This document shows positions 1 through 64,000 of a DNA stretch of 64,000 nt, piece by piece. The position numbers were made by a program, and so were the translations under genes. The stretch comes from Catillopecten margaritatus gill symbiont (lineage in GTDB: Bacteria; Pseudomonadota; Gammaproteobacteria; PS1; Pseudothioglobaceae), in the NCBI GenBank assembly GCA_037956075.1, contig CP138327.1:806001-870000 (forward strand), written 5' to 3'. Each line of letters begins with the position of its first letter. The first letter of the stretch is position 1. The notes under the pieces are model-generated. The model saw only the letters and a program-made list of their open reading frames with translations, had not been told where the DNA came from and did no database searches.

Positions 1-16
1 TTTAAAATATTCATAA

Positions 17-1258
17 TTATGTGTGTGAAAGTTGCTCAACCACTTTCTTTTTTAAAATTTTATTAATCGGTAAATAGGAAGCGACAACGCCCAACAAACT
101 CATCGCCAGCAACACCCAAACTGCCATATCCACAGTTGGCAATATTAGCAATGGGTATTGTGTGGAACGCCCTGGTGGAGGTGGCATCATAATACCCGCT
201 TGACTAATGAAAAACGCCAAAACAAAGCCCAATATCACACCAAAAATAGCACCCATAAAACCAATGATTAAACCCTCAAAAACGAAGTTAAGTCGCAGTT
301 GCCATTTTTCAATACCAAAGGCTCGCAAGGTGCCGATTTCTGGCACTCGTTCATTCACCGTTGTGCCCATCACATTTGCCACGGACAGCAAGGCGACTGT
401 CATAATAATCACACCCATTACGGTGAAAATCGAATAATAAATAACCTCTACCGCCTTGAAATACGGCTTAATGTCATACCAAGGTCGTACGGTCATTTTT
501 GTGTTTTTCACTAAGTTTTCGACTGCGGGTAAGACGGCTTTGGTTGCTTCAATATCACGCAATTGCACGACAATACTACTGACTTTATCCGTGAACAATA
601 ATTTTTGTGCTAAGGCAATTGGCACTTTGATGTTTAATTGGTTAGTAATCGGAATACCTGTGTCGTAAATACCGCTCACGGTAGCATCAATAGCATTAAT
701 TCCCCCTTCAACGGTATTGGCAAGTAGCACAACTTCATCGCCAACATCGACGCTGAGTTTTTTGGCCAAATCAATGGCTAACACAGCTTGAAAAGGATTT
801 TTATCGGTGTTTTTAAACATTGCACCTTTAATGAAAGCACCTGATGCATTGCCTTGTTGCAGGCGTTTTTCTTTGAGATTTTCAATACCTGTGCCGCGAA
901 ATACGGTGCTGATACTGTCGTCTTTTGAGAGGATGCCAGTGAATAAAATGCGTTTCATTGCACGACGAACGGACTTAGTTTTTTCTAATTTTATGACGGT
1001 TTCATCAGCAGTTTTGCTACTGAGTCCGAACTCTAATAATTCGGTTTCAAAATCTGTTACCATGCGTTTATCCACGATTTGCATATTGCCTGTTCCGCCT
1101 TGAACGATGACCCTAGTTAAGCCCCAAAAAGTGAAATTGATGTAGCCATGTGCCACAATAATGGCACTAGAGACAATTGCCACTGTCCAGATTGCTACCA
1201 TTGAACGACGCTTGTTACGCACAACATTTCGCCATGCCATTTTGAACCATTTATTCAT
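17..1258 (-). CDS. ABC transporter permease, FtsX/LolC/MacB type
   Basis: Inner-membrane permease of a LolCDE/MacB-like ABC system, a class that moves lipoproteins or other amphiphilic cargo out of the membrane rather than importing solutes. The 413-aa protein has one N-terminal membrane helix (about residues 20-45), a periplasmic MacB_PCD-like domain of about 230 residues, and three C-terminal helices, the FtsX layout. The stretch NVMGTTVNERVPEIGTLRA just after the second helix is typical of the family. Its 5' end overlaps the 3' end of the ATPase gene by 4 bp, so the two are probably translationally coupled. The substrate cannot be read from sequence. A lolC/lolE assignment is possible but only one permease is visible here; a partner could lie before position 1. 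Confidence 0.85.
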   Translation of the reverse strand: MNKWFKMAWRNVVRNKRRSMVAIWTVAIVSSAIIVAHGYINFTFWGLTRVIVQGGTGNMQIVDKRMVTDFETELLEFGLSSKTADETVIKLEKTKSVRRAMKRILFTGILSKDDSISTVFRGTGIENLKEKRLQQGNASGAFIKGAMFKNTDKNPFQAVLAIDLAKKLSVDVGDEVVLLANTVEGGINAIDATVSGIYDTGIPITNQLNIKVPIALAQKLLFTDKVSSIVVQLRDIEATKAVLPAVENLVKNTKMTVRPWYDIKPYFKAVEVIYYSIFTVMGVIIMTVALLSVANVMGTTVNERVPEIGTLRAFGIEKWQLRLNFVFEGLIIGFMGAIFGVILGFVLAFFISQAGIMMPPPPGRSTQYPLLILPTVDMAVWVLLAMSLLGVVASYLPINKILKKKVVEQLSHT

Positions 1259-1923
1259 ACTAGTTCTCCGTCAAGCAAATTGATTGTATTGTTGACCTTA
1301 TTAAGCAAGCGCTCATCGTGGGTGGAAAATAGAAAAGTTGTACCCAAGTCTTGGTTTAGTTTTTTCATCAAGTCAATTAAGACAAAGGTATTTTCTGAAT
1401 CTAAGTTTGCCGTTGGCTCGTCTGCCAAAATCAGTTTTGATTCGCCCATCAATGAACGCGCCACTGACACTCTTTGCTGTTGTCCGCCGGACAATTGATT
1501 GGGAAAAGCATTCATTTTGTCTTTTAGCCCAACTTGCTTTAAAAAATATTGCGCTTGTGCTTTGCGTTCTTTGGCATTTGGAATGCTGGCAAGTGCCGAC
1601 ATTTCTACATTTTCTAATGCCGTTAGGACAGGCAATAAATTAAAATCTTGAAAAATAAAACCTAAATCAAAGGCACGCAAATGGTTGATATGTGCTTCAT
1701 CGTTATTATTAATTTTCACCCCATCAAAATAATACTCGCCACTACTCGCATCATCCAACAAGCCAATAATATTTAACAAAGTGCTTTTACCTGAACCACT
1801 CGGCCCAGAAACCGCAGTAAATGCCCCTGCTTCAATTTCCAAATCAATGCCTTTGAGTGCCTTGACTTCGGCAATCCCTTCGCCAAAAGTTTTGTTGATA
1901 TTTTTTAAACGAATTAAACTCAA
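1255..1923 (-). CDS. ABC transporter ATP-binding protein, LolD/MacB-like
   Basis: ATPase that powers the adjacent FtsX-type permease. All nucleotide-binding motifs are intact in 222 aa: Walker A GPSGSGKS (about 40-47), Q-loop FQDFNLLP (91-98), signature LSGGQQQR (144-151), Walker B LILADEP (164-170) and the H-loop His near 202. LSGGQQQR together with a short 220-230 aa length is typical of the LolD/MacB/FtsE group. It lies 10 bp downstream of the DUF2141 gene on the same strand, so the three genes may form one operon. Confidence 0.9.
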   Translation of the reverse strand: MSLIRLKNINKTFGEGIAEVKALKGIDLEIEAGAFTAVSGPSGSGKSTLLNIIGLLDDASSGEYYFDGVKINNNDEAHINHLRAFDLGFIFQDFNLLPVLTALENVEMSALASIPNAKERKAQAQYFLKQVGLKDKMNAFPNQLSGGQQQRVSVARSLMGESKLILADEPTANLDSENTFVLIDLMKKLNQDLGTTFLFSTHDERLLNKVNNTINLLDGELV

Positions 1924-1933
1924 CTTAGTCTCC

Positions 1934-2377
1934 CTACATCACATCCAAACTAATATCCGCACCAGACTCTTTTAACTCAAACTGTGCTTCGGAAAAAGGC
2001 GGCGCTGAAAAAGTGCCTCTGGCATCATTTGAAAATCCATACGGTTCAGTCGGCACTCCGAAGAAACTTTTGTCCAGTTCTTCATTTTTATTCTTATCAT
2101 GAAAAGCCGATACTGCATAAATACCTACTGGTACAGATGCCTTGATATAAACCGACCCCTCTTTAGCGGCAACGGAAATACCTGGTGTCTTTTCAGCCGT
2201 TTTTGCATTGATAATCATCGTTGGTTTGCCACTTGGAAATCTTGCTTTATCTGCTTCAGAAAAAATGGCAACACGAATATTGCCTTTACTGTCTGCAATA
2301 TTACCCACTTCAATCAATAAATCCGCTGCAAATACGGAGGAGGTTAAAAGTGCCGTTAGTGCAATAACTTTTTTCAT
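1934..2377 (-). CDS. Secreted DUF2141 family protein
   Basis: Small exported protein of the DUF2141 family, function unknown. The start chosen is the ATG at 2377: it has a good ribosome site (AAGGAAAG) just upstream and gives a clear signal peptide, MKKVIALTALLTSSVFA. The longer frame open to 2470 would put a poor 31-residue extension in front of that signal. The mature part of about 130 residues is beta-rich and carries the family's features: GNIRVAIF, PVGIYAVSAFHDKN and a GFSNDARG stretch. An acidic DKNKNEELD segment could bind metal (inference). It precedes the ABC ATPase gene by 10 bp. A link between the two is possible but unproven. Confidence 0.8.
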   Translation of the reverse strand: MKKVIALTALLTSSVFAADLLIEVGNIADSKGNIRVAIFSEADKARFPSGKPTMIINAKTAEKTPGISVAAKEGSVYIKASVPVGIYAVSAFHDKNKNEELDKSFFGVPTEPYGFSNDARGTFSAPPFSEAQFELKESGADISLDVM

Positions 2378-2513
2378 TTTTCTTTCCTTTTTTAAAAATA
2401 ATTTAAAACAATCATAATGTCTTTTGGAGAATAACGCACAAAAAATGACAAAAAACCTATTTTTAGACATAAACGGTCATAAAAACCGACGAATGGGACT
2501 GTAAAATACCCTT

Positions 2514-3902
2514 ATGCTAAAAATCTACAACACACTTACCAAAGAAAAGGAAAATTTCCAGCCCATCAACCCAGAAAAAATCGGGATGTATGTTTGTGGA
2601 ATGACAGTTTATGATTATTGCCACATGGGGCACGCCCGTGTATTGGTGATGTTTGATGTTATTACTCGCCACTTGCGTCGTCATTTTCCGCAGGTGGAGT
2701 ATGTACGAAATATTACCGATATTGACGACAAAATTATCCAACGAGCAATTGAAAATCAAGAAGATATTTATGCACTGACCAATCGTTTTATTGATGCGAT
2801 GCACGAAGATGAGCGGGCTTTAGGGATTTTACCTCCCGATGCCGAACCTCGTGCGACGGATGCGATTGAGCAGATGTTTTATATGATTAAAACTTTGATT
2901 GATAAAGGCATTGCTTATCAAGGTGAGAATGGCGATGTGTATTATTCGGTGCGACAATTTAAGAATTATGGTAAATTGAGCGGTAAAAATATTGACGACC
3001 TTGAGGCAGGTGCACGGGTGGATGTGGAATCGAATAAAAAAGACCCGTTGGATTTTGTACTGTGGAAGATGGCAAAACCAGGTGAGCCGAGCTGGGAATC
3101 GCCTTGGGGTGAGGGTCGTCCAGGCTGGCATATTGAATGTTCAGCAATGTCGTGCAATCGTTTGGGTAATCATTTTGACATTCACGGAGGCGGGATGGAT
3201 TTGGCTTTTCCACATCACGAAAACGAAATTGCACAGTCTGAAGGGGCAAATGATTGCACTTTTGTCAATACTTGGATGCATGTCGGTTTTGTCAATATTA
3301 ATAACGAGAAAATGAGCAAGTCACTGGATAATTTTTTCACCATTCGTGGCGTATTAGAAAGTTATGACGGTGAATCGTTGCGTTACTTTATTATGAGTTC
3401 GCATTACCGCTCTCCGCTTAATTTTTCCGATGAAAATTTGGACAATGCCAAAACTTCTTTAACGCGTTTATACACCGCCACTCGTGGACTTCACGCCTCA
3501 GAATCAGCAATGGAAGAAGTCTCACAACGCTTTGATTTTGAAGCCCGAATGACAGCGGCTTTAGACGATGATTTCAACACGCCGATTGCATTAAGCGTCT
3601 TATTTGAACTCGCTAAAATCGCCAATGCCGAGCGTGAAAAAGACAAAGACCAAGCAAATGCTTTGGGACAATTACTGAAAAAACTCGGCGGTTATATCGG
3701 CATTTTGCAAATGGATGGGGATGATTTTTTGAAGCAAGGTGTAACATTGTCCGACGAAGAAATTGATACAAAAATCACACAACGAAACGATGCCCGAGCC
3801 AATAAAGACTTTGCCACTTCCGATAAAATCAGAGACGAATTAGCCGAGTTAGACATCATTTTAGAAGACAGTGCAGGCATAACCACATGGCGCAGAAAAT
3901 AA
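2514..3902 (+). CDS. cysS: Cysteinyl-tRNA synthetase
   Basis: Class I aminoacyl-tRNA synthetase that charges tRNA-Cys in the cytoplasm. The 462-aa length is normal. The HIGH motif appears as HMGH (37-40) in [19 protein letters not shown], and KMSKS is present in [12 protein letters not shown] around residue 270. Zinc ligands typical of CysRS can be recognised: Cys28 in MYVCGMT, Cys in HIECSAM, and the His-rich [14 protein letters not shown] segment. Its 3' end overlaps the start of the next gene by 16 bp. Confidence 0.97.
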
Positions 3903-4582
3903 AAAAATATAGAGGCCTTGCCTCTCAAAAAATAGATTGGGGTAATATCGATACCGTGCTGTTAGATATGGACGGTACGCTGCTGGATTTAAACTTTGAC
4001 TTACATTTTTGGATGGAATATATGCCCTTAGTTTTTGCCAAAAAACACGACTTATCACACGATGAAGCCAAAGACAAACTCTTTCCAATACTTCGTGCGG
4101 AAGAAGGAAAATTACATTGGTATTGCTTGGATTATTGGCAGGAAAAATTACAGTTAGATATTGCGACACTTAAAGAAGACATTGCTCATTTAATTCAAAT
4201 TCACCCGTTTGTTTTGGAATTTTTAGAGCAAGCCAGAGCACATAAAAAACACATTTATTTGGTTACTAACGCCCATAGAAAAACTTTACAATTAAAAATG
4301 CGAGTAACTAATTTAGAATCTTATTTTGACAAAATAATTATTTCCCACGACTACAACGCCGCCAAAGAAAAACAAGAATTTTGGCATAAATTAGAAGCTG
4401 AATTACAATTTGATAAAGCCAAAAGCATCTTTTTCGACGACTCTGCTGCCGTGCTAAACTCCGCCAAACAATACGGCATCGGTACCGTTGTCGCCATTAG
4501 CAAACCCAGCTCTAAAATGGATGCCAAAAAAATTGAGGGCTTTATTAATATTGATACTTTTGAACAGGCATTTATACAATGA
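3887..4582 (+). CDS. yrfG: HAD-family GMP/IMP nucleotidase (YrfG-like)
   Basis: Haloacid dehalogenase-fold phosphatase, 231 aa. Motif I is [12 protein letters not shown] (27-38), with both aspartates; motif II is LVTNAH; the acidic motif is [11 protein letters not shown] near the C-terminus. The opening [14 protein letters not shown] followed by a Trp/Met-rich helix closely resembles E. coli YrfG, which dephosphorylates purine nucleotides, so nucleotidase activity is likely but rests on family resemblance. It overlaps cysS by 16 bp and the next gene by 4 bp, a three-gene coupled run. Confidence 0.8.
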
Positions 4583-5052
4583 AAATAGGTATCCTCTCAG
4601 ATTCCCATAGTTGGATTCACCCTAAAATTATCAGCCTAATGAACACCTGCAACCGTATCGTTCATGCGGGGGATATTATGGAAGAAAATACCCTTAAAGC
4701 CTTTACCGTACCATTGACTGCAGTCAGAGGTAATAATGACGGACACCTTAACTTTGCCGATATTGAAACCCTTGATTTACCTGGTGGCAAATTAGTGGTA
4801 GAACACGGCCACGAACACGGCTGGCAAACCCCCTCACACGACTCTTTGCGCACAGCACACACTAATGCTAAAGCCATTATTTACGGACACACCCACAAGC
4901 AAGTCATTGACACCGAAACTAACCCTTGGATTGTCAACCCTGGTGCATCGGGTGCTGTGCGTAATCGGGGTGGATCCAAATGCTTAGTACTAACAATTGA
5001 CGATAAACAAAATTGGAAATTTACCCCTTATAATTTTGACAATATCACTTGA
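4579..5052 (+). CDS. Metallophosphoesterase, YfcE/MJ0936 family
   Basis: Small calcineurin-like phosphodiesterase of 157 aa. All five metal-binding blocks are visible: DSH (8-10), GD (31-32), GNND (51-54), a central HGHEHG around 75-80, and YGHTH near 102-106. That is the complete dinuclear metal site of the YfcE group, whose members hydrolyse phosphodiesters in vitro; the physiological substrate is unknown. The start overlaps the preceding HAD phosphatase gene by 4 bp (ATGA). Confidence 0.85.
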   Translation: MKIGILSDSHSWIHPKIISLMNTCNRIVHAGDIMEENTLKAFTVPLTAVRGNNDGHLNFADIETLDLPGGKLVVEHGHEHGWQTPSHDSLRTAHTNAKAIIYGHTHKQVIDTETNPWIVNPGASGAVRNRGGSKCLVLTIDDKQNWKFTPYNFDNIT

Positions 5053-5122
5053 GGGGTGCCCTTAAACAGATCTAACAGACCGAACCTATTGTAATTTCAT
5101 TAATCACTCATTATCCACACTG

Positions 5123-5128
5123 TATAAT
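5123..5128 (+). promoter_or_regulatory. Candidate -10 box upstream of PPi-PFK
   Basis: Perfect TATAAT 32 bp before the pfp start codon, in the 107-bp spacer after the phosphodiesterase gene. No good -35 hexamer is present at 16-18 bp. An AAGGAT ribosome site follows at about -13. Sequence pattern only. Confidence 0.35.
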
Positions 5129-5159
5129 TGTTCTTTTTTAAGTCAAAAAGGATATAACA

Positions 5160-6404
5160 ATGAAGAATGCTTTTTATGCACAATCTGGTGGTGTAACAGC
5201 CGTCATTAACTCATCAGCTTGCGGTGTGATTGAAACAGCACGCAAATTTCCAGACAAAATCGGCACGGTTTATGCGGGTCAAAATGGCATCATTGGTGCG
5301 TTGTTGGAGAATTTAATTGATACTTCTAAGGAATCTGATGCGGATATTTCTGCGTTAAAGCACACGCCTTCTGGTGGTTTTGGTTCTTGTCGTTATAAGA
5401 TGAAATCTTTGGAGGCTAATAAGGCTGAGTATGAGAGATTAATCGAAGTATTTAAAGCGCATGATATTGGTTATTTTTTCTACAACGGTGGTGGTGACTC
5501 TGCTGATACTTGTTTAAAAGTTTCTCAATTATCTGAGTCTATGGGCTATCCAATTCAGGCGATTCATGTGCCTAAAACAGTTGATAACGACTTGCCTGTA
5601 ACGGACAATTGCCCAGGTTTTGGTTCAGTGGCAAAATACATTGCGGTTTCTACAATGGAAGCGAGTTTTGATGTTGCCTCAATGGCAGCAACCTCTACTA
5701 AGATTTTTGTTTTAGAAGTAATGGGTCGTCATGCAGGCTGGATTGCAGCAGCAGGTGGTTTGGTTGATGATTCAATCCCCGTGGTTATTTTATTCCCAGA
5801 AATTGAATTTGACGAAAAAGCATTCCTTGCTAAAGTAGATGCAAATGTTAAAGAATTCGGTTATTGCACCATCGTTGTTTCTGAAGGCACACAATGGCCA
5901 GATGGTCGTTTCCTTGCAGAACAAGGCACTCGTGATGACTTTGGTCACGCACAATTAGGTGGTGCAGCACCCGTTGTTGCTAACTTGATTAAAGATGCAT
6001 TAGGTTACAAATATCACTGGGCAGTTGCAGACTATTTACAACGAGCGGCGCGTCATTTGGCTTCTAAGTCAGATGTTGAGCAAGCTTATGCATTAGGCGA
6101 GGCAGCGGTTAATTTGGCAATGGAAGGTAAAAACTCTGTGATGCCAGCGATTATTCGCACCAGCAACAACCCATATACTTGGGAAATCGGTATGGGCGAG
6201 CTAAAGGACATTGCTAATGTTGAGAAGATGATGCCGATGGATTACATTACCAAAGACGGTTTTGGTATTACGGATGCGTGTCGTGAGTACTTACAGCCGT
6301 TAATTGAAGGTGAAGATTACCCACCATACAAGAATGGCTTGCCTGACTATGTTGTAATGAAGAAAGAAATGGTTGCGAAGAAATTACCGACTTTTGAAGT
6401 TTAA
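5160..6404 (+). CDS. pfp: Pyrophosphate-dependent 6-phosphofructokinase
   Basis: Interconverts fructose 6-phosphate and fructose 1,6-bisphosphate using pyrophosphate. The 414-aa protein has the PFK fold motifs NGGGDSADT (about 109-117), PKTVDNDLP (138-146) and MGRHAGWIAAA (188-198). The lysine in PKTVDND marks the PPi-dependent type; ATP enzymes have Gly there. In thiotrophic symbionts and methanotrophs this enzyme is thought to act reversibly, replacing fructose- and sedoheptulose-bisphosphatase and recovering PPi (family knowledge). It stands alone, with its own candidate -10 box and a strong terminator. No membrane pyrophosphatase gene is adjacent. Confidence 0.92.
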   Translation: MKNAFYAQSGGVTAVINSSACGVIETARKFPDKIGTVYAGQNGIIGALLENLIDTSKESDADISALKHTPSGGFGSCRYKMKSLEANKAEYERLIEVFKAHDIGYFFYNGGGDSADTCLKVSQLSESMGYPIQAIHVPKTVDNDLPVTDNCPGFGSVAKYIAVSTMEASFDVASMAATSTKIFVLEVMGRHAGWIAAAGGLVDDSIPVVILFPEIEFDEKAFLAKVDANVKEFGYCTIVVSEGTQWPDGRFLAEQGTRDDFGHAQLGGAAPVVANLIKDALGYKYHWAVADYLQRAARHLASKSDVEQAYALGEAAVNLAMEGKNSVMPAIIRTSNNPYTWEIGMGELKDIANVEKMMPMDYITKDGFGITDACREYLQPLIEGEDYPPYKNGLPDYVVMKKEMVAKKLPTFEV

Positions 6405-6421
6405 TTTTTAACGCAAAATTT

Positions 6422-6460
6422 AAAGGGGGTTATGTCATTAGTGGCATAACCCCTTTTATT
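6422..6460 (+). terminator. Rho-independent terminator after pfp
   Basis: The stem AGGGGGTTATG pairs with CATAACCCCTT around a 10-nt loop and is followed by TTTATTT. It begins about 18 bp after the pfp stop codon. Confidence 0.85.
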
Positions 6461-6483
6461 TGACCAGTTGTTTTATCTCCTTC

Positions 6484-6562
6484 TACTGTCATTCCGAGCG
6501 CCAGCCGAGGAATCTTTACAAGGTGGAAAGAGATTATTCAACTAACACTCAGAATAACAGTA
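6484..6562. repeat. Small imperfect inverted-repeat element (TGTCATTCCGAGCG family)
   Basis: A 79-bp block begins TACTGTCATTCCGAGCG and ends with the near reverse complement CACTCAGAATAACAGTA (three transitions in 17 positions). The inner part after the left arm, CCAGCCGAGGAATCTTT, matches the wording of other copies in this window at 36203-36273 and 36304-36336, with a partial one at 14175-14201. No open frame. It looks like a small dispersed non-coding repeat in the spacer between pfp and the next gene. Confidence 0.7.
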
Positions 6563-6668
6563 AAGTGTTAGAGTAACGAAGCAACCATTATTAAGATGAT
6601 ATATTCTCTTAATAATGGCTGACTTCCAAGACAGTGTTTTTTATTAATATTTTTTAGAGAGAATAATT

Positions 6669-7829
6669 ATGCCAACAGGCCCAAGAGAAATTATCACCCC
6701 CTTCCGTCCTATCCCATTAGATGTGCCAGAAGGAATGAAGCCAAATGAGTTTTTTAACTCACCGGAAAATTTAGCTGATTTAGCCAATAATAATGGCTTA
6801 CTGACAAATAATGAAGATTTATTACTGTATAGAAAAGCACTGGGGCATTCAAATGAATTTGATTGCTCTATCATCTACAACACTTCACAAAAAATTCTAA
6901 ACCCACTCGGCAGGCCTGTTAGACGCACACAAGTACCTGATAATGTGAAAAATGTTTGGAATCGTATGAATCAAATCATCATTGGCTTTATGCTGGAACA
7001 ATATCCAGATCCAGAAAAGCATCTCGTTTTAGCCGGCGAAGCATCACTGGACTCTACTTGGCCGATTACTTCGCCAGGAGTGCCGAGTATTCGTATGTTA
7101 CACAATCATTTTATTGTGTTTGATAAACAACAACTTAAAGATGCGCCGTTGACAGACATCAACAATCCGAATTTAACAGATGGCGGGCAACATTCTGTAT
7201 TTTCGGCCTATATGAAAGATGTTTATATGGAGTTTATGTCATCGTTAGATTTGAAAATTTTAAAACCAACTATCGGACAATCGGCAGGACTTGCGCTGAC
7301 TGGCTACCCACAAGGCTTAACCAGTTGGGAGATTCAAGGTGGCATTGAAAGTTTAAAGAATATTGATTTTTGGCACGAATACGATCAAATTCTTAAAGGC
7401 TTTATGGACTTCTACCGCACTTTCTTTGCACAAGTATCAAGTAGAAATTCAGGCGTACCCAAAAGGGCTTACTACCCTAAAGAAATTGAAAGAACCTTAT
7501 TGTTTAACAATGGCTTTTTATCGGCAGCCAAAAAAGTACGCGAAAAATGCCTAAATGATGCAAAATATGCCTCAGATATGCGCTGGCAACCTGCCTTCAA
7601 ACAACTCATCTATCGCGATAGTAATGGCAGATTAATCGTTACCATTTCTCAAAACTCAATTGGCAATGCTATTACTGAACTTCTAGGTGTTGTGGTTAAG
7701 CGCGAACCAAATGCTGAGGCGTATGAGAAAGCTGAACCTGCATTAATTAATAAGTTGCTTCAAGTGCGTTCAAGATTGGTTGAAGCCGACTTGGGCAATG
7801 GTATTGCAACTAAGTATTGGGGCAAGTAA
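6669..7829 (+). CDS. Uncharacterised 386-aa protein
   Basis: I do not recognise this family. The frame is clearly coding: a purine-rich site (AGAGAGAATAATT) precedes the ATG, composition is balanced, and a bidirectional terminator follows. There is no signal peptide and no membrane segment, so it is probably cytosolic. Visible features: a Pro-rich start (PFRPIPLDVPEG); a conserved-looking RMLHNHFIVFDKQQ segment (about 140-153) with two histidines before a beta strand, loosely like a HIT/GalT strand but without HxHxH; a Gly/Ser stretch, IGQSAGLALTGYPQGLTSWEIQGG (about 203-226); and a charged helical C-terminal third. It sits alone between the TGTCATTCCGAG-type repeat and a convergent cluster. 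A nucleotidyl-transfer role would be speculation. Confidence 0.75.
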   Translation: MPTGPREIITPFRPIPLDVPEGMKPNEFFNSPENLADLANNNGLLTNNEDLLLYRKALGHSNEFDCSIIYNTSQKILNPLGRPVRRTQVPDNVKNVWNRMNQIIIGFMLEQYPDPEKHLVLAGEASLDSTWPITSPGVPSIRMLHNHFIVFDKQQLKDAPLTDINNPNLTDGGQHSVFSAYMKDVYMEFMSSLDLKILKPTIGQSAGLALTGYPQGLTSWEIQGGIESLKNIDFWHEYDQILKGFMDFYRTFFAQVSSRNSGVPKRAYYPKEIERTLLFNNGFLSAAKKVREKCLNDAKYASDMRWQPAFKQLIYRDSNGRLIVTISQNSIGNAITELLGVVVKREPNAEAYEKAEPALINKLLQVRSRLVEADLGNGIATKYWGK

Positions 7830-7848
7830 TATCTAATCAACATTTAAT

Positions 7849-7879
7849 AAAAAAGGAGTGCATTTGCACTCCTTTTTTT
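7849..7879. terminator. Bidirectional terminator between convergent genes
   Basis: The perfect stem GGAGTGC / GCACTCC (7855-7872) encloses ATTT. It has A-runs on the left and T-runs on the right, so it can stop transcription from both the 386-aa gene (plus) and the SlyD-like cluster (minus). Confidence 0.9.
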
Positions 7880-7897
7880 ATACAAAAAAATAATCAA

Positions 7898-8242
7898 CTA
7901 ATCTTTATTGATTTCTACATTTAAGCCCTTGGTGTTCTTTGATAATGAGAAATCAGCTTGTGCCCTCATAATAGAATCGACACACTCATCAAGGTCAGTG
8001 TATTCATCTGTGCCTGTGTCAAAACGCTTATCACGCATAAAATAAAACATGTTTTTAAAGGTGTCTTCTGCTATTTTTAGTACAACAAAAGTGTAGTAGC
8101 CATCTTCCCAAACTGCCGAAGGTTTTTCTTCGCCACCGACTTCGATATCACCCATGTGTACGCCGTGATCTTTTTTAGTCCAGCGTGCATCAACCTGTTT
8201 TTTAATCGCATCAATTTCAGCTTGTGTAAAGTCTATTGCCAT
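7898..8242 (-). CDS. Hypothetical 114-aa acidic protein
   Basis: No family recognised. The soluble protein is rich in Asp, Glu, Lys and aromatic residues, with no signal peptide and no cysteines. It appears mixed alpha/beta: an N-terminal helix (TQAEIDAIKKQVDARW), a GDIEVGGEEKPSAVWEDGYY turn region, and a helical C-terminal half with TDLDECVDSIMRAQADF. It is last in a three-gene minus-strand cluster, 20 bp after the SlyD-like gene, which suggests co-expression. The bidirectional terminator at 7849-7879 follows. Confidence 0.7.
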   Translation of the reverse strand: MAIDFTQAEIDAIKKQVDARWTKKDHGVHMGDIEVGGEEKPSAVWEDGYYTFVVLKIAEDTFKNMFYFMRDKRFDTGTDEYTDLDECVDSIMRAQADFSLSKNTKGLNVEINKD

Positions 8243-8262
8243 GATAATTTCAAATCCTTTAA

Positions 8263-8772
8263 TTAGTGAATTTTATGTGCATTTGGCATATTTAATTCTG
8301 GTGGTGTTGCTTCGATTGGACCACCTGTCGCCGCTTCTTCATCGGTAGGTTCACGCACTGTCAATACCGTTAGGGTAAAAATAACATCTCTGCCACAAAG
8401 GGGGTTATTACCATCTACTGTCACTGATTTGTCATCAACACGGGTAACAATAAAGTCTTTAGGGTCGCCGTTTTCATTTTCCATAGTAACGGTGGTGCCG
8501 ACTTTACGAAATTCTTCTGGGACATTTTCAAGGTGGTCGGTAAAGACTAAAGATTCATCTCTTGGTCCGTAAATTAAATCGCAGTTGATAGGCAAATCAA
8601 TCACATCACCTTCTTCTTGCCCAACTAATTCTGCCGTCACTTCGGGCGATAAAATCTCACTGATGCCGTGGATATAGCCGAGCGGAAACTCAACTTCAGA
8701 TAAAATATCTTGGGTCTTTTTATCAACCACTTTATAACTTAATTCAACAAATTTTCCGTCTTCAATTACCAT
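8263..8772 (-). CDS. FKBP-type peptidyl-prolyl isomerase, SlyD-like
   Basis: Folding helper that isomerises X-Pro bonds. The 169-aa protein shows the SlyD order: a beta strand opening with VELSYKVVD, an FKBP half-site PLGYIHGISEILSPEVTAELVGQEEGD (about 31-57), an insert-in-flap chaperone domain, then the returning FKBP strands ending VIFTLTVLTVRE (about 129-140). Unlike E. coli SlyD it has no long His/Cys nickel-binding tail, only a short tail with PNAHKIH. It is the middle gene of the cluster, 11 bp after the 118-aa gene and 20 bp before the 114-aa gene. Substrates are unknown; the flanking small proteins may be clients (inference). Confidence 0.8.
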   Translation of the reverse strand: MVIEDGKFVELSYKVVDKKTQDILSEVEFPLGYIHGISEILSPEVTAELVGQEEGDVIDLPINCDLIYGPRDESLVFTDHLENVPEEFRKVGTTVTMENENGDPKDFIVTRVDDKSVTVDGNNPLCGRDVIFTLTVLTVREPTDEEAATGGPIEATPPELNMPNAHKIH

Positions 8773-8783
8773 TGTTTTAACCT

Positions 8784-9140
8784 TTAAAAAATAGTTGCAC
8801 CGAAGATTTTAACATCATCGTCTTCGTTATAGCCTAAAACTAAACGACCTAAATATTCGTCACCAATCCTATTTTTATTAGTTTGCTTGTAAAGCACTGT
8901 CACATGCTCACCACGGCGAATCAGTCCTAAATATTCGGGGTCTTTTTCCAAGCCTTTAGTTAGTTTGCTACGGGCAAATTGTTTCCCCATTTCGATTTCA
9001 TTTGCACCACGCAACATTTCTTCGGAAAAATTGCGAGTGAAGGCTCCGTAGTTTTTATTGTTAGAATATTTAACAAGGTCATTCCAAAATGGTGTGGCAA
9101 TTGCTAATATTTCATCGTCTGTGTTTTCAATAATATTCAT
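8784..9140 (-). CDS. Hypothetical 118-aa protein
   Basis: No family is certain. The fold is probably alpha then beta: an N-terminal helix with DDEILAIATPFWNDLVKYSNNKNYGAF and a C-terminal beta part, GEHVTVLYKQTN...EYLGRLVLGYNEDDDVKIFGATIF. That shape resembles SnoaL/NTF2-like small cone proteins (helices around a curved sheet), but I cannot confirm this. It is the first gene of a three-gene cluster with the SlyD-like isomerase 11 bp downstream. The start ATG at 9140 has only a weak purine-rich site upstream. Confidence 0.7.
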   Translation of the reverse strand: MNIIENTDDEILAIATPFWNDLVKYSNNKNYGAFTRNFSEEMLRGANEIEMGKQFARSKLTKGLEKDPEYLGLIRRGEHVTVLYKQTNKNRIGDEYLGRLVLGYNEDDDVKIFGATIF

Positions 9141-9450
9141 TTATTACTCTCAATTAAATTCTTTTTAAGATGCTATATACACTGAGTATTTTAACCCAAT
9201 GCATATTAATCTAGCATTAAAATGCTGCATATTTAAGTGCCAAATAAAACCCCTTGTGTTGTGGATTTTGTTAAGGACTAGCCATTAACTGCAATCCACG
9301 CCTCAATCAAGAAATTTTATTTAACCCTTAAACGCACGGTATTTTAACGCTGAGTTTTTCCTTTAAACAAAATAAAAAACCAACATAAAATGTTGGTTTT
9401 TTATTGTTTTCAACAAGGACTTATTACTAACCCCTCGTTAAGTGGGGTAA
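9141..9450. other. 310-bp AT-rich spacer holding the apr terminator
   Basis: No coding frame or RNA gene seen. It lies upstream of the 118-aa gene and downstream of aprA, both on the minus strand, so it should contain the promoter of the SlyD-like cluster, though no convincing -35/-10 pair was found. The only clear structures are the apr terminator (9374-9403) and a weak ACCCC/GGGGT hairpin at about 9430-9447. Confidence 0.5.
9374..9403 (-). terminator. Terminator of the sat-aprMBA region
   Basis: The stem AAAAAACCAACA / TGTTGGTTTTTT encloses TAAAA, with an A/T-rich tract on both sides. It lies about 50 bp beyond the aprA stop codon. Because it is symmetric it could also work in the other direction. 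Confidence 0.85.
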
Positions 9451-11358
9451 CTACTTCTCAGCGTCGCCAACTAAGTGATACAAGGGTTGTTTCTCCATCT
9501 TGTATTCACCCGTAGAGCGGTCGCGTTGTGAAGTCGTCAAAACATGCCAATTTTCATCGTCAAGTTTCATCTTATCACCACGATAGTAGTAACCAGGCCA
9601 GCGAGTTTCCTCACGGAACAAAGTATGATGAACCACACACTCAGAAGTGCGATGACGGTGCTTAAGCTCCCATGCACGCAACAACTGGTGAATGTCTTCA
9701 GCACCCACTTTCTCTAAGTCTTCTTCTAGAATCTTCAACTTGTGAAGACCCATATTTAGAAGTTTGTCATTAGTCATATACTGAACTGTCACACCACCTG
9801 CGTACTCATCCATCAACTTTTGTAAACGCTGTAAACCAGGGAATGGCAAAATGTAGCTTGGTGATACAGTGCCGCCAACGATTTCGTTGCGACCGACTGT
9901 ATAAGTTTCTAAAGGTTTAAAGATTTGCTCTTTACGATCATCAATTTGCTTCTGTGAAACATTGATACCTTCTGCTTTACCATCATCAATATATTTACAA
10001 GCAGCTTTAGCAGACAAACGACCTTCCGTAAATGAACCTGAAGAGAATGCGTGTGGTGTTCCACCAACAGAGTCACCTGCACCGAATAAACCATCAACCG
10101 TAGTCATACGATTGTAGCCCCAGAAATACTCAGGAATCTTACCTGAAATATCTTCAGGACCCGAACACCATGCGCCACAACCTGTTGCGTGTGAACCCAT
10201 TACATACGGCTCAGAAGTCGTTAATTCAGGGTTGATGTATTTAGGATCAATGTCTGTTGCAGCCCATAATACCGCTTGACCAACTGTCATACCTAGGAAA
10301 TTTTCCCATCCTACTTCTTCTAAATGTGGGTCTTGGAATGCTTCAACTGTTACCATATGAATTGGACCACGACCAGCCGCTACTTCAGAGATGAATGCGT
10401 GGTTACGCAAACAAGTTGGAATAGGCTTGTGTGAGAAATGTTGGTTTTCCGTATCAAGATACGCTTTACCGACTCTTTCTGCTAATTCAGGGAACCATTT
10501 AGACTCGTACTCGTCGCCATAAGCATTTTGAGTGTAAGTTTTAAGGTGTAAGAAGTAAGCGCCAACAGGACCATAGCCGTCTTTGAATCGAGCCAAAACG
10601 ATACGATTTTCCATTTGCGTCATTTTTGCACCGGCTTCAATTAACAAACCGTATGCAGAACCTGATGACCATGGAGCATACCAAACACGACCAGCACCTT
10701 CACCAACAGAGCGCGGCTTAAAGATGTTAGAAGCACCACCAGCACCAACAACTACTGTCTTAGATTTAAAGACATGGTAGTTACCTGTACGCACATTAAA
10801 ACCAACAGCACCTGCAACACGGTTATCTTGTGCATCGTCCATTAATAAATGTGTAACCATAATACGGTTGAAAGTCTTATCGGCATTCACTTTTGCAGCT
10901 TCAGCAACGATAGGCTTGTATGATTCACCGTGAATCATAATCTGCCAGCGACCTTCACGCATATAAGCGCCTTTGCCTAAATCACCTTCAGGTAATTCGG
11001 CTCTTTTAGGGTCTTTCATAAGTGGTAAGCCCCACTCTTCAAATTTGTGAACTGCTGAGTCAACATGGCGAGCCATATCAAAAGCCAAATCTTCACGAAC
11101 CATACCCATTAAGTCCATTCGTGCATAACGCACATGGTCTTCTGGATTGTTTTCGCCCCAACGAGTACCCATATAACAGTTAATCGCATAGAGACCTTGA
11201 GCAACCGCACCAGAACGGTCAATGTTTGCTTTCTCAGCAATAATCACCTTCTTGTCGCGACCCCAATGTCTTGCTTCATAAGCGGCACCTGTGCCACCTA
11301 AACCTGCACCAACAACTAAAATGTCGATGTTATCTTCAATAATTGTCTTGTAGCTCAT
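9451..11358 (-). CDS. aprA: Adenylylsulfate reductase, alpha subunit
   Basis: Flavoprotein subunit of APS reductase. In sulfur oxidisers it runs in reverse, joining sulfite and AMP to form adenosine 5'-phosphosulfate and releasing two electrons. The 635-aa length is typical. The FAD-binding Rossmann start is DILVVGAGLGGTGAAYEA (about 12-29), and the fumarate-reductase-type flavin pocket is followed by GAGDSVGGTPHAFSSGSF around 430. Its start abuts the aprB stop with a 1-bp overlap. The order aprM-aprB-aprA with sat just upstream is the sulfur-oxidiser arrangement, so oxidation rather than sulfate reduction is inferred. A terminator follows. Confidence 0.97.
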   Translation of the reverse strand: MSYKTIIEDNIDILVVGAGLGGTGAAYEARHWGRDKKVIIAEKANIDRSGAVAQGLYAINCYMGTRWGENNPEDHVRYARMDLMGMVREDLAFDMARHVDSAVHKFEEWGLPLMKDPKRAELPEGDLGKGAYMREGRWQIMIHGESYKPIVAEAAKVNADKTFNRIMVTHLLMDDAQDNRVAGAVGFNVRTGNYHVFKSKTVVVGAGGASNIFKPRSVGEGAGRVWYAPWSSGSAYGLLIEAGAKMTQMENRIVLARFKDGYGPVGAYFLHLKTYTQNAYGDEYESKWFPELAERVGKAYLDTENQHFSHKPIPTCLRNHAFISEVAAGRGPIHMVTVEAFQDPHLEEVGWENFLGMTVGQAVLWAATDIDPKYINPELTTSEPYVMGSHATGCGAWCSGPEDISGKIPEYFWGYNRMTTVDGLFGAGDSVGGTPHAFSSGSFTEGRLSAKAACKYIDDGKAEGINVSQKQIDDRKEQIFKPLETYTVGRNEIVGGTVSPSYILPFPGLQRLQKLMDEYAGGVTVQYMTNDKLLNMGLHKLKILEEDLEKVGAEDIHQLLRAWELKHRHRTSECVVHHTLFREETRWPGYYYRGDKMKLDDENWHVLTTSQRDRSTGEYKMEKQPLYHLVGDAEK

Positions 11359-11837
11359 TAGTAGTATACTCCTTCAATAAGTTCTAAATTGTTAGATTCT
11401 AGCGTATGTAAACCACCATCATCCAAGCGAATTGACTCTGGCTCAAATGCCAATAACTCAGAGTTACGCGCTTCAGCCGTCGGCTCAGCTTCGTTTCTGA
11501 AATCAGGGATTGTTGAACCCCATGGCTTAGTAGTGATAGGCGACAAGAAATTCTTCTCACGACCATCTCTAAATTTAATTTTCCATGCAATCGTGCCTTT
11601 TTCTTCATCACGAATTACACGAACACTATGACCTAGTGGTGCAAAGTCTGCGTAACCACGAACATCAATTGCTTGATGTGGGCATGCTTTTACACATGAG
11701 TAGCATTCCCAGCACATGTTAGGTTCAATGTTAAGCGCACGACGATATTTCTTATCGATGTGCATAATGTCAGATGGGCAGATGTCGACACAATGTCCAC
11801 AGCCATCACAACGGGTCATATATACAAAAGTTGGCAT
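11358..11837 (-). CDS. aprB: Adenylylsulfate reductase, beta (iron-sulfur) subunit
   Basis: Electron-transfer subunit carrying two [4Fe-4S] clusters between the AprA flavin and the membrane acceptor. Cluster motif one is C10-x2-C13-x2-C16-x3-C20-P; motif two is C42-x2-C45-x2-C48-x3-C52-P. The rest of the 159-aa protein is the AprA-clasping tail characteristic of AprB. It lies 31 bp after aprM and overlaps aprA by 1 bp, with a good ribosome site (AAGGAGAAT) before the start. Confidence 0.97.
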   Translation of the reverse strand: MPTFVYMTRCDGCGHCVDICPSDIMHIDKKYRRALNIEPNMCWECYSCVKACPHQAIDVRGYADFAPLGHSVRVIRDEEKGTIAWKIKFRDGREKNFLSPITTKPWGSTIPDFRNEAEPTAEARNSELLAFEPESIRLDDGGLHTLESNNLELIEGVYY

Positions 11838-11868
11838 ATTATTCTCCTTAGTTTAATTAGTTAATAGA

Positions 11869-12690
11869 TTAGTAGTGCTGTGGCTTTTCACGCTTGATGC
11901 CTAAACCCATATCCATAGGTGCATCTACTAATAATTCCATAGAGTGGCGTTGCTGTTGATCAGTCGCATCTCTAGTAATGGTTGGTAAATTTTCAGCAGA
12001 ACCGTCCGCTTTAGTGATTCGTTTGTCGTATGCAGCGAATGGCTTGAAGAACATATGTGAAAACTTAGACCAGTAAACACCACCGAACAATGAAGCAGTT
12101 GCAAGGATAACGAAACCGAATTCCCAACCCATTGCAACACCATTGTAAGACCAAATCAATGCTGATACAGAAGTTGCCATTAACGACAAACTGAATGCAT
12201 CTCTTTTAAGGTCAACACTAAAAGGTGAGTTGCCTTCAGCAACCACATCTACTTTAAAGAAAAACCAAAACCAAAAGCTACCAACGAACAGCATAATGGC
12301 GCCTACATGCCAAATTTGTGTCCAGGTTGCATCAGCACCATTACCAGTAAAAATCATAACTGCTGTCGCTGCATTGAACAAGATGAAACCATACATTGTC
12401 AATAAGTGAACAAGACGACGCACTGGGTTGTGGAACTCACCCGCTGAAATTACATCTGTTACGATAGTTGCCGCTGCAATACCGATTTTATCGCCGGCAC
12501 CTAACTCTGTTGTCGCGTTTGCTTTGGCTTTCTTTGCGTTATCAAAGAAATATTTAGCACTTTTCTTGTGCAGCATATCCATTACTGTCATAACGACAAC
12601 TAATGCAATCATTATCATTACATAAGTTTGCATTGTTTCATATGTCATGCCCGCTTTAACTAGCGAGTCTATTGGGGTGTTAGTGATCAT
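11869..12690 (-). CDS. aprM: APS reductase membrane anchor AprM
   Basis: Predicted membrane partner of AprAB that passes electrons to the quinone pool in place of the Qmo complex. The 273-aa protein has about five to six hydrophobic helices: about 20-40, 92-116, 130-155, 170-190 and 195-215. The first helix region starts after a short N-terminus and is followed by a Lys/Ala-rich cytoplasmic segment, KKSAKYFFDNAKKAKANA. Histidines in the helices (for example in RRLVHLLTMYG and IWHVGAIMLF) could bind heme, but this is inference. It is first of aprM-aprB-aprA, has a strong ribosome site (AAAGGAGGAAACCT), and starts 117 bp after the sat stop. Confidence 0.92.
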   Translation of the reverse strand: MITNTPIDSLVKAGMTYETMQTYVMIMIALVVVMTVMDMLHKKSAKYFFDNAKKAKANATTELGAGDKIGIAAATIVTDVISAGEFHNPVRRLVHLLTMYGFILFNAATAVMIFTGNGADATWTQIWHVGAIMLFVGSFWFWFFFKVDVVAEGNSPFSVDLKRDAFSLSLMATSVSALIWSYNGVAMGWEFGFVILATASLFGGVYWSKFSHMFFKPFAAYDKRITKADGSAENLPTITRDATDQQQRHSMELLVDAPMDMGLGIKREKPQHY

Positions 12691-12766
12691 AGGTTTCCTC
12701 CTTTAGGTTTTGTTAATCACGTTAAAAAATGTCAGAATTTAAAATCAGAAATTTTAAAACCTGGCA

Positions 12767-12772
12767 ATTATA
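12767..12772 (-). promoter_or_regulatory. Candidate -10 box for aprMBA
   Basis: TATAAT on the minus strand, in the 117-bp sat-aprM gap, about 77 bp before the aprM start. No good -35 is seen. No hairpin terminator separates sat from aprM, so read-through from sat is equally possible. Confidence 0.3.
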
Positions 12773-12807
12773 TACTATCAGTCCTTTTTTTTAAATATTT
12801 TTTTACT

Positions 12808-14016
12808 TTATTTAGCTGAGTGACCGCTCAACTTAATCTCTACTTTATCTTCGTCTTTAATACCTGCATAATATGCTTGTAATACTTTAGCTACTTCAGG
12901 GCGTGAGAACTCTTCTGGTAAATCTTCACCGTCTGAAAGCATCTTACGCACTTTGGTACCTGATAATAAAACACGATCTTTTGCTTCGTGTGGACAAGTC
13001 TTCATTGAAGACATACCGCCACACTCATGACACCAGAAAGTCCAGTCAATTTTCAATGGCTGTGTTACTAAAGCATCATCGGCAATTTCATCAAAGATAT
13101 TGTGCGCATCAAATGGACCATAATAATCATCAACACCGGCATGATCACGACCAACAATTAAGTGTGAGCAACCGTAGTTTTGTCTGAATAATGCGTGTAA
13201 TAATGCCTCGCGTGGACCTGCATAACGCATATCTAATGGATAACCCGATTGTAAAATCGTATTATCAACGAAATAATTTTCAATTAAAACTGAAATTGCT
13301 TCTGAGCGCACATCCGCAGGAATATCACCTGCTTTAAGCCCGCCCAATACTGAATGAATCATTACGCCATCACAAATCTCTACTGCAATTTTTGCCAAGT
13401 ATTCGTGTGAACGATGCATTGGGTTGCGCGTTTGGAATGCAGCAACTGTCTTCCAGCCTTTCTTATCAAAATAAGTACGCGTTTCAGCAGGTGTCATGTA
13501 TAACTCACCAAACTTTGCAGGAAATCCACCGTCAGATAACACTTTAATCGGACCAGCAAGGTTGTATTTGCCTTGCGCCTGAACCATTACCACGCCTGGA
13601 TGCGCATCTTCGGTAGTTTTAAATACCGTTTCACATTCGTGATCTTTATCAATACTGTATTTCTCAGTAACCGTCATTGTTGCTAAAACTTCACCTGACT
13701 TGCTGGAAGTAATGGCAATCTCATCGCCTGCTTTCACATTCTCATCATCTGTTGAAAGAGTAACAGGGATTGGCCAAAATAAACCATTCGTCATTGTCAT
13801 ATTATCACAAACACCTTTCCAGTCTGCTTTACCCATAAAACCATCTAATGGGTTAAAACCACCGATACCTAACATTACGATATCACCTTCTTCTCTTGAG
13901 GAGCACTCAATTTTTGTTAATGATTCTGCTCTCGCTAACTCTGCTGTTAAAGCATCGCCTGACAATGCCAGCGCGTTGATTGTGTCACTACCATGTGGGG
14001 GGACTAATTTTGACAT
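12808..14016 (-). CDS. sat: Sulfate adenylyltransferase (ATP sulfurylase), dissimilatory
   Basis: Makes ATP and sulfate from APS and pyrophosphate when working in the oxidative direction, giving substrate-level phosphorylation after AprMBA. The 402-aa homo-oligomeric Sat type has [14 protein letters not shown] (about 194-207; QTRNP plus two His) and [13 protein letters not shown] (about 290-302) nucleotide-binding motifs. A zinc-ribbon-like [15 protein letters not shown] segment near the C-terminus is seen in Sat of sulfur oxidisers and sulfate reducers. No APS kinase domain is fused. It is transcribed in the same direction as aprMBA and just upstream of it. Confidence 0.96.
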
Positions 14017-14047
14017 TGCTCATCCTATCTTGATTTAAAAACACAAA

Positions 14048-14053
14048 ATTATA
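14048..14053 (-). promoter_or_regulatory. Candidate -10 box for sat
   Basis: TATAAT on the minus strand about 32 bp upstream of the sat start codon, in the sequence CGGTATAATTTTG. The region where a -35 box would sit is A/T-rich without a TTGACA-like hexamer. The ribosome site AGGATG lies just before the ATG. Confidence 0.35.
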
Positions 14054-14174
14054 CCGAATAGCCATTTTTTAAAGTGTTTTTTTATGGTGGTATTTTATAT
14101 ACCCCCTAAGAGATAATCATCGATAAAAAATCATCACTCTAGGTGTCAAGTGAGAAATTTTGCAAGGGAAACAA

Positions 14175-14201
14175 GGCTCCTCAATGGTGCTCGGAATGAC
14201 A
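14175..14201. repeat. Partial copy of the TGTCATTCCGAG repeat
   Basis: The sequence GGCTCCTC...GCTCGGAATGACA is the reverse complement of the repeat head seen at 6484, 36203 and 36304 (TGTCATTCCGAGC...GAGGA). Only one arm is clear, so this is probably a decayed copy. The rest of the 227-bp sat-lptA spacer (14017-14243) holds the sat promoter region and otherwise nothing I can identify. Confidence 0.5.
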
Positions 14202-14243
14202 ATACCCCTCCATATCATTCTAAAGTCAGCCAGAAAATCTTTT

Positions 14244-14723
14244 TTAAAGTTTAATCTTAAACTTAACTCGTTGCGTGCCATCTTTAGACTTCTTAGCAAT
14301 AATCCTATCTTTTTTAATATCATAATTCAACACGCCGCCACTAAAAGAATCAAAACCTTGAATCAGATGCGCCTTACCTTTAAGTCTCACAAATTGTTTA
14401 TCAATAAAATAAGTGATATTCTGTGCGGTTGCCTCAATAAAACGAGGCTGATTAGCTTGATTTTGCTTGTAATGAGCAGGTTTCTTTTTTGTACCTGTGG
14501 CAATTACTTTAACGATAGATTGGTTTTTGTTAAAAATTTGTATTTTTTCAGCATTAATTTCTAAACTTCCTTGCACAATTTTAGCGTTACCTGTATAAAC
14601 ACTGACCCCCGAATGCTCATCAATCACCACAGTATAAGCACTCACATCCACCGGCACCCTGTCATTCAACAGTGCATTCACTGTGAAAGGCAACAATAAC
14701 AAAATAAAAACAATTCTATTCAT
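14244..14723 (-). CDS. lptA: Lipopolysaccharide transport periplasmic protein LptA
   Basis: Periplasmic bridge protein of the Lpt system, carrying LPS from LptC to the outer-membrane LptD/E. The ATG at 14723 is chosen because it yields the signal peptide MNRIVFILLLLPFTVNA and overlaps the lptC stop by 8 bp (ATGAATAG); an upstream TTG at 14735 is less likely. The mature part of about 140 residues is OstA-like: repeated short beta strands such as VSVYTGNAKIVQGSLEINAEKIQIF and QFVRLKGKAHLIQG. lptB does not follow; the downstream spacer contains a repeat fragment. Confidence 0.87.
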   Translation of the reverse strand: MNRIVFILLLLPFTVNALLNDRVPVDVSAYTVVIDEHSGVSVYTGNAKIVQGSLEINAEKIQIFNKNQSIVKVIATGTKKKPAHYKQNQANQPRFIEATAQNITYFIDKQFVRLKGKAHLIQGFDSFSGGVLNYDIKKDRIIAKKSKDGTQRVKFKIKL

Positions 14724-15663
14724 AACGCCCCACAACGCCCCCCGTTAACTTAATTTTTTGGTCTTTAACATCATAATGCATACCTTTTTTTGCACGGATA
14801 TCAGACACTTTAGATTTGTAATGTACCTTTTCTTTAGTGCTATAGATTTCGTGCCCCTTTACTTGTCTAATTATTAACTTTTTAGTGTCAATTTTAGTGC
14901 CTGTTTTTTGCAATATTTTGACTTTTCCTAACAAGGTGGTAAGCCCTTCTTGAATGTTCATATCCAACCCTTGGGAGTAAACTTTATTGCCTAATGCTAA
15001 ATAAGTAGTTTTGTGTTTAGATCGGTAATGCTTCTTAGTTTTAGATTGGTCAATTAACAAATCACGGGTTAATATTTTTCGCCCATTACCTTGATTAATA
15101 GTAGTTTTACCAATTAAATGCATCTTATCCTCTGAGGATTTCATTGTCATACCTTGAGCAACTACCTTTGCCTTTTCATCTAAATAAATGATTTCTTTAT
15201 CACTCATTAAGTTGTTAGTTTCAGTGTTAACCGATAATTCTTTGGTGTTAACTTGATAGGTTACGCCAGACTTAGAGTCAATATCCACTTTACCTTTAAA
15301 TTTAATTTCACCATCATCAAGGTAATTGGCGCGTTTTGAGGTTAAGGTATAAATTTCTTTACCTTCTTTATTATAAGTAATAACTTTTGGCTCCAACAAC
15401 AAAGCGGGTTTTTCTTTAAAACTGTAATATTTATCGGCTTGAACAAAATGCACTAATTGTTGTTTGTTATTAAACCCCTGCAAAATAAATTTATTAATTT
15501 TTTCAACATAATTAGTGATTTCTTTTGGTATTACAAGCGATGGCTCATCTGCTGAAAATAACGATGAAATCAACGACATAATAAGCCATATAATGCCAAT
15601 AAACACTATAATGAACCCTGTGACTAATAAATTTCTTCTTAAATGAAAACTAATTTTTTGCAT
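14716..15663 (-). CDS. lptC: LptC-like LPS export protein with extended C-terminus
   Basis: Bitopic inner-membrane protein that receives LPS from LptBFG and hands it to LptA. One N-terminal helix (about 10-35, LLVTGFIIVFIGIIWLIMSLI) precedes a periplasmic beta-jellyroll with the LptC hallmark strands (YSFKEKPALLLEPKVITYNKEGKEIYTLTSKRANYLDDGEI). At 315 aa it is about 120 residues longer than E. coli LptC; the extra C-terminal part looks like further OstA/LptA-type strands (GNKVYSQGLDMNIQEGLTTLLGKVKIL). The start codon region overlaps the divergent thiE gene by 21 bp. lptA overlaps its end by 8 bp. Confidence 0.85.
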   Translation of the reverse strand: MQKISFHLRRNLLVTGFIIVFIGIIWLIMSLISSLFSADEPSLVIPKEITNYVEKINKFILQGFNNKQQLVHFVQADKYYSFKEKPALLLEPKVITYNKEGKEIYTLTSKRANYLDDGEIKFKGKVDIDSKSGVTYQVNTKELSVNTETNNLMSDKEIIYLDEKAKVVAQGMTMKSSEDKMHLIGKTTINQGNGRKILTRDLLIDQSKTKKHYRSKHKTTYLALGNKVYSQGLDMNIQEGLTTLLGKVKILQKTGTKIDTKKLIIRQVKGHEIYSTKEKVHYKSKVSDIRAKKGMHYDVKDQKIKLTGGVVGRYE

Positions 15664-16221
15664 AGTATAAGTGGCATTTACGCGATTACGCCAGACCGTG
15701 CCTTAGACCTTGACGCTATTGAAAAAGTGATTGTTGAGCATAATATCGGTATTTTACAATATCGACACAAGACTCTGGATGCAAAAATACAACTCAATGA
15801 AGCAACACAACTCCAACGGCTGTGTACGAAACATCATACTTTATTTATCATCAACGATGACAGTAACCTTGCACAAAAAATCCATGCTGATGGCGTACAT
15901 CTCGGCAAAAATGACGGCTCAATTCAACAAGCACGAAAACAACTTGGTGCAGATACCATCATCGGTGTGTCATGTTATGATGATATTGATTTGGCAAAAA
16001 AAGCACAACAACAAGGGGCTGATTATGTCGCATTTGGGGCGTTATTTTCCTCATCAACCAAACCTAATACTATCCACTGCCCTTTGAGCATCGTGCAAGA
16101 AGCAAAACAAAATTTGACGATTCCAATTGTCGGTATCGGTGGCATTGATTTTAATAATCAGCAATCTGCTGTTGATGCGGGTTGTGATGCGGTGGCAATG
16201 ATTAATGCTTTGTGGGATTAA
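15643..16221 (+). CDS. thiE: Thiamine-phosphate synthase
   Basis: Joins the pyrimidine (HMP-PP) and thiazole (THZ-P) halves of thiamine. The 192-aa TIM barrel carries family motifs: ILQYRHKT (about 37-44, substrate phosphate and pyrimidine binding), FIINDDSNLAQKIHADGVHLGKND (about 69-92), YVAFGALFSSSTKP (about 129-142) and IVGIGGID (about 165-172). The ATG at 15643 makes the first 21 bp overlap the divergent lptC start; an in-frame TTG at 15655 would shorten the protein by four residues. No TPP riboswitch could be placed, because upstream sequence is lptC coding. It converges on the AddA-like gene with a 4-bp overlap. Confidence 0.93.
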   Translation: MKTNFLHSISGIYAITPDRALDLDAIEKVIVEHNIGILQYRHKTLDAKIQLNEATQLQRLCTKHHTLFIINDDSNLAQKIHADGVHLGKNDGSIQQARKQLGADTIIGVSCYDDIDLAKKAQQQGADYVAFGALFSSSTKPNTIHCPLSIVQEAKQNLTIPIVGIGGIDFNNQQSAVDAGCDAVAMINALWD

Positions 16222-19200
16222 TCGATTTCAATTAATTGACTAATACTCGGGCAATACAACGCACAACGCACAGGTTCGTCATAAATTTCAGACATTACAG
16301 TTTTATAAAAGGACAGTTGTTTTGTATGCTGTGTTTGCTGGCGTTTGATAAATACCCCCAACGATTCACCCTCGGCAGGTTCGGCAGTTTTGAAATCAAT
16401 TACCCACAGCGTGCCTTCGTCAATAAACAATCTGTCAATGGCAATCGTTTTTCCGTTAACAATAAATTCCGCCTCATTCTGTGCCATTTCCCTGTTTTTA
16501 AACAGCCACTCAAAGTGTGTATCGTTTTTGGTATTGTCCAATAATTTCACAATCACCGCCTGCCAATGCGCAACTTCACTCGGTGCTGTGCCAATTTCAA
16601 TTAGGCGATTGCGGATATTTTCAACACTCGGATTGAAATGTTGTTGCTCATAATATTGATGCACCAAAGTCCCCAGCGCACTCTTAAATAATCGCTCGAA
16701 ATTTTGCTGATATTCAACCGTCTCACCTTTTTCTGGGGTTTGATTAATCGGTGTTTTCAATTCGGCAAAACGATGCAACTGCAATACCTCTGTCTGTTCA
16801 ACGGTATCAGGTGTATCATCAATGTCATCAAAGCGATGCAAAAAAAACGGCGTCAATAATTCCAATAAAGTATTTTTACCAATCTTGCCCAATTTACTCA
16901 CCGCACCTAATAAATGCAAATGACTTTTTGCACGCGTCATTGCCACATAAAGTAAGCGCATACTTTCAAAATGATTTTGCTCAGTTTCAATAAATTTCAG
17001 ATATTTATACGCCCCACTTTCATCCTTCGTCGTTGCTGATTTAATCGGTGCAAATAACAACTCATTATTAGAAAATTCTTTCAATCGAACAATCGGTGAA
17101 CTGTCCTTACCCGACCCCCTGCCCAAGCCAGGAATAATCACAGTATCAAACTCCAAGCCCTTCGATGCGTGTACCGTCATCAATTTCACCTGTGCTGTAT
17201 CACTCGGTGCATACAATTTTGCCATCACACTTTCAATCGTTTCCGCGTTCAGTAATTGTTGCTGTTCACAGTCATAAATGACTTTTAAAAACTTATTTTT
17301 AATTGCCAATTCCACTTCCGACAACACCTTATTCGTGCATCCCAACTGGTTAATTGCGTGGGTTAACAATTCCACAAAATTAAACCGCCCTTGATTATTG
17401 ACAACATCTTGTAAACAATAATGCAAATGTTTAGCACGCTTTTGTCCGTCTTCACTTAATTTTGACAACACCGCCTCATTATTAAGTTGCTCGTAAATAA
17501 TCTGATTATCCTGCTCAGACAACATCAACAAATCATCTAAAACCAACCCACACCAAGGCGCACGCAACACACTCAACCACGCCAACTTATCACCCAAATG
17601 CAATAACGCTCTCGTCAATGAAAGTAAATCACGCGTCAATAAATGGTCTTGTAACTCGGTAATATCTACCGATTCAAAATCCACTGATTCATTTTTGAGT
17701 TGCTCGGCAATGTGCTTCAGATGCGAACGCCCACGCACCAAAATCGCAATTGTGCCTTGCGTGTTGCGTGCCAAAGTGTCTCGAACAATCGCACTAATGG
17801 TGTTTGCTTCTCGCAAATACTGGTCGTGTGCAAAAGGATAAAATACAATCGCATCCTCCTTTTCCGCCTTTGAATTTGCAAGCGATGGCGAATAAGAAAT
17901 CGCCCCTTTATACACATCGTCAAACTCTGGGAAAATCCGACTAAAAAATCCATTGTTACCCTCAACAATGCTCTTTGACGAACGAAAATTGGTATCCAAC
18001 ACTAGCGAAGTTGGCTCAATATTTGCAATCCCCTCATCTCGTACCTGCAAAAACAACCCCACCTGCGACTCTCTAAAACGATAAATCGACTGCATCGGGT
18101 CGCCCACCAAAAACAAAGTTTTGCCATCACCCACCTGCCACTCTTCAATCAACTTTGAAAGGGTGTTAAACTGCGACGCCGATGTATCCTGAAACTCATC
18201 AATCAACAAATGCTGAATTTTGTAATCCAAAAATAACGCAATATCACTCACATCCACAAGTGCTTGATTTGCATTCAACGCCACCTCAATAAAATCGTGT
18301 GCCTGTTTGTCTTCAAAATACAAACTGAGTTGTGCCACACACAATTTCAACACTTGTGCAATCGCCTTTAAAGTATCTACCTGTGCCTGAGAAAAATCCA
18401 CATCAGGCAAATTTTCCAAACCCAACAACTTCACTTTCAACGCATTGTTACCCTCCAAACCTTGGATGATTTTCAACAACTTATCCTTCTGTTCCTTCAA
18501 TTCCGTTGGAAACCCATTCGCCTTAGTCAACGACTTACGCCAACCGCCCGACCCCGTCAAACATACATTCGCAAGCACCTGCCACTGTTCTAAATTCGCC
18601 ACCCCACATTCAGGCAAAGATTGTAAACTCGCAAATTCTTCATCTTGACTAACCGCCAGCAATGCAAAAAATTCCTCACTAAAACACGGCTCTGCCAATT
18701 GATGTAACGCCACCAAATGCTCCAAAATAATCGCCCTCGCACTGTCTTGCAATATCTGCAAATCCAACACATTATCCCGATACAAACGATGCAGCCACTG
18801 GTCTCGTTTAGACAACATATTCATCACCAAACTTTCAAACTTGCCAACATTATTATCCAAATGCAACAACAAATCAGCAATCGCCTCGCCAAAATCTTCA
18901 TCATCAATCATCAACAAAGTCTGTCGCGCCGCCGTTTGATAAGCACCATCGCGCTCCCACTGCTCCGCCATAATCTGTCGTGGCACCAACTGCGTCGGCA
19001 ATGGATAGCGATTCGTAATCAAACTATACAATCCATCAATCGTCGAGATTTTTAAGCGTTTCGGATTCTGCAACAAATCCCACCCCTGCTCATCTGAGCG
19101 CCGAATTACCGCCGTCGCCAAGTCATAAGTTATCTTTTTATGGGGTTCATCTGGACAAGCATTCTGCGTTGATTTCAATGCCGACAACACCCGATGCGTC

Positions 19201-19385
19201 ATCTCATCCACCGCCTTATTGGTAAAGGTCATTGCAATCACACTTTCTGGGTCTTTGCAATTTGCCAATAATTTTAAATATCGCTGCGTCAATAACTCCG
19301 TTTTTCCCGAGCCTGCTGGCGCTTGGATGATAAACGATTTTAAAATGTCTAAAGCTTGTTCCCTTTGCGCTTGGTCATTTACCAT
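16218..19385 (-). CDS. UvrD/AddA/RecB-like ATP-dependent helicase-nuclease
   Basis: Large SF1A DNA helicase fused to a RecB-family nuclease, probably for double-strand end processing. Of its 1055 aa, residues 22-29 are Walker A (APAGSGKT); helicase motifs II (HLLIDEFQDTSASQ), III (LVGDPMQSIYRFR) and VI (LYVAMTRAKSHLHLLG) are intact. The C-terminal 150 residues carry the PD-(D/E)XK nuclease core IAIDRLFIDEGTLWVIDFKTA. AddA is the closest architecture; the AddB-like partner is not adjacent. It starts directly at the argS stop (1-bp overlap) and is in the argS operon, so it may be transcribed with the McrBC cluster upstream. Confidence 0.9.
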   Translation of the reverse strand: MVNDQAQREQALDILKSFIIQAPAGSGKTELLTQRYLKLLANCKDPESVIAMTFTNKAVDEMTHRVLSALKSTQNACPDEPHKKITYDLATAVIRRSDEQGWDLLQNPKRLKISTIDGLYSLITNRYPLPTQLVPRQIMAEQWERDGAYQTAARQTLLMIDDEDFGEAIADLLLHLDNNVGKFESLVMNMLSKRDQWLHRLYRDNVLDLQILQDSARAIILEHLVALHQLAEPCFSEEFFALLAVSQDEEFASLQSLPECGVANLEQWQVLANVCLTGSGGWRKSLTKANGFPTELKEQKDKLLKIIQGLEGNNALKVKLLGLENLPDVDFSQAQVDTLKAIAQVLKLCVAQLSLYFEDKQAHDFIEVALNANQALVDVSDIALFLDYKIQHLLIDEFQDTSASQFNTLSKLIEEWQVGDGKTLFLVGDPMQSIYRFRESQVGLFLQVRDEGIANIEPTSLVLDTNFRSSKSIVEGNNGFFSRIFPEFDDVYKGAISYSPSLANSKAEKEDAIVFYPFAHDQYLREANTISAIVRDTLARNTQGTIAILVRGRSHLKHIAEQLKNESVDFESVDITELQDHLLTRDLLSLTRALLHLGDKLAWLSVLRAPWCGLVLDDLLMLSEQDNQIIYEQLNNEAVLSKLSEDGQKRAKHLHYCLQDVVNNQGRFNFVELLTHAINQLGCTNKVLSEVELAIKNKFLKVIYDCEQQQLLNAETIESVMAKLYAPSDTAQVKLMTVHASKGLEFDTVIIPGLGRGSGKDSSPIVRLKEFSNNELLFAPIKSATTKDESGAYKYLKFIETEQNHFESMRLLYVAMTRAKSHLHLLGAVSKLGKIGKNTLLELLTPFFLHRFDDIDDTPDTVEQTEVLQLHRFAELKTPINQTPEKGETVEYQQNFERLFKSALGTLVHQYYEQQHFNPSVENIRNRLIEIGTAPSEVAHWQAVIVKLLDNTKNDTHFEWLFKNREMAQNEAEFIVNGKTIAIDRLFIDEGTLWVIDFKTAEPAEGESLGVFIKRQQTQHTKQLSFYKTVMSEIYDEPVRCALYCPSISQLIEID

Positions 19386-21082
19386 TACATTTTTTCAGGT
19401 GCAGACACACCCAATAAACCCAGTCCATTTTTAATTACTTGCTTCGTGGCTTTCACCAATTCTAAACGACTGGCTTGTAAAGTTTTATCCTCAATCAAAA
19501 AATCGCAATTATTGTAATAACTATGAAAATCACTCGCCAAATCACGCAGATAATACGCCAACACATGAGGTTCATAATTGAGTGCAGAATTTTTTACCAC
19601 TTCGGTGTAGCGGGTGAGTTGTTTGATTAATGCTTGTTCGTATTCATCGCTCAACAACGATAAATCTGAGGTTTGACTGCCTTGTGCTTTATCCAATACC
19701 GAGCAAATCCGAGCATGGGCATATTGAATATAAAACACGGGATTTTCATTGGTTTTTGACTTTGCCAAATCCAAATCAAAATCCATATGCTGTTCTGATT
19801 TACGCAAAATATAGAAAAAACGCGCCGCATCATTGCCCACTTCTTCACGCAATTCTTTCAGCGTTACAAATGAACCCGAACGCGTGGACATCTGCACTTT
19901 TGCACCATTGCGATACAAATTCGCAAACTGCACCAATAAAACCTCCAACTTTTCAGGGTCATGATTTAACGCCGCAATCGATGCTTTTACTCGGGCAATA
20001 TAACCATGATGGTCCGCCCCCCAAATGTTGATTACCTTGTCATACCCTCGTTCAAATTTTTCCAAATGATAAGCAATATCCGATGCAAAATAAGTATGCA
20101 TTCCATTATCACGCACCACAACACGGTCTAAATCATCGCCAAAATCTGTGGTTTTAAACCAAAGGGCGCCGTCTTTTTTGTAAATATGCCCCGAGTCCTG
20201 CAATTTTGTCACTGTGCTTTCACTCAGCCCACTATCCACCAAAGACTGCTCGCTGAACCATTGCTGATATTCAACCCCAAACTCAGCCAAATCAGCTTTA
20301 ATATCGCCCAAAATCTCAGTAATCGCCAAATCAAATATTGTCTTATAATCACCACCCAACACCTTTTTGCAATTCGCAATCAACCCATCAATATGTTTTT
20401 CCTTATCGCCACCCTCTCGCTCATCTTTGCAAACACCCTCGAAAATATCGCATTTATCAACACCGCTAATCTGCTTAGCAATCTCCAAAATATAATCGCC
20501 TTGATAGCCATTATCGGGAAATTTATCCGTCTCAACATAGCGCAAATAAACCGAAGTCGCCAAAATATCCATCTGTCGCCCTGCATCATTGACATAATAC
20601 TCATTATCAACCTCAAATCCAATGCCGCGCAACAAATTCGCCACCGTTGCCCCATACGCCGCACCTCGTCCATGCCCCACATGCAACGGCCCCGTCGGGT
20701 TAGCAGATACAAACTCCAACAAAACCCGCTGTCCAGCCCCCACATCCGACAACCCATACGCATCGCCTTGGTCAATAATCTGCCCCACCACCGACACACT
20801 CGCCCCTTGCGACATAAAGAAATTAATAAACCCTGGCCCTGCAATCTCAACTTTTTCCACCTCCCCAGACTCAGGAAAATTTGCCACAATTTGTTCTGCT
20901 AACGCCTTCGGTGCACATTTCGCCTGTTTCGACAACACCATCGCAATATTCGTTGCAAAATCTCCCTGTGCTTTATCCTTAGAATGGTCAATCCGAATAT
21001 CCTCAGGCACATTTTCCAGTACTCCCTGTGTTTTTAAAGTATCTAGGGCTTGTTTTAGCAAGGTTTGTAATTGTTGTTTCAT
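19385..21082 (-). CDS. argS: Arginyl-tRNA synthetase
   Basis: Class I synthetase charging tRNA-Arg. The 565-aa length is normal. The N-terminal Add-1 domain is followed by [21 protein letters not shown] (HIGH as HVGH, around 135), and the C-terminal DALR anticodon-binding domain ends with [10 protein letters not shown]. As in many ArgRS the KMSKS motif is degenerate ([12 protein letters not shown]). Its ATG overlaps the mcrC stop as ATGA, so an essential gene is translationally linked to a restriction gene. Confidence 0.97.
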
Positions 21083-22389
21083 AATGTCGTAATTAACGCT
21101 TTAAAGTTTGTCATTTTATCATTATCAAGTGCAAAAGGTTTGACACATAAATCCAAACCTTCATCAAGTTTAAATGAAAATTCATTTTCAAATTTTGCCC
21201 ATTGTGGATAGATTAAAATCACTTTTGGCACATCGTATTTTTTGCCATAGGCAAAAAGTTGATACATATCACTTTGCTGAATGCCTTTTTTGTGGTCAAT
21301 ATTGCCACTTTCATAAGTTTGCTTTTCGTCAATCAATTTCCACTTGGTATCTAAAATATAAATAGTTTCTTTTAATTTATCACTAATGACAATATCGGGC
21401 TTCATTTTAAAAACACCCTTGCCTTTAGGGTTCTCTTCGTTCGTAAAGCACGCTAAAGATTTTTGTGGTTTTTGCTCACTCAAAATCCATTCACTCGGCA
21501 AATCTTTTGCCAATATTTTTGCCACATATCGTTCAAATAAAACTTCCATCGGCAACAAAAACGAAATCCCTGCATTTTTATCTTTCAAAGTAAACGGACT
21601 TTGTTGGTTTAAAATCAATTTCAACCACGGTAAAACATCCTTGTAATAATTCATATCTCGCCCATTTGACCATGTGTCAAAATCATTTTTTATATTTTGA
21701 GAAATTGGCACATCGGCTAAAAAATTTAGAAAATGTTTTGCTCTTTTTTGATTGTCAAAATACTTACTCCACTTTAATACCTGTAAAAGTGCCGAATGGA
21801 TTAAACGATTTTCTGGGCGATTAGGCGATAAAACATCATATTCAATATGAAATAAATGTTGTTTATGTGGCGGTTCATTGAGTTGTTTGTGCGTCTGTAA
21901 CTGCCCTTTTAAAAACTTCTCATACCCCTCAATTCGCAAATAATCCCTACGAATACCTTGTTTTATGATTTTATCAACACAGCCCAAAAACCAAGCAATT
22001 AAAACCTCTGGCAAAGGTTGATTTTTAAGTTGTAAATCGGCTTCTGTGGTTTGGATAAATGGCAATTTATGAACCACTTTTAACATTTTTGTTAAAGTTT
22101 CACGACTTTTATCGGCATCATTTTCTTCACTTATTTTTGGCAAAATCTCAATTTGCGTGCCGTCTTTTGTCGTAATAACACCGACAAAATTTTGCACTTT
22201 CAAGACATCTGATTTTTTAAATTTTAAAAACCGATTTTCTTTGTTATCAGATTCTGCAAACTTTTCTAATTCCTTAAAAGCATTAGAATTTAATTCAATC
22301 TTATCAATATTATCAATCTTATCTTGATTATTTTTTTCGCTTTTATGGATTTCTCCCCATTCACGAATGAATAATGACTCATTGCTCAT
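21079..22389 (-). CDS. mcrC: McrC, nuclease subunit of a McrBC-type restriction system
   Basis: Endonuclease subunit of a modification-dependent restriction system that cleaves methylated DNA once loaded by McrB. In 436 aa the N-terminal half is the McrB-contacting domain; the C-terminal PD-(D/E)XK core is KPDIVI (D332) then YILDTKWK (D347, K349), followed by [12 protein letters not shown] (371-382) as the conserved Q/Y helix of the 5-mC specific McrC family. The start overlaps the 56-aa ORF upstream by 11 bp and its stop overlaps the argS ATG. All catalytic residues are present, so it should be active. Confidence 0.9.
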
Positions 22390-22549
22390 CTTTATATTGA
22401 TATTCAGGCAAATCTTTGGCTTCTATGCGTTTGACACTTTGTGTTTTTTCATCCCAAACAACGGCATAATGCCCCAAAGCCTTTTTTAGTGCCAAGGCTT
22501 TATTAACGCTTTTTTTCATAGAAGCCAATATTTTTTGAGCATCAAGCAT
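22379..22549 (-). CDS. 56-aa small ORF between mcrB and mcrC
   Basis: Short frame found by reading the gap between mcrB and mcrC. It encodes 56 residues, starting MLDAQKILASMKKSVNKALA with a basic amphipathic helix (about 1-25), then a beta-hairpin-like GHYAVVWDEKTQSVKRIEAKD and an acidic tail ending KDEQ. The ATG lies in the last codons of mcrB (ATGCTTGA, 8-bp overlap), and its last 11 bp contain the mcrC start. Both overlaps are the kind seen in translationally coupled operons, which is the main support that it is real. I do not recognise the family. A role as an McrBC accessory or inhibitor is inference. Confidence 0.7.
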   Translation of the reverse strand: MLDAQKILASMKKSVNKALALKKALGHYAVVWDEKTQSVKRIEAKDLPEYQYKDEQ

Positions 22550-24578
22550 TTTTAGGCTCTGGTATATTGTTGTAAATATTTATAAAATTATCTGCTGTTA
22601 ATTCATCACAACTTTGGCGATTGTATATTTTTTGCTCTTTGTTGTATTCAACCTCCATATCTGCAAATAAGTTTTCATCCTGCTTAACTTCTTGATAAAA
22701 ACGATTATCTTTATCATTTAAAACGGCTTTAATTTTTGAAAAATCATCATAAAAATATTCTTCTAATAACGGCAATATTTTATTTTTAAAGGTATTTCGT
22801 AATTCCTCTAAACTATCAATATACATCAAAAACGAATGCCCTATTAAATGTTCTTTGTCGTATAAAACTTCAATTCTTTGGTTGATTGTTTTTAATATTT
22901 TTTGAACATCAATATTATCAAAGTTACCTTTTACCAAATCAGCATCAGGCAACATCTCCACAAAATCAAATCTTCTGCGTAAAGCCGTATCCATTAAAGT
23001 TAAACTTCTATCAGCCGTATTCATCGTGCCGATAATATAAAGATTGTTTGGCACAGAAAATGGCGTTTTAGAATAAGGCAACTGCACCGATATTTCTTCA
23101 TTATTTCCTGTTCTTTTTGAGCCTTCAATCAAAGTAATCAATTCTCCAAAAATTCGGGAAATATTGCCACGATTAATTTCATCAATAATTAAAACATGGG
23201 GTTTTTGGTCTTCGGTTTCTTCATAATCTTGCAAATTAAAATTTTCTTTCATATATTTAACTACAGGCAAAACATAACTTTTAAAAATAGCACCACTATT
23301 TTGTTCTATTAACTTTGGGTTTTTATAAAAGGCTTCTATTGATACTACATTAACAGGATTACTTGATTCTCCTGCATCTGGTTTGGCATAAAAACCACTT
23401 TTATTTTGAACTGTTAAACTAAATTCTTTTCCTTTTGATAGTGTTTTTAATCGCAAAGACTCTTCCTCTACTTGCTCTCTTAATTTTTGAATTGCTTTAT
23501 TTAACTTCTCTAAAGAATTATTACCACTTTTTTTAGCATTTTCACAAATGGTTTTAAAAATACCACTTTCAACATCATAAGTTAATTTATCGCCATCAGA
23601 GTTTGCTTTTAATCCCTCTACAAAATCTTCATAACTAAAACTTTGATGAAAAGTTACAAACTCAACTTGTGAGCCAAAAGCCTCTTGTAATTGTCCGATA
23701 CTTTTAATTTCATCTTTTCTGTCTTCTGCCCCTAAGATTTTCAAAGCATATTCAACCGTTGAATAGGTTTTCCCTGTTCCTGGTGGTCCGTATAGAATTT
23801 GGTTGAGTGACGGTGTATTTTTATTCATAATATTTTCTGATTTACCTTTGATCTTTGTCGCTTTGTCGCAAGTTGAGTTAATACCAATATCTTGCAAGGT
23901 TTTGTTAAAAAATGGCTCCAATATCCAATTCTCAAAATTACAATATTCAGATTTTTTAACACTCTGAAAAGTTGTATTTGCATCTGGTGTCCACCATTTA
24001 TTCGTTCCCGAATATTTATTATCTCCATCCAATGTATCTAAAGTCATGTATTCCCTGCAAATCCAGTCATCTGCTGGATTAAGAATCTCACTTGTAACTT
24101 TTGCCAACCTCTTAATGTCATTACTATGACATATAAATACAATATCACCTATTTTTAAATCATTTCTAAAAAAATCTGCTTGCGTTTTATCTATTCCCAA
24201 CATTGATCGGGTATTTTTATGCAGGCTAATTTGATTATTTTCAAACCACTCGTGCCTCATATTTTTAGTATCTTCATTTCCATGCGATATTTTCCATATA
24301 TTTATCTCCGACAATGAGCCTTTATATTCCAAGTATTTTTTTCCTACCGAAACAAAATCTTGAAAACAATCGATAACATTATTTCTCTCTGTTTTAAAAG
24401 CAACTTTATAATCATTTTTATTTGCTAAAAATATATCTAATAACCGAACTTCATCATATTGATCACTATTTTCTATAATATTTCTCAAGGCTTCTAATCC
24501 TTTATTTTTTATACTGTTGTAACTATTGCTAGAGGTTGCTACCATCCCTGTTTTTATACAATATTCTTTAAAATTCAT
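22542..24578 (-). CDS. mcrB: McrB-like AAA+ GTPase with N-terminal PUA/EVE-like domain
   Basis: Motor and specificity subunit of McrBC. Residues about 1-85 are an extra helical region. About 92-220 resembles an EVE/PUA-type modified-base reader (INIWKISHG at 92-100, GDIVFICHSNDIKRLAKVTSE at 144-164, and an aromatic ending). The AAA+ domain has Walker A GPPGTGKT (264-271), Walker B VLIIDEINRGN (462-472) and the McrB hallmark MNTADRS (519-525) followed by LMDTALRRRFDF. Length is 678 aa. The N-terminal domain differs from the DUF3578 domain of E. coli McrB, so the recognised base or context may differ (inference). It starts 12 bp after the toxin stop. Confidence 0.88.
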   Translation of the reverse strand: MNFKEYCIKTGMVATSSNSYNSIKNKGLEALRNIIENSDQYDEVRLLDIFLANKNDYKVAFKTERNNVIDCFQDFVSVGKKYLEYKGSLSEINIWKISHGNEDTKNMRHEWFENNQISLHKNTRSMLGIDKTQADFFRNDLKIGDIVFICHSNDIKRLAKVTSEILNPADDWICREYMTLDTLDGDNKYSGTNKWWTPDANTTFQSVKKSEYCNFENWILEPFFNKTLQDIGINSTCDKATKIKGKSENIMNKNTPSLNQILYGPPGTGKTYSTVEYALKILGAEDRKDEIKSIGQLQEAFGSQVEFVTFHQSFSYEDFVEGLKANSDGDKLTYDVESGIFKTICENAKKSGNNSLEKLNKAIQKLREQVEEESLRLKTLSKGKEFSLTVQNKSGFYAKPDAGESSNPVNVVSIEAFYKNPKLIEQNSGAIFKSYVLPVVKYMKENFNLQDYEETEDQKPHVLIIDEINRGNISRIFGELITLIEGSKRTGNNEEISVQLPYSKTPFSVPNNLYIIGTMNTADRSLTLMDTALRRRFDFVEMLPDADLVKGNFDNIDVQKILKTINQRIEVLYDKEHLIGHSFLMYIDSLEELRNTFKNKILPLLEEYFYDDFSKIKAVLNDKDNRFYQEVKQDENLFADMEVEYNKEQKIYNRQSCDELTADNFINIYNNIPEPKNA

Positions 24579-24590
24579 ATTTTCTTCCCT

Positions 24591-24842
24591 TTATTTATAG
24601 ATACCACCACGATGTCCAATTCTAGTTATTAAAATCGTTGCTTCGTCAGGCATACAAAAAATAACACGATAATTACCAATGCGGTATTTTTTTAGCCCTA
24701 AAAATTCACCTTTTAAATTAGGTAAGTTTTCTGCTTTATTAGGTAAATCAGTTTCTATTTTTATGAGAATTTTATTGATTTCTGCTTTACTAATTTTCCT
24801 TAAATCTTTTTCAACCGATTCCTTAAACTCAATCCTAAACAT
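24591..24842 (-). CDS. RelE/ParE-superfamily toxin
   Basis: Predicted toxin of a type II toxin-antitoxin pair, 83 aa. It opens with FRIEFKESVEKDLRKISKAE and has the central LKGEFLGLKKYRIGNYRVIF and C-terminal ITRIGHRGGIYK blocks typical of RelE-like ribosome-dependent mRNA interferases: the basic and aromatic residues of the LKG...YRIGNYRV core and a final HR..IY. RelE and ParE share this fold, so the target (mRNA or gyrase) is uncertain; the HRGGIYK end favours RelE. It overlaps the antitoxin gene by 8 bp and ends 12 bp before mcrB. Confidence 0.85.
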   Translation of the reverse strand: MFRIEFKESVEKDLRKISKAEINKILIKIETDLPNKAENLPNLKGEFLGLKKYRIGNYRVIFCMPDEATILITRIGHRGGIYK

Positions 24843-25053
24843 TTAATTTATTACGCATTTGTGCAAGACTGATGGTTTTATCATTGCTATCCTGCAGTCT
24901 ATCTAGGGAAATTTGCAGGTCTGCATAATTTTCTACATAAAATTCCAATGCTTTTTTTATGTGGAAACTGCGGTTTCTTTGTGTGGTTTCAGAGATTTCA
25001 TCTATATCGTGGATAATATTAGCTGGGATTCTACTTGAGATTGCTATATTCAT
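24835..25053 (-). CDS. Ribbon-helix-helix antitoxin
   Basis: Antitoxin and probable autorepressor, 72 aa. The N-terminal 45 residues fit a ribbon-helix-helix DNA-binding domain (beta strand NIAISSRIPANII, helix HDIDEISETTQ, turn, helix RSFHIKKALEFYVENYA). The C-terminal tail DKTISLAQMRNKLNV would wrap the toxin. It is the first gene of a run that continues through toxin, mcrB, the 56-aa ORF and mcrC. Two perfect 16-bp direct repeats just upstream are a likely operator. Confidence 0.87.
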   Translation of the reverse strand: MNIAISSRIPANIIHDIDEISETTQRNRSFHIKKALEFYVENYADLQISLDRLQDSNDKTISLAQMRNKLNV

Positions 25054-25073
25054 TTGTCATACACCGTATTAAA

Positions 25074-25120
25074 AATAAATACATTGTAACACAATAAATA
25101 CATTGTAATATACTGTAATA
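25074..25120. promoter_or_regulatory. Direct-repeat operator candidate upstream of the antitoxin
   Basis: AATAAATACATTGTAA occurs perfectly twice (25074-25089 and 25093-25108, period 19 bp), with a third partial match TACTGTAATA at 25111-25120. Each unit contains a dyad of the form TACA-T-TGTA. RHH antitoxins typically bind such iterated sites over their own promoter; the minus-strand promoter should lie here. This is a prediction. Confidence 0.55.
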
Positions 25121-25123
25121 TAA

Positions 25124-25154
25124 TCCTCGCTCACACACTTTGCGTGGGAATGCA
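25124..25154. repeat. Degenerate GTGGGAATGCAT-type palindromic repeat
   Basis: CTCGCTCACACACTTTGCGTGGGAATGCAT reads like the widespread gammaproteobacterial repeat built on CCCACGC...GCGTGGGAATGCAT, with a decayed left arm (CACACAC against GCGTGGG). It is joined directly to the next repeat. Recognition is from memory of the general pattern. Confidence 0.4.
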
Positions 25155-25290
25155 TAACCCCTAAATCCAAAAATAGAAAAGGAAAATCTGACGCCAACTC
25201 TTACCCTTTACCCTTTACCCTTTACCACCACAGCAGAAGGTGAATTGGCTTTAGCCAAGAGAGGCTACCCTGGGGTATTTCAAAAAAATT
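25155..25290. repeat. Diverged half-copy of the 52.4-kb inverted-repeat element
   Basis: The block CCTAAATCCAAAAATAGAAA, then AAATCTGACGCCAACTCTTACC, matches the right arm of the 52358-52523 element read as its reverse complement. It is followed by the same ACCACAG and, after a 42-bp insert, TATTTCAAAAAAAT (about 25276-25289). A heptamer TTACCCT is repeated about 3.7 times (25201-25226) at the point where the other copy has a single TTACTACC. It lies in the spacer between polA and the antitoxin gene, which is otherwise non-coding. Confidence 0.7.
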
Positions 25291-25301
25291 TGCTCACTAT
25301 G

Positions 25302-28040
25302 TCAATGCGCATCCTGCCAAGAACGCCCAGTATCAGCATCAACTTTAAGAGGAATGTCTAACGAATAGGCGTTTTCCATCAAGTCTTTTATTTTTTGGGA
25401 AAATTCGTCGGCTTTATCGGCTTTGATTTCAAAGACTAATTCATCGTGGACTTGCATAATCATTTTGATGTCGGGGTTGTGCTCGCCTATCCAGTCGTTG
25501 ACATCCAGCATGGCTTTTTTGATAATGTCGGCACTGGAGCCTTGCATTGGGGCGTTGATGGCGGTGCGTAGGGCGTGTTGTTGGAGCATTTTGTTTTTAG
25601 CGTTGATTTGTGGTAAATACAAACGCCTGCCCATAATGGTTTCTACGAAGCCTTGGGCTTTGGCAGTTTCTTTGGTGCTATCCATATATTGAGCGACACC
25701 GGGGTAGTTTTCGAAATAGGCTTCAATGTATTGTTTGGCTTCGGTGCGGGAAATGTCGATTTGTTTAGCGAGTCCGAAGGCACTCATTCCGTAAATTAAG
25801 CCGAAGTTGATGGCTTTGGCTTTACGACGGTGGTCTTTGGTCACTTCGGCAAGTGGCACGCCGAACATCATTGAGGCGGTGGCACTGTGGACATCTTGGT
25901 CGTTGTTGAAGGCGTCTAATAAATGGGCATCTTGTGCAATGTGTGCCATAATTCTGAGTTCGATTTGCGAGTAGTCAGCTGCGACAACGACAAAACCCTC
26001 ACGGGCAATGAATGCGCCACGGATGCGGGCGCCTTGTTCAGATTTGATGGGGATATTTTGCAGATTTGGGTTTGATGAAGACAGTCTGCCCGTCGCCGTA
26101 AGTGCTTGGTGGTAGGAAGTATGCAGGCGTTTGGTGTGTAAATCAACTTGTTTTGGTAAGGCTTCAAGGTAGGTGGAATTGAGTTTGGTTAAGGTGCGAT
26201 AATTGAGGATTAAATCCACCACGGGGTGGTCTAATAATTTTAGGGCTTCTTCGTTGGTGGACGGTACACCTTTTGGGGTTTTCTTTTTCGCTTCTAAGTT
26301 TAAGCCTTCTTCTGAGAATAAAACTTCGCCCACTTGTTTTGGTGATTCCAAATTAAATTCTTTATCTGTTAGTTCAAATATTTGCGTTTGAATGTCTGCC
26401 ATTTGCTTGACAATATCGATTTGCTGGGTGGCAAGTGCTTGGCTATCTAACTCTACGCCGTTGCGCTCCATTCGCACTAAGACGGGGATGAGCGGCAATT
26501 CTATTTTTAAGTAGAGTTTGTATAAATTAGGAAATTTAACCAATTCCTGTGCCAAAACTTCGTTGAGTTTATGGGTAACGATAACATCTTCACAGGCGTA
26601 TGGAGCAGCGGTTTCTAAATCGATTTGGTTAAAAGTTAATTGTTTTTTACCTTTGCCAGCAACATCGGTGAAATGGATGGTTTTATGGCTCAAATAATGC
26701 TCGGATAAATCATCCATATTGTGACGGGTGGCAACGGAATTTAGGCAGTAGGATTTCAGCATTGTGTCGTCGCTAATGCCTGTTAATTCCACACCGTGAT
26801 TGGCTAAAATGTGGCTATCGTATTTGAGATTTTGCCCGATTTTACCGATGGATTGGTTTTCTAAAATCGGCTTGAGTGTGCTGAGCACGGTGTCAAAATT
26901 TAACTGTGGCGGTGCGTCCAAATAATCATGGCTAACAGGGATGTAAAAACTGTCTTTATCGACTAAAAATACCCATCCGACGATTTTGGCATTCATATAA
27001 TCAAGCGAAGTGGTTTCTAAATCGAAGACGAAATTTTTACTGGATTCTAAACGCCTTGCCAAATTATCAAAACCTGCTTGCTCTAAAATAACACTTTGCG
27101 TGTATTCATTCAACCAATCGGCACTGGGCTTTTCCACTGCTTCGGTAGTGGTTTCTGACATCTCGGTAGTCGGTGTCGCCATCGGCTCAGGAGCAACACC
27201 CAACTCTTTTGCCCATCTGCCAAAGCCGTATTGTTGATAAAGGCCAGCAAGTTTTACATCATCGGATCCGGGCTCATTATCCAAAATATTGCACGGTAAT
27301 TCAACATCAAATTTGAGTTGCACCAATTGATAAGACAAATCTAATTTATCAAAATTATCACGCAGTTTTTCACCGACTTTGCCACCGATTTGTTCGGCAT
27401 TTTCTTTCACGCCTTCGATGGATTCAAATTGTGCCAACCATTTCACTGCCGTCTTTGGTCCAACACTCGGCACTCCAGGAATATTATCAGCACTATCACC
27501 CGTGAGTGCCAGTAAATCCAAAATGTGCTCTGGAGCAACGCCCATTTTTTCAATCACCGCTTGGCGGTCGTATAACTGCCCTTTCATGTCTAATTGAGTG
27601 ATGTTGTCACTGACCAATTGCATCAAATCTTTATCACCACTGGCAATAACAGTTTTCATTTTGTGTTCATCAGCAACCCTTGCCAAAGTTGCGATGACAT
27701 CATCGGCTTCTACGCCAGGGACACACATAAAATGAAAACCCATTGCCCGAATGATATCGTATAAAGGCTCAATTTGCACTACTAAATCATCTTCGGCAGG
27801 TTTGCGATGTGCCTTATATTCTGGGTAAATCTCATGGCGATGATTTTTACCTTTGGCATCAAAAATCGCAATCATTTTCGCATCAGGATATTTGCGTTGC
27901 AATTGCTTTATTGCATTAATCACACCAAACATTGCCCCCGTAGGGAAACCCGCATCATTAGTGAGATTTTGAGAAATTGTAGAAAAATAAGCCCTGAATA
28001 AAAAGGCTGAACCGTCGAGTAAGATAAGTTTGTGTGGCAT
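25302..28040 (-). CDS. polA: DNA polymerase I
   Basis: Repair and Okazaki-fragment polymerase, 912 aa. N-terminal 5'-nuclease domain (about 1-290, LILLDGSAFLFRAYFS...GVEADDVIATLA...SGDKDLMQLV), a short Pro/Thr/Glu-rich linker, a 3'-5' exonuclease domain with active DxE (FVFDLETTSLDY), and a C-terminal family A polymerase with ADYSQIELRIMAHIAQD (motif A), KAINFGLIYGMSAFGL (motif B) and MQVHDELVFEI (motif C). All active sites appear intact. It is divergent from the ZnuC-like gene across 82 bp. Confidence 0.97.
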   Translation of the reverse strand: MPHKLILLDGSAFLFRAYFSTISQNLTNDAGFPTGAMFGVINAIKQLQRKYPDAKMIAIFDAKGKNHRHEIYPEYKAHRKPAEDDLVVQIEPLYDIIRAMGFHFMCVPGVEADDVIATLARVADEHKMKTVIASGDKDLMQLVSDNITQLDMKGQLYDRQAVIEKMGVAPEHILDLLALTGDSADNIPGVPSVGPKTAVKWLAQFESIEGVKENAEQIGGKVGEKLRDNFDKLDLSYQLVQLKFDVELPCNILDNEPGSDDVKLAGLYQQYGFGRWAKELGVAPEPMATPTTEMSETTTEAVEKPSADWLNEYTQSVILEQAGFDNLARRLESSKNFVFDLETTSLDYMNAKIVGWVFLVDKDSFYIPVSHDYLDAPPQLNFDTVLSTLKPILENQSIGKIGQNLKYDSHILANHGVELTGISDDTMLKSYCLNSVATRHNMDDLSEHYLSHKTIHFTDVAGKGKKQLTFNQIDLETAAPYACEDVIVTHKLNEVLAQELVKFPNLYKLYLKIELPLIPVLVRMERNGVELDSQALATQQIDIVKQMADIQTQIFELTDKEFNLESPKQVGEVLFSEEGLNLEAKKKTPKGVPSTNEEALKLLDHPVVDLILNYRTLTKLNSTYLEALPKQVDLHTKRLHTSYHQALTATGRLSSSNPNLQNIPIKSEQGARIRGAFIAREGFVVVAADYSQIELRIMAHIAQDAHLLDAFNNDQDVHSATASMMFGVPLAEVTKDHRRKAKAINFGLIYGMSAFGLAKQIDISRTEAKQYIEAYFENYPGVAQYMDSTKETAKAQGFVETIMGRRLYLPQINAKNKMLQQHALRTAINAPMQGSSADIIKKAMLDVNDWIGEHNPDIKMIMQVHDELVFEIKADKADEFSQKIKDLMENAYSLDIPLKVDADTGRSWQDAH

Positions 28041-28122
28041 ATTAGATGAGATATTTTATGTAGTATATGGCGAAAATTTTACCCATCAACGGTATAAAAT
28101 AGGTTTTATTTTGAGCGACAAT

Positions 28123-28848
28123 ATGAAAGACTTGCAAACATTGATCAGTGCTCACGACATCAGCCTAACGCACCAAGGAAAAAATGTGTTGGACAAGGTG
28201 AGTTTTGAATTAAAACAAGGTGAATTTATCACAGTCATCGGCCCGAATGGTGCAGGAAAAAGCTCGCTCATCAAAGTTTTACTAGGCTTGATTAAAGCCG
28301 ATAGCGGCAACATTAAACGCTCTGAAAATATCAGGCTGGGCTATATGCCACAAACTTTTAGCCCCAACCCACTAATTCCAATTTCTGTGATTGACTTTCT
28401 CAATCTTAATCAAAAAATTGCACCGAGTTTTTTACATCAAACAGCAACACTTACTGGCATTGAAAACTTATTAAAAAACCCATTAAAAAATTGCTCTGGC
28501 GGCGAATTACAACGCATTTTATTAACATGCGCATTACTCAATAAACCCAATGTCCTAATTCTCGATGAACCCGCACAAAACCTCGATGTTAGCGGACAAA
28601 TGCAACTCTACAAACTCATTCAAGACATCCACCAACAACAAGGCTGTGCCGTATTAATGATTTCTCACGACCTACACCGAGTAATGAAAGAGTCCACCCA
28701 AGTCCTATGCCTATACCACCATATTTGTTGCATGGGACAACCAGAAACCATCATCAAAGACAGTCAATTTAACGATTTATTCGCCGACCAAATGGATGAA
28801 TTAATGGCAACTTATGAACATCATCACAATCATTGTCATGAACATTAG
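28123..28848 (+). CDS. znuC: ABC transporter ATPase, ZnuC-like (metal uptake)
   Basis: ATP-binding subunit of a zinc/manganese-type uptake system. The ATG at 28123 (MKDLQTLISA) is preferred; the frame is open back to 28030, but that extension overlaps the polA start and has no ribosome site. In the 241-aa protein, Walker A GPNGAGKS is at 40-47, the signature is NCSGGELQR, and Walker B is VLILDEPAQNLDV. A His-rich C-terminus (HHHNHCHEH) is typical of ZnuC and supports metal binding. znuA and znuB are not adjacent, which is unusual; they may lie elsewhere. Confidence 0.82.
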   Translation: MKDLQTLISAHDISLTHQGKNVLDKVSFELKQGEFITVIGPNGAGKSSLIKVLLGLIKADSGNIKRSENIRLGYMPQTFSPNPLIPISVIDFLNLNQKIAPSFLHQTATLTGIENLLKNPLKNCSGGELQRILLTCALLNKPNVLILDEPAQNLDVSGQMQLYKLIQDIHQQQGCAVLMISHDLHRVMKESTQVLCLYHHICCMGQPETIIKDSQFNDLFADQMDELMATYEHHHNHCHEH

Positions 28849-28901
28849 GAGTTCACTGCATTAGATAAATGTGGGATAAAAGTTGGCTTTTAAGATAGTA
28901 T

Positions 28902-29645
28902 CTAATTCCATAATTTTCTATAGTTACCTCTACTGGTAAATTCCAATAGCCCAATATCACGCAACTCTTGCAGATTCCTAGCGATAGTCCTATCAGGCTC
29001 TTTACTGTTATTAAATTCACCTTTTAACTGGTTGTTGATTGCTAAAGTAGTAAAATTTTCTAAATTTAATTGCTCAATGCCACTAAATACTTTTTGATTG
29101 CCAGTTGATAAATTTTGCTCCAAATCTTTGGCAAAAATTGGCATTTCAACACCTATTTTTTTAGAGTTTTCTATTTTAGGAAGTTTGGATAATAAATCCT
29201 GTGCTTTTAAAATATGCTCATTTTCTATATGTTGATATTTTTTGTCATTGTAATAACCCAAAAAGTCATTTTCTATTTCGTTTTCGTTTTCCAATAAAAC
29301 ACCATATTCAAGGTTACGATGCAACCCACCGTTTGTAAGATTAGCAGAAGTAATAATCGCTTGATTATCAAAAATAAAAATTTTTGCGTGCAAATTCCCT
29401 ATACTTTTTAATGAGAACCCATTGTCTTTGAGCTTTTGTACTGCACTTAAATCAAGACCGCTACCATTCATATTTGGCAAAGTAAATTTTGTAAGTAATT
29501 TACAATCTATTCCGTCATTTTTATTATCAACGATTAAATCTACAACTGTTTCTTTGATAAAAGGCGATGAAAGATAAATTCTTTCATTTGCACTTTTGAC
29601 TAAATCAATAAGAGTGCTTTCCCAATGTTGCTTTAAGATTTGCAT
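28902..29645 (-). CDS. Phospholipase D-fold protein with C-terminal winged-helix-like domain
   Basis: 247-aa protein with a single HKD half-site: H86-A-K88, then N102 in ITSANLTNGG and E113. One HKD per chain means the enzyme would work as a dimer, as in the Nuc/BfiI nucleases. The last 50 residues (EPDRTIARNLQELRDIGLLEFTSRGNYRKLW) look like a winged helix of the kind found at the C-terminus of DpnI-like restriction proteins. That combination suggests a DNA-acting nuclease rather than a lipase, but it is inference. No signal peptide. It is convergent with znuC and 59 bp upstream of topA start-to-stop order, not overlapping. Confidence 0.72.
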   Translation of the reverse strand: MQILKQHWESTLIDLVKSANERIYLSSPFIKETVVDLIVDNKNDGIDCKLLTKFTLPNMNGSGLDLSAVQKLKDNGFSLKSIGNLHAKIFIFDNQAIITSANLTNGGLHRNLEYGVLLENENEIENDFLGYYNDKKYQHIENEHILKAQDLLSKLPKIENSKKIGVEMPIFAKDLEQNLSTGNQKVFSGIEQLNLENFTTLAINNQLKGEFNNSKEPDRTIARNLQELRDIGLLEFTSRGNYRKLWN

Positions 29646-29704
29646 AGAGTTATATTTAATTACAAAGTTGCCTTTAGTTTTAATTAAATGCTTAGGAGGT
29701 GAAT

Positions 29705-32050
29705 CTACTTTTTAACAACTTTTTTCTTAACCACTTTTTTCTTTTTAGGTTTCGCCTTAGGCTTGAGTTTGCCGGAGATGGCTTTTTTGCATTCTTCTAA
29801 GGTTAGGTCGGTGGGGGCTTTTTCGCCGAAGACTTTTTTGATGGTGATGTTTTTTTGACCTTTGCCTTTCTTTTTGCCGTTCCAGATGTAGGGGCCGAAG
29901 CGGCCGTTGAGGACTTGGATTTCTTCGTTTTCGAAGGTTTTGATGATGCGTTCGGCGTCGAATTTTTCTTTGGCGGCGATGAGGATTAGGGCTTCTTCTA
30001 GGGTAACTTCTTCGGGGGTGGTTTCTTTGAGGGAAACATATTTTTTGCCGTATTGAATGTAAGGACCAAAGCGACCATAGTTAGATTTTATGATGCCGAA
30101 GTCGTTGGTTTCGCCAACAGTGCGGGGCATATTGAAAAGTTCTAGTGCTTCTTCGAAGGTGATGGTTTCGATGTTCAATGAGCCTCGAAGAGAGGCGAAC
30201 AAGGGCTTATCTTCGTCGTCTTTGTGGCCGATTTGGGCGAAGGCACCGTATCTGCCGAAGCGAACGCTGACGGGTTTGCCACTTTTTGGGTCGGTGCCGA
30301 GTTCGCGCATGCCGCTGACTTCTTCTCTGGAGATGTCTTCGGCGCCTTCAATTTTTGCGTGGAAAGGGGTGTAAAAATTTTTGACTACGCCTTGCCATGG
30401 GGTGTTTTTTGTGGCGATGGTGTCGAAATCGCTTTCGAGTTTGGCGGTAAATTGATAATCGATAATGTCGTCGAAATATTTAACCAAAAAGTCGGTAAGT
30501 AGGTAGGCGACGCTGGTTGGGAACAATTTATTTTTTTCGGCACCTGTGGTTTCGACAGGGGTTGATTCAACCACGGCACCGTTGGTAATTTCAATCAGTT
30601 GATACTCGCGTTCGGTGCCTTCACGGGTTTCTTTGGTCACATAATTTCTGTCTTGGACGGTGGAAACCATGGTGGCAAAAGTGGACGGTCTGCCAATGCC
30701 CATTTCTTCGATTCTTTTTACCAATGATGCTTCGGTATAGCGGGGTTTTGCCTTTGAAAAACTTTCTCTGGCGGCGAAAGTGGACAGATAAAGTGTGTCG
30801 CCTGTGTTGAAGTCGGGCAATAATTTGTCCTCTGATGAGAGGTAATCATAAACACTCAAAAATCCTGGAAACACTAAGACTTCACCATTGGCTAAAAACT
30901 GCTCACTCAGTCCTGAAATGTTGATTTTTATTTGGGTTCTTTGTAATTTTGCATCGCTCATTTGAGAGGCTAAAGTGCGTTTGTAAATAAGGCTGTAAAG
31001 TCTGGCGGCTTGGTCTTCAATGCCAAAAATAACGGGCTTGGTCAAGTCGGTTGGGCGAATGGCTTCGTGAGCTTCTTGTGCGCCAGCGTCTTTGGTTTTG
31101 TAGCGGCGGGCGTGGTGATATTCGTTGCCGTATTCTGCTTTGATGACTTTTTCAGCGGCTGAAATTGCTTCTTCTGATAATGTGACTGAATCGGTTCTCA
31201 TGTAAGTGATGGCACCTTCTCGGTAGAGGTTTTGTGCGAGCGTCATGGTTTGTTTAACCGAAAAACCTAATTTTTGCGAGGCTTCTTGTTGCAAAGTAGA
31301 GGTGATAAAAGGTTGCTTTGGTGAGCGTTTTGAGGGTTTGTTTTCAATAGAGGCAACGCTTAATTTGCCCTTTAAAAGTGCGGTGGCAAAGGCTAACGCT
31401 TCCTCTTTGGTGGCAAAATCTTTGCTGAGTTTTACTTCCACCAATTCGCCCGCATCATTCACCAGTGCCGCTTTAACTTTATAAGTGTTCTTGGTGCTGT
31501 GGTCGGTAATCTCCCTTTCTCTTTCCACCACCAAACGCATCACTGGCGATTGCACACGACCTGCGGAACGCGCACCTACTACTTTACGCCACAAAACAGG
31601 GGAGATTTCAAAACCCACCAAACGGTCGATAATACGACGGGCTTGCTGGGCATCAACGATATTTTGATCAACTATTCTTGGCTGAGTAATGGCGTTGGTA
31701 ATTGCCCCTTTGGTAATTTCGTGAAATACAATTCTTGGCGTGTTGTCTGGTAAGTCAAGTGCTTTTAACAAGTGCCACGCAATGGCTTCTCCCTCGCGGT
31801 CCTCGTCCGTTGCGAGATAAATTTTCTCGGCAATTTTGACGGATTTTCTGAGGTCGGCGACGACTTTTTTCTTATCGGCGGTTACTTCGTAAGTGGGTTC
31901 GAAATTGTTTTCAATATCAATACCCATGCCTTTTTTAGGCATATCACGGATATGTCCGATACTGGATTTAACGGTATAGTCTTTGCCCAAAAATTTTTCA
32001 ATAGTTTTGGCTTTGGCAGGGGACTCGACGATGACTAAATTTTTTGACAT
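29705..32050 (-). CDS. topA: DNA topoisomerase I
   Basis: Type IA topoisomerase relaxing negative supercoils. In 781 aa the Toprim domain opens LVIVESPAKAKTIEKFLG and continues to ATDEDREGEAIAWHL; the active tyrosine is in REGAITYMRTDS. The C-terminal part has GRFGPYIQYGKK and GRFGPYIWNGKK repeats and ends in a Lys-rich tail (KPKKKKVVKKKVVKK). The four-cysteine zinc fingers of E. coli TopA are missing: only one Cys occurs in the C-terminal region. Toprim-type C-terminal repeats plus a basic tail replace them. It precedes dprA/smg in the order dprA-smg-topA, all minus strand. Confidence 0.96.
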   Translation of the reverse strand: MSKNLVIVESPAKAKTIEKFLGKDYTVKSSIGHIRDMPKKGMGIDIENNFEPTYEVTADKKKVVADLRKSVKIAEKIYLATDEDREGEAIAWHLLKALDLPDNTPRIVFHEITKGAITNAITQPRIVDQNIVDAQQARRIIDRLVGFEISPVLWRKVVGARSAGRVQSPVMRLVVEREREITDHSTKNTYKVKAALVNDAGELVEVKLSKDFATKEEALAFATALLKGKLSVASIENKPSKRSPKQPFITSTLQQEASQKLGFSVKQTMTLAQNLYREGAITYMRTDSVTLSEEAISAAEKVIKAEYGNEYHHARRYKTKDAGAQEAHEAIRPTDLTKPVIFGIEDQAARLYSLIYKRTLASQMSDAKLQRTQIKINISGLSEQFLANGEVLVFPGFLSVYDYLSSEDKLLPDFNTGDTLYLSTFAARESFSKAKPRYTEASLVKRIEEMGIGRPSTFATMVSTVQDRNYVTKETREGTEREYQLIEITNGAVVESTPVETTGAEKNKLFPTSVAYLLTDFLVKYFDDIIDYQFTAKLESDFDTIATKNTPWQGVVKNFYTPFHAKIEGAEDISREEVSGMRELGTDPKSGKPVSVRFGRYGAFAQIGHKDDEDKPLFASLRGSLNIETITFEEALELFNMPRTVGETNDFGIIKSNYGRFGPYIQYGKKYVSLKETTPEEVTLEEALILIAAKEKFDAERIIKTFENEEIQVLNGRFGPYIWNGKKKGKGQKNITIKKVFGEKAPTDLTLEECKKAISGKLKPKAKPKKKKVVKKKVVKK

Positions 32051-32065
32051 TAGTGGCTTTTCCTT

Positions 32066-32551
32066 TTATTGAACGGTGCGGTTATCATCAAGAAAGACGA
32101 TGGACTCTAGCCATTCTGGCGATACTTCTGCGGTGTCACTGTTGCCAATAACCATCATTGTTATCCATTTTAAATCGTCAATATGAATGGAGCTTTCATC
32201 TAATGACATTACTTGCTCGATGACAATTTCACGCTGAATGGCAGTAATTTGCCCCACATTTTCCATAAATAGTAGGAAACCACGCGCCTTGGCGTCTAGT
32301 CTAATTTTTTCTGCGTCATGGTAAATTCGAACACCACCTTGAGTGTTGGAAAACGCTTGAATTTCGCCGTCTTGTAAGACGGCAATATTTTCGAGCCAAT
32401 TAAGGGCTTTATTGATGCGATTGGCTTCAAAACCTGCATCTGAGAGATATGCTTTTAGGGTAGTGTCGTCGATTTCAGCGGCATCATCATCCGATACTTC
32501 GAATAAATAATCAAACATATATGTCAAAACATCCAGAATATTATTTGTCAT
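32066..32551 (-). CDS. smg: Smg family protein (DUF494)
   Basis: 161-aa conserved protein of unknown function found between dprA and topA in many gammaproteobacteria, as here. Recognisable from the opening NILDVLTYMFDYLF and the acidic, alpha-helical body, with GGVRIYHDAEKIRLDAKARGFLLFMENVGQIT in the middle. Six bp separate it from dprA and 15 bp from topA, indicating one operon. Confidence 0.88.
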   Translation of the reverse strand: MTNNILDVLTYMFDYLFEVSDDDAAEIDDTTLKAYLSDAGFEANRINKALNWLENIAVLQDGEIQAFSNTQGGVRIYHDAEKIRLDAKARGFLLFMENVGQITAIQREIVIEQVMSLDESSIHIDDLKWITMMVIGNSDTAEVSPEWLESIVFLDDNRTVQ

Positions 32552-32557
32552 AAAACC

Positions 32558-33646
32558 TCATTTAATTAATACATAACCAAAGCCGTCAACTTTGGCGACT
32601 TTATTTTCAAGTTCCAATAAAAGCAACTCTTGGGTAATGATTTGGGGGCTGAGTCCGCTTTTTTCAACCATTTCGTCAATGCTAATTGCATCATAACTTA
32701 GGTATTTTAATAGGATAAAGGGGGTGTTGTTTAACTCTTTTTCAGAAATAATTGCGTTATCTTTTAAAATCGGGCTTGGCGGCTCAAATTGCAACTCGTC
32801 TAAAATGTCATCAATATCTTCAACTAATTTTGCCCCGTGTTTAATAAGTTGATGACAACCTTTTGCTAAAGGGTTGTGGATGGAGCTAGGAATGGCAAAG
32901 ACTTCTTTGCATTGCTCGGCGGCAAGTCTTGCGGTAATCATTGTGCCACTTTTAACGCTGGCTTCCACCACCAAAGTGCCGAGACTCAAGCCACTGATAA
33001 TGCGATTGCGCCTTGGAAAATTATTGCCAATGGGGCTGGTGCCAATGCAAAATTCAGAGACTAACGCCCCTTTTTTTGAAATTTGGTGCGCCAAAGATTT
33101 ATGTTTGGCGGGATAAATTCTATCTAACCCTGTGCCACAAACGGCAATGGTGGGCTTGTCAGCTTCTAACGCACCGATATGGGCAGCGGCATCAATGCCA
33201 CTTGCCATACCTGAGGTGATTATAAGGCCTAATTTTGCCAGTTCATTGGCAAATTTTTTGGCGTTTTCCTCGCCACCAGGGCTTGGGTTACGAGAGCCAA
33301 CGATAGCCAGTTGTGGCAAGGACAAGCAAGCAACATCGCCCCTGACATAAAGCAAGGGTGGTGGGTCAGAGATGGTTTTTAGCGATTCTGGATAATCGTC
33401 ATCAACTAAAGAGAGGATGTGGCAATCGTCTGCTTTTGCCCAATCAAGGTCGGCTTGAACTAAGGAAGTGTCGTTTTTTTCTAAAAAATCCAGTGCTTGT
33501 TGTTTAAATACACCGCTTTCTTGACGCTCAGTTTTGGTGGCTGAGAAGACTTGTTCGGGGGTTTCAAAAACTTGTAAGGCATTATAGAAGGTGCGCGTGC
33601 CGACACGGGGCGCTTTTAGTAACATTAGCCAAGGGGTTAAATCCAT
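32558..33646 (-). CDS. dprA: DNA-processing protein DprA
   Basis: Binds incoming single-stranded DNA and loads RecA during natural transformation. The 362-aa protein has an N-terminal SAM-like region, the Rossmann-fold core with GSRNPSPGGEENAKKFA, ITSGMASGIDAAAHIGAL and the nucleotide-like loop AVCGTGLDRIYPAKHK, and a C-terminal winged-helix (DprA_WH). It heads dprA-smg-topA. Presence of dprA hints at DNA uptake, but no other competence genes are in the window. Confidence 0.94.
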   Translation of the reverse strand: MDLTPWLMLLKAPRVGTRTFYNALQVFETPEQVFSATKTERQESGVFKQQALDFLEKNDTSLVQADLDWAKADDCHILSLVDDDYPESLKTISDPPPLLYVRGDVACLSLPQLAIVGSRNPSPGGEENAKKFANELAKLGLIITSGMASGIDAAAHIGALEADKPTIAVCGTGLDRIYPAKHKSLAHQISKKGALVSEFCIGTSPIGNNFPRRNRIISGLSLGTLVVEASVKSGTMITARLAAEQCKEVFAIPSSIHNPLAKGCHQLIKHGAKLVEDIDDILDELQFEPPSPILKDNAIISEKELNNTPFILLKYLSYDAISIDEMVEKSGLSPQIITQELLLLELENKVAKVDGFGYVLIK

Positions 33647-33738
33647 TTTATTATCTCTTATTCAAAAAACTACACTCTTTTTATTGTAACACCAAGGTTA
33701 TGGTAAAATTTCCCCTTTTTATTTGAACCATCATTATT

Positions 33739-33879
33739 ATGAAGCAAAAAAGAACCTTTCAACCGAGTGTTATCAAGCGTGCAAGAAAACACGGTTTTAG
33801 ATCAAGAATGAGTACCAAAGCAGGTCGTGCAGTGATTAGTGCCCGTAGAAAAAAAGGACGCAAGCGTTTAACCGCCTAA
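33739..33879 (+). CDS. rpmH: Ribosomal protein bL34
   Basis: 46-aa basic protein of the large ribosomal subunit. [20 protein letters not shown] and [11 protein letters not shown] are diagnostic of L34. Two extra residues (QK) occur after the initial MK compared with the common form. Its stop overlaps the rnpA start by one base (TAATG). The 92-bp upstream spacer should hold its promoter: a TAAAAT is present but no convincing -35. Confidence 0.97.
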
Positions 33880-34235
33880 TGTCTTTCGGGTCTTTCGAGT
33901 CTTTCGAGTTAACGCGCAAAGCCAAAATTCTTAAAGCCAATGAATATGCCACTGTTTTTAAAGGGGGTAAATTTGCAAAAGGTAAATACTGGCAAATCGT
34001 TGCAAAATCTATTGATGGGCCTAAGCCTCGCTTAGGTCTTGCTATTTCAAAGAAAGTATATCGTTTGGCAGTGGATAGAAACCGATTTAAACGCATTGCC
34101 CGAGAGACTTTTAGATTAGAGAAACAGCAGTTGGATAATTGGGATTTTGTGGTGATGGCAAGGCGTTCAAAGTCGGTGGAAAATACGGTTTTGTCTGCGG
34201 AATTGTTAAGTTTATTTAAACGGGTAACGCAATGA
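33879..34235 (+). CDS. rnpA: Ribonuclease P protein component
   Basis: Protein cofactor of RNase P, helping 5'-end maturation of tRNA. The 118-aa protein has the RNR-like motif in [20 protein letters not shown] and an upstream substrate-contacting beta sheet. Its start is coupled to the rpmH stop and its end overlaps yidD by 4 bp. The gene order rpmH-rnpA-yidD-yidC is classic. Confidence 0.95.
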
Positions 34236-34456
34236 AATACTTATTGCTGATACCGATTAAATTTTATCAACTTTTTATCAGCCCTTTGCTAGGCTCTAAT
34301 TGTCGCTTTGACCCAACTTGCTCGCAGTATGCTTATGATGCGGTGCAAGAACACGGATTTTTTAAAGGATTCAGTTTGAGCGTTAAGCGCATTGGCAAAT
34401 GCCACCCTTGGCATGACGGGGGTTTTGACCCAGTACCCAAAAAACATTCACATTAG
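34232..34456 (+). CDS. yidD: Membrane protein insertion efficiency factor YidD
   Basis: Small membrane-associated helper of YidC-dependent insertion, 74 aa. Diagnostic segment [28 protein letters not shown] followed by [18 protein letters not shown] with the conserved cysteines. Overlaps rnpA by 4 bp; yidC starts 11 bp later. Confidence 0.95.
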
Positions 34457-34467
34457 GTAAATTTATT

Positions 34468-36087
34468 ATGAACAATCAAAAATTATTTTTAGGCATTGCC
34501 ATTTTTCTAACGGTTTTTATCCTGTGGGATAAATGGCAAATCACGCATACCGTCGATGAAAATGGCAATACCGTGCGTAAAACCACAACGACTTTAGTGG
34601 GTGCGCCTATTTCAAATAGTGATGTGCCGATGATGGACTCACAATCAATAGAAATTGATTTGCCAACGATGCCAACGGTTGTTCAAAAAGGGGGGTTTAC
34701 CACGGTAACCACCGATTTATTAACGGTAGAAATTAGCCACAAAGGTGGCACGCTTCAAAATGCGTATTTAAATGATTATCCTATTGAATTGGGTGGTAGC
34801 GAAAAGTTCCAATTATTGAGCGATAAAGCAGGGCAATTGTTCCAAGCACAGAGTGGTTTGGCATCAAGCAATGATTTATTACCGACGCATTTATCTGATT
34901 TTCATTCAACCAGCACCGATTACCAAATGAACGGCGACACTTTAATCGTGCCATTGACTTGGCAAGGTAAAAACGGTGTTCAAGTGGTGAAAAATTACCA
35001 TTTTCAGCGGGGCAGTTATGTGGTGGGTGTCGATTATCAAGTCAAAAATAACACCAGTCAAGCCATTCCTGTTAAGTCGTATGTGCGTTTGAGTCGTCAA
35101 TCAATCGACCAAGGCAATGTGATGATGCCGACTTTCACGGGGGGCATTGTGTATAACAAAGCCGAGCATACTGTACAAAAAAATGACTTTGAAGATTGGG
35201 GTGATTTTAATGCGCAACAAGCAACTGGCGGCTGGCTGGCAATGGTGCAACAATACTTTATGGCAGCATGGATTCCAAACCAAGAACAAGCCCAAAGTTT
35301 TTCTGCCAGCACAAAAAACAGCATTCACAAATTAACTAATGCTAATCAACAAATAAGCGTGGCTGCTGGCACGACTGCGACACTGGCGACTAACGAGCTA
35401 TACATCGGACCAAAGGAATATGGCAAGATTGAAAAAGTGGCAAAAGGATTGCATTACACTTTGGACTACGGCTGGTTAGATGTGCTTGCAGACCCGTTAT
35501 CGTGGGGTATTCATAAAATCAACGACTTTGTTAGCAGTTGGGGTTGGTCGATTATTATTATTACCTTATTGATTAAGTTGGCGTTTTATCCACTCAGTGA
35601 AAAATCTTATCGTTCAATGGCAGGGATGAGAAAGTTAGCGCCAAGATTAGCGAAGTTGAAAGAAACCTATGGCGACGACAAGCAAAAAATGGGTCAAAAA
35701 ACCATGGAACTTTATAAGAAAGAAAAAATCAATCCTGCCTCTGGTTGCCTGCCGATTATGGTGCAAATCCCCGTATTTATCGCTTTCTACTGGATGTTGC
35801 TAGATACCATTGAATTGCGTCAAACGGCATTTTGGTGGATATCAGATTTATCCGAGATGGACCCGTATTACATCCTGCCGATTATAATGGGTGCGTCAAT
35901 GTTCATTCAACAAAAACTCAACCCCCCACCACCTGACCCAATGCAAGCGAAGATTATGATGGCGTTGCCTTTTGTGTTTACGGTGATGTTCTTGTGGTTC
36001 CCGTCGGGCTTGGTGTTGTATTGGGTGTTTAACAATACGCTATCCATCCTACAGCAATGGAGTATTAATAAGCGTATCAATGGCTAA
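34468..36087 (+). CDS. yidC: Membrane protein insertase YidC
   Basis: Inserts and folds inner-membrane proteins (including the Fo subunits encoded further along). In 539 aa: N-terminal helix (about 4-22), a large periplasmic beta domain (about 25-345), and the conserved C-terminal five-helix core beginning WGWSIIIITLLIKLAFYPLSEKSYRSM. LPIMVQIPVFIAFYWML, FIQQKLNPPP and MALPFVFTVMFLWFPSGLVLYW are hallmark blocks; the Arg in SEKSYRSM is the functional hydrophilic-groove arginine. End of the rpmH cluster. Confidence 0.96.
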   Translation: MNNQKLFLGIAIFLTVFILWDKWQITHTVDENGNTVRKTTTTLVGAPISNSDVPMMDSQSIEIDLPTMPTVVQKGGFTTVTTDLLTVEISHKGGTLQNAYLNDYPIELGGSEKFQLLSDKAGQLFQAQSGLASSNDLLPTHLSDFHSTSTDYQMNGDTLIVPLTWQGKNGVQVVKNYHFQRGSYVVGVDYQVKNNTSQAIPVKSYVRLSRQSIDQGNVMMPTFTGGIVYNKAEHTVQKNDFEDWGDFNAQQATGGWLAMVQQYFMAAWIPNQEQAQSFSASTKNSIHKLTNANQQISVAAGTTATLATNELYIGPKEYGKIEKVAKGLHYTLDYGWLDVLADPLSWGIHKINDFVSSWGWSIIIITLLIKLAFYPLSEKSYRSMAGMRKLAPRLAKLKETYGDDKQKMGQKTMELYKKEKINPASGCLPIMVQIPVFIAFYWMLLDTIELRQTAFWWISDLSEMDPYYILPIIMGASMFIQQKLNPPPPDPMQAKIMMALPFVFTVMFLWFPSGLVLYWVFNNTLSILQQWSINKRING

Positions 36088-36124
36088 TTAACAAATAGAC
36101 GCAACCTGTTTGTTTAGAATTTTT

Positions 36125-36212
36125 AGTGCAAAGCGCCCTATTCTCCAGTGTAAGACACTCTGTTTTCCAGTGCAAAGCGTCTGTTCTCCAACGCAAGATG
36201 CTCTGTCATTCC
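36125..36212 (+). repeat. Four degenerate 22-bp tandem repeats
   Basis: Units of 22, 22, 21 and 23 bp: AGTGCAAAGCGCCCTATTCTCC, then AGTGTAAGACACTCTGTTTTCC and two more of the pattern A(G/A)(T/C)GCAA-G-(T/C)-CTNTTCTCC. They begin 37 bp after the yidC stop and run directly into the inverted repeat at 36203. No open frame; the spacer looks repeat-built. Confidence 0.65.
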
Positions 36213-36273
36213 GAGCGTAGTCGAGGGGTTTCGTATGAAAGAAAAGATCCCTCGACTACGCTCGGGATGACAG
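36203..36273. repeat. Perfect-arm inverted repeat (TGTCATTCCGAGCG family)
   Basis: CTGTCATTCCGAGCGTAGTCGAGGG on the left pairs with CCCTCGACTACGCTCGGGATGACAG on the right, with one internal mismatch and a loop of about 20 bp. RNA from either strand would form a hairpin of about 25 bp. A clear member of the repeat family at 6484, 14175 and 36304. Confidence 0.8.
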
Positions 36274-36303
36274 TAAAAAAAAGACACTTGGAGTAATAGC
36301 CAA

Positions 36304-36336
36304 TGTCATCCTGAGCGCAGCCGAAGGATCTTTTTT
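36304..36336. repeat. Single-arm TGTCATCCTGAGCG repeat
   Basis: TGTCATCCTGAGCGCAGCCGAAGGATCTTTTTT is the left arm plus AGGATCTT stretch of the same family, 30 bp after the perfect copy. Similar sequences are known in unrelated bacteria. The rest of the 310-bp yidC-dioxygenase spacer (36088-36397) holds only these repeats and an AT-rich lead into the next gene. Confidence 0.6.
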
Positions 36337-36397
36337 GATACTTGCATATTATGCAGGTGAGGACGATAAAGAGACAGATTGTTGGTAAAATAAAGGC

Positions 36398-37237
36398 ATG
36401 TGGTCAAATAATTCAAGTTATCAATACTGGCGAGATGAAAAACTGGCGAATGCAGTGCAAAGTGTTGAGGCGTGTTCGGTTGAAGTTTCTAATCCCTTTG
36501 CTTTGAGTAAGGCTGAAAAGGATAAAATCCAACAACTGTGCCGTCATAATAATTTTGCCCTATTTGAAACCCCTGCGCAAACCAACTACGCCGATGCCAT
36601 TAAGCAGTTTAATCAGCAATTCGGTTTAACCGATCAAGACCCTCATCTTTATGTGCAACAGGACGGGCTGGCACACATCACCCAAAGCGAGCAAAAAAGA
36701 CAAGCAGATTTTATTCCCTATACCAATAAAGCCATCGGCTGGCATACGGATGGGTATTACAATACGCTGAGTAATCGCATTCGTGCATTTTCATTGTTTT
36801 GTGTTAACCCTGCTATCAAGGGCGGGGAAAACAGTTGGATAGACAATGAAATACTCTATATTTTATTACGCGAACAAAGCCCAGAGGCAATTGAACTACT
36901 AAAGAGAACAGATGCAATGACAATCCCCGCACACGAAGAAAAAGGCAAAATTCTACGCCCTAAATCCACCGATGCGATTTTTATGCTGGATAACACACGC
37001 CTTTATTTGCGCTACACACAACGCAAAAAGACGGTGCAGTTTGCGAGTGAAGTAGGTGCGGCAGTTGCCTTATTGGATGAAATTTTAGCCAAAGGCAGTG
37101 CCTATCATTTTCAGCATTTAATGGCAAAAAATCAAGGTATTATATGTAACAATATTATTCACAAACGCAGTGGTTTTGTGGATGATAAGGATAATTCACG
37201 GTTACTTTTAAGGGGGCGATATTTTGAAAGGGTTTAA
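36398..37237 (+). CDS. TauD/TfdA-family Fe(II)/2-oxoglutarate-dependent dioxygenase
   Basis: 279-aa non-heme iron oxygenase homolog. The metal-binding HxD is WHTDGYY (H125 region) and the distal His with the 2OG-binding Arg fit NNIIHKRSGFVDDKDNSRLLLRGRYFERV near the C-terminus. There is no signal peptide. Substrate unknown; taurine is not implied by the family name. It heads a run of five genes each overlapping the next by 4-14 bp (dioxygenase, pentapeptide-repeat gene, ampD, kdsC, MGMT-like). Confidence 0.85.
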   Translation: MWSNNSSYQYWRDEKLANAVQSVEACSVEVSNPFALSKAEKDKIQQLCRHNNFALFETPAQTNYADAIKQFNQQFGLTDQDPHLYVQQDGLAHITQSEQKRQADFIPYTNKAIGWHTDGYYNTLSNRIRAFSLFCVNPAIKGGENSWIDNEILYILLREQSPEAIELLKRTDAMTIPAHEEKGKILRPKSTDAIFMLDNTRLYLRYTQRKKTVQFASEVGAAVALLDEILAKGSAYHFQHLMAKNQGIICNNIIHKRSGFVDDKDNSRLLLRGRYFERV

Positions 37238-38698
37238 CATTATAGACAGGATAAAGCACAATAAAAAAATTAAAAGACTGCAACAACAACACAATAAATT
37301 CACAAAATTACCCAGCACTTGGGCAAGAATTGTTATTGTTATGCTGTTTTCTACAGTGTCAGGCGTGTTACTTTGGTTTGTTTATACAAATCCTTGTGGA
37401 TGGGAAATATTTAACGAGACAACAATAGACGCAAAAAGTATTATTTCTTTAACCACCTTAATAATAACAGCCCCCATTGTTTTTGCTATCTGGGCATTTC
37501 GTGATAAAAATAAATTATTGGAATTAGAAAATGCTAGAAAAGACACTAACCTCAAGGAGTTTCAACAACTACAACGCTGGGCAACAGGCAATATTGAGGG
37601 TGATAAAGACAATGAAGACAATGAAATTGCTTTACAAATATCTGCTCTGCACTCCTTGCGTGGCTACCTCAAAGGCGAATATGGCGAGAGTTTTAGGCGG
37701 GGTGCGTATGAGATTTTTCGTGCCGCTTTAGCCACTCAACATCAAAAAATTATAGAACGAGTAAAAGGTAAAGAGTTTAAAAATATAACGGATGCAATAG
37801 ATAAATGCCCACTAACCAAACAACTCAATATCATTGCTAATGAAGAATGGTTTAATTTATTGATTAATCACAATTTTCCTACTAACAATATCAGCTTGTT
37901 AGGCGTAGATTTACACAAAACCTATCTACATCATCGTATCTATGGCAAAACACTAGATTTGACGCATGCACAATTACAAGGGGCGGATTTGGGGCAGGCA
38001 CGATTACAAGGGGCGGATTTAGAGGAGACGCAATTACAAGGGGCGAATTTGAGGGATGCACAATTACAAGGGGCGGATTTGAGGGATGCACAATTACAAG
38101 GGGCGAATTTGAGGATGCACAATTACAAGGGGCGAATTTGAGGGATGCACAATTACAAGGGGCGAATTTGAGGGATGCACAATTACAAGGGGCGAATTTG
38201 AGGGATGCACAATTACAAGGGGCGGATTTGAGGGATGCACAATTACAAGGGGCGAATTTGAGGGATGCACAATTACAAGGGGCGGATTTGAGGGATGCAC
38301 AATTACAAGGGGCGAATTTGTGGGATGCACAATTACAAGGGGCGAATTTGTGGGATGCACAATTACAAGGGGCGGATTTGAGGGATGCACAATTACAAGG
38401 GGCTTATATATCCAATAAGGGGCTTGAATTCTTGAATTTTGAACAACAAATAGCACAACAAATTGGCAAAGAAACCACTACAGAGGCTTTAGAAAAACAA
38501 TATAAAGCACTGGATGAAACACAAAAATCACAATTGATTCAAGCGTTAAAAGCCGTTAAAAGCCAAAATACTGATGCAGCAATACAACGCATTGAATCTG
38601 CCTCAGAAACATTGAATTTATCAAAGGCAACCACAGGAGCCTACAGTCAAGAAGAGGCAGATAAGTGGTTAAACGATTATAAAGAGCAAAACAAATGA
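37224..38698 (+). pseudogene. Pentapeptide-repeat membrane protein, frame broken by 1-nt deletion
   Basis: TTG start at 37224 with ribosome site AAGGGGGCG. About 250 residues precede the repeats: a basic N-terminus, two membrane helices (about 33-52 and 72-93), then a charged cytoplasmic region (GDKDNEDNEIALQISALHSLRGYLKGEYGESFRRGAYEIFRAAL). A tandem array then encodes ADLRD-AQLQG / ANLRD-AQLQG pentapeptides (A(D/N)LXX). Near 38113 one unit has GAGGATGC instead of GAGGGATGC, losing one G; the frame then ends at 38141 (305 aa). The -1 frame continues from the remaining repeats to 38698 with an intact helical C-terminal domain. Restoring one base gives 491 aa. Either a broken gene, a phase-variable one, or a sequencing/assembly error in the repeats. 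Overlaps dioxygenase by 14 bp and ampD by 4 bp. Confidence 0.75.
37980..38398 (+). repeat. 14-unit 30-bp tandem array in the pentapeptide gene
   Basis: Thirteen 30-bp units plus one of 29 bp. Unit form GGGGCG(A/G)ATTTGAGGGATGCACAATTACAA. The first two units are diverged; most of the rest are identical or differ at one or two positions (GCGAAT or GCGGAT; TGAGGG or TGTGGG). The 29-bp unit is 38100-38128. Such DNA-level identity points to recent expansion or gene-conversion-like slippage, and it also makes assembly of this stretch prone to error. Confidence 0.95.
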
Positions 38699-39186
38699 CA
38701 ATTAAACAAACCCCTTCACCCAATTATAACAAACGCCCTAATGGCGAGATTTCGCTGATTGTTATTCATAATATATCACTACCACCGAACGAGTTTGACA
38801 ATGATTATATTGAGCAGTTTTTTACCAATCAATTAGATTTTGATAAACACCCTTATTTTCAAACTTTGATGGGTGTTGAGGTGTCGGCGCATTTATTGAT
38901 TAAACGCGATGGCAGCGTGATTCAATTTGTGCCTTTTGAAAAGCGCGCTTGGCATGCAGGGCGCTCAGAATTTAACGGTAGGGAAAATTGTAATGATTTC
39001 TCAATCGGCATTGAATTAGAAGGGGGTGATGAAATTAAATATACCGATCAACAATATCAAGCACTCAACGAGCACATAAAAACATTAAAATCACACTATC
39101 CGATAACAGATGTTGTTGGACATAGCGACATTGCCCCAGGTAGGAAAACCGACCCTGGGGCATCTTTTGATTGGAGCAGAATATGA
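38695..39186 (+). CDS. ampD: 1,6-anhydro-N-acetylmuramyl-L-alanine amidase
   Basis: Cytoplasmic zinc amidase that recycles peptidoglycan, releasing peptides from anhydro-muropeptides. In 163 aa: VIHNISLPP (H at about 26), the catalytic region SAHLLIKRDGSVIQFVPFEKRAWHAG, IGIELEGGDE, and a C-terminal VVGHSDIAPGRKTDPG, supplying His-His-Asp zinc ligands and the catalytic Glu. Overlaps the pentapeptide gene by 4 bp and kdsC by 4 bp (ATGA). Confidence 0.95.
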   Translation: MTIKQTPSPNYNKRPNGEISLIVIHNISLPPNEFDNDYIEQFFTNQLDFDKHPYFQTLMGVEVSAHLLIKRDGSVIQFVPFEKRAWHAGRSEFNGRENCNDFSIGIELEGGDEIKYTDQQYQALNEHIKTLKSHYPITDVVGHSDIAPGRKTDPGASFDWSRI

Positions 39187-39704
39187 ACGCAGAAAATTTA
39201 GCAAAAAAAATTAAACTGATTATCTTTGATGTCGATGGCGTCTTAACCGATGGTGGGCTGTATTTTGCCGAAGATGGCTCGGAGATGAAACGCTTTAACT
39301 CACTGGATGGTCACGGTATCAAAATGCTAAAAGAAAGTGGCGTTGAGCCTGCGGTCATCAGTGCGAGAAACACCAAAAGCGTTGATCATCGGATGAAGAA
39401 TTTAGGTATTGAACATTTTTATCAAGGGCAAAGTGATAAAGTCATTGCGTTTACCGCATTGCTGAAAAAACTCAATGTGCGTGCCGAGGAAGTGGCGTAT
39501 GTGGGTGATGATGTGATTGATTTACCCGTGATGACCAAAGTCGGTTTTGCCGTTGCCGTTGCCAATGCCCACGACTTAGTCAAGCAACATTCACAAATGA
39601 CAACGGATAAAATCGGCGGACAGGGTGCCGTGCGTGAAGTCTGTGATTTTATCCTCAAAGCACAAGGGAATTTTGATAAAGCAATGGCGCCCTATTTGCC
39701 ATGA
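39183..39704 (+). CDS. kdsC: 3-deoxy-D-manno-octulosonate 8-phosphate phosphatase
   Basis: HAD phosphatase making free KDO for LPS core. The ATG at 39183 is chosen (GGAG site 7 bp upstream, ATGA overlap with ampD); a TTG at 39171 would add only four residues. The 173-aa protein has IIFDVDGVLTDGGLYF (motif I), VISARNTKSVDHRMKNLGI (motif II region) and YVGDDVIDLPVM (motif IV) of the KdsC type. Tight overlaps both sides. Confidence 0.95.
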   Translation: MNAENLAKKIKLIIFDVDGVLTDGGLYFAEDGSEMKRFNSLDGHGIKMLKESGVEPAVISARNTKSVDHRMKNLGIEHFYQGQSDKVIAFTALLKKLNVRAEEVAYVGDDVIDLPVMTKVGFAVAVANAHDLVKQHSQMTTDKIGGQGAVREVCDFILKAQGNFDKAMAPYLP

Positions 39705-40000
39705 CCGAATTTCAACAACTGTGCTATGACACTTTAAAAGAAAAAGTCCCCGCTGGCACGGTCACTACCTATGGTGGACTCGCCAAACTCATCAATCACC
39801 CCAAAGCCTATCGAGCAGTCGGCTCAGCCATGAATAAAAACCCCTTTGCACCCGAAGTGCCTTGCCACCGTGTGGTGAAATCGAATGGCGATTTGGGTGA
39901 ATTTGCGTATGACATTTCACTCAAAGTAAAACGCCTTCAAGAAGAAGGCGTTTTTGTAGAAAATGGCAAGATTGTTGATTTTAAGAAAATCTGTATTTAA
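39701..40000 (+). CDS. MGMT-family O6-alkylguanine-DNA alkyltransferase-like protein
   Basis: 99-aa single-domain homolog of the alkyl-acceptor domain of Ogt/Ada, without the N-terminal ribonuclease-like domain. It keeps the reactive-cysteine motif EVPCHRVVKSNGDLG, so it is not the Trp-for-Cys Atl type. Upstream YGGLAKLINHPKAYRAVGSAMNKNP is the helix-turn-helix recognition part. Suicide repair of O6-alkylguanine is likely (family knowledge). Last of the overlapping cluster; its stop overlaps the convergent atpC stop by 3-4 bp. Confidence 0.85.
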   Translation: MTEFQQLCYDTLKEKVPAGTVTTYGGLAKLINHPKAYRAVGSAMNKNPFAPEVPCHRVVKSNGDLGEFAYDISLKVKRLQEEGVFVENGKIVDFKKICI

Positions 40001-40410
40001 ATTTTCTTCCCACGCATTTTACTAATCATTTGCAATTGCATCATTGACTCAGCAAGAGCCGCTTGTGCTGAGCCAAGGTCTTGGTCACCGCTTGAGTTAG
40101 ACATTGCCTCTTCTGCGCGCTGTTTGGCTTCTAATGCTTTAGACTCATCCAAATCACCAGCACGAATAGCTGTGTCAGAGAAGATGGTAACTACATCAGG
40201 TTGAACCTCAACGATACCGCCAGAAACATAAATAGACTCAACGCCCTTTTCAGTTTCAACACGCACCTCACCTGGCTTTAAAGTTGACAGCAAGGCAACA
40301 TGCTTTGGATAAATACCTAACTCACCTGTTGAAGCAGGTGCAAACACGCATTTAGCATCACCCGAGTAGAGTGATTCTGTTGCACTAACGATATCAACAT
40401 GAATAGTCAT
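39997..40410 (-). CDS. atpC: ATP synthase epsilon subunit
   Basis: Central-stalk regulatory subunit of F1, 137 aa. N-terminal beta sandwich (MTIHVDIVSATESLYSGDAKCVFAPASTGELGIYPKHVALLS) and C-terminal helical hairpin. Last gene of the atp operon; its stop codon shares bases with the stop of the convergent MGMT-like gene. It starts 1 bp after the atpD stop. No terminator hairpin is visible in the convergent overlap. Confidence 0.97.
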   Translation of the reverse strand: MTIHVDIVSATESLYSGDAKCVFAPASTGELGIYPKHVALLSTLKPGEVRVETEKGVESIYVSGGIVEVQPDVVTIFSDTAIRAGDLDESKALEAKQRAEEAMSNSSGDQDLGSAQAALAESMMQLQMISKMRGKKI

Positions 40411-41826
<1,416 letters not shown>

Positions 41827-41848
41827 TCACTAATTAATATTTTAATAC

Positions 41849-42712
41849 TTATACGGCAGCCGCACCACTCACAATCTCAGAGATTTCTTGAGTAATGGCT
41901 GCTTGCCTTGCTTTGTTGTAAACCAATTCTAAATCTTGCACCATATCGCCCGCATTATCCGTTGCACTCTTCATCGCAATCATGCGTGATGACTGCTCAC
42001 AAGCAATGTTTTCAACTAAGCCTTGATAAACCAAAGCCTCGATATAACGCACTAATAATGCACTTAATGCCACTTCTGCATCAGGTTCGTAGATGTAGTC
42101 CCAGTGATGATCCATACCATCCACTTCACCTGCTACCATTGGCACTAACTGTGTTACTGTTGGCACTTGAGTCATGGTGTTTTCAAATCTGTTATAGGCA
42201 ACGGATAATTGCTGAATTTCGCCTTCGTCATACGCATCTAGCATTACTTTTACTGTACCTAGTAGGTCGTCAAAGTGGGGTGCGTCGCCTAAATCTGTTA
42301 AAACTGACTTGATGGTTAATCCCGAATTCTTAAAAAATGAAGTGGCTTTTTTACCAATGGTACAAATATCAACTTTGATACCTTTGTCTTTGTATGCCAT
42401 CACTTGCTTTAATAAGCTTCTGAATAGATTAGTATTCAAACCACCACACAAACCACGGTCACTGGAAACAATGATGATGCCTACTCGTTTAATCTCGCCC
42501 GCTTCTTTCATATACGGATGTTCAAACTCAGAATGTGCATAAGCCAAATGCCCAATTACTTTAGAAATCTTATCAGAATAAGGGCGAGAGGCCAGCATTC
42601 TGTTTTGTGCTTTTTTCATCTTAGAAGCTGCGACCATTTCCATAGCCGATGTGATTTTTTGAGTATTCTTGATACTCGCAATCTGTGTTCTAATTTCCTT
42701 TCCGCTAGCCAT
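41849..42712 (-). CDS. atpG: ATP synthase gamma subunit
   Basis: Rotor shaft of F1, 287 aa. Typical start [35 protein letters not shown] and the matching C-terminal helix [20 protein letters not shown]. Eight bp separate it from atpA and 46 bp from atpD. Confidence 0.97.
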
Positions 42713-42720
42713 TTTTTATA

Positions 42721-44262
42721 TTACCAAGTATGATTTGCTTTAAAGTCATCAATTGCTGCTTTCAACTCTGCAATGATGTCGTCGTTATAATCGCCAGTTT
42801 CATTAATTTTGTCCATCAATGGGGTTTGATTTGCGCCCATATAGGCAATTAACGCTGCTTCAAAATCAACCACTTTGTTCGCTTCAAGGTCATCCAATGC
42901 GCCTGAGTTTGCCGCGAATAAAGAAGTTGCCATTTCAGCCACTGAAAGTGGGGAATATTGGTTTTGCTTCATTAACTCTGTTACTCGTTGACCACGGTCA
43001 ATTTGTGCTTTTGTTTCTGCATCAAGGTCTGATGCAAACTGTGCAAATGCCGCCAATTCACGATATTGTGCAAGGTCAAGACGAATACCGCCACCGAGTT
43101 TCTTAATGATGTCTGTTTGTGCTGCACCACCCACTCGAGATACTGATAAACCCGCGTTAATCGCTGGACGAATACCTGAGTTGAATAAGTCAGTTTCTAA
43201 GAAAATTTGACCATCAGTAATAGAAATTACATTGGTTGGAACGAATGCAGATACATCGCCACCTTGTGTTTCAATGATTGGTAATGCGGTTAATGAGCCT
43301 GTTTGACCTTTAACTTTACCACCCGTTAATTGCTCCACATAATCAGCATTAATGCGTGATGCGCGTTCAAGTAAACGAGAATGTAAGTAGAAAACATCGC
43401 CTGGGTAGGCTTCACGCCCTGGCGGACGCTTCAAAAGTAAGGATACTTCACGATAAGCCCAAGCCTGCTTGGTTAAATCATCGTAAACAATCAGTGCGTC
43501 TTCGCCAATATCACGGAAATACTCACCCATTGAACAACCTGCATAAGGCGCAATGTATTGTAAAGCTGGAGAATCAGAAGCGCCCGCATTAACGACAATG
43601 GTATTTTCCATTGCACCGTGCTCTTCTAATTTACGCACAACGGCTGCCACAGAAGAGTCTTTTTGACCAATCGCAACATACACGCACTTAACACCTGTGT
43701 CTCTTTGATTGATAATCGCATCAATCGCAACGGCTGTTTTACCCGTCTGTCTGTCACCAATAATTAACTCTCGTTGACCACGACCAACAGGTACCATTGC
43801 GTCAATCGCTTTAATACCTGTTTGAATTGGCTGATCAACCGATTGACGGTCAATAACACCTGGTGCAATCACTTCTAATGGACGCGCATGTTCGGTTGTA
43901 ATGTCGCCTTTGCCGTCGATAGGCTTTCCTAATGGATTAACCACACGACCTAACATCGCCTCACCAACTGGCACTTCCACTAAGCGATTAGTACACTTAA
44001 CTGTGTCGCCCTCAGAAATATGTAAATATTCACCTAAAACCACCGCACCAACGGAATCTTGCTCTAAGTTAAGCGCCATGCCGAATGTATTGCCCGGAAA
44101 TTCAAGCATTTCACCAAATTGAACATCGGCTAAACCATGAATACGAACGATACCATCACTTACACTGATAACTGTACCTTCTGTACGCGCCTCAGATGCA
44201 AAATCAAAGCCCTCTATTTGTTTTTTAATTAAATCACTGATTTCACTTGCGTTTAATTGCAT
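42721..44262 (-). CDS. atpA: ATP synthase alpha subunit
   Basis: Non-catalytic nucleotide-binding F1 subunit, 513 aa. Walker [14 protein letters not shown] around 169-180, [43 protein letters not shown] in the nucleotide-binding region, and the C-terminal helical domain. Starts 26 bp after atpH. Confidence 0.98.
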
Positions 44263-44288
44263 ATTCCTACCTCTTTTAAAATTTTAAA

Positions 44289-44837
44289 TTAATTAATTGA
44301 CAGACTTGAACCCAGCCCATTAACACGAGCTTGAATTGACAAGTCAGTTACTTTGTCACCTTCTTTAATCACCACACCACCGACCAAATTCTTATCAATT
44401 TCAGTGTCAATACTCACTGTCGTTTTATATTTATCTGATAAATCACGGGTAATTTTCTTTTCTTCCGCAGCACTTAACTTATAAGCACTCGTTACCTGAA
44501 ACACTTTTGCATCGCTACCAAGGTTACATTTTGCATCAAACAATGCCAAGATACTCGGCAATACACCAATACGATTATTTTTTAACAATAAGTCCACAAA
44601 AGCAATTTCTTGAGCGTTTAACATTCTACCCATAGCAGACTGATAAATTTCAATAATGGCTTTAGACTTAACAGCTTTAGTCGCATTAGGGGAGGCAATA
44701 AATGCACGCATTTTTGTATCATCCGCTATAGACGCGCCCACTTCCAAAATACTTCTCCATACCGAGTGCATTTCGTTTTGCTGTGCAATTTCAAAAATTG
44801 CATTGGCATAAGGTTTGGCGATTGTTGTTAATTCCAC
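44289..44837 (-). CDS. atpH: ATP synthase delta subunit
   Basis: Peripheral-stalk cap linking F1 to subunit b, 182 aa. N-terminal six-helix domain (ELTTIAKPYANAIFEIAQQ...) and C-terminal VGGVVIKEGDKVTDLSIQARVNGLGSSL. Ten bp after atpF. Confidence 0.95.
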   Translation of the reverse strand: MELTTIAKPYANAIFEIAQQNEMHSVWRSILEVGASIADDTKMRAFIASPNATKAVKSKAIIEIYQSAMGRMLNAQEIAFVDLLLKNNRIGVLPSILALFDAKCNLGSDAKVFQVTSAYKLSAAEEKKITRDLSDKYKTTVSIDTEIDKNLVGGVVIKEGDKVTDLSIQARVNGLGSSLSIN

Positions 44838-44847
44838 TGCTTAATCC

Positions 44848-45318
44848 TTATAAAGTCTGCGACAATTTTGTCAACATGCCTTGATGTGTTTTCGCGTCAA
44901 CTTCTTTGTCCAAAACTGCATCAACACCTCGCATAACCAAATCAGACACCTGGTCTTTCAATTCGTTACGCACTCGTTGTGATTCTTGCTCAATTTCAGC
45001 ATGTGCCTGTGTTTTGATGCGGTCCGCTTCTTGAGAAGCAACGCCCTTAGCATCTTCAACCATGCCCGACGCTTGTTTCGTCGCATTGGCAATAATTGCC
45101 GCTGCTTGGTCTTTAGACTGGTTAATTGTTTCTTGAGCTTTTTGCTGCGCTTCTTTGTGTTCTGATAAGCCTCGCTCTGCTGCAATCAAACCACTTTCGA
45201 TACGCTTTTTGCGTTCTTCCATCGCCGCTACAATCGGTGGCCATACAAATTTCATGCAAAACCATGTAAACATGGCGAACATGATTAATTGCCCAATCAT
45301 CGTCAAATTAATATTCAT
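44848..45318 (-). CDS. atpF: ATP synthase b subunit
   Basis: Peripheral-stalk subunit, 156 aa. One N-terminal membrane helix ([25 protein letters not shown]) followed by a long charged coiled coil, [26 protein letters not shown] onward. Thirty bp after atpE. Confidence 0.96.
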
Positions 45319-45348
45319 AGCTTAAACCCTGCTTATTATACAAATAAT

Positions 45349-45591
<243 letters not shown>

Positions 45592-45626
45592 TTACTCCTT
45601 TTTTTAAAATTTAAAATTAATTACTA

Positions 45627-46505
<879 letters not shown>

Positions 46506-46853
46506 TTATTTTTGCAAAGCCTTGTCTATTAAAAAACTAATTAATCCTAAAACCAACCCAATAATGAGTGCATCGGCGTTTAACTTAAAAACAAAATACC
46601 CTGTTAAAGTCAAACTCACTACAATTGCCATCCGCATTATCACACTGATGACCATCATTCCAACGCCCACTTGAGCACTAATGGTTGTATCTTTTTCTTG
46701 TTTGTTCGTATGTCTATTAATTAACGCTGTGTTAATCAAACCAATTACACCCCCATAACCTGCAGCAAAACCTGCATCTATTGTAGAGAAGTAAGCGAAA
46801 GACACTAACATCACAGCTAATTGAACTACTGGCAATTTATTATTTATCGCCAA
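46506..46853 (-). CDS. atpI: ATP synthase-associated protein AtpI
   Basis: Small four-helix membrane protein at the head of atp operons, proposed to help c-ring assembly or magnesium supply. 115 aa, TTG start at 46853 (MAINNKLPVVQLAVML). Helices about 9-27, 31-48, 62-85 and 88-108. The family is poorly conserved; position before atpB is the best evidence. Confidence 0.8.
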   Translation of the reverse strand: MAINNKLPVVQLAVMLVSFAYFSTIDAGFAAGYGGVIGLINTALINRHTNKQEKDTTISAQVGVGMMVISVIMRMAIVVSLTLTGYFVFKLNADALIIGLVLGLISFLIDKALQK

Positions 46854-46885
46854 AACTTCAACACCGCGAACTCACAAAAATCAGA

Positions 46886-46891
46886 ATTATA
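46886..46891 (-). promoter_or_regulatory. Candidate -10 box for the atp operon
   Basis: TATAAT on the minus strand about 33 bp upstream of the atpI TTG, context CGGTATAATTC, the same wording as before sat. The -35 region TTCAAT at 17 bp is weak. Confidence 0.35.
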
Positions 46892-46976
46892 CCGCTTAGA
46901 TAATAAAAATTGAAGGAAATTTTACTGAATTCCCATATTTTTTTATATATTAATAAACAATAATATTCTAATGTAT

Positions 46977-47005
46977 TTGACAATTAAGACAATACGCTTA
47001 ATAAT
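46977..47005 (+). promoter_or_regulatory. Sigma-70-like promoter of the SQR-type gene
   Basis: Perfect -35 TTGACA (46977-46982), a 17-bp spacer, then AATAAT (47000-47005). Ribosome site GAGGAG lies at 47022-47027 before the ATG at 47037. This is the best promoter match in the window. Confidence 0.65.
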
Positions 47006-47036
47006 ACTACCCTTTAAAATTGAGGAGTATCAAAAT

Positions 47037-48323
47037 ATGGCACATATTGTTATTATTGGAGCAAGCACAGGTGGATTACCTTTTGCCTATGATATTAAAA
47101 AAACATTGGGCAAAAACCACGAGGTAACGGTTATTTCTAACAATCCAGATTTTAACTTTATTCCTTCGAACCCGTGGGTAGCCGTAGGTTGGCGCTCTGA
47201 AAGAGATATTAGTTTCCCATTAGAGCCACGACTTAAACGCAAAAACATCAACTTTATTTTAGGCGAAGCCACTGAAATTAAGCCAAATGAAAACCAGGTA
47301 TTAGTTGGTGAGCAAGTAGTTGATTACGATTATCTGGTGTTAGCAACGGGGCCTAAATTAGCCTTTGACGAAGTAGAGGGCTTGGGTCCAGATGGACACA
47401 GTGTTTCTATTTGCACTACTGCTCACTCAGAAATTGCCCGTCAAGAATGGGAAGACTTTTGTGCTAACGGTGGCGGTCCAATTGTTGTAGGTGCTGTGCA
47501 AGGTGCTTCTTGTTTCGGTCCCGCCTACGAGTTTGCTATGATTATGGAAACTGACCTTAGAAAACGCGGCATCCGTGACAAGTGTCCAATCACTTTCGTT
47601 ACCGCTGAACCGTATATTGGACACTTAGGTCTGGGTGGTGTTGGTGACTCTAAAGGTTTATTGGAAAGTGAAATGAGACATCGCCATATTAAATGGCATA
47701 CGAACAGTAAAGTCGCTTCAATCCAAGCCGAAAAAGTAATTGTTCAAAAATGCGACGACAAAGGCGAAGTCATCGACACCATCGAAATTGCCACCGCCCA
47801 CACAATGATGCTACCCGCCTTTAAAGGCGTTGACACCGTCGCTAATTTAAAAGATATTGATTCAGGTTTTGTCAACCCACGCGGTTTCGTTATGGTTAAT
47901 GATAAGCAACAATCCCCCGTCAAAGACAACATTTTCTCAGTCGGTGTCAACATCGCCATCCCACCCGTTGAAGCAACCCCAGTAATGTGCGGTACGCCAA
48001 AAACAGGCTATATGATTGAGTCAATGGTAACCGCTGTGGTCCACAACATCGAAGATATGATTAACGGCAAAGAGCCCTCAAACATCCCAACTTGGAACGC
48101 TGTTTGTATTGCCGATATGGGCGATACAGGCGCTGCCTTTGTTGCCATGCCACAAATTCCACCTCGCAATGTTACCTGGGCAAAGAAAGGTAAAATGATG
48201 CACTTGGCAAAAATTGCTTTTGAAAAATTCTTCATTCGCAATATGAAATCAGGCAACTCAGAGCCAGGTTATCAAAAGTACATCTTTAAAATGCTAGGCA
48301 TTGAGCGCTTAAAAAAGAAATAG
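47037..48323 (+). CDS. sqr: Sulfide:quinone oxidoreductase-type flavoprotein
   Basis: FAD-dependent oxidoreductase expected to oxidise sulfide and reduce quinone at the inner face of the membrane. The ATG at 47037 is chosen because GAGGAG precedes it and it opens directly with AHIVIIGASTGGLPFAYDI, the FAD Rossmann motif. In 428 aa, cysteines fit an SQR redox pair: one in GAVQGASCFGPAYEF and one in EATPVMCGTPKTGYMIE. A C-terminal amphipathic segment with MMHLAKIAFEKFFIRNM could sit on the membrane. Other sulfide-dependent flavoproteins (FCSD-like) are possible; absence of a signal peptide favours SQR. Stand-alone gene with promoter and terminator. Confidence 0.82.
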   Translation: MAHIVIIGASTGGLPFAYDIKKTLGKNHEVTVISNNPDFNFIPSNPWVAVGWRSERDISFPLEPRLKRKNINFILGEATEIKPNENQVLVGEQVVDYDYLVLATGPKLAFDEVEGLGPDGHSVSICTTAHSEIARQEWEDFCANGGGPIVVGAVQGASCFGPAYEFAMIMETDLRKRGIRDKCPITFVTAEPYIGHLGLGGVGDSKGLLESEMRHRHIKWHTNSKVASIQAEKVIVQKCDDKGEVIDTIEIATAHTMMLPAFKGVDTVANLKDIDSGFVNPRGFVMVNDKQQSPVKDNIFSVGVNIAIPPVEATPVMCGTPKTGYMIESMVTAVVHNIEDMINGKEPSNIPTWNAVCIADMGDTGAAFVAMPQIPPRNVTWAKKGKMMHLAKIAFEKFFIRNMKSGNSEPGYQKYIFKMLGIERLKKK

Positions 48324-48334
48324 ACTTCTTTAAT

Positions 48335-48370
48335 CAATAAAAAACCACTTTTTCAAGTGGCTTTTTATTG
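48335..48370 (+). terminator. Terminator after sqr
   Basis: CAATAAAAA-ACCACTT / AAGTGG-CTTTTTATTG form a long stem with a TTTC loop, 12 bp after the stop. Also able to serve transcription coming from the opposite side (recN). Confidence 0.9.
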
Positions 48371-48459
48371 GAGACCTTTGTATAAATATAATCTATAACA
48401 TTGTGTACTTTGTAGCTACTTGAAGTCCAAATATCCTTTTAAAATTGTCACTATTTTTT

Positions 48460-50121
48460 TTATTTACTCAAATTAATCATCTCAGCAGCAGCGGAACGAG
48501 TACTATCGGTAATCGTTGCACCACCTAAAATACGGGCAATTTCATTCACACGCTCATCATCGGGTAGTTGTAACACTGTTGTTTGGGCACCGTCATCTTC
48601 TTGTGATTTTTGCACGCGTAAATGTTGATGCCCAAAGGCAGCGACTTGAGCGAGGTGGGTAATACAGATGATTTGATAATGTTGGCTGAGTTGTTTGAGT
48701 TTTTGCCCGACGACTTCAGCAACGGCACCGCTGATGCCGACATCAACTTCATCAAAAATTAAAGTTGGGGTGTATTCGCTGTCGCTACTGACGACTGAGA
48801 TTGCTAGAGAAATACGGGATAATTCACCACCTGATGCGACTTTTTTTAAGGCTTTGAGTCCGCTACCCATATTGGTTTTGACTAAGAAATCAACATTTTC
48901 GGCACCATTGTAATGCACACCTTCCGCTTTTTTTGGTAAATCCACTTTGAAGACACTACCAGGCATTCCCAGTACTTGCATCGCTTCGGTAACGAGGGTT
49001 GAGAGTGATTTGGCTTTTTCGATGCGTACTTTGCTTAATAATTCGGCTTGTTTGTGATATTGTTTTGTTAAATCGGTTTTTTGCTGTTCCAAACCGTCCA
49101 ATGATGCACCTGCTCCGCCAATTGTGTCTAATTCGGTGGTAATTTTCTCTTTAATTTCAATTAATTCGGTAATTTGACAGGCGTGTTTGCGTGCCAAATT
49201 ATGCAGTTCACCCAGTCGTGCTTCTAAATTTTGCGTGGTTTCTTCATCGAATGACAAACCACTCAAATAATTTGTTAATTCATAAACACTTTCCTGAGTT
49301 TGCACCTGTGCACTTGATAGTAATTCCGCAACAGGCATAAGTTTTTTATCGGTATCAGACGCTTGATTGAGCGCATGACTCAACTGTATCAATTGTGCAT
49401 TTGCCCCCGATTCTTGTTCAAGTTGACTGAGAATACTTGAAGTTTGTTCGATCAAACTGGCGGCATTTGCACTGGTTTTAAAATCACTTTCGATGCTTTC
49501 AAGGTCTGCTTGCACCAATTCCGCGGCTTCTAATTCTTGCAGTTGATGCTGCAATAATTCCTGCTGTTGTTGCTTTAAATCTTGATTATTGCTGAGCTCA
49601 TCAATCTGATTACGCACCGCATTATAGTCCGCCACGATAACATTTAACGATTCACAGGCACTAGAATTTTGTGCATAAGTATCCAGCAAATCCCGCTGTT
49701 GGTCGGGGCGTAATAGCAGTTGATGTTCATTTTGTCCATGCATATCAATCAACAATTCGCCCACGCCTCGTAACACCGACAATGGCACGCTTGCCCCATT
49801 CACAAAAGCCTTTGAACGCCCATCACTGGTAACAATACGACGCAAAATACACTCCCCTTCTTCGTCCAAAGATTGTTCTTTAAGGTAAGTTTGTATTTTT
49901 TGTTGATTTTCCACTTCAAACACTGCACTGACTTCGGCTTTGTCCTTGCCATGACGCACCAGCGTGGAATCGCTGCGATGACCAAGTGCCAAATTTAAAG
50001 CCTGTAAAAGGATGGATTTACCTGCCCCCGTTTCACCCGTTACTGCACTCATTCCCGACTCAAAAGACAAATCGAGTTTTTCTACAACGGCGAGATTTTT
50101 AACGGATAACTGAGATAACAT
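48460..50121 (-). CDS. recN: DNA repair protein RecN
   Basis: SMC-like ATPase in double-strand break repair, 553 aa. N-terminal Walker A GETGAGKSILL around 31-41, a coiled-coil mid-part, and C-terminal LSRISLAI signature with PTLIFDEVDVGISG Walker B. Starts 2 bp after nadK stop, so the two are one transcript, as in many proteobacteria. Confidence 0.96.
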   Translation of the reverse strand: MLSQLSVKNLAVVEKLDLSFESGMSAVTGETGAGKSILLQALNLALGHRSDSTLVRHGKDKAEVSAVFEVENQQKIQTYLKEQSLDEEGECILRRIVTSDGRSKAFVNGASVPLSVLRGVGELLIDMHGQNEHQLLLRPDQQRDLLDTYAQNSSACESLNVIVADYNAVRNQIDELSNNQDLKQQQQELLQHQLQELEAAELVQADLESIESDFKTSANAASLIEQTSSILSQLEQESGANAQLIQLSHALNQASDTDKKLMPVAELLSSAQVQTQESVYELTNYLSGLSFDEETTQNLEARLGELHNLARKHACQITELIEIKEKITTELDTIGGAGASLDGLEQQKTDLTKQYHKQAELLSKVRIEKAKSLSTLVTEAMQVLGMPGSVFKVDLPKKAEGVHYNGAENVDFLVKTNMGSGLKALKKVASGGELSRISLAISVVSSDSEYTPTLIFDEVDVGISGAVAEVVGQKLKQLSQHYQIICITHLAQVAAFGHQHLRVQKSQEDDGAQTTVLQLPDDERVNEIARILGGATITDSTRSAAAEMINLSK

Positions 50122-50123
50122 TG

Positions 50124-50939
50124 TTACAACTTTGCACCCCAGTGCAATTTAGAACGAATAATTTCAAAATAATCATAATCTTGCGGATGCAACAAATGAA
50201 TCTGCCGCTCGTGCTGACTCAGACAAATGTCTTGCCCTGCAACAATCGGTACCGAAGTTTGCCCATCAAAATTCACCGTTGCCCCTTCGTCAGTCTCTTT
50301 AATACGCACCACAATTTCACTTTCACCCGGCACCAAAAGGGGGCGATGGCTCATTGTATGCGGACAAATAGACACCACGCCAATCGCATTCACCCCTGGA
50401 TGCATAATCGGGCCACCACTTGACAGTGCGTAAGCCGTTGAGCCTGTTGGTGTGGTAATAATCAATCCATCGGCTCGTTGATTACTGACAAATTTTCCAT
50501 CAATTGACAAATCAAATTCAATCATCTTTAAAGTTTTTGTTCTGTGCACCACCACATCGTTTAATGCCAAACATTGCCCTAAAACTTTGCCATTTTCTTT
50601 AATTTGACACGATAACAAATGGCGTGGCTCCTCAATATAGTTGCCATTCAAAATTTCTGTTACAATGTTTTGCATTTTGGTCGCTGGTACATCCGCTAAA
50701 AACCCAAGGCGACCTAAATTAATACCTAATATCGGAATTTTTTTATCCACAAAAGTTCGTGCTGTATTCAATAAAGAACCGTCGCCACCGACAACAATAA
50801 TCAAATCCGCCTGCTCACCAATATCATCACCACGCACCACAGTGATGCTTTTTTTCATCAATAAAGCACCCAACTCCTCCGCTTTTTTATCGCTATTAGG
50901 GTCGTTGGGTTTGGTAATAATGCCGATTGTTTTAAACAT
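50124..50939 (-). CDS. nadK: NAD kinase
   Basis: Phosphorylates NAD to NADP. 271 aa with the catalytic GGDGSLLNTAR motif, the NExxxH-like region ALNDVVVHR, and DGLIITTPTGSTAYALSSGGPI, all diagnostic. Divergent from grpE across a 73-bp spacer. Confidence 0.95.
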   Translation of the reverse strand: MFKTIGIITKPNDPNSDKKAEELGALLMKKSITVVRGDDIGEQADLIIVVGGDGSLLNTARTFVDKKIPILGINLGRLGFLADVPATKMQNIVTEILNGNYIEEPRHLLSCQIKENGKVLGQCLALNDVVVHRTKTLKMIEFDLSIDGKFVSNQRADGLIITTPTGSTAYALSSGGPIMHPGVNAIGVVSICPHTMSHRPLLVPGESEIVVRIKETDEGATVNFDGQTSVPIVAGQDICLSQHERQIHLLHPQDYDYFEIIRSKLHWGAKL

Positions 50940-50952
50940 ATTTTAATTACTG

Positions 50953-50982
50953 TTGATTTTTTAAAAATGAACCTTATATAAT
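50953..50982 (+). promoter_or_regulatory. Sigma-70-like promoter of grpE
   Basis: TTGATT (50953-50958), 18-bp spacer, TATAAT (50977-50982), about 30 bp upstream of the grpE ATG. No heat-shock (sigma-32) pattern is evident. Confidence 0.45.
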
Positions 50983-51012
50983 AAGCGAAATATACACGAA
51001 TTGGACATAAAA

Positions 51013-51618
51013 ATGACAAAAAAGAAAACCGAAAATCAAAAAGAAGCAGCGGAAGTGACAAAAGAAGAAGTTGAAAACAAAGAAGAAACAACCACTTCAA
51101 CAGAAAAAAACAGCATTGAAGACGCAATTTTAAACGCCTCTAAAATAGGTGAAAGCGATGATTTACAATCGCAATTAGAAGAAGCGCAGAAATCTGCCAA
51201 AGACAGTTACGACAAAGTGGTGCGTGCCCAAGCCGAAATGGAAAATATGAAACGCCGTAACACCATTGACCTCGGAAACGCCCATAAATTTGCCCTTGAC
51301 AGCTTTGCCAAAGCCTTACTTGAAGTCAAAGACTCATTAACAATGGGGCTAAAAACTGCCAAAGAAGAAAACGCCACCATTGAAAGCATCCTCGAAGGCT
51401 TAGAAATGACCGACAAAGTTTTTCTCTCCACCTTGGAAAAATTTGGCATTGAATCCATCGACCCAACGGGTGAAGCCTTTAACCCAGAATTTCACGAAGC
51501 TGTTACTATGATTCCAATGCCTGACAAAGAGCCTAACTCAGTGTTGGAAGTTGTGCAAGTTGGTTTCACTTTGAACGGTCGCTTGATGCGTCCTGCGATG
51601 GTTGTGGTTGTTCAATAA
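51013..51618 (+). CDS. grpE: Nucleotide exchange factor GrpE
   Basis: Co-chaperone driving ADP release from DnaK. ATG at 51013 is preferred over the TTG at 51001. 201 aa: a low-complexity Lys/Glu/Thr-rich N-terminus, a long helix ([31 protein letters not shown]), and a C-terminal beta wing ending [20 protein letters not shown]. dnaK/dnaJ are not adjacent. Confidence 0.94.
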
Positions 51619-51632
51619 ATTTTTAAAACTTA

Positions 51633-51641
51633 TGGTATAAT
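51633..51641 (+). promoter_or_regulatory. Extended -10 promoter of adk
   Basis: TGGTATAAT is a perfect extended -10 (TGnTATAAT), 70 bp before the adk ATG, just after the grpE stop. The gap also holds a weak GCCTTT...AAAGGC hairpin (about 51657-51682). Confidence 0.5.
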
Positions 51642-51710
51642 TCTCACTCGTTTTTTTGCCTTTAAACTCTAAAAAAAGGCTAAATTTTATTAACTATTAA
51701 GGAAAACATT

Positions 51711-52349
51711 ATGAAACTAATTCTTCTAGGTGCACCAGGTGCAGGCAAGGGCACTGTTGCTAAATTACTAACTAAAATCGACGGCTCTGTTCAAATCTCT
51801 ACGGGTGATATTTTGCGTGGTGCAGTGGCAGCAGGCACTGAATTGGGCAAACAAGCAGAAGCGGCGATGAAGGCTGGCGACTTGGTCTCTGACGATTTAA
51901 TTATGGGCATTATGGAAGAGCGTTTGCAGGAAGATGATTGTAAATCTGGTTATTTATTAGATGGTTTCCCACGCACTATTCCACAAGCAGAAGCGTTAAA
52001 AGCATTGCTTGCAAAAATGGGCGAAAAATTAGATGCAGCAGTTGAAATAGATGTTGCGCGCGATGTTATCCTTGACCGTTTAACAACTCGTCGTACTTGC
52101 ACAGGCTGTGGTGAGATTTACAATGTTAAATCCAACCCGCCAAAAGTAGAGGGTGTTTGCGACAAGTGTGGCGAGCCAGTCGTTCAACGAGACGATGAAA
52201 CAGAAGAGGCAATCAGTAACCGTTTGAATGTTTATAACGATCAAACTGCGCCTTTAGTGGGTTTCTACAAAGAAGAAGGTTTATTGTTGAGTGTTGAAGC
52301 GACTTCATCTGAATCCGTGATTAATGCAATTCAGGCAAAAATTGGCTAA
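51711..52349 (+). CDS. adk: Adenylate kinase (zinc-LID type)
   Basis: Equilibrates ATP, ADP and AMP; in this organism it would also regenerate AMP for the APS reductase reaction. 212 aa, P-loop GAPGAGKGT (7-15), DGFPRT (84-89). The LID carries RRTCTGCGEIYN...GVCDKCGEPV, four cysteines that likely bind a structural zinc; E. coli Adk lacks them. Ribosome site AAGGA precedes the ATG. Confidence 0.97.
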   Translation: MKLILLGAPGAGKGTVAKLLTKIDGSVQISTGDILRGAVAAGTELGKQAEAAMKAGDLVSDDLIMGIMEERLQEDDCKSGYLLDGFPRTIPQAEALKALLAKMGEKLDAAVEIDVARDVILDRLTTRRTCTGCGEIYNVKSNPPKVEGVCDKCGEPVVQRDDETEEAISNRLNVYNDQTAPLVGFYKEEGLLLSVEATSSESVINAIQAKIG

Positions 52350-52357
52350 TTTGTTAT

Positions 52358-52523
52358 TACCCTAATCCAAAGATAGAAAGTGTGAATATGTCGTTAAGCC
52401 TTGCTATCACAGTGTTTTAAAAAAATCTTAGTGTCACCCAATGGTTCCACGGTGATTTTTTTGAAATACTGTGGTAGTAAGGGTTGGCGTCAGATTTGCA
52501 TTTTCTATTTTTGAATTAGGGTA
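52358..52523. mobile_element. 166-bp MITE-like element with 70-bp inverted arms
   Basis: Left arm 52358-52427 and the reverse complement of right arm 52454-52523 are each 70 bp and align without gaps at 56 of 70 positions; the loop is 26 bp. Most differences are transitions. Ends read TACCCTAAT / ATTAGGGTA. No coding frame. Non-autonomous by size; whether it is mobile or a structured RNA/REP-type repeat is open. A diverged relative of its right arm is at 25155-25290. Confidence 0.7.
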
Positions 52524-52539
52524 TTACTTTAAAATCAAA

Positions 52540-52569
52540 AGTCTGAATATAATGTTCAGACTTTTTTTT
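52540..52569 (+). terminator. Terminator downstream of the adk region
   Basis: AGTCTGAA / TTCAGACT stem around TATAATG, followed by eight T. It ends adk transcription past the inverted-repeat element and lies 33 bp before the ada start. Confidence 0.85.
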
Positions 52570-52601
52570 GCCTCTCCCTTAACTACTTTGTCATTAAACC
52601 A

Positions 52602-53544
52602 ATGAAACAAGAACTTTTTAACGCATTATTAAAAAAGGACAAGGCTTATGTTGGCAGATATTATGCCGCCATCAAAACGACAGGAATTTTTTGTAAAATG
52701 GATTGTAATTGCAAAAAACCTTTGTATGAGGATACGATTTTTTTCAAAAGTATAAAAGGCGTGTGTGGAGGAAGGATTTAGACCTTGCAAAATGTGTCGC
52801 CCTTTGTCTTCTGAATTTGACAATGAGACCTATATTTATGAGTACATTCGTTGGTTAGAAAAAAATCAATTTCCTGATAAATCGTATAGAAAACACCCTA
52901 TTTCTTCATTAGAATATTTAACAAAAATCAAAAAAGATTTCCAAAAAGCAATTGGGATTTCGTTAGGAAAATACATCAGGATAAAAAGAGTTAATCATAT
53001 TTTAGAAAATGATACTTCCGAACAAAAGCATCCAAATAAAATATTTTTTAACCGTCTCTTAACGCCGATTGGTGAAATGATTTTTTGTTATACTGATGAG
53101 CAATTGCATTTACTCGAATTTGTTGATAGAAGGATGTTGGAGACAGAATTACAACTTTTAAAAGATAAATTAAAAGGGTTTTTTGTTAAAAAACAATCTA
53201 AATTTTCAAACAAAGTATTAAAACAAATGGAGGAATATTTTGATAAAAGTAGAACTTCATTTTCAATAGATTTAGGTTTGATTGGCACAGATTTTCAAAA
53301 AAATGCATGGGGCGCTCTTATAAATATACCCCATGGAACAACAATGAGTTATAAGGAACAAGCAGATTATTTAAACAATCCGTCGGCTGTTCGTGCAATT
53401 GCGAGTGCAAATGGTAAAAATATGATTGCAATCATTGTCCCCTGCCATCGTGTGATTGGTAGTGATGGAAAAATGGCAGGGTATGGGGGTGGAATTGAGA
53501 GGAAAAAATACCTTATAAACTTAGAAGGTGGCAATGTCAAATAG
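52602..53544 (+). pseudogene. ada: Ada-like alkylation-response protein, frameshifted
   Basis: Reading from the ATG at 52602 gives an Ada zinc domain: RYYAAIKTTGIFCKMDCNCKKPLYED (reactive and zinc-binding Cys). The frame then closes at a TAG at 52779-52781. The +1 frame continues with EEGFRPCKMCRP, the rest of the same domain, so a one-base insertion lies near GGCGTGTGTGGAGG (about 52759-52772). Downstream are one AraC-like helix-turn-helix segment (KKDFQKAIGISLGKYIRIKRVN) and a full MGMT domain with IVPCHRVIGSDGKMAGYGGG. Corrected length 313 aa, E. coli Ada being 354. A shorter product starting GTG at 52765 (259 aa) would keep MGMT activity but lose half the zinc domain. Overlaps tag. Confidence 0.75.
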
Positions 53545-54103
53545 ATGTGCTTGGACTAACTTAGATAATGTGCTATATGTGAAATACCACGATGAAGAAT
53601 GGGGTGTGCCTACGCATGATGAGCGAGCATTGTTTGAAATGTTGATTTTGGAAGGAGCACAGGCGGGGCTTTCTTGGGAAACTATTTTGAATAAAAGGGA
53701 AAATTATCGAAAGGCGTTTGATAATTTCGACCCGCAGAAGGTTGCAAAATATGACAATGATAAACAAAATGAATTGTTGCAAGATGCGGGCATTGTTCGT
53801 AATCGGCTGAAAATTAAATCAGCGATTCAAAATGCAAAAGCGTTTTTGGAAATTCAAACAGAATTTGGGCGTTTTGATTCTTATATTTGGGGATTTGTAA
53901 ATCATCAAACGATTGTTAATCACTTTGAATCACTGGCTGATCTGCCTGCAAGCACCCAACTTTCAGAGGAAATTTCAAAGGATTTAAAAAAGCGAGGGAT
54001 GAATTTTGTCGGACCTACGATTATTTACGCTTATATGCAGTCCATAGGAATGGTGAATGACCATGAAACGACTTGTTTTAGACATACGCAAGTGTTGCAA
54101 TAA
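53534..54103 (+). CDS. tag: DNA-3-methyladenine glycosylase I
   Basis: Removes 3-methyladenine from DNA. ATG at 53534 overlaps the ada stop; a GTG at 53528 would add two residues. 189 aa with RCAWTNLDNVLYVKYHDEEWGVP at the start, FEMLILEGAQAGLSWETIL, and the C-terminal zinc-type end NDHETTCFRH. Coupling to ada fits an alkylation-repair operon. Confidence 0.93.
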   Translation: MSNRCAWTNLDNVLYVKYHDEEWGVPTHDERALFEMLILEGAQAGLSWETILNKRENYRKAFDNFDPQKVAKYDNDKQNELLQDAGIVRNRLKIKSAIQNAKAFLEIQTEFGRFDSYIWGFVNHQTIVNHFESLADLPASTQLSEEISKDLKKRGMNFVGPTIIYAYMQSIGMVNDHETTCFRHTQVLQ

Positions 54104-54123
54104 TCTGCATAAACGAATATAAT
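54095..54123 (+). promoter_or_regulatory. Promoter candidate of the two-domain thioredoxin gene
   Basis: TTGCAA (54095-54100), 17-bp spacer, TATAAT (54118-54123), with a G-rich ribosome site (AGGGGGAT) at about 54137. The -35 lies in the last codons of tag. Confidence 0.5.
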
Positions 54124-54149
54124 CAACACTACTTATAGGGGGATACACA

Positions 54150-55166
54150 ATGAAAAATCTTAATTTAAAATTTATCGCACTGACTTTTTTGATGTTAGTA
54201 AGTATTATCAATCTACCTGCATCGGCGAAAGAAGGGAAGATTATTGGCGGGGTAACGCATTCGATGTTGCCTTGGTTTAAGGACAGTTTTTTGGAGCTTG
54301 CTGAGGATGTAGATGAGGCGATAGAAAGTAATAAACATGTGCTGTTATTCTTTCATTTGGATGGGTGTCCTTATTGCGACCATATGGTGAAGGAGTTTGA
54401 TAAGCCGTTTTTAAAGGGTTTTATTCAGCAAAACTTTGATGTGATTGCGATTAATATCAAGGGTGATAAGGAGATGGCTTTGAGTGAAGATGAGGTTTCG
54501 ACTGAGAAAGAATTTTCGAAAAAAATTGGGGTGAGATATACGCCAACGATTGTTTTCCTAAACCAAAAAAATGAAGTGGTGGCGAGGACGAATGGTTATC
54601 GAAAGCCTGAGAAACTTAAAAAAATCTTAGACTATGTGTCAAGCAAGGCATATAAAAATACGACTTTAGCAAACTATATTGAACGCACTAAAAAGGTGGG
54701 GAATTATCAATTACAAAGTCATTCTATGTTTAAAAAAATGACTGATTTTTCTGCGATTAAAACCCCATTAGCTGTGATTTTTGAAGACAGTAATTGCAGT
54801 GCTTGTGCATATTTTCACAACAACACACTGAAAAATAAAGCGGTTATCAATGAATTTAATGCGTTTAATGTAGTGCGTCTTGATGCGGATTCTACGCAGG
54901 CTATTATTGATAATAAAGGCAATAAGACCACACCAAAAGACTGGGTGAAAAAGCTTAAACTTAATTATCGCCCAGGTATTATTTTGCTTAACGAAGGCAA
55001 TGAAATTAGTCGTATTGATGGATTCTTATATACTTTTCATTTCAAAGAAGTATTGCGTTTTGTTAGTGGTCGCTTTCAGCAAGAATTTGCAACTTTCGGG
55101 GATTATCTTGCGTATAGACAAAAGGAATTACTTGCACAAGGAATTGATATTGACATCAGTAAATAA
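54150..55166 (+). CDS. Secreted protein with two thioredoxin-like domains
   Basis: 338-aa periplasmic protein. Signal peptide MKNLNLKFIALTFLMLVSIINLPASA. Domain one has CPYC (73-76) with cis-Pro in VRYTPTIVFL (about 128-137). Domain two has CSAC (216-219) with a Pro-containing strand YRPGIILLNEGNE. Both sites can be redox-active. This resembles SoxW/thioredoxin-like reductases of sulfur oxidisers. Placed 57 bp before dsbD, its likely electron supplier; a role in keeping periplasmic Sox or cytochrome thiols reduced is inference. Confidence 0.8.
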   Translation: MKNLNLKFIALTFLMLVSIINLPASAKEGKIIGGVTHSMLPWFKDSFLELAEDVDEAIESNKHVLLFFHLDGCPYCDHMVKEFDKPFLKGFIQQNFDVIAINIKGDKEMALSEDEVSTEKEFSKKIGVRYTPTIVFLNQKNEVVARTNGYRKPEKLKKILDYVSSKAYKNTTLANYIERTKKVGNYQLQSHSMFKKMTDFSAIKTPLAVIFEDSNCSACAYFHNNTLKNKAVINEFNAFNVVRLDADSTQAIIDNKGNKTTPKDWVKKLKLNYRPGIILLNEGNEISRIDGFLYTFHFKEVLRFVSGRFQQEFATFGDYLAYRQKELLAQGIDIDISK

Positions 55167-55223
55167 TTTATTTATTCTCACTAATAGCGTATAACATAGT
55201 GAAATATATTTAAGGAAAAAACC

Positions 55224-57449
55224 ATGAAGCATTTATTATTATCACTATTTTTATTATTTTCAATTGCCACGCAGGCAGAGGATGAATTGCTACCTGCGGA
55301 TGAGGCGTTTGCGTTTAGTGCCAAGGTGGTTGATAAGCAGATTCTTTTGAATTGGGATATTGCCGAAGGGTATTTCCTTTATAAAGAAAAAATCAAAATT
55401 TCTTCGGACCATTCTAAGCGTTTAGGCGAAGCAAAATTTCCTGTTGCAAAGATTAAAGACGATGAATTTTTTGGCAAAGTCGGAGTTTATCGCAAGAATG
55501 TTAAAGTAAGCGTGCCTGTGCTGGCAGGCGATACCCAATTTATTGTGCTGAATGTGGTGTTTCAAGGGTGTGCAGATTTAGGTGTGTGCTATCCGCCGAT
55601 TACCAAATCAGTAACGCTGAAAGTGGAAGGCAATCGCAAAACATCGTTGGCTGATGATGCGTTCGGGCTGTTTTCCAAGGCAAAATCAACAATGCAATCA
55701 ATGGTTGAAAAAACCGTGTCAATTTCCGACGAACCATTGCGTGCAGATGAAGCGTTTGCGTACTCAGTGAGTGCAATTGATGCGAATACTTTGCGTGCAA
55801 CTTGGAGTGTGCATCCAGAATATTATTTGTATCATAATAAGTTTTTTATTGATGTCAAAGGTGCAGATTTTGGTGAGATTATTTTCCCTAAAGGAAAGAT
55901 AAAAGACGACCCATTATTTGGCAAAGTGGAAGTTTACAAAGGTAATCTCGTGATTGATATTCCACTCAAAAACATTCAAACGGGGCAAATTACCTTTTCG
56001 GCTAAATATCAAGGATGTTGGTTGGGCGGTATTTGCTACCCACCAGTAGAAAAAATCACCGATATTACAATGCCAAAAGCAGGTGAAGTTGTTGAAATGG
56101 TTGTGCCACAAGCACCAATTTCCTCGGTTGCAACCCCAACAAACAGTGCGCCATTAAATGAAGCCGACCAAATTACCGCCTTATTGCAACAAGACAATCT
56201 TTTGTTAGTATTGGTCAGTTTCTTCGGCTTTGGTTTGTTGCTGTCATTAACTCCGTGCGTGTTTCCAATGATTCCAATTTTATCGGGCATTATCGTCGGA
56301 CAAAAAGGCGAAATGACAACCAAAAGAGCGTTAACAATGTCGATTGTATTCGTGCTGGCAATGAGCGTCACTTATTCAATAGCAGGCGTGTTGGCAGGCT
56401 ATTTTGGGGAAAATCTACAAGTATTATTACAAGCCCCCGCAGTTTTGGTAACCTTTAGTGCGATTTTTGTGGCGTTAGCATTTTCAATGTTTGGTTATTA
56501 CGACATTCAATTACCCTCCGCTTTGCAAAACAAAATTACCAGTATCAGTAACAAACAAGAAGGTGGGAGCTTAATCGGCGTTGCCATTATGGGCTTTTTA
56601 TCCGCCCTCATCGTCGGCCCGTGCGTCGCCCCGCCCCTTGCAGGCGCATTGATTTATATCGGACAAACAGGCGACGCCCTACTCGGCGGATTGTCCTTAT
56701 TTGTCATGAGTTTAGGCATGGGTGTACCTCTCTTGTTAATCGGTGCAGGCGTGAGCAAACTACCTAAAGCAGGTGGCTGGATGGATAATGTCAAATATGT
56801 CTTTGGTATTATGATGTTGGGTGTCGCAATTTACCTCTTAGACCGCATCATTTCACCTTTTGTATCGTTAATATTATGGGCGTTACTCTTCACTTTATCG
56901 CCAATTGCAATGGGTGTATTCCAAAAATTAGGCGACACTGCCTCCGCCTTCCAACGCATTTTTAAAGGCATCGGACTACTCGTGCTTATTTATGGATTGT
57001 TACTAGGTGGTTTAGTCGCTCGTGGTGGTGGCGGCGATATGTTTGCCCCTTTATCAAGCTATGGTGTGGGTGCACAAGTCGAAAAAGTCCATATTGCCTT
57101 TAACAAAGTCAAATCCAGTGCCGAATTAGACGCAATACTCGCCAAAGCACAAGCCAACAACCAAATTGTGATGATGGATTTTTACGCCGACTGGTGTATT
57201 TCGTGCAAAGAATTAGAGCGCTTCGTCTTCTCCAACCCCGAAGTCGTCAACCAAATGAAAAATGTCATCGCCCTACAAGCCGATGTTACCGCAAATGACG
57301 AAATTGACCAAGCCCTGATGAAGCGTTTTGAAATTATCGGACCACCAGGAATTTTGTTCTTTAAAGATGGTATTGAAAATCGCTCACAACGCATTGTGGG
57401 TGAAATTGACGCTCAAGGATTTATCACGCATTTGAATAATGCTAGGTAG
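55224..57449 (+). CDS. dsbD: Thiol:disulfide interchange protein DsbD with duplicated N-terminal domain
   Basis: Passes electrons from cytoplasmic thioredoxin across the membrane to periplasmic partners. 741 aa: signal peptide (1-18); two successive alpha-type domains, the first with FQGCADLGVCYPPITK, the second with YQGCWLGGICYPPVEK; eight-helix beta domain with LTPCVFPMIPILSG and VGPCVAPPLAGAL cysteines; gamma thioredoxin domain with DWCISCKELE. E. coli DsbD has one alpha domain (565 aa), so this one carries a duplication. Confidence 0.93.
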   Translation: MKHLLLSLFLLFSIATQAEDELLPADEAFAFSAKVVDKQILLNWDIAEGYFLYKEKIKISSDHSKRLGEAKFPVAKIKDDEFFGKVGVYRKNVKVSVPVLAGDTQFIVLNVVFQGCADLGVCYPPITKSVTLKVEGNRKTSLADDAFGLFSKAKSTMQSMVEKTVSISDEPLRADEAFAYSVSAIDANTLRATWSVHPEYYLYHNKFFIDVKGADFGEIIFPKGKIKDDPLFGKVEVYKGNLVIDIPLKNIQTGQITFSAKYQGCWLGGICYPPVEKITDITMPKAGEVVEMVVPQAPISSVATPTNSAPLNEADQITALLQQDNLLLVLVSFFGFGLLLSLTPCVFPMIPILSGIIVGQKGEMTTKRALTMSIVFVLAMSVTYSIAGVLAGYFGENLQVLLQAPAVLVTFSAIFVALAFSMFGYYDIQLPSALQNKITSISNKQEGGSLIGVAIMGFLSALIVGPCVAPPLAGALIYIGQTGDALLGGLSLFVMSLGMGVPLLLIGAGVSKLPKAGGWMDNVKYVFGIMMLGVAIYLLDRIISPFVSLILWALLFTLSPIAMGVFQKLGDTASAFQRIFKGIGLLVLIYGLLLGGLVARGGGGDMFAPLSSYGVGAQVEKVHIAFNKVKSSAELDAILAKAQANNQIVMMDFYADWCISCKELERFVFSNPEVVNQMKNVIALQADVTANDEIDQALMKRFEIIGPPGILFFKDGIENRSQRIVGEIDAQGFITHLNNAR

Positions 57450-57520
57450 CAGGTAAATACGCTTAACTTCGCCGATATTGGTGGTAAAATTAACCTTTTA
57501 TTCAACAGTATTAACGAACC

Positions 57521-57961
57521 ATGGATATTTTATTACTCAATGGCCCCAACCTAAATATGTTAGGCACACGCGAGCCAGAGCAATATGGTAGCCAAACTTT
57601 AGATAGCATCACCGCTCATCTAAATGCGTTAGCAGTCGATGCAGGCGTAACGCTTGAGCATCATCAGGACAATTCGGAAGTGGGGTTAATTGATAAAGTT
57701 CACGCTGCCAGTCAAAATGGCACAAAATATATCATTATCAATCCTGCGGCGTTCACACATACATCCGTTGCCTTGCGTGATGCAATATTGGCAGTCGGCA
57801 TTGCATTTACAGAAGTGCATTTGTCAAATGTGTATAAACGAGAAGCGTTTCGCAAACACTCTTATTTTTCAGACATCGCAGAAGGTGTCATTTCAGGTTT
57901 CGGTGCACAAGGCTATGAGTTTGCACTCGATGCAGCAATTAAATATATCAAGGAGCATTAA
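57521..57961 (+). CDS. aroQ: 3-dehydroquinate dehydratase, type II
   Basis: Third shikimate-pathway step. 146 aa, [17 protein letters not shown] (catalytic Arg/Tyr loop), [18 protein letters not shown] (catalytic His) and [18 protein letters not shown]. It starts the run aroQ-accB-accC; accB begins 3 bp later. Confidence 0.97.
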
Positions 57962-57963
57962 AA

Positions 57964-58410
57964 ATGGACATTCGTAAAGTAAAAAAACTAATGGAATTGT
58001 TAGAAGAATCTAACATGGCAGAAATTGAAATCACAGAAGGTGAGGAGTCAATTCGTATTTCTCGTTATGGCGATACACCAGTTGCAGCAGCCCCTATGCA
58101 AATGGCGGCACCGATTGCAGCGGCGCCAGTTGCAGTGACTACAACACCTGCTGAGGCGGTGGCACCTACGATTGATGGACATCCGATTACTTCGCCAATG
58201 GTGGGGACTTTTTACGGGGCGGCATCACCAACTTCTGATGTGTTCACAAAAGTTGGACAGCATGTTAATCAAGGAGATACGATTTGTATCATTGAAGCGA
58301 TGAAAATTATGAACCAAATTGAAGCAGATCAATCTGGCACAGTAACGGAAATATTGTGTAAAGACGGTGATGCGGTTGAATTTGGACAAACTTTGGTTGT
58401 TATAAAATAA
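57964..58410 (+). CDS. accB: Biotin carboxyl carrier protein
   Basis: Carrier of acetyl-CoA carboxylase in fatty acid synthesis. 148 aa; an Ala/Pro-rich linker (about 38-70) leads to the biotinyl domain, with biotin-accepting Lys114 in EAMKIMNQ. Overlaps accC by one base. Confidence 0.97.
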
Positions 58411-59762
58411 TGAATAAAATTAATAAAGTATTAATCGCCAATCGGGGCGAAATTGCCTTGCGTATTTTGCGTGCTTGCAAGGAACTCGGCATCAAAACTG
58501 TTGCCGTGTATTCAACGGCAGACAAGGATTTGAAGCATGTGCGTTTAGCGGATGAAGCGGTTTGTATTGGTCCGCCGCCGTCAACAGACAGTTATTTGAA
58601 CATTCCCGCCTTGATTGCGGCAGCGGAAGTAACGCATGCGGATGCGATTCATCCTGGCTATGGTTTTTTGTCTGAAAATGCAGATTTTGCCCAACGAGTT
58701 GAGGAAAGTGGTTTTATTTTTATTGGCCCTCGTGCGAGTAATATTCGGGTGATGGGTGATAAAGTTGAGGCAATTAAAGCCATGCAAAAATCAGGTGTGC
58801 CTTGTGTGCCGGGTTCAGATGGTGGGTTGGGCGATGACGATGCGACGAATATTGCGATGGCAAATAAAATCGGTTTTCCGATTATTATTAAAGCATCGGG
58901 TGGAGGTGGTGGTCGTGGTATGCAAGTGGTGGAAAAAGAATCTGATTTGCTTGCTGCGGTTGAACTTGCTAAGACTGAAGGCTTAAGTTTTTTCGGCAAT
59001 GCAGAAGTGTATATGGAAAAATTCCTAACCACACCCCGCCATGTTGAAATTCAAATATTAGCCGATGAACACGGCAGTGCTGTGCATCTCGGTGAGCGCG
59101 ATTGTTCAATGCAACGCCGTCATCAAAAAGTGGTAGAAGAAGCCCCTGCACCCGGTGTTACCCCTGAATTGCGTAATAAAATCGGTGCAGTTTGTGCCGA
59201 TGCCTGTAAGGCAATTAACTATCGTGGTGCGGGCACTTTTGAGTTTTTATTTGAGAATAATGAATTTTATTTCATCGAAATGAACACCCGTGTACAGGTG
59301 GAGCACCCCGTAACAGAAATGATTACGGGAATTGACATCGTGCGTGAACAAATTATGATTGCCGATGGACAAAAATTGTCATTTACACAAGACGATGTAC
59401 AAATTAAAGGTTTTTCCATTGAGTGTCGTATCAACGCCGAAGACCCAAATAATTTTATGCCCTCACCAGGTAAAATCACCCAATTCCACGCCGCAGGCGG
59501 TTTAGGCGTGCGTGTAGATAGCCATGTGTATAACGGCTATTCCGTGCCACCCCACTACGACTCAATGATTGGCAAACTCATCACTTTTGCCGACACCCGT
59601 ATCGGTGCGATTATCAAAATGCAAAATGCGTTGGATGAAATGGTGATTGACGGTATTAAGACAAATATCCCTTTGCAAGCACGCATTATGGAAGATGAAA
59701 CTTTCCGCAAAGGTGGAATGAATATCCATTATTTAGAGAAAATGTTGGGAGAATCGCACTGA
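58410..59762 (+). CDS. accC: Biotin carboxylase
   Basis: ATP-grasp subunit of acetyl-CoA carboxylase that carboxylates biotin. 450 aa with [17 protein letters not shown] start, [11 protein letters not shown] nucleotide loop, and [15 protein letters not shown] active-site strand. Overlaps accB and argC by one base each (TAATG, TGATG). Confidence 0.98.
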
Positions 59763-60793
59763 TGATTAAAGTAGGCATCATTGGTGGCACAGGTTATACG
59801 GGTGTTGAGTTAATGCGCCTTTTACACAACCATCCGCAAGCACAAGTGATTGCCATTAGTTCGCGCTCAGAAGCTGGACAACGAGTGGATGCGATGTTTC
59901 CGTCTTTGGCGGGGCAATCGGATTTAGTTTTTTCAAAGCCTAATGATGCGATTTTAGATACTTGTGATGTGATATTTTTTGCCACACCACACGGCGTGGC
60001 AATGGAAAATGCAGGTGCATTTGTTGAAAAAGGCATTAAGGTAATTGACTTGGGTGCGGATTTTCGCTTGAATGATAAGCAAGAATATCAAAAATGGTAC
60101 GGTTTAGAGCATACGCAGGGTGATTTGTTAGCGGAGGCTGTTTATGGATTGTGCGAGATTAATCGTGAGCAGATTAAAGATGCGAGGTTGATTGCCAATC
60201 CAGGCTGTTATCCAACCGCAATTCAGCTGGGCTTGAAGCCACTCATTGACAATAAATTAATTGATTTATCCACCATTATTGCCGATTGTAAATCAGGTGT
60301 GAGCGGTGCAGGTCGTGGGGCAAATCAAGCAACACTTTTATGTGAAGCGAGTGAATCATTCAAGGCGTATGGCGTGGGCGGACATCGTCATTATCCAGAG
60401 ATTAAGCAAGAATTAACTTTATTATCAGGCGAGAATGTCGGGCTGACTTTTGTGCCACATTTAGTACCAATGATTCGCGGGATGGAGGTTACTTTGTATG
60501 TTGATTTATTAGACAGCGATGTGGATGTGCAATCGGTGTTTGAAAAATGCTATAAAAACGAGAAGTTCGTAACTGTATTAAATACAGGAATTACCCCTGA
60601 AACACGCAGTGTAAAATCATCTAACTTTTGCCAAATCGGCGTGCAAAAAGCCCCTGATGGTAATAAATTGATTGTAATGTCGGTGATTGACAATCTTGTG
60701 AAAGGTGCGTCAGGTCAAGCGATTCAAAATATGAATCTACTATTTGGGCTTAATGAGGATTTGGGCCTAGAACAGATTGGTTTATTGCCTTAA
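59762..60793 (+). CDS. argC: N-acetyl-gamma-glutamyl-phosphate reductase
   Basis: Third step of arginine synthesis. 343 aa; NADP-binding [17 protein letters not shown], catalytic Cys in [13 protein letters not shown] and His in [12 protein letters not shown]. Joined to accC by TGATG. Confidence 0.97.
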
Positions 60794-60804
60794 AAGGAGA
60801 AAAA

Positions 60805-61161
60805 ATGATGGAAGCAGCACAAGTATTAGAAGAAGCCGATATTATTTTTAGCGACAATGCCGCTAAAAAAGTATCTGACCTCATTGTGGAAGAAAAAAAC
60901 AATAAGTTGAAATTGCGCGTTTATATCACTGGTGGTGGTTGTTCGGGTTTTTCGTACGGTTTCACTTTTGACGATAAACAAAAAGAAGGTGACTCAGGGG
61001 TGGAAAAAAATGGCGTACAATTAGTCGTTGACCCGATGAGTTATCAGTATTTAATTGGTGCAACGGTTGATTATTTGGAAGATTTACAAGGGGCGCGTTT
61101 TATTATTCACAATCCAAATGCTAAAACCACTTGTGGTTGTGGCTCATCTTTTTCGGTGTAA
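60805..61161 (+). CDS. erpA: Iron-sulfur cluster insertion protein ErpA
   Basis: A-type carrier delivering Fe-S clusters. 118 aa; the three ligand cysteines are in [11 protein letters not shown] and TTCGCGSSF. Strong site AAAGGAGAAAAA precedes the ATG. Relevant to the Fe-S proteins AprB and others (inference). Confidence 0.92.
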
Positions 61162-61164
61162 ATT

Positions 61165-62301
61165 ATGATTGAATACATCCCTGGCTTAGCAGGCGTCCCA
61201 GCAACAGAATCAGCAATCTCTTCGATTGATGGCAAGAATGGCATCTTGGCATATCGTGGGTATTCAATTGAAGATTTGGTTAAAAATAGTTCATTTGAAG
61301 AAGTGGCAATGTTGTTAAGAGATGGCGAGTTACCGACGGCTGATGAGTTGGTAGATTTTAACAAAGTATTGCATGAGCGTTATGAAGTGAAACGCGATAT
61401 TCGTCATATGATGTGGGCATTGCCAGCGAATGGGCATCCGATGGATGTGTTGCAAACGGCGATTGCGTCGATGGCAACTTTTTATCCTGATGCGGGTGCG
61501 GAGGACCCAGACTCGGCTTATACACAGAGTGCATTGACGAAAATTATTGCCAATATGTCCACTTTAGTGGCGATGTGGGCACGGATTTCAGTGGGTTATG
61601 ACCCGATTCCGCCGAGTAAAGAAATGTCCTATGCTAAAAACTTTTTAACGATGTCATTTGGTGAGGAGCCAGATGATGACATTGTGCAATTGTTTGATGC
61701 TTGTCTGATTTTGCACGCTGAGCATACGATTAATGCCAGCACTTTTTCGGCAATGGTAACGGCTTCTACACTGGCAAATCCATTTGCGTCGGTGTCGGCG
61801 GCAGTCGGCACTTTGGCAGGCTCGTTGCATGGGGGTGCGAATGAAGATGTGTTGAATATGTTGGATGAGATTGGTGATGCGAAAAATGTGCGTGGATATA
61901 TCGAAAATCGCTTGAAAAATAAGCAGGTGATTTGGGGAATGGGACATAGAGAATATAGCATTAAAGACCCACGGGCAACGATTTTGCAGGGAATGATGCT
62001 GGCGTATGTGAAGAAAACCAATATGGTGCTTTCTCAGCGTTTTGAAACAGCGTTGGAAGTGGAGCGAGTTTGTGAAGAATTGTTAAGTAGCAAGGGTGTT
62101 TATCCAAATGTGGATTTTTATTCGGGCATTTTATATACCGAGATTTTCAAAATTCCAAGGAAATACTTCACCCCGATTTTTGCGATGGCGCGTTCCGCGG
62201 GTTGGGCAGCGCATTGGCACGAGCAAGTGGCGCATAACCGAATTTTCAGACCGACACAGATTTATACAGGTGCGGATTTTAGAGATTACCCAAAAAAATA
62301 A
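61165..62301 (+). CDS. gltA: Citrate synthase (short form)
   Basis: Condenses acetyl-CoA with oxaloacetate. 378 aa with catalytic motifs [40 protein letters not shown] and DFYSGILY. The opening [29 protein letters not shown] is that of the shorter, dimeric or archaeal/cyanobacterial-like branch rather than the 427-aa E. coli GltA. A 2-methylcitrate synthase activity cannot be excluded. Stop shares a base with ubiE start. Confidence 0.88.
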
Positions 62302-63044
62302 TGATGGAAAATACAACACATTTTGGCTTCAAAGAAGTTGTTACTGAAGAAAAACAAAGTATGGTGCGAGGCGTTTTTGACTCGGTTGCCAGTAAATATG
62401 ACTTGATGAATGATGTGCTGTCGTTTGGTGCACATCGTTTGTGGAAGCATTATACGATTAGTGCGTCGAATGTTAAAGCGGGTGACAAGGTATTGGACAT
62501 TGCAGGGGGGACGGGGGATTTAGCTCGTGCTTTCAAGAAAAAAGTGGGTGATACGGGGCAAGTGGTACTGTCTGATATTAATGCGGCGATGTTGAGCGAG
62601 GGGCGTAAAAACTTGATTGACAAAGGCGTGCCAGGGGTGGAGTTTGTGCAACTGAGTGGCGAACAAATTCCGTTTACGGATAATACTTTTGATTGTGTCT
62701 CGATTGCTTTTGGTTTGCGCAATGTAACGGATAAAGACCAGTGCATTAGAGAAATGCATCGTGTTTTAAAGCCGGGTGGCTGTATGTTGATTTTGGAATT
62801 TTCAAAAACGGACATTGCTTTATTGGAAAAATTCTACGATTTTTATTCTTTCAGCGTAATGCCAAAACTCGGAAAAATCATTGCCAATGACGAAGAATCT
62901 TATCAATATCTCGCCGAATCCATCCGCAAACATCCTGATCAAGAAACACTCAAACAAATGTCGCTAGATGCAGGCTTCGCTTTATGCGAATATCACAATT
63001 TATCAGGCGGTATTGTCGCCCTGCACAAAGGTATTAAGCAATAA
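62301..63044 (+). CDS. ubiE: Ubiquinone/menaquinone methyltransferase UbiE
   Basis: SAM-dependent C-methylation in quinone synthesis. 247 aa; [16 protein letters not shown] is the SAM motif, and [31 protein letters not shown] is diagnostic of UbiE/COQ5. Two ATGs (62301, 62304). First of ubiE-ubiJ-ubiB. Confidence 0.96.
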
Positions 63045-63520
63045 TGCAAGCCGTTATCTTGGAGCGTGCGTTAAATTTTTTATTGGAAACGCACCCAATC
63101 AATATTCAGCCATTAGACGGCAAAACCGTGCATTTTTCTTTGCAAGATTTTCCACTGGAGGTTAATTTTATTTGCACCAATAACCGTATTTTTGTAACCA
63201 CGGATACCAGTACAAAAGCCGATGTCGATGTCAAACTTCAAGCAAATGTTTTTTTAGCCTTATTTCAAGGAGAAGACTTAACCGAATTATTAAGACAAGA
63301 CAAAATCGTCATTCACGGTGATGTCAAAACTGCACAATTATTGGTCGATTTATTACAACAAGTGGAGATTGATTTGGAAGAATTATTGTCTAAATATACG
63401 GGCGATATTGTGGCTCACCAAGTTGGAAAACTGGCAAAAAAATTCAAATCATCAGACAATCCGCTAGCGTCAATTAAAAATGACATTACCAATCTTCTCA
63501 TCCGTCCAGAGATTAAATAA
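63044..63520 (+). CDS. ubiJ: Ubiquinone biosynthesis accessory factor UbiJ
   Basis: SCP2-like lipid-binding scaffold of the soluble Ubi complex. 158 aa: hydrophobic-ligand fold at the N-terminus ([39 protein letters not shown]) and an Asp-rich helical end. Position between ubiE and ubiB is the strongest evidence, with one-base overlaps on both sides. Confidence 0.9.
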
Positions 63521-64000
63521 TGCGTAACTCCCTCAGAGCCTTTAAAATTTTTCGTGTTTTAACGCATTATCGCATCGATGCATTGATGTTTTCAGCATCT
63601 TTTCTAAAGAAATTTAAGCCTTTACTTTATCTTAATCCGTGGCATTATATCCCTAGAATAAACCGTAGTAGAGGTGAACGCATCCGCTTGGCACTGGAAG
63701 AATTAGGGCCAATTTTTATTAAATTTGGACAAACTTTATCAACCCGTCGTGATTTATTGCCAGATGATATTGGCGATGAATTGGCAAAATTGCAGGACGC
63801 TTGCCCACCATTTGACAGCACCGAAGCCAAGACGATGATTGAGCACTCACTCGGTGATAGCGTTGAAAAATTGTTCAAACAATTTGACAGTGCACCACTT
63901 GCCAGTGCATCAATTGCACAGGTGCATACTGCCATCACTCATGAGGGCGATGAAGTGGTGGTTAAGGTGGTGCGACCAGGTATTGAGGCAATTATTAAGC
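63520..64000 (+). CDS. ubiB: Ubiquinone biosynthesis regulatory kinase-like UbiB, 5' part
   Basis: Starts TAATG at the ubiJ stop and runs off the window end. About 160 residues are visible: [29 protein letters not shown] (the KxGQ motif of ABC1/ADCK kinases, here KFGQ) and [15 protein letters not shown] (Ala-rich nucleotide loop), then [15 protein letters not shown] with the conserved Lys. Atypical kinase/ATPase needed for ubiquinone synthesis. The rest of the gene lies beyond 64000. Confidence 0.93.

Follow-up and report, generated by a model that had tools for sequence, protein, structure and literature searches.

A one-base loss in a near-identical coding repeat array splits a predicted membrane-anchored pentapeptide-repeat gene in the assembled genome of a glass scallop symbiont

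The closest described systems to the gene reported here are the pentapeptide-repeat proteins (PF00805), whose A(D/N)LXX-type repeats occur in both of its halves; the topoisomerase-protecting proteins Qnr and MfpA, which likewise carry pentapeptide repeats; and coding VNTR genes that vary in copy number (some are phase-variable), which share in-frame, near-identical coding repeats and an expected gain and loss of units. We analysed a window of 64,000 nucleotides (C1:806001-870000) from a genome (G000) assembled as a single contig of 1,542,691 bp with 99.99% completeness and no contamination. It matches the genome of Ca. Thiodubiliella margaritatus, which lives as an ectosymbiont on the glass scallop Catillopecten margaritatus; the published sequence is one circular contig of 1.54 Mb that is 99.99% complete and 0% contaminated by CheckM2 (PMC10999363). 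That genome was assembled from Nanopore reads with Canu and Racon and polished in Pilon with Illumina reads, 43% of which came from the symbiont (PMC10999363).

The gene stands between ampD and a TauD/TfdA-family dioxygenase gene present in 12 of 12 genomes of the genus, and is read in this assembly as two ORFs (Table 1). The 3' end of the TauD-like gene overlaps the ORF1 start by 14 bp, and this start has the strongest Shine-Dalgarno-like duplex among the starts compared (-14.2 kcal/mol). At the far end, ORF2 and ampD share an ATGA overlap, and the Shine-Dalgarno-like site of ampD itself is weak (-2.1 kcal/mol).

Table 1. Features of the split gene and its neighbours, in window coordinates.
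Feature	Position	Strand	Detail
TauD/TfdA-family dioxygenase gene	36398..37237	+	PF02668, E 1.1e-17
ORF1, N-terminal half of the pentapeptide-repeat protein	37224..38141	+	305 aa; TTG start; stop TGA after the deletion
Membrane helix 1 (predicted, about aa 35-54)	37326..37385	+	Kyte-Doolittle windows > 1.6
Membrane helix 2 (predicted, about aa 72-92)	37437..37499	+	Kyte-Doolittle windows > 1.6
Conserved core past the helices, ARKDTNLKEFQQLQRWATG...GVDL	37500..37913	+	dN/dS 0.10-0.15
Repeat array, 14 units and a partial unit, coding AQLQGA(N/D)LRD	37968..38404	+	thirteen 30-bp units, one 29-bp unit
29-bp unit (codon phase)	38088..38116	+	38100-38128 of the initial annotation in a different phase
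AAGGGG, Shine-Dalgarno-like, 5 nt upstream of TTG 38138	38127..38132	+	duplex -8.4 kcal/mol
TTGA, ORF1 stop TGA overlapped by possible ORF2 start TTG	38138..38141	+	sequence, ORF list
ORF2, remaining array and C-terminal domain	38138..38698	+	186 aa; frame of the original protein
C-terminal domain	38405..38698	+	kept in relatives; without a clear Pfam family
ampD, 1,6-anhydro-N-acetylmuramyl-L-alanine amidase	38695..39186	+	NF008758, 266.9 bits (cut-off 143)

TRF, read with the sequence and the ORFs, places a period-30 array at 37957-38403 (14.9 copies, 93% matches). Split unit by unit from 37968, it holds fourteen units, exactly one of which is 29 bp long (GCACAATTACAAGGGGCGAATTTGAGGAT). Most other units finish GAGGGAT or GTGGGAT, and the missing base falls in the GGG of GAGGGAT in the fifth unit. 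An array of fourteen near-identical units goes beyond chance. Because the pre-break frame meets TGA in most units downstream of the break, a one-base loss halts translation within one unit: ORF1 stops 8 codons past the shift (TGA 38139-38141). The third frame is open through the array end.

These results confirmed the central claim of the initial annotation, that a one-base deletion splits a pentapeptide-repeat gene, with a single 29-bp unit, coding frames on both sides and an intact C-terminal domain. Both frames do encode pentapeptides, scoring 72.1 bits (ORF1, E 2.6e-20) and 96.6 bits (ORF2, E 5.5e-28) for PF00805, above the Pfam gathering cut-off of 20.2, and the C-terminal domain aligns over its full length with relatives. 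The two switching mechanisms offered in the same annotation lost ground. Slippage in G-runs is weakened by a run of only three G, and phase variation through unit number as such by a 30-bp unit of ten codons, in which only gain or loss of the 29-bp unit shifts the frame.

A further early claim, that the protein is membrane-anchored and not of QnrB type, stood as well. Two membrane helices are supported by hydrophobic stretches whose Kyte-Doolittle means reach 2.3 and 2.2, and Qnr NCBIfam models (cut-off 240) gave 31.0 bits for an intact orthologue, 22.7 for ORF1 and 38.5 for ORF2. A Pfam profile search of the N-terminal half returned no match, and the intact orthologue's array matches solved pentapeptide structures by sequence. 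AlphaFold, given each ORF as a single sequence, modelled ORF1 and ORF2 poorly (pLDDT 51 and 57), with helices in place of the expected beta-helix, and these models were discarded. The product is best described as a membrane-anchored pentapeptide-repeat protein, for which a beta-helix is expected from the family.

The gene is accessory. It occupies the same locus, between the TauD-like gene and ampD, in genus relatives G050, G052, G053 and G059; in G051, G054, G056 and G058 an AmpD-like frame directly follows the TauD-like gene, the pentapeptide gene being missing between them. The G057 contig stops just inside the gene, and G045, of another genus in the same family, carries an intact relative at a different place. 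Among 274 sampled genomes of the class, and among 83 of the order that all belong to this family, the N-terminal part is restricted to Thioglobaceae. A search of phages found no DNA matching the N-terminal part, and PADLOC gave no match for the gene. A different membrane pentapeptide gene in G051 (L058, reverse complement, last 330 bases), close to a contig end, has a frame shift at a seven-T run in its array.

The membrane segment (37224-37913; L015, L016, L017) comes in two types, one in G000 and G059 and the other in G052 and G053. The scallop symbiont genome is reported to be nearest to those of Bathymodiolus septemdierum symbionts (PMC10999363), and segment types that cross genome kinship suggest allele exchange at the locus. 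Compared by eye, the AmpD of the scallop symbiont (38695-39186; L028, L016) looks nearer to its counterpart in genomes without the pentapeptide gene than to that of G052, which may be a further sign of recombination here.

At the same locus, G059 and G053 keep the gene as one ORF (510 and 499 aa). G052 matches AP013042, the genome of the B. septemdierum symbiont from Myojin Knoll, which was sequenced on PacBio, 454, Sanger and Illumina platforms (PMC5486853). It carries a single 29-bp unit of its own, ending GCGAATTTGATAAT. This is its sixth unit (the fifth in the scallop symbiont), the remainder of the gene is intact, and the two short units are independent of each other. We compared reading frames by tblastn among G000, G052, G053 and G059 across their shared block of ~19 kb. 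Beyond the array, the conserved frames of G000 and G052 in this block had no other break (non-coding frames aside), so the sole breaks of both genomes lie in one array, which suggests a hot spot for indels there, whether of mutation or of sequencing. A candidate second break in G000 near atpE was rejected, the site being intergenic and atpE intact. In G053 (L070, about 6625-8122), two frames stand where G059 has a single open frame (97% identical, probably atpA), likely a sequence error near the start.

A recent break is the likeliest account of the scallop symbiont gene, and a residual consensus error comes second: a Nanopore indel left by Racon and Pilon, with near-identical 30-bp units confusing read placement. 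We consider such an error unlikely, though to be taken seriously. The assembly history fits it (PMC10999363), and a break within a near-identical array of a Nanopore-based assembly sits at the weakest spot for short-read polishing, which counts against a recent break. G050, the record JACCHT010000001.1 (JACCHT, B. septemdierum Lau), which fits an assembly from Nanopore and Illumina reads (PMC7473567), also speaks for error, with many one-base G losses in its array and more breaks elsewhere: in the gene upstream of the array, in ampD and in kdsC. Against an error stand the high depth implied by the symbiont's share of the Illumina reads (PMC10999363), the rest of the shared block, in which we found no frame break, and the same kind of break in the four-platform assembly of G052. 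Moreover, N/D and R/W codons follow an order around the 29-bp unit that is unique in the array, which could allow reads of an assumed ~150 bp to be placed there and such an error to be corrected.

G050 itself looks like an error-rich assembly, since its breaks also fall outside the array, and it was set aside as biological evidence because they are scattered over adjoining genes. Several frame breaks occur within a few kb of this genome (L021), and its gene calls need care.

Sequence constraint speaks to the age of the break. NG86 dN/dS between G000 and the others was 0.10-0.15 in the N-terminal core; in the C-terminal domain it was 0.26-0.35 against genus relatives, within the 0.21-0.74 of pairs without G000, and the domain has no further stops. 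By these ratios, constraint on the C-terminal part matches that seen in intact relatives. With synonymous sites near saturation, the values argue against old decay and read alike for a very recent break and an error. A pseudogene would show relaxed constraint and downstream lesions; we found C-terminal dN/dS in range and no other lesions in the block, which speaks against old decay only.

That constraint also favours a functional split gene, in which both halves are produced, with the TTGA overlap coupling them, and either assemble or work separately. The AAGGGG lying 5 nt ahead of the possible ORF2 start forms a duplex with the anti-Shine-Dalgarno sequence that is stronger than those of 90% of the 39 window genes (gene median -3.8 kcal/mol), and G052 carries the same AAGGGGCGAATTTGA motif past its own break. 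It is plausible from the sequence that the C-terminal half is made by re-initiation at TTG 38138. Were re-initiation to fail, ampD might be translated less, given its weak site. However, AAGGGG-TTG recurs in nearly every array unit, hence the site reads as a by-product of the repeat, and the gene is a single ORF in G053 and G059; we regard a functional split as improbable. RNA structure at the break was no better than in shuffled sequences (z 0.00), so no programmed-frameshift stimulator was seen.

Slightly less probable again is selected phase variation, with the full-length protein turned on and off as unit exchange loses or duplicates the 29-bp unit. Such a unit does convert a change in unit number into a change of frame, one is present in each of two species (G000 and G052), and another pentapeptide array of the genus, in G051, breaks at its T-run. 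Yet changes of ordinary 30-bp units preserve the frame, G053 and G059 lack a 29-bp unit, and three G make a poor slippage site; a literature search connecting pentapeptide repeats to phase variation or to frameshifts found no useful paper. The broadest version, that Thiodubiliella pentapeptide arrays are frame switches whose odd units recur and are duplicated or lost, leaving the membrane beta-helix protein on, off or in two coupled pieces and altering ampD translation, we consider the most doubtful of all.

To the preferred explanation we give even credence: a real, recent one-base loss that struck a selected accessory gene within an array that is minisatellite-like and recombinogenic, reversible in principle and with no dedicated switch. 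Array units average 92.5% identity in the scallop symbiont vs 64% and 73% in the two intact relatives (the G053 figure takes in one non-repeat segment), and this higher identity fits recent exchange among units, a process that probably keeps the array near-identical. One unit would have lost a base, and the odd unit would still await removal. ORF1, terminating 8 codons later, would yield a stub anchored in the membrane and carrying about five repeat units, and the TTGA overlap behind AAGGGG probably permits re-initiation to some extent, which would produce the C-terminal half separately and carry ribosomes towards ampD. Exchange between flanking units that dropped the 29-bp unit would restore the frame in one step, and such healing makes the break reversible in principle without its being a dedicated switch.

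If the break is real and variable, a gene adjoining a peptidoglycan-recycling gene in bivalve symbionts would break and heal again and again by way of its own repeats, a testable source of strain variation within a single gill. An error would be a warning that frame breaks in coding minisatellites can persist in polished Nanopore genomes.

Set against known systems, the scallop symbiont gene differs from other PF00805 proteins in its two-helix N-terminal membrane domain, its core without a Pfam match, its near-identical DNA units and its frame break. It is unlike Qnr and MfpA in its membrane helices, its AQLQGA(N/D)L decapeptide units and its Qnr scores of 22.7-38.5 of 240 bits. It departs from coding VNTR genes in that its unit is a multiple of 3, so that the frame shifts only via the odd 29-bp unit. 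We take the frame break as most likely a recent alteration of an unstable array (or a sequencing error that escaped correction), not a novel type of switch.
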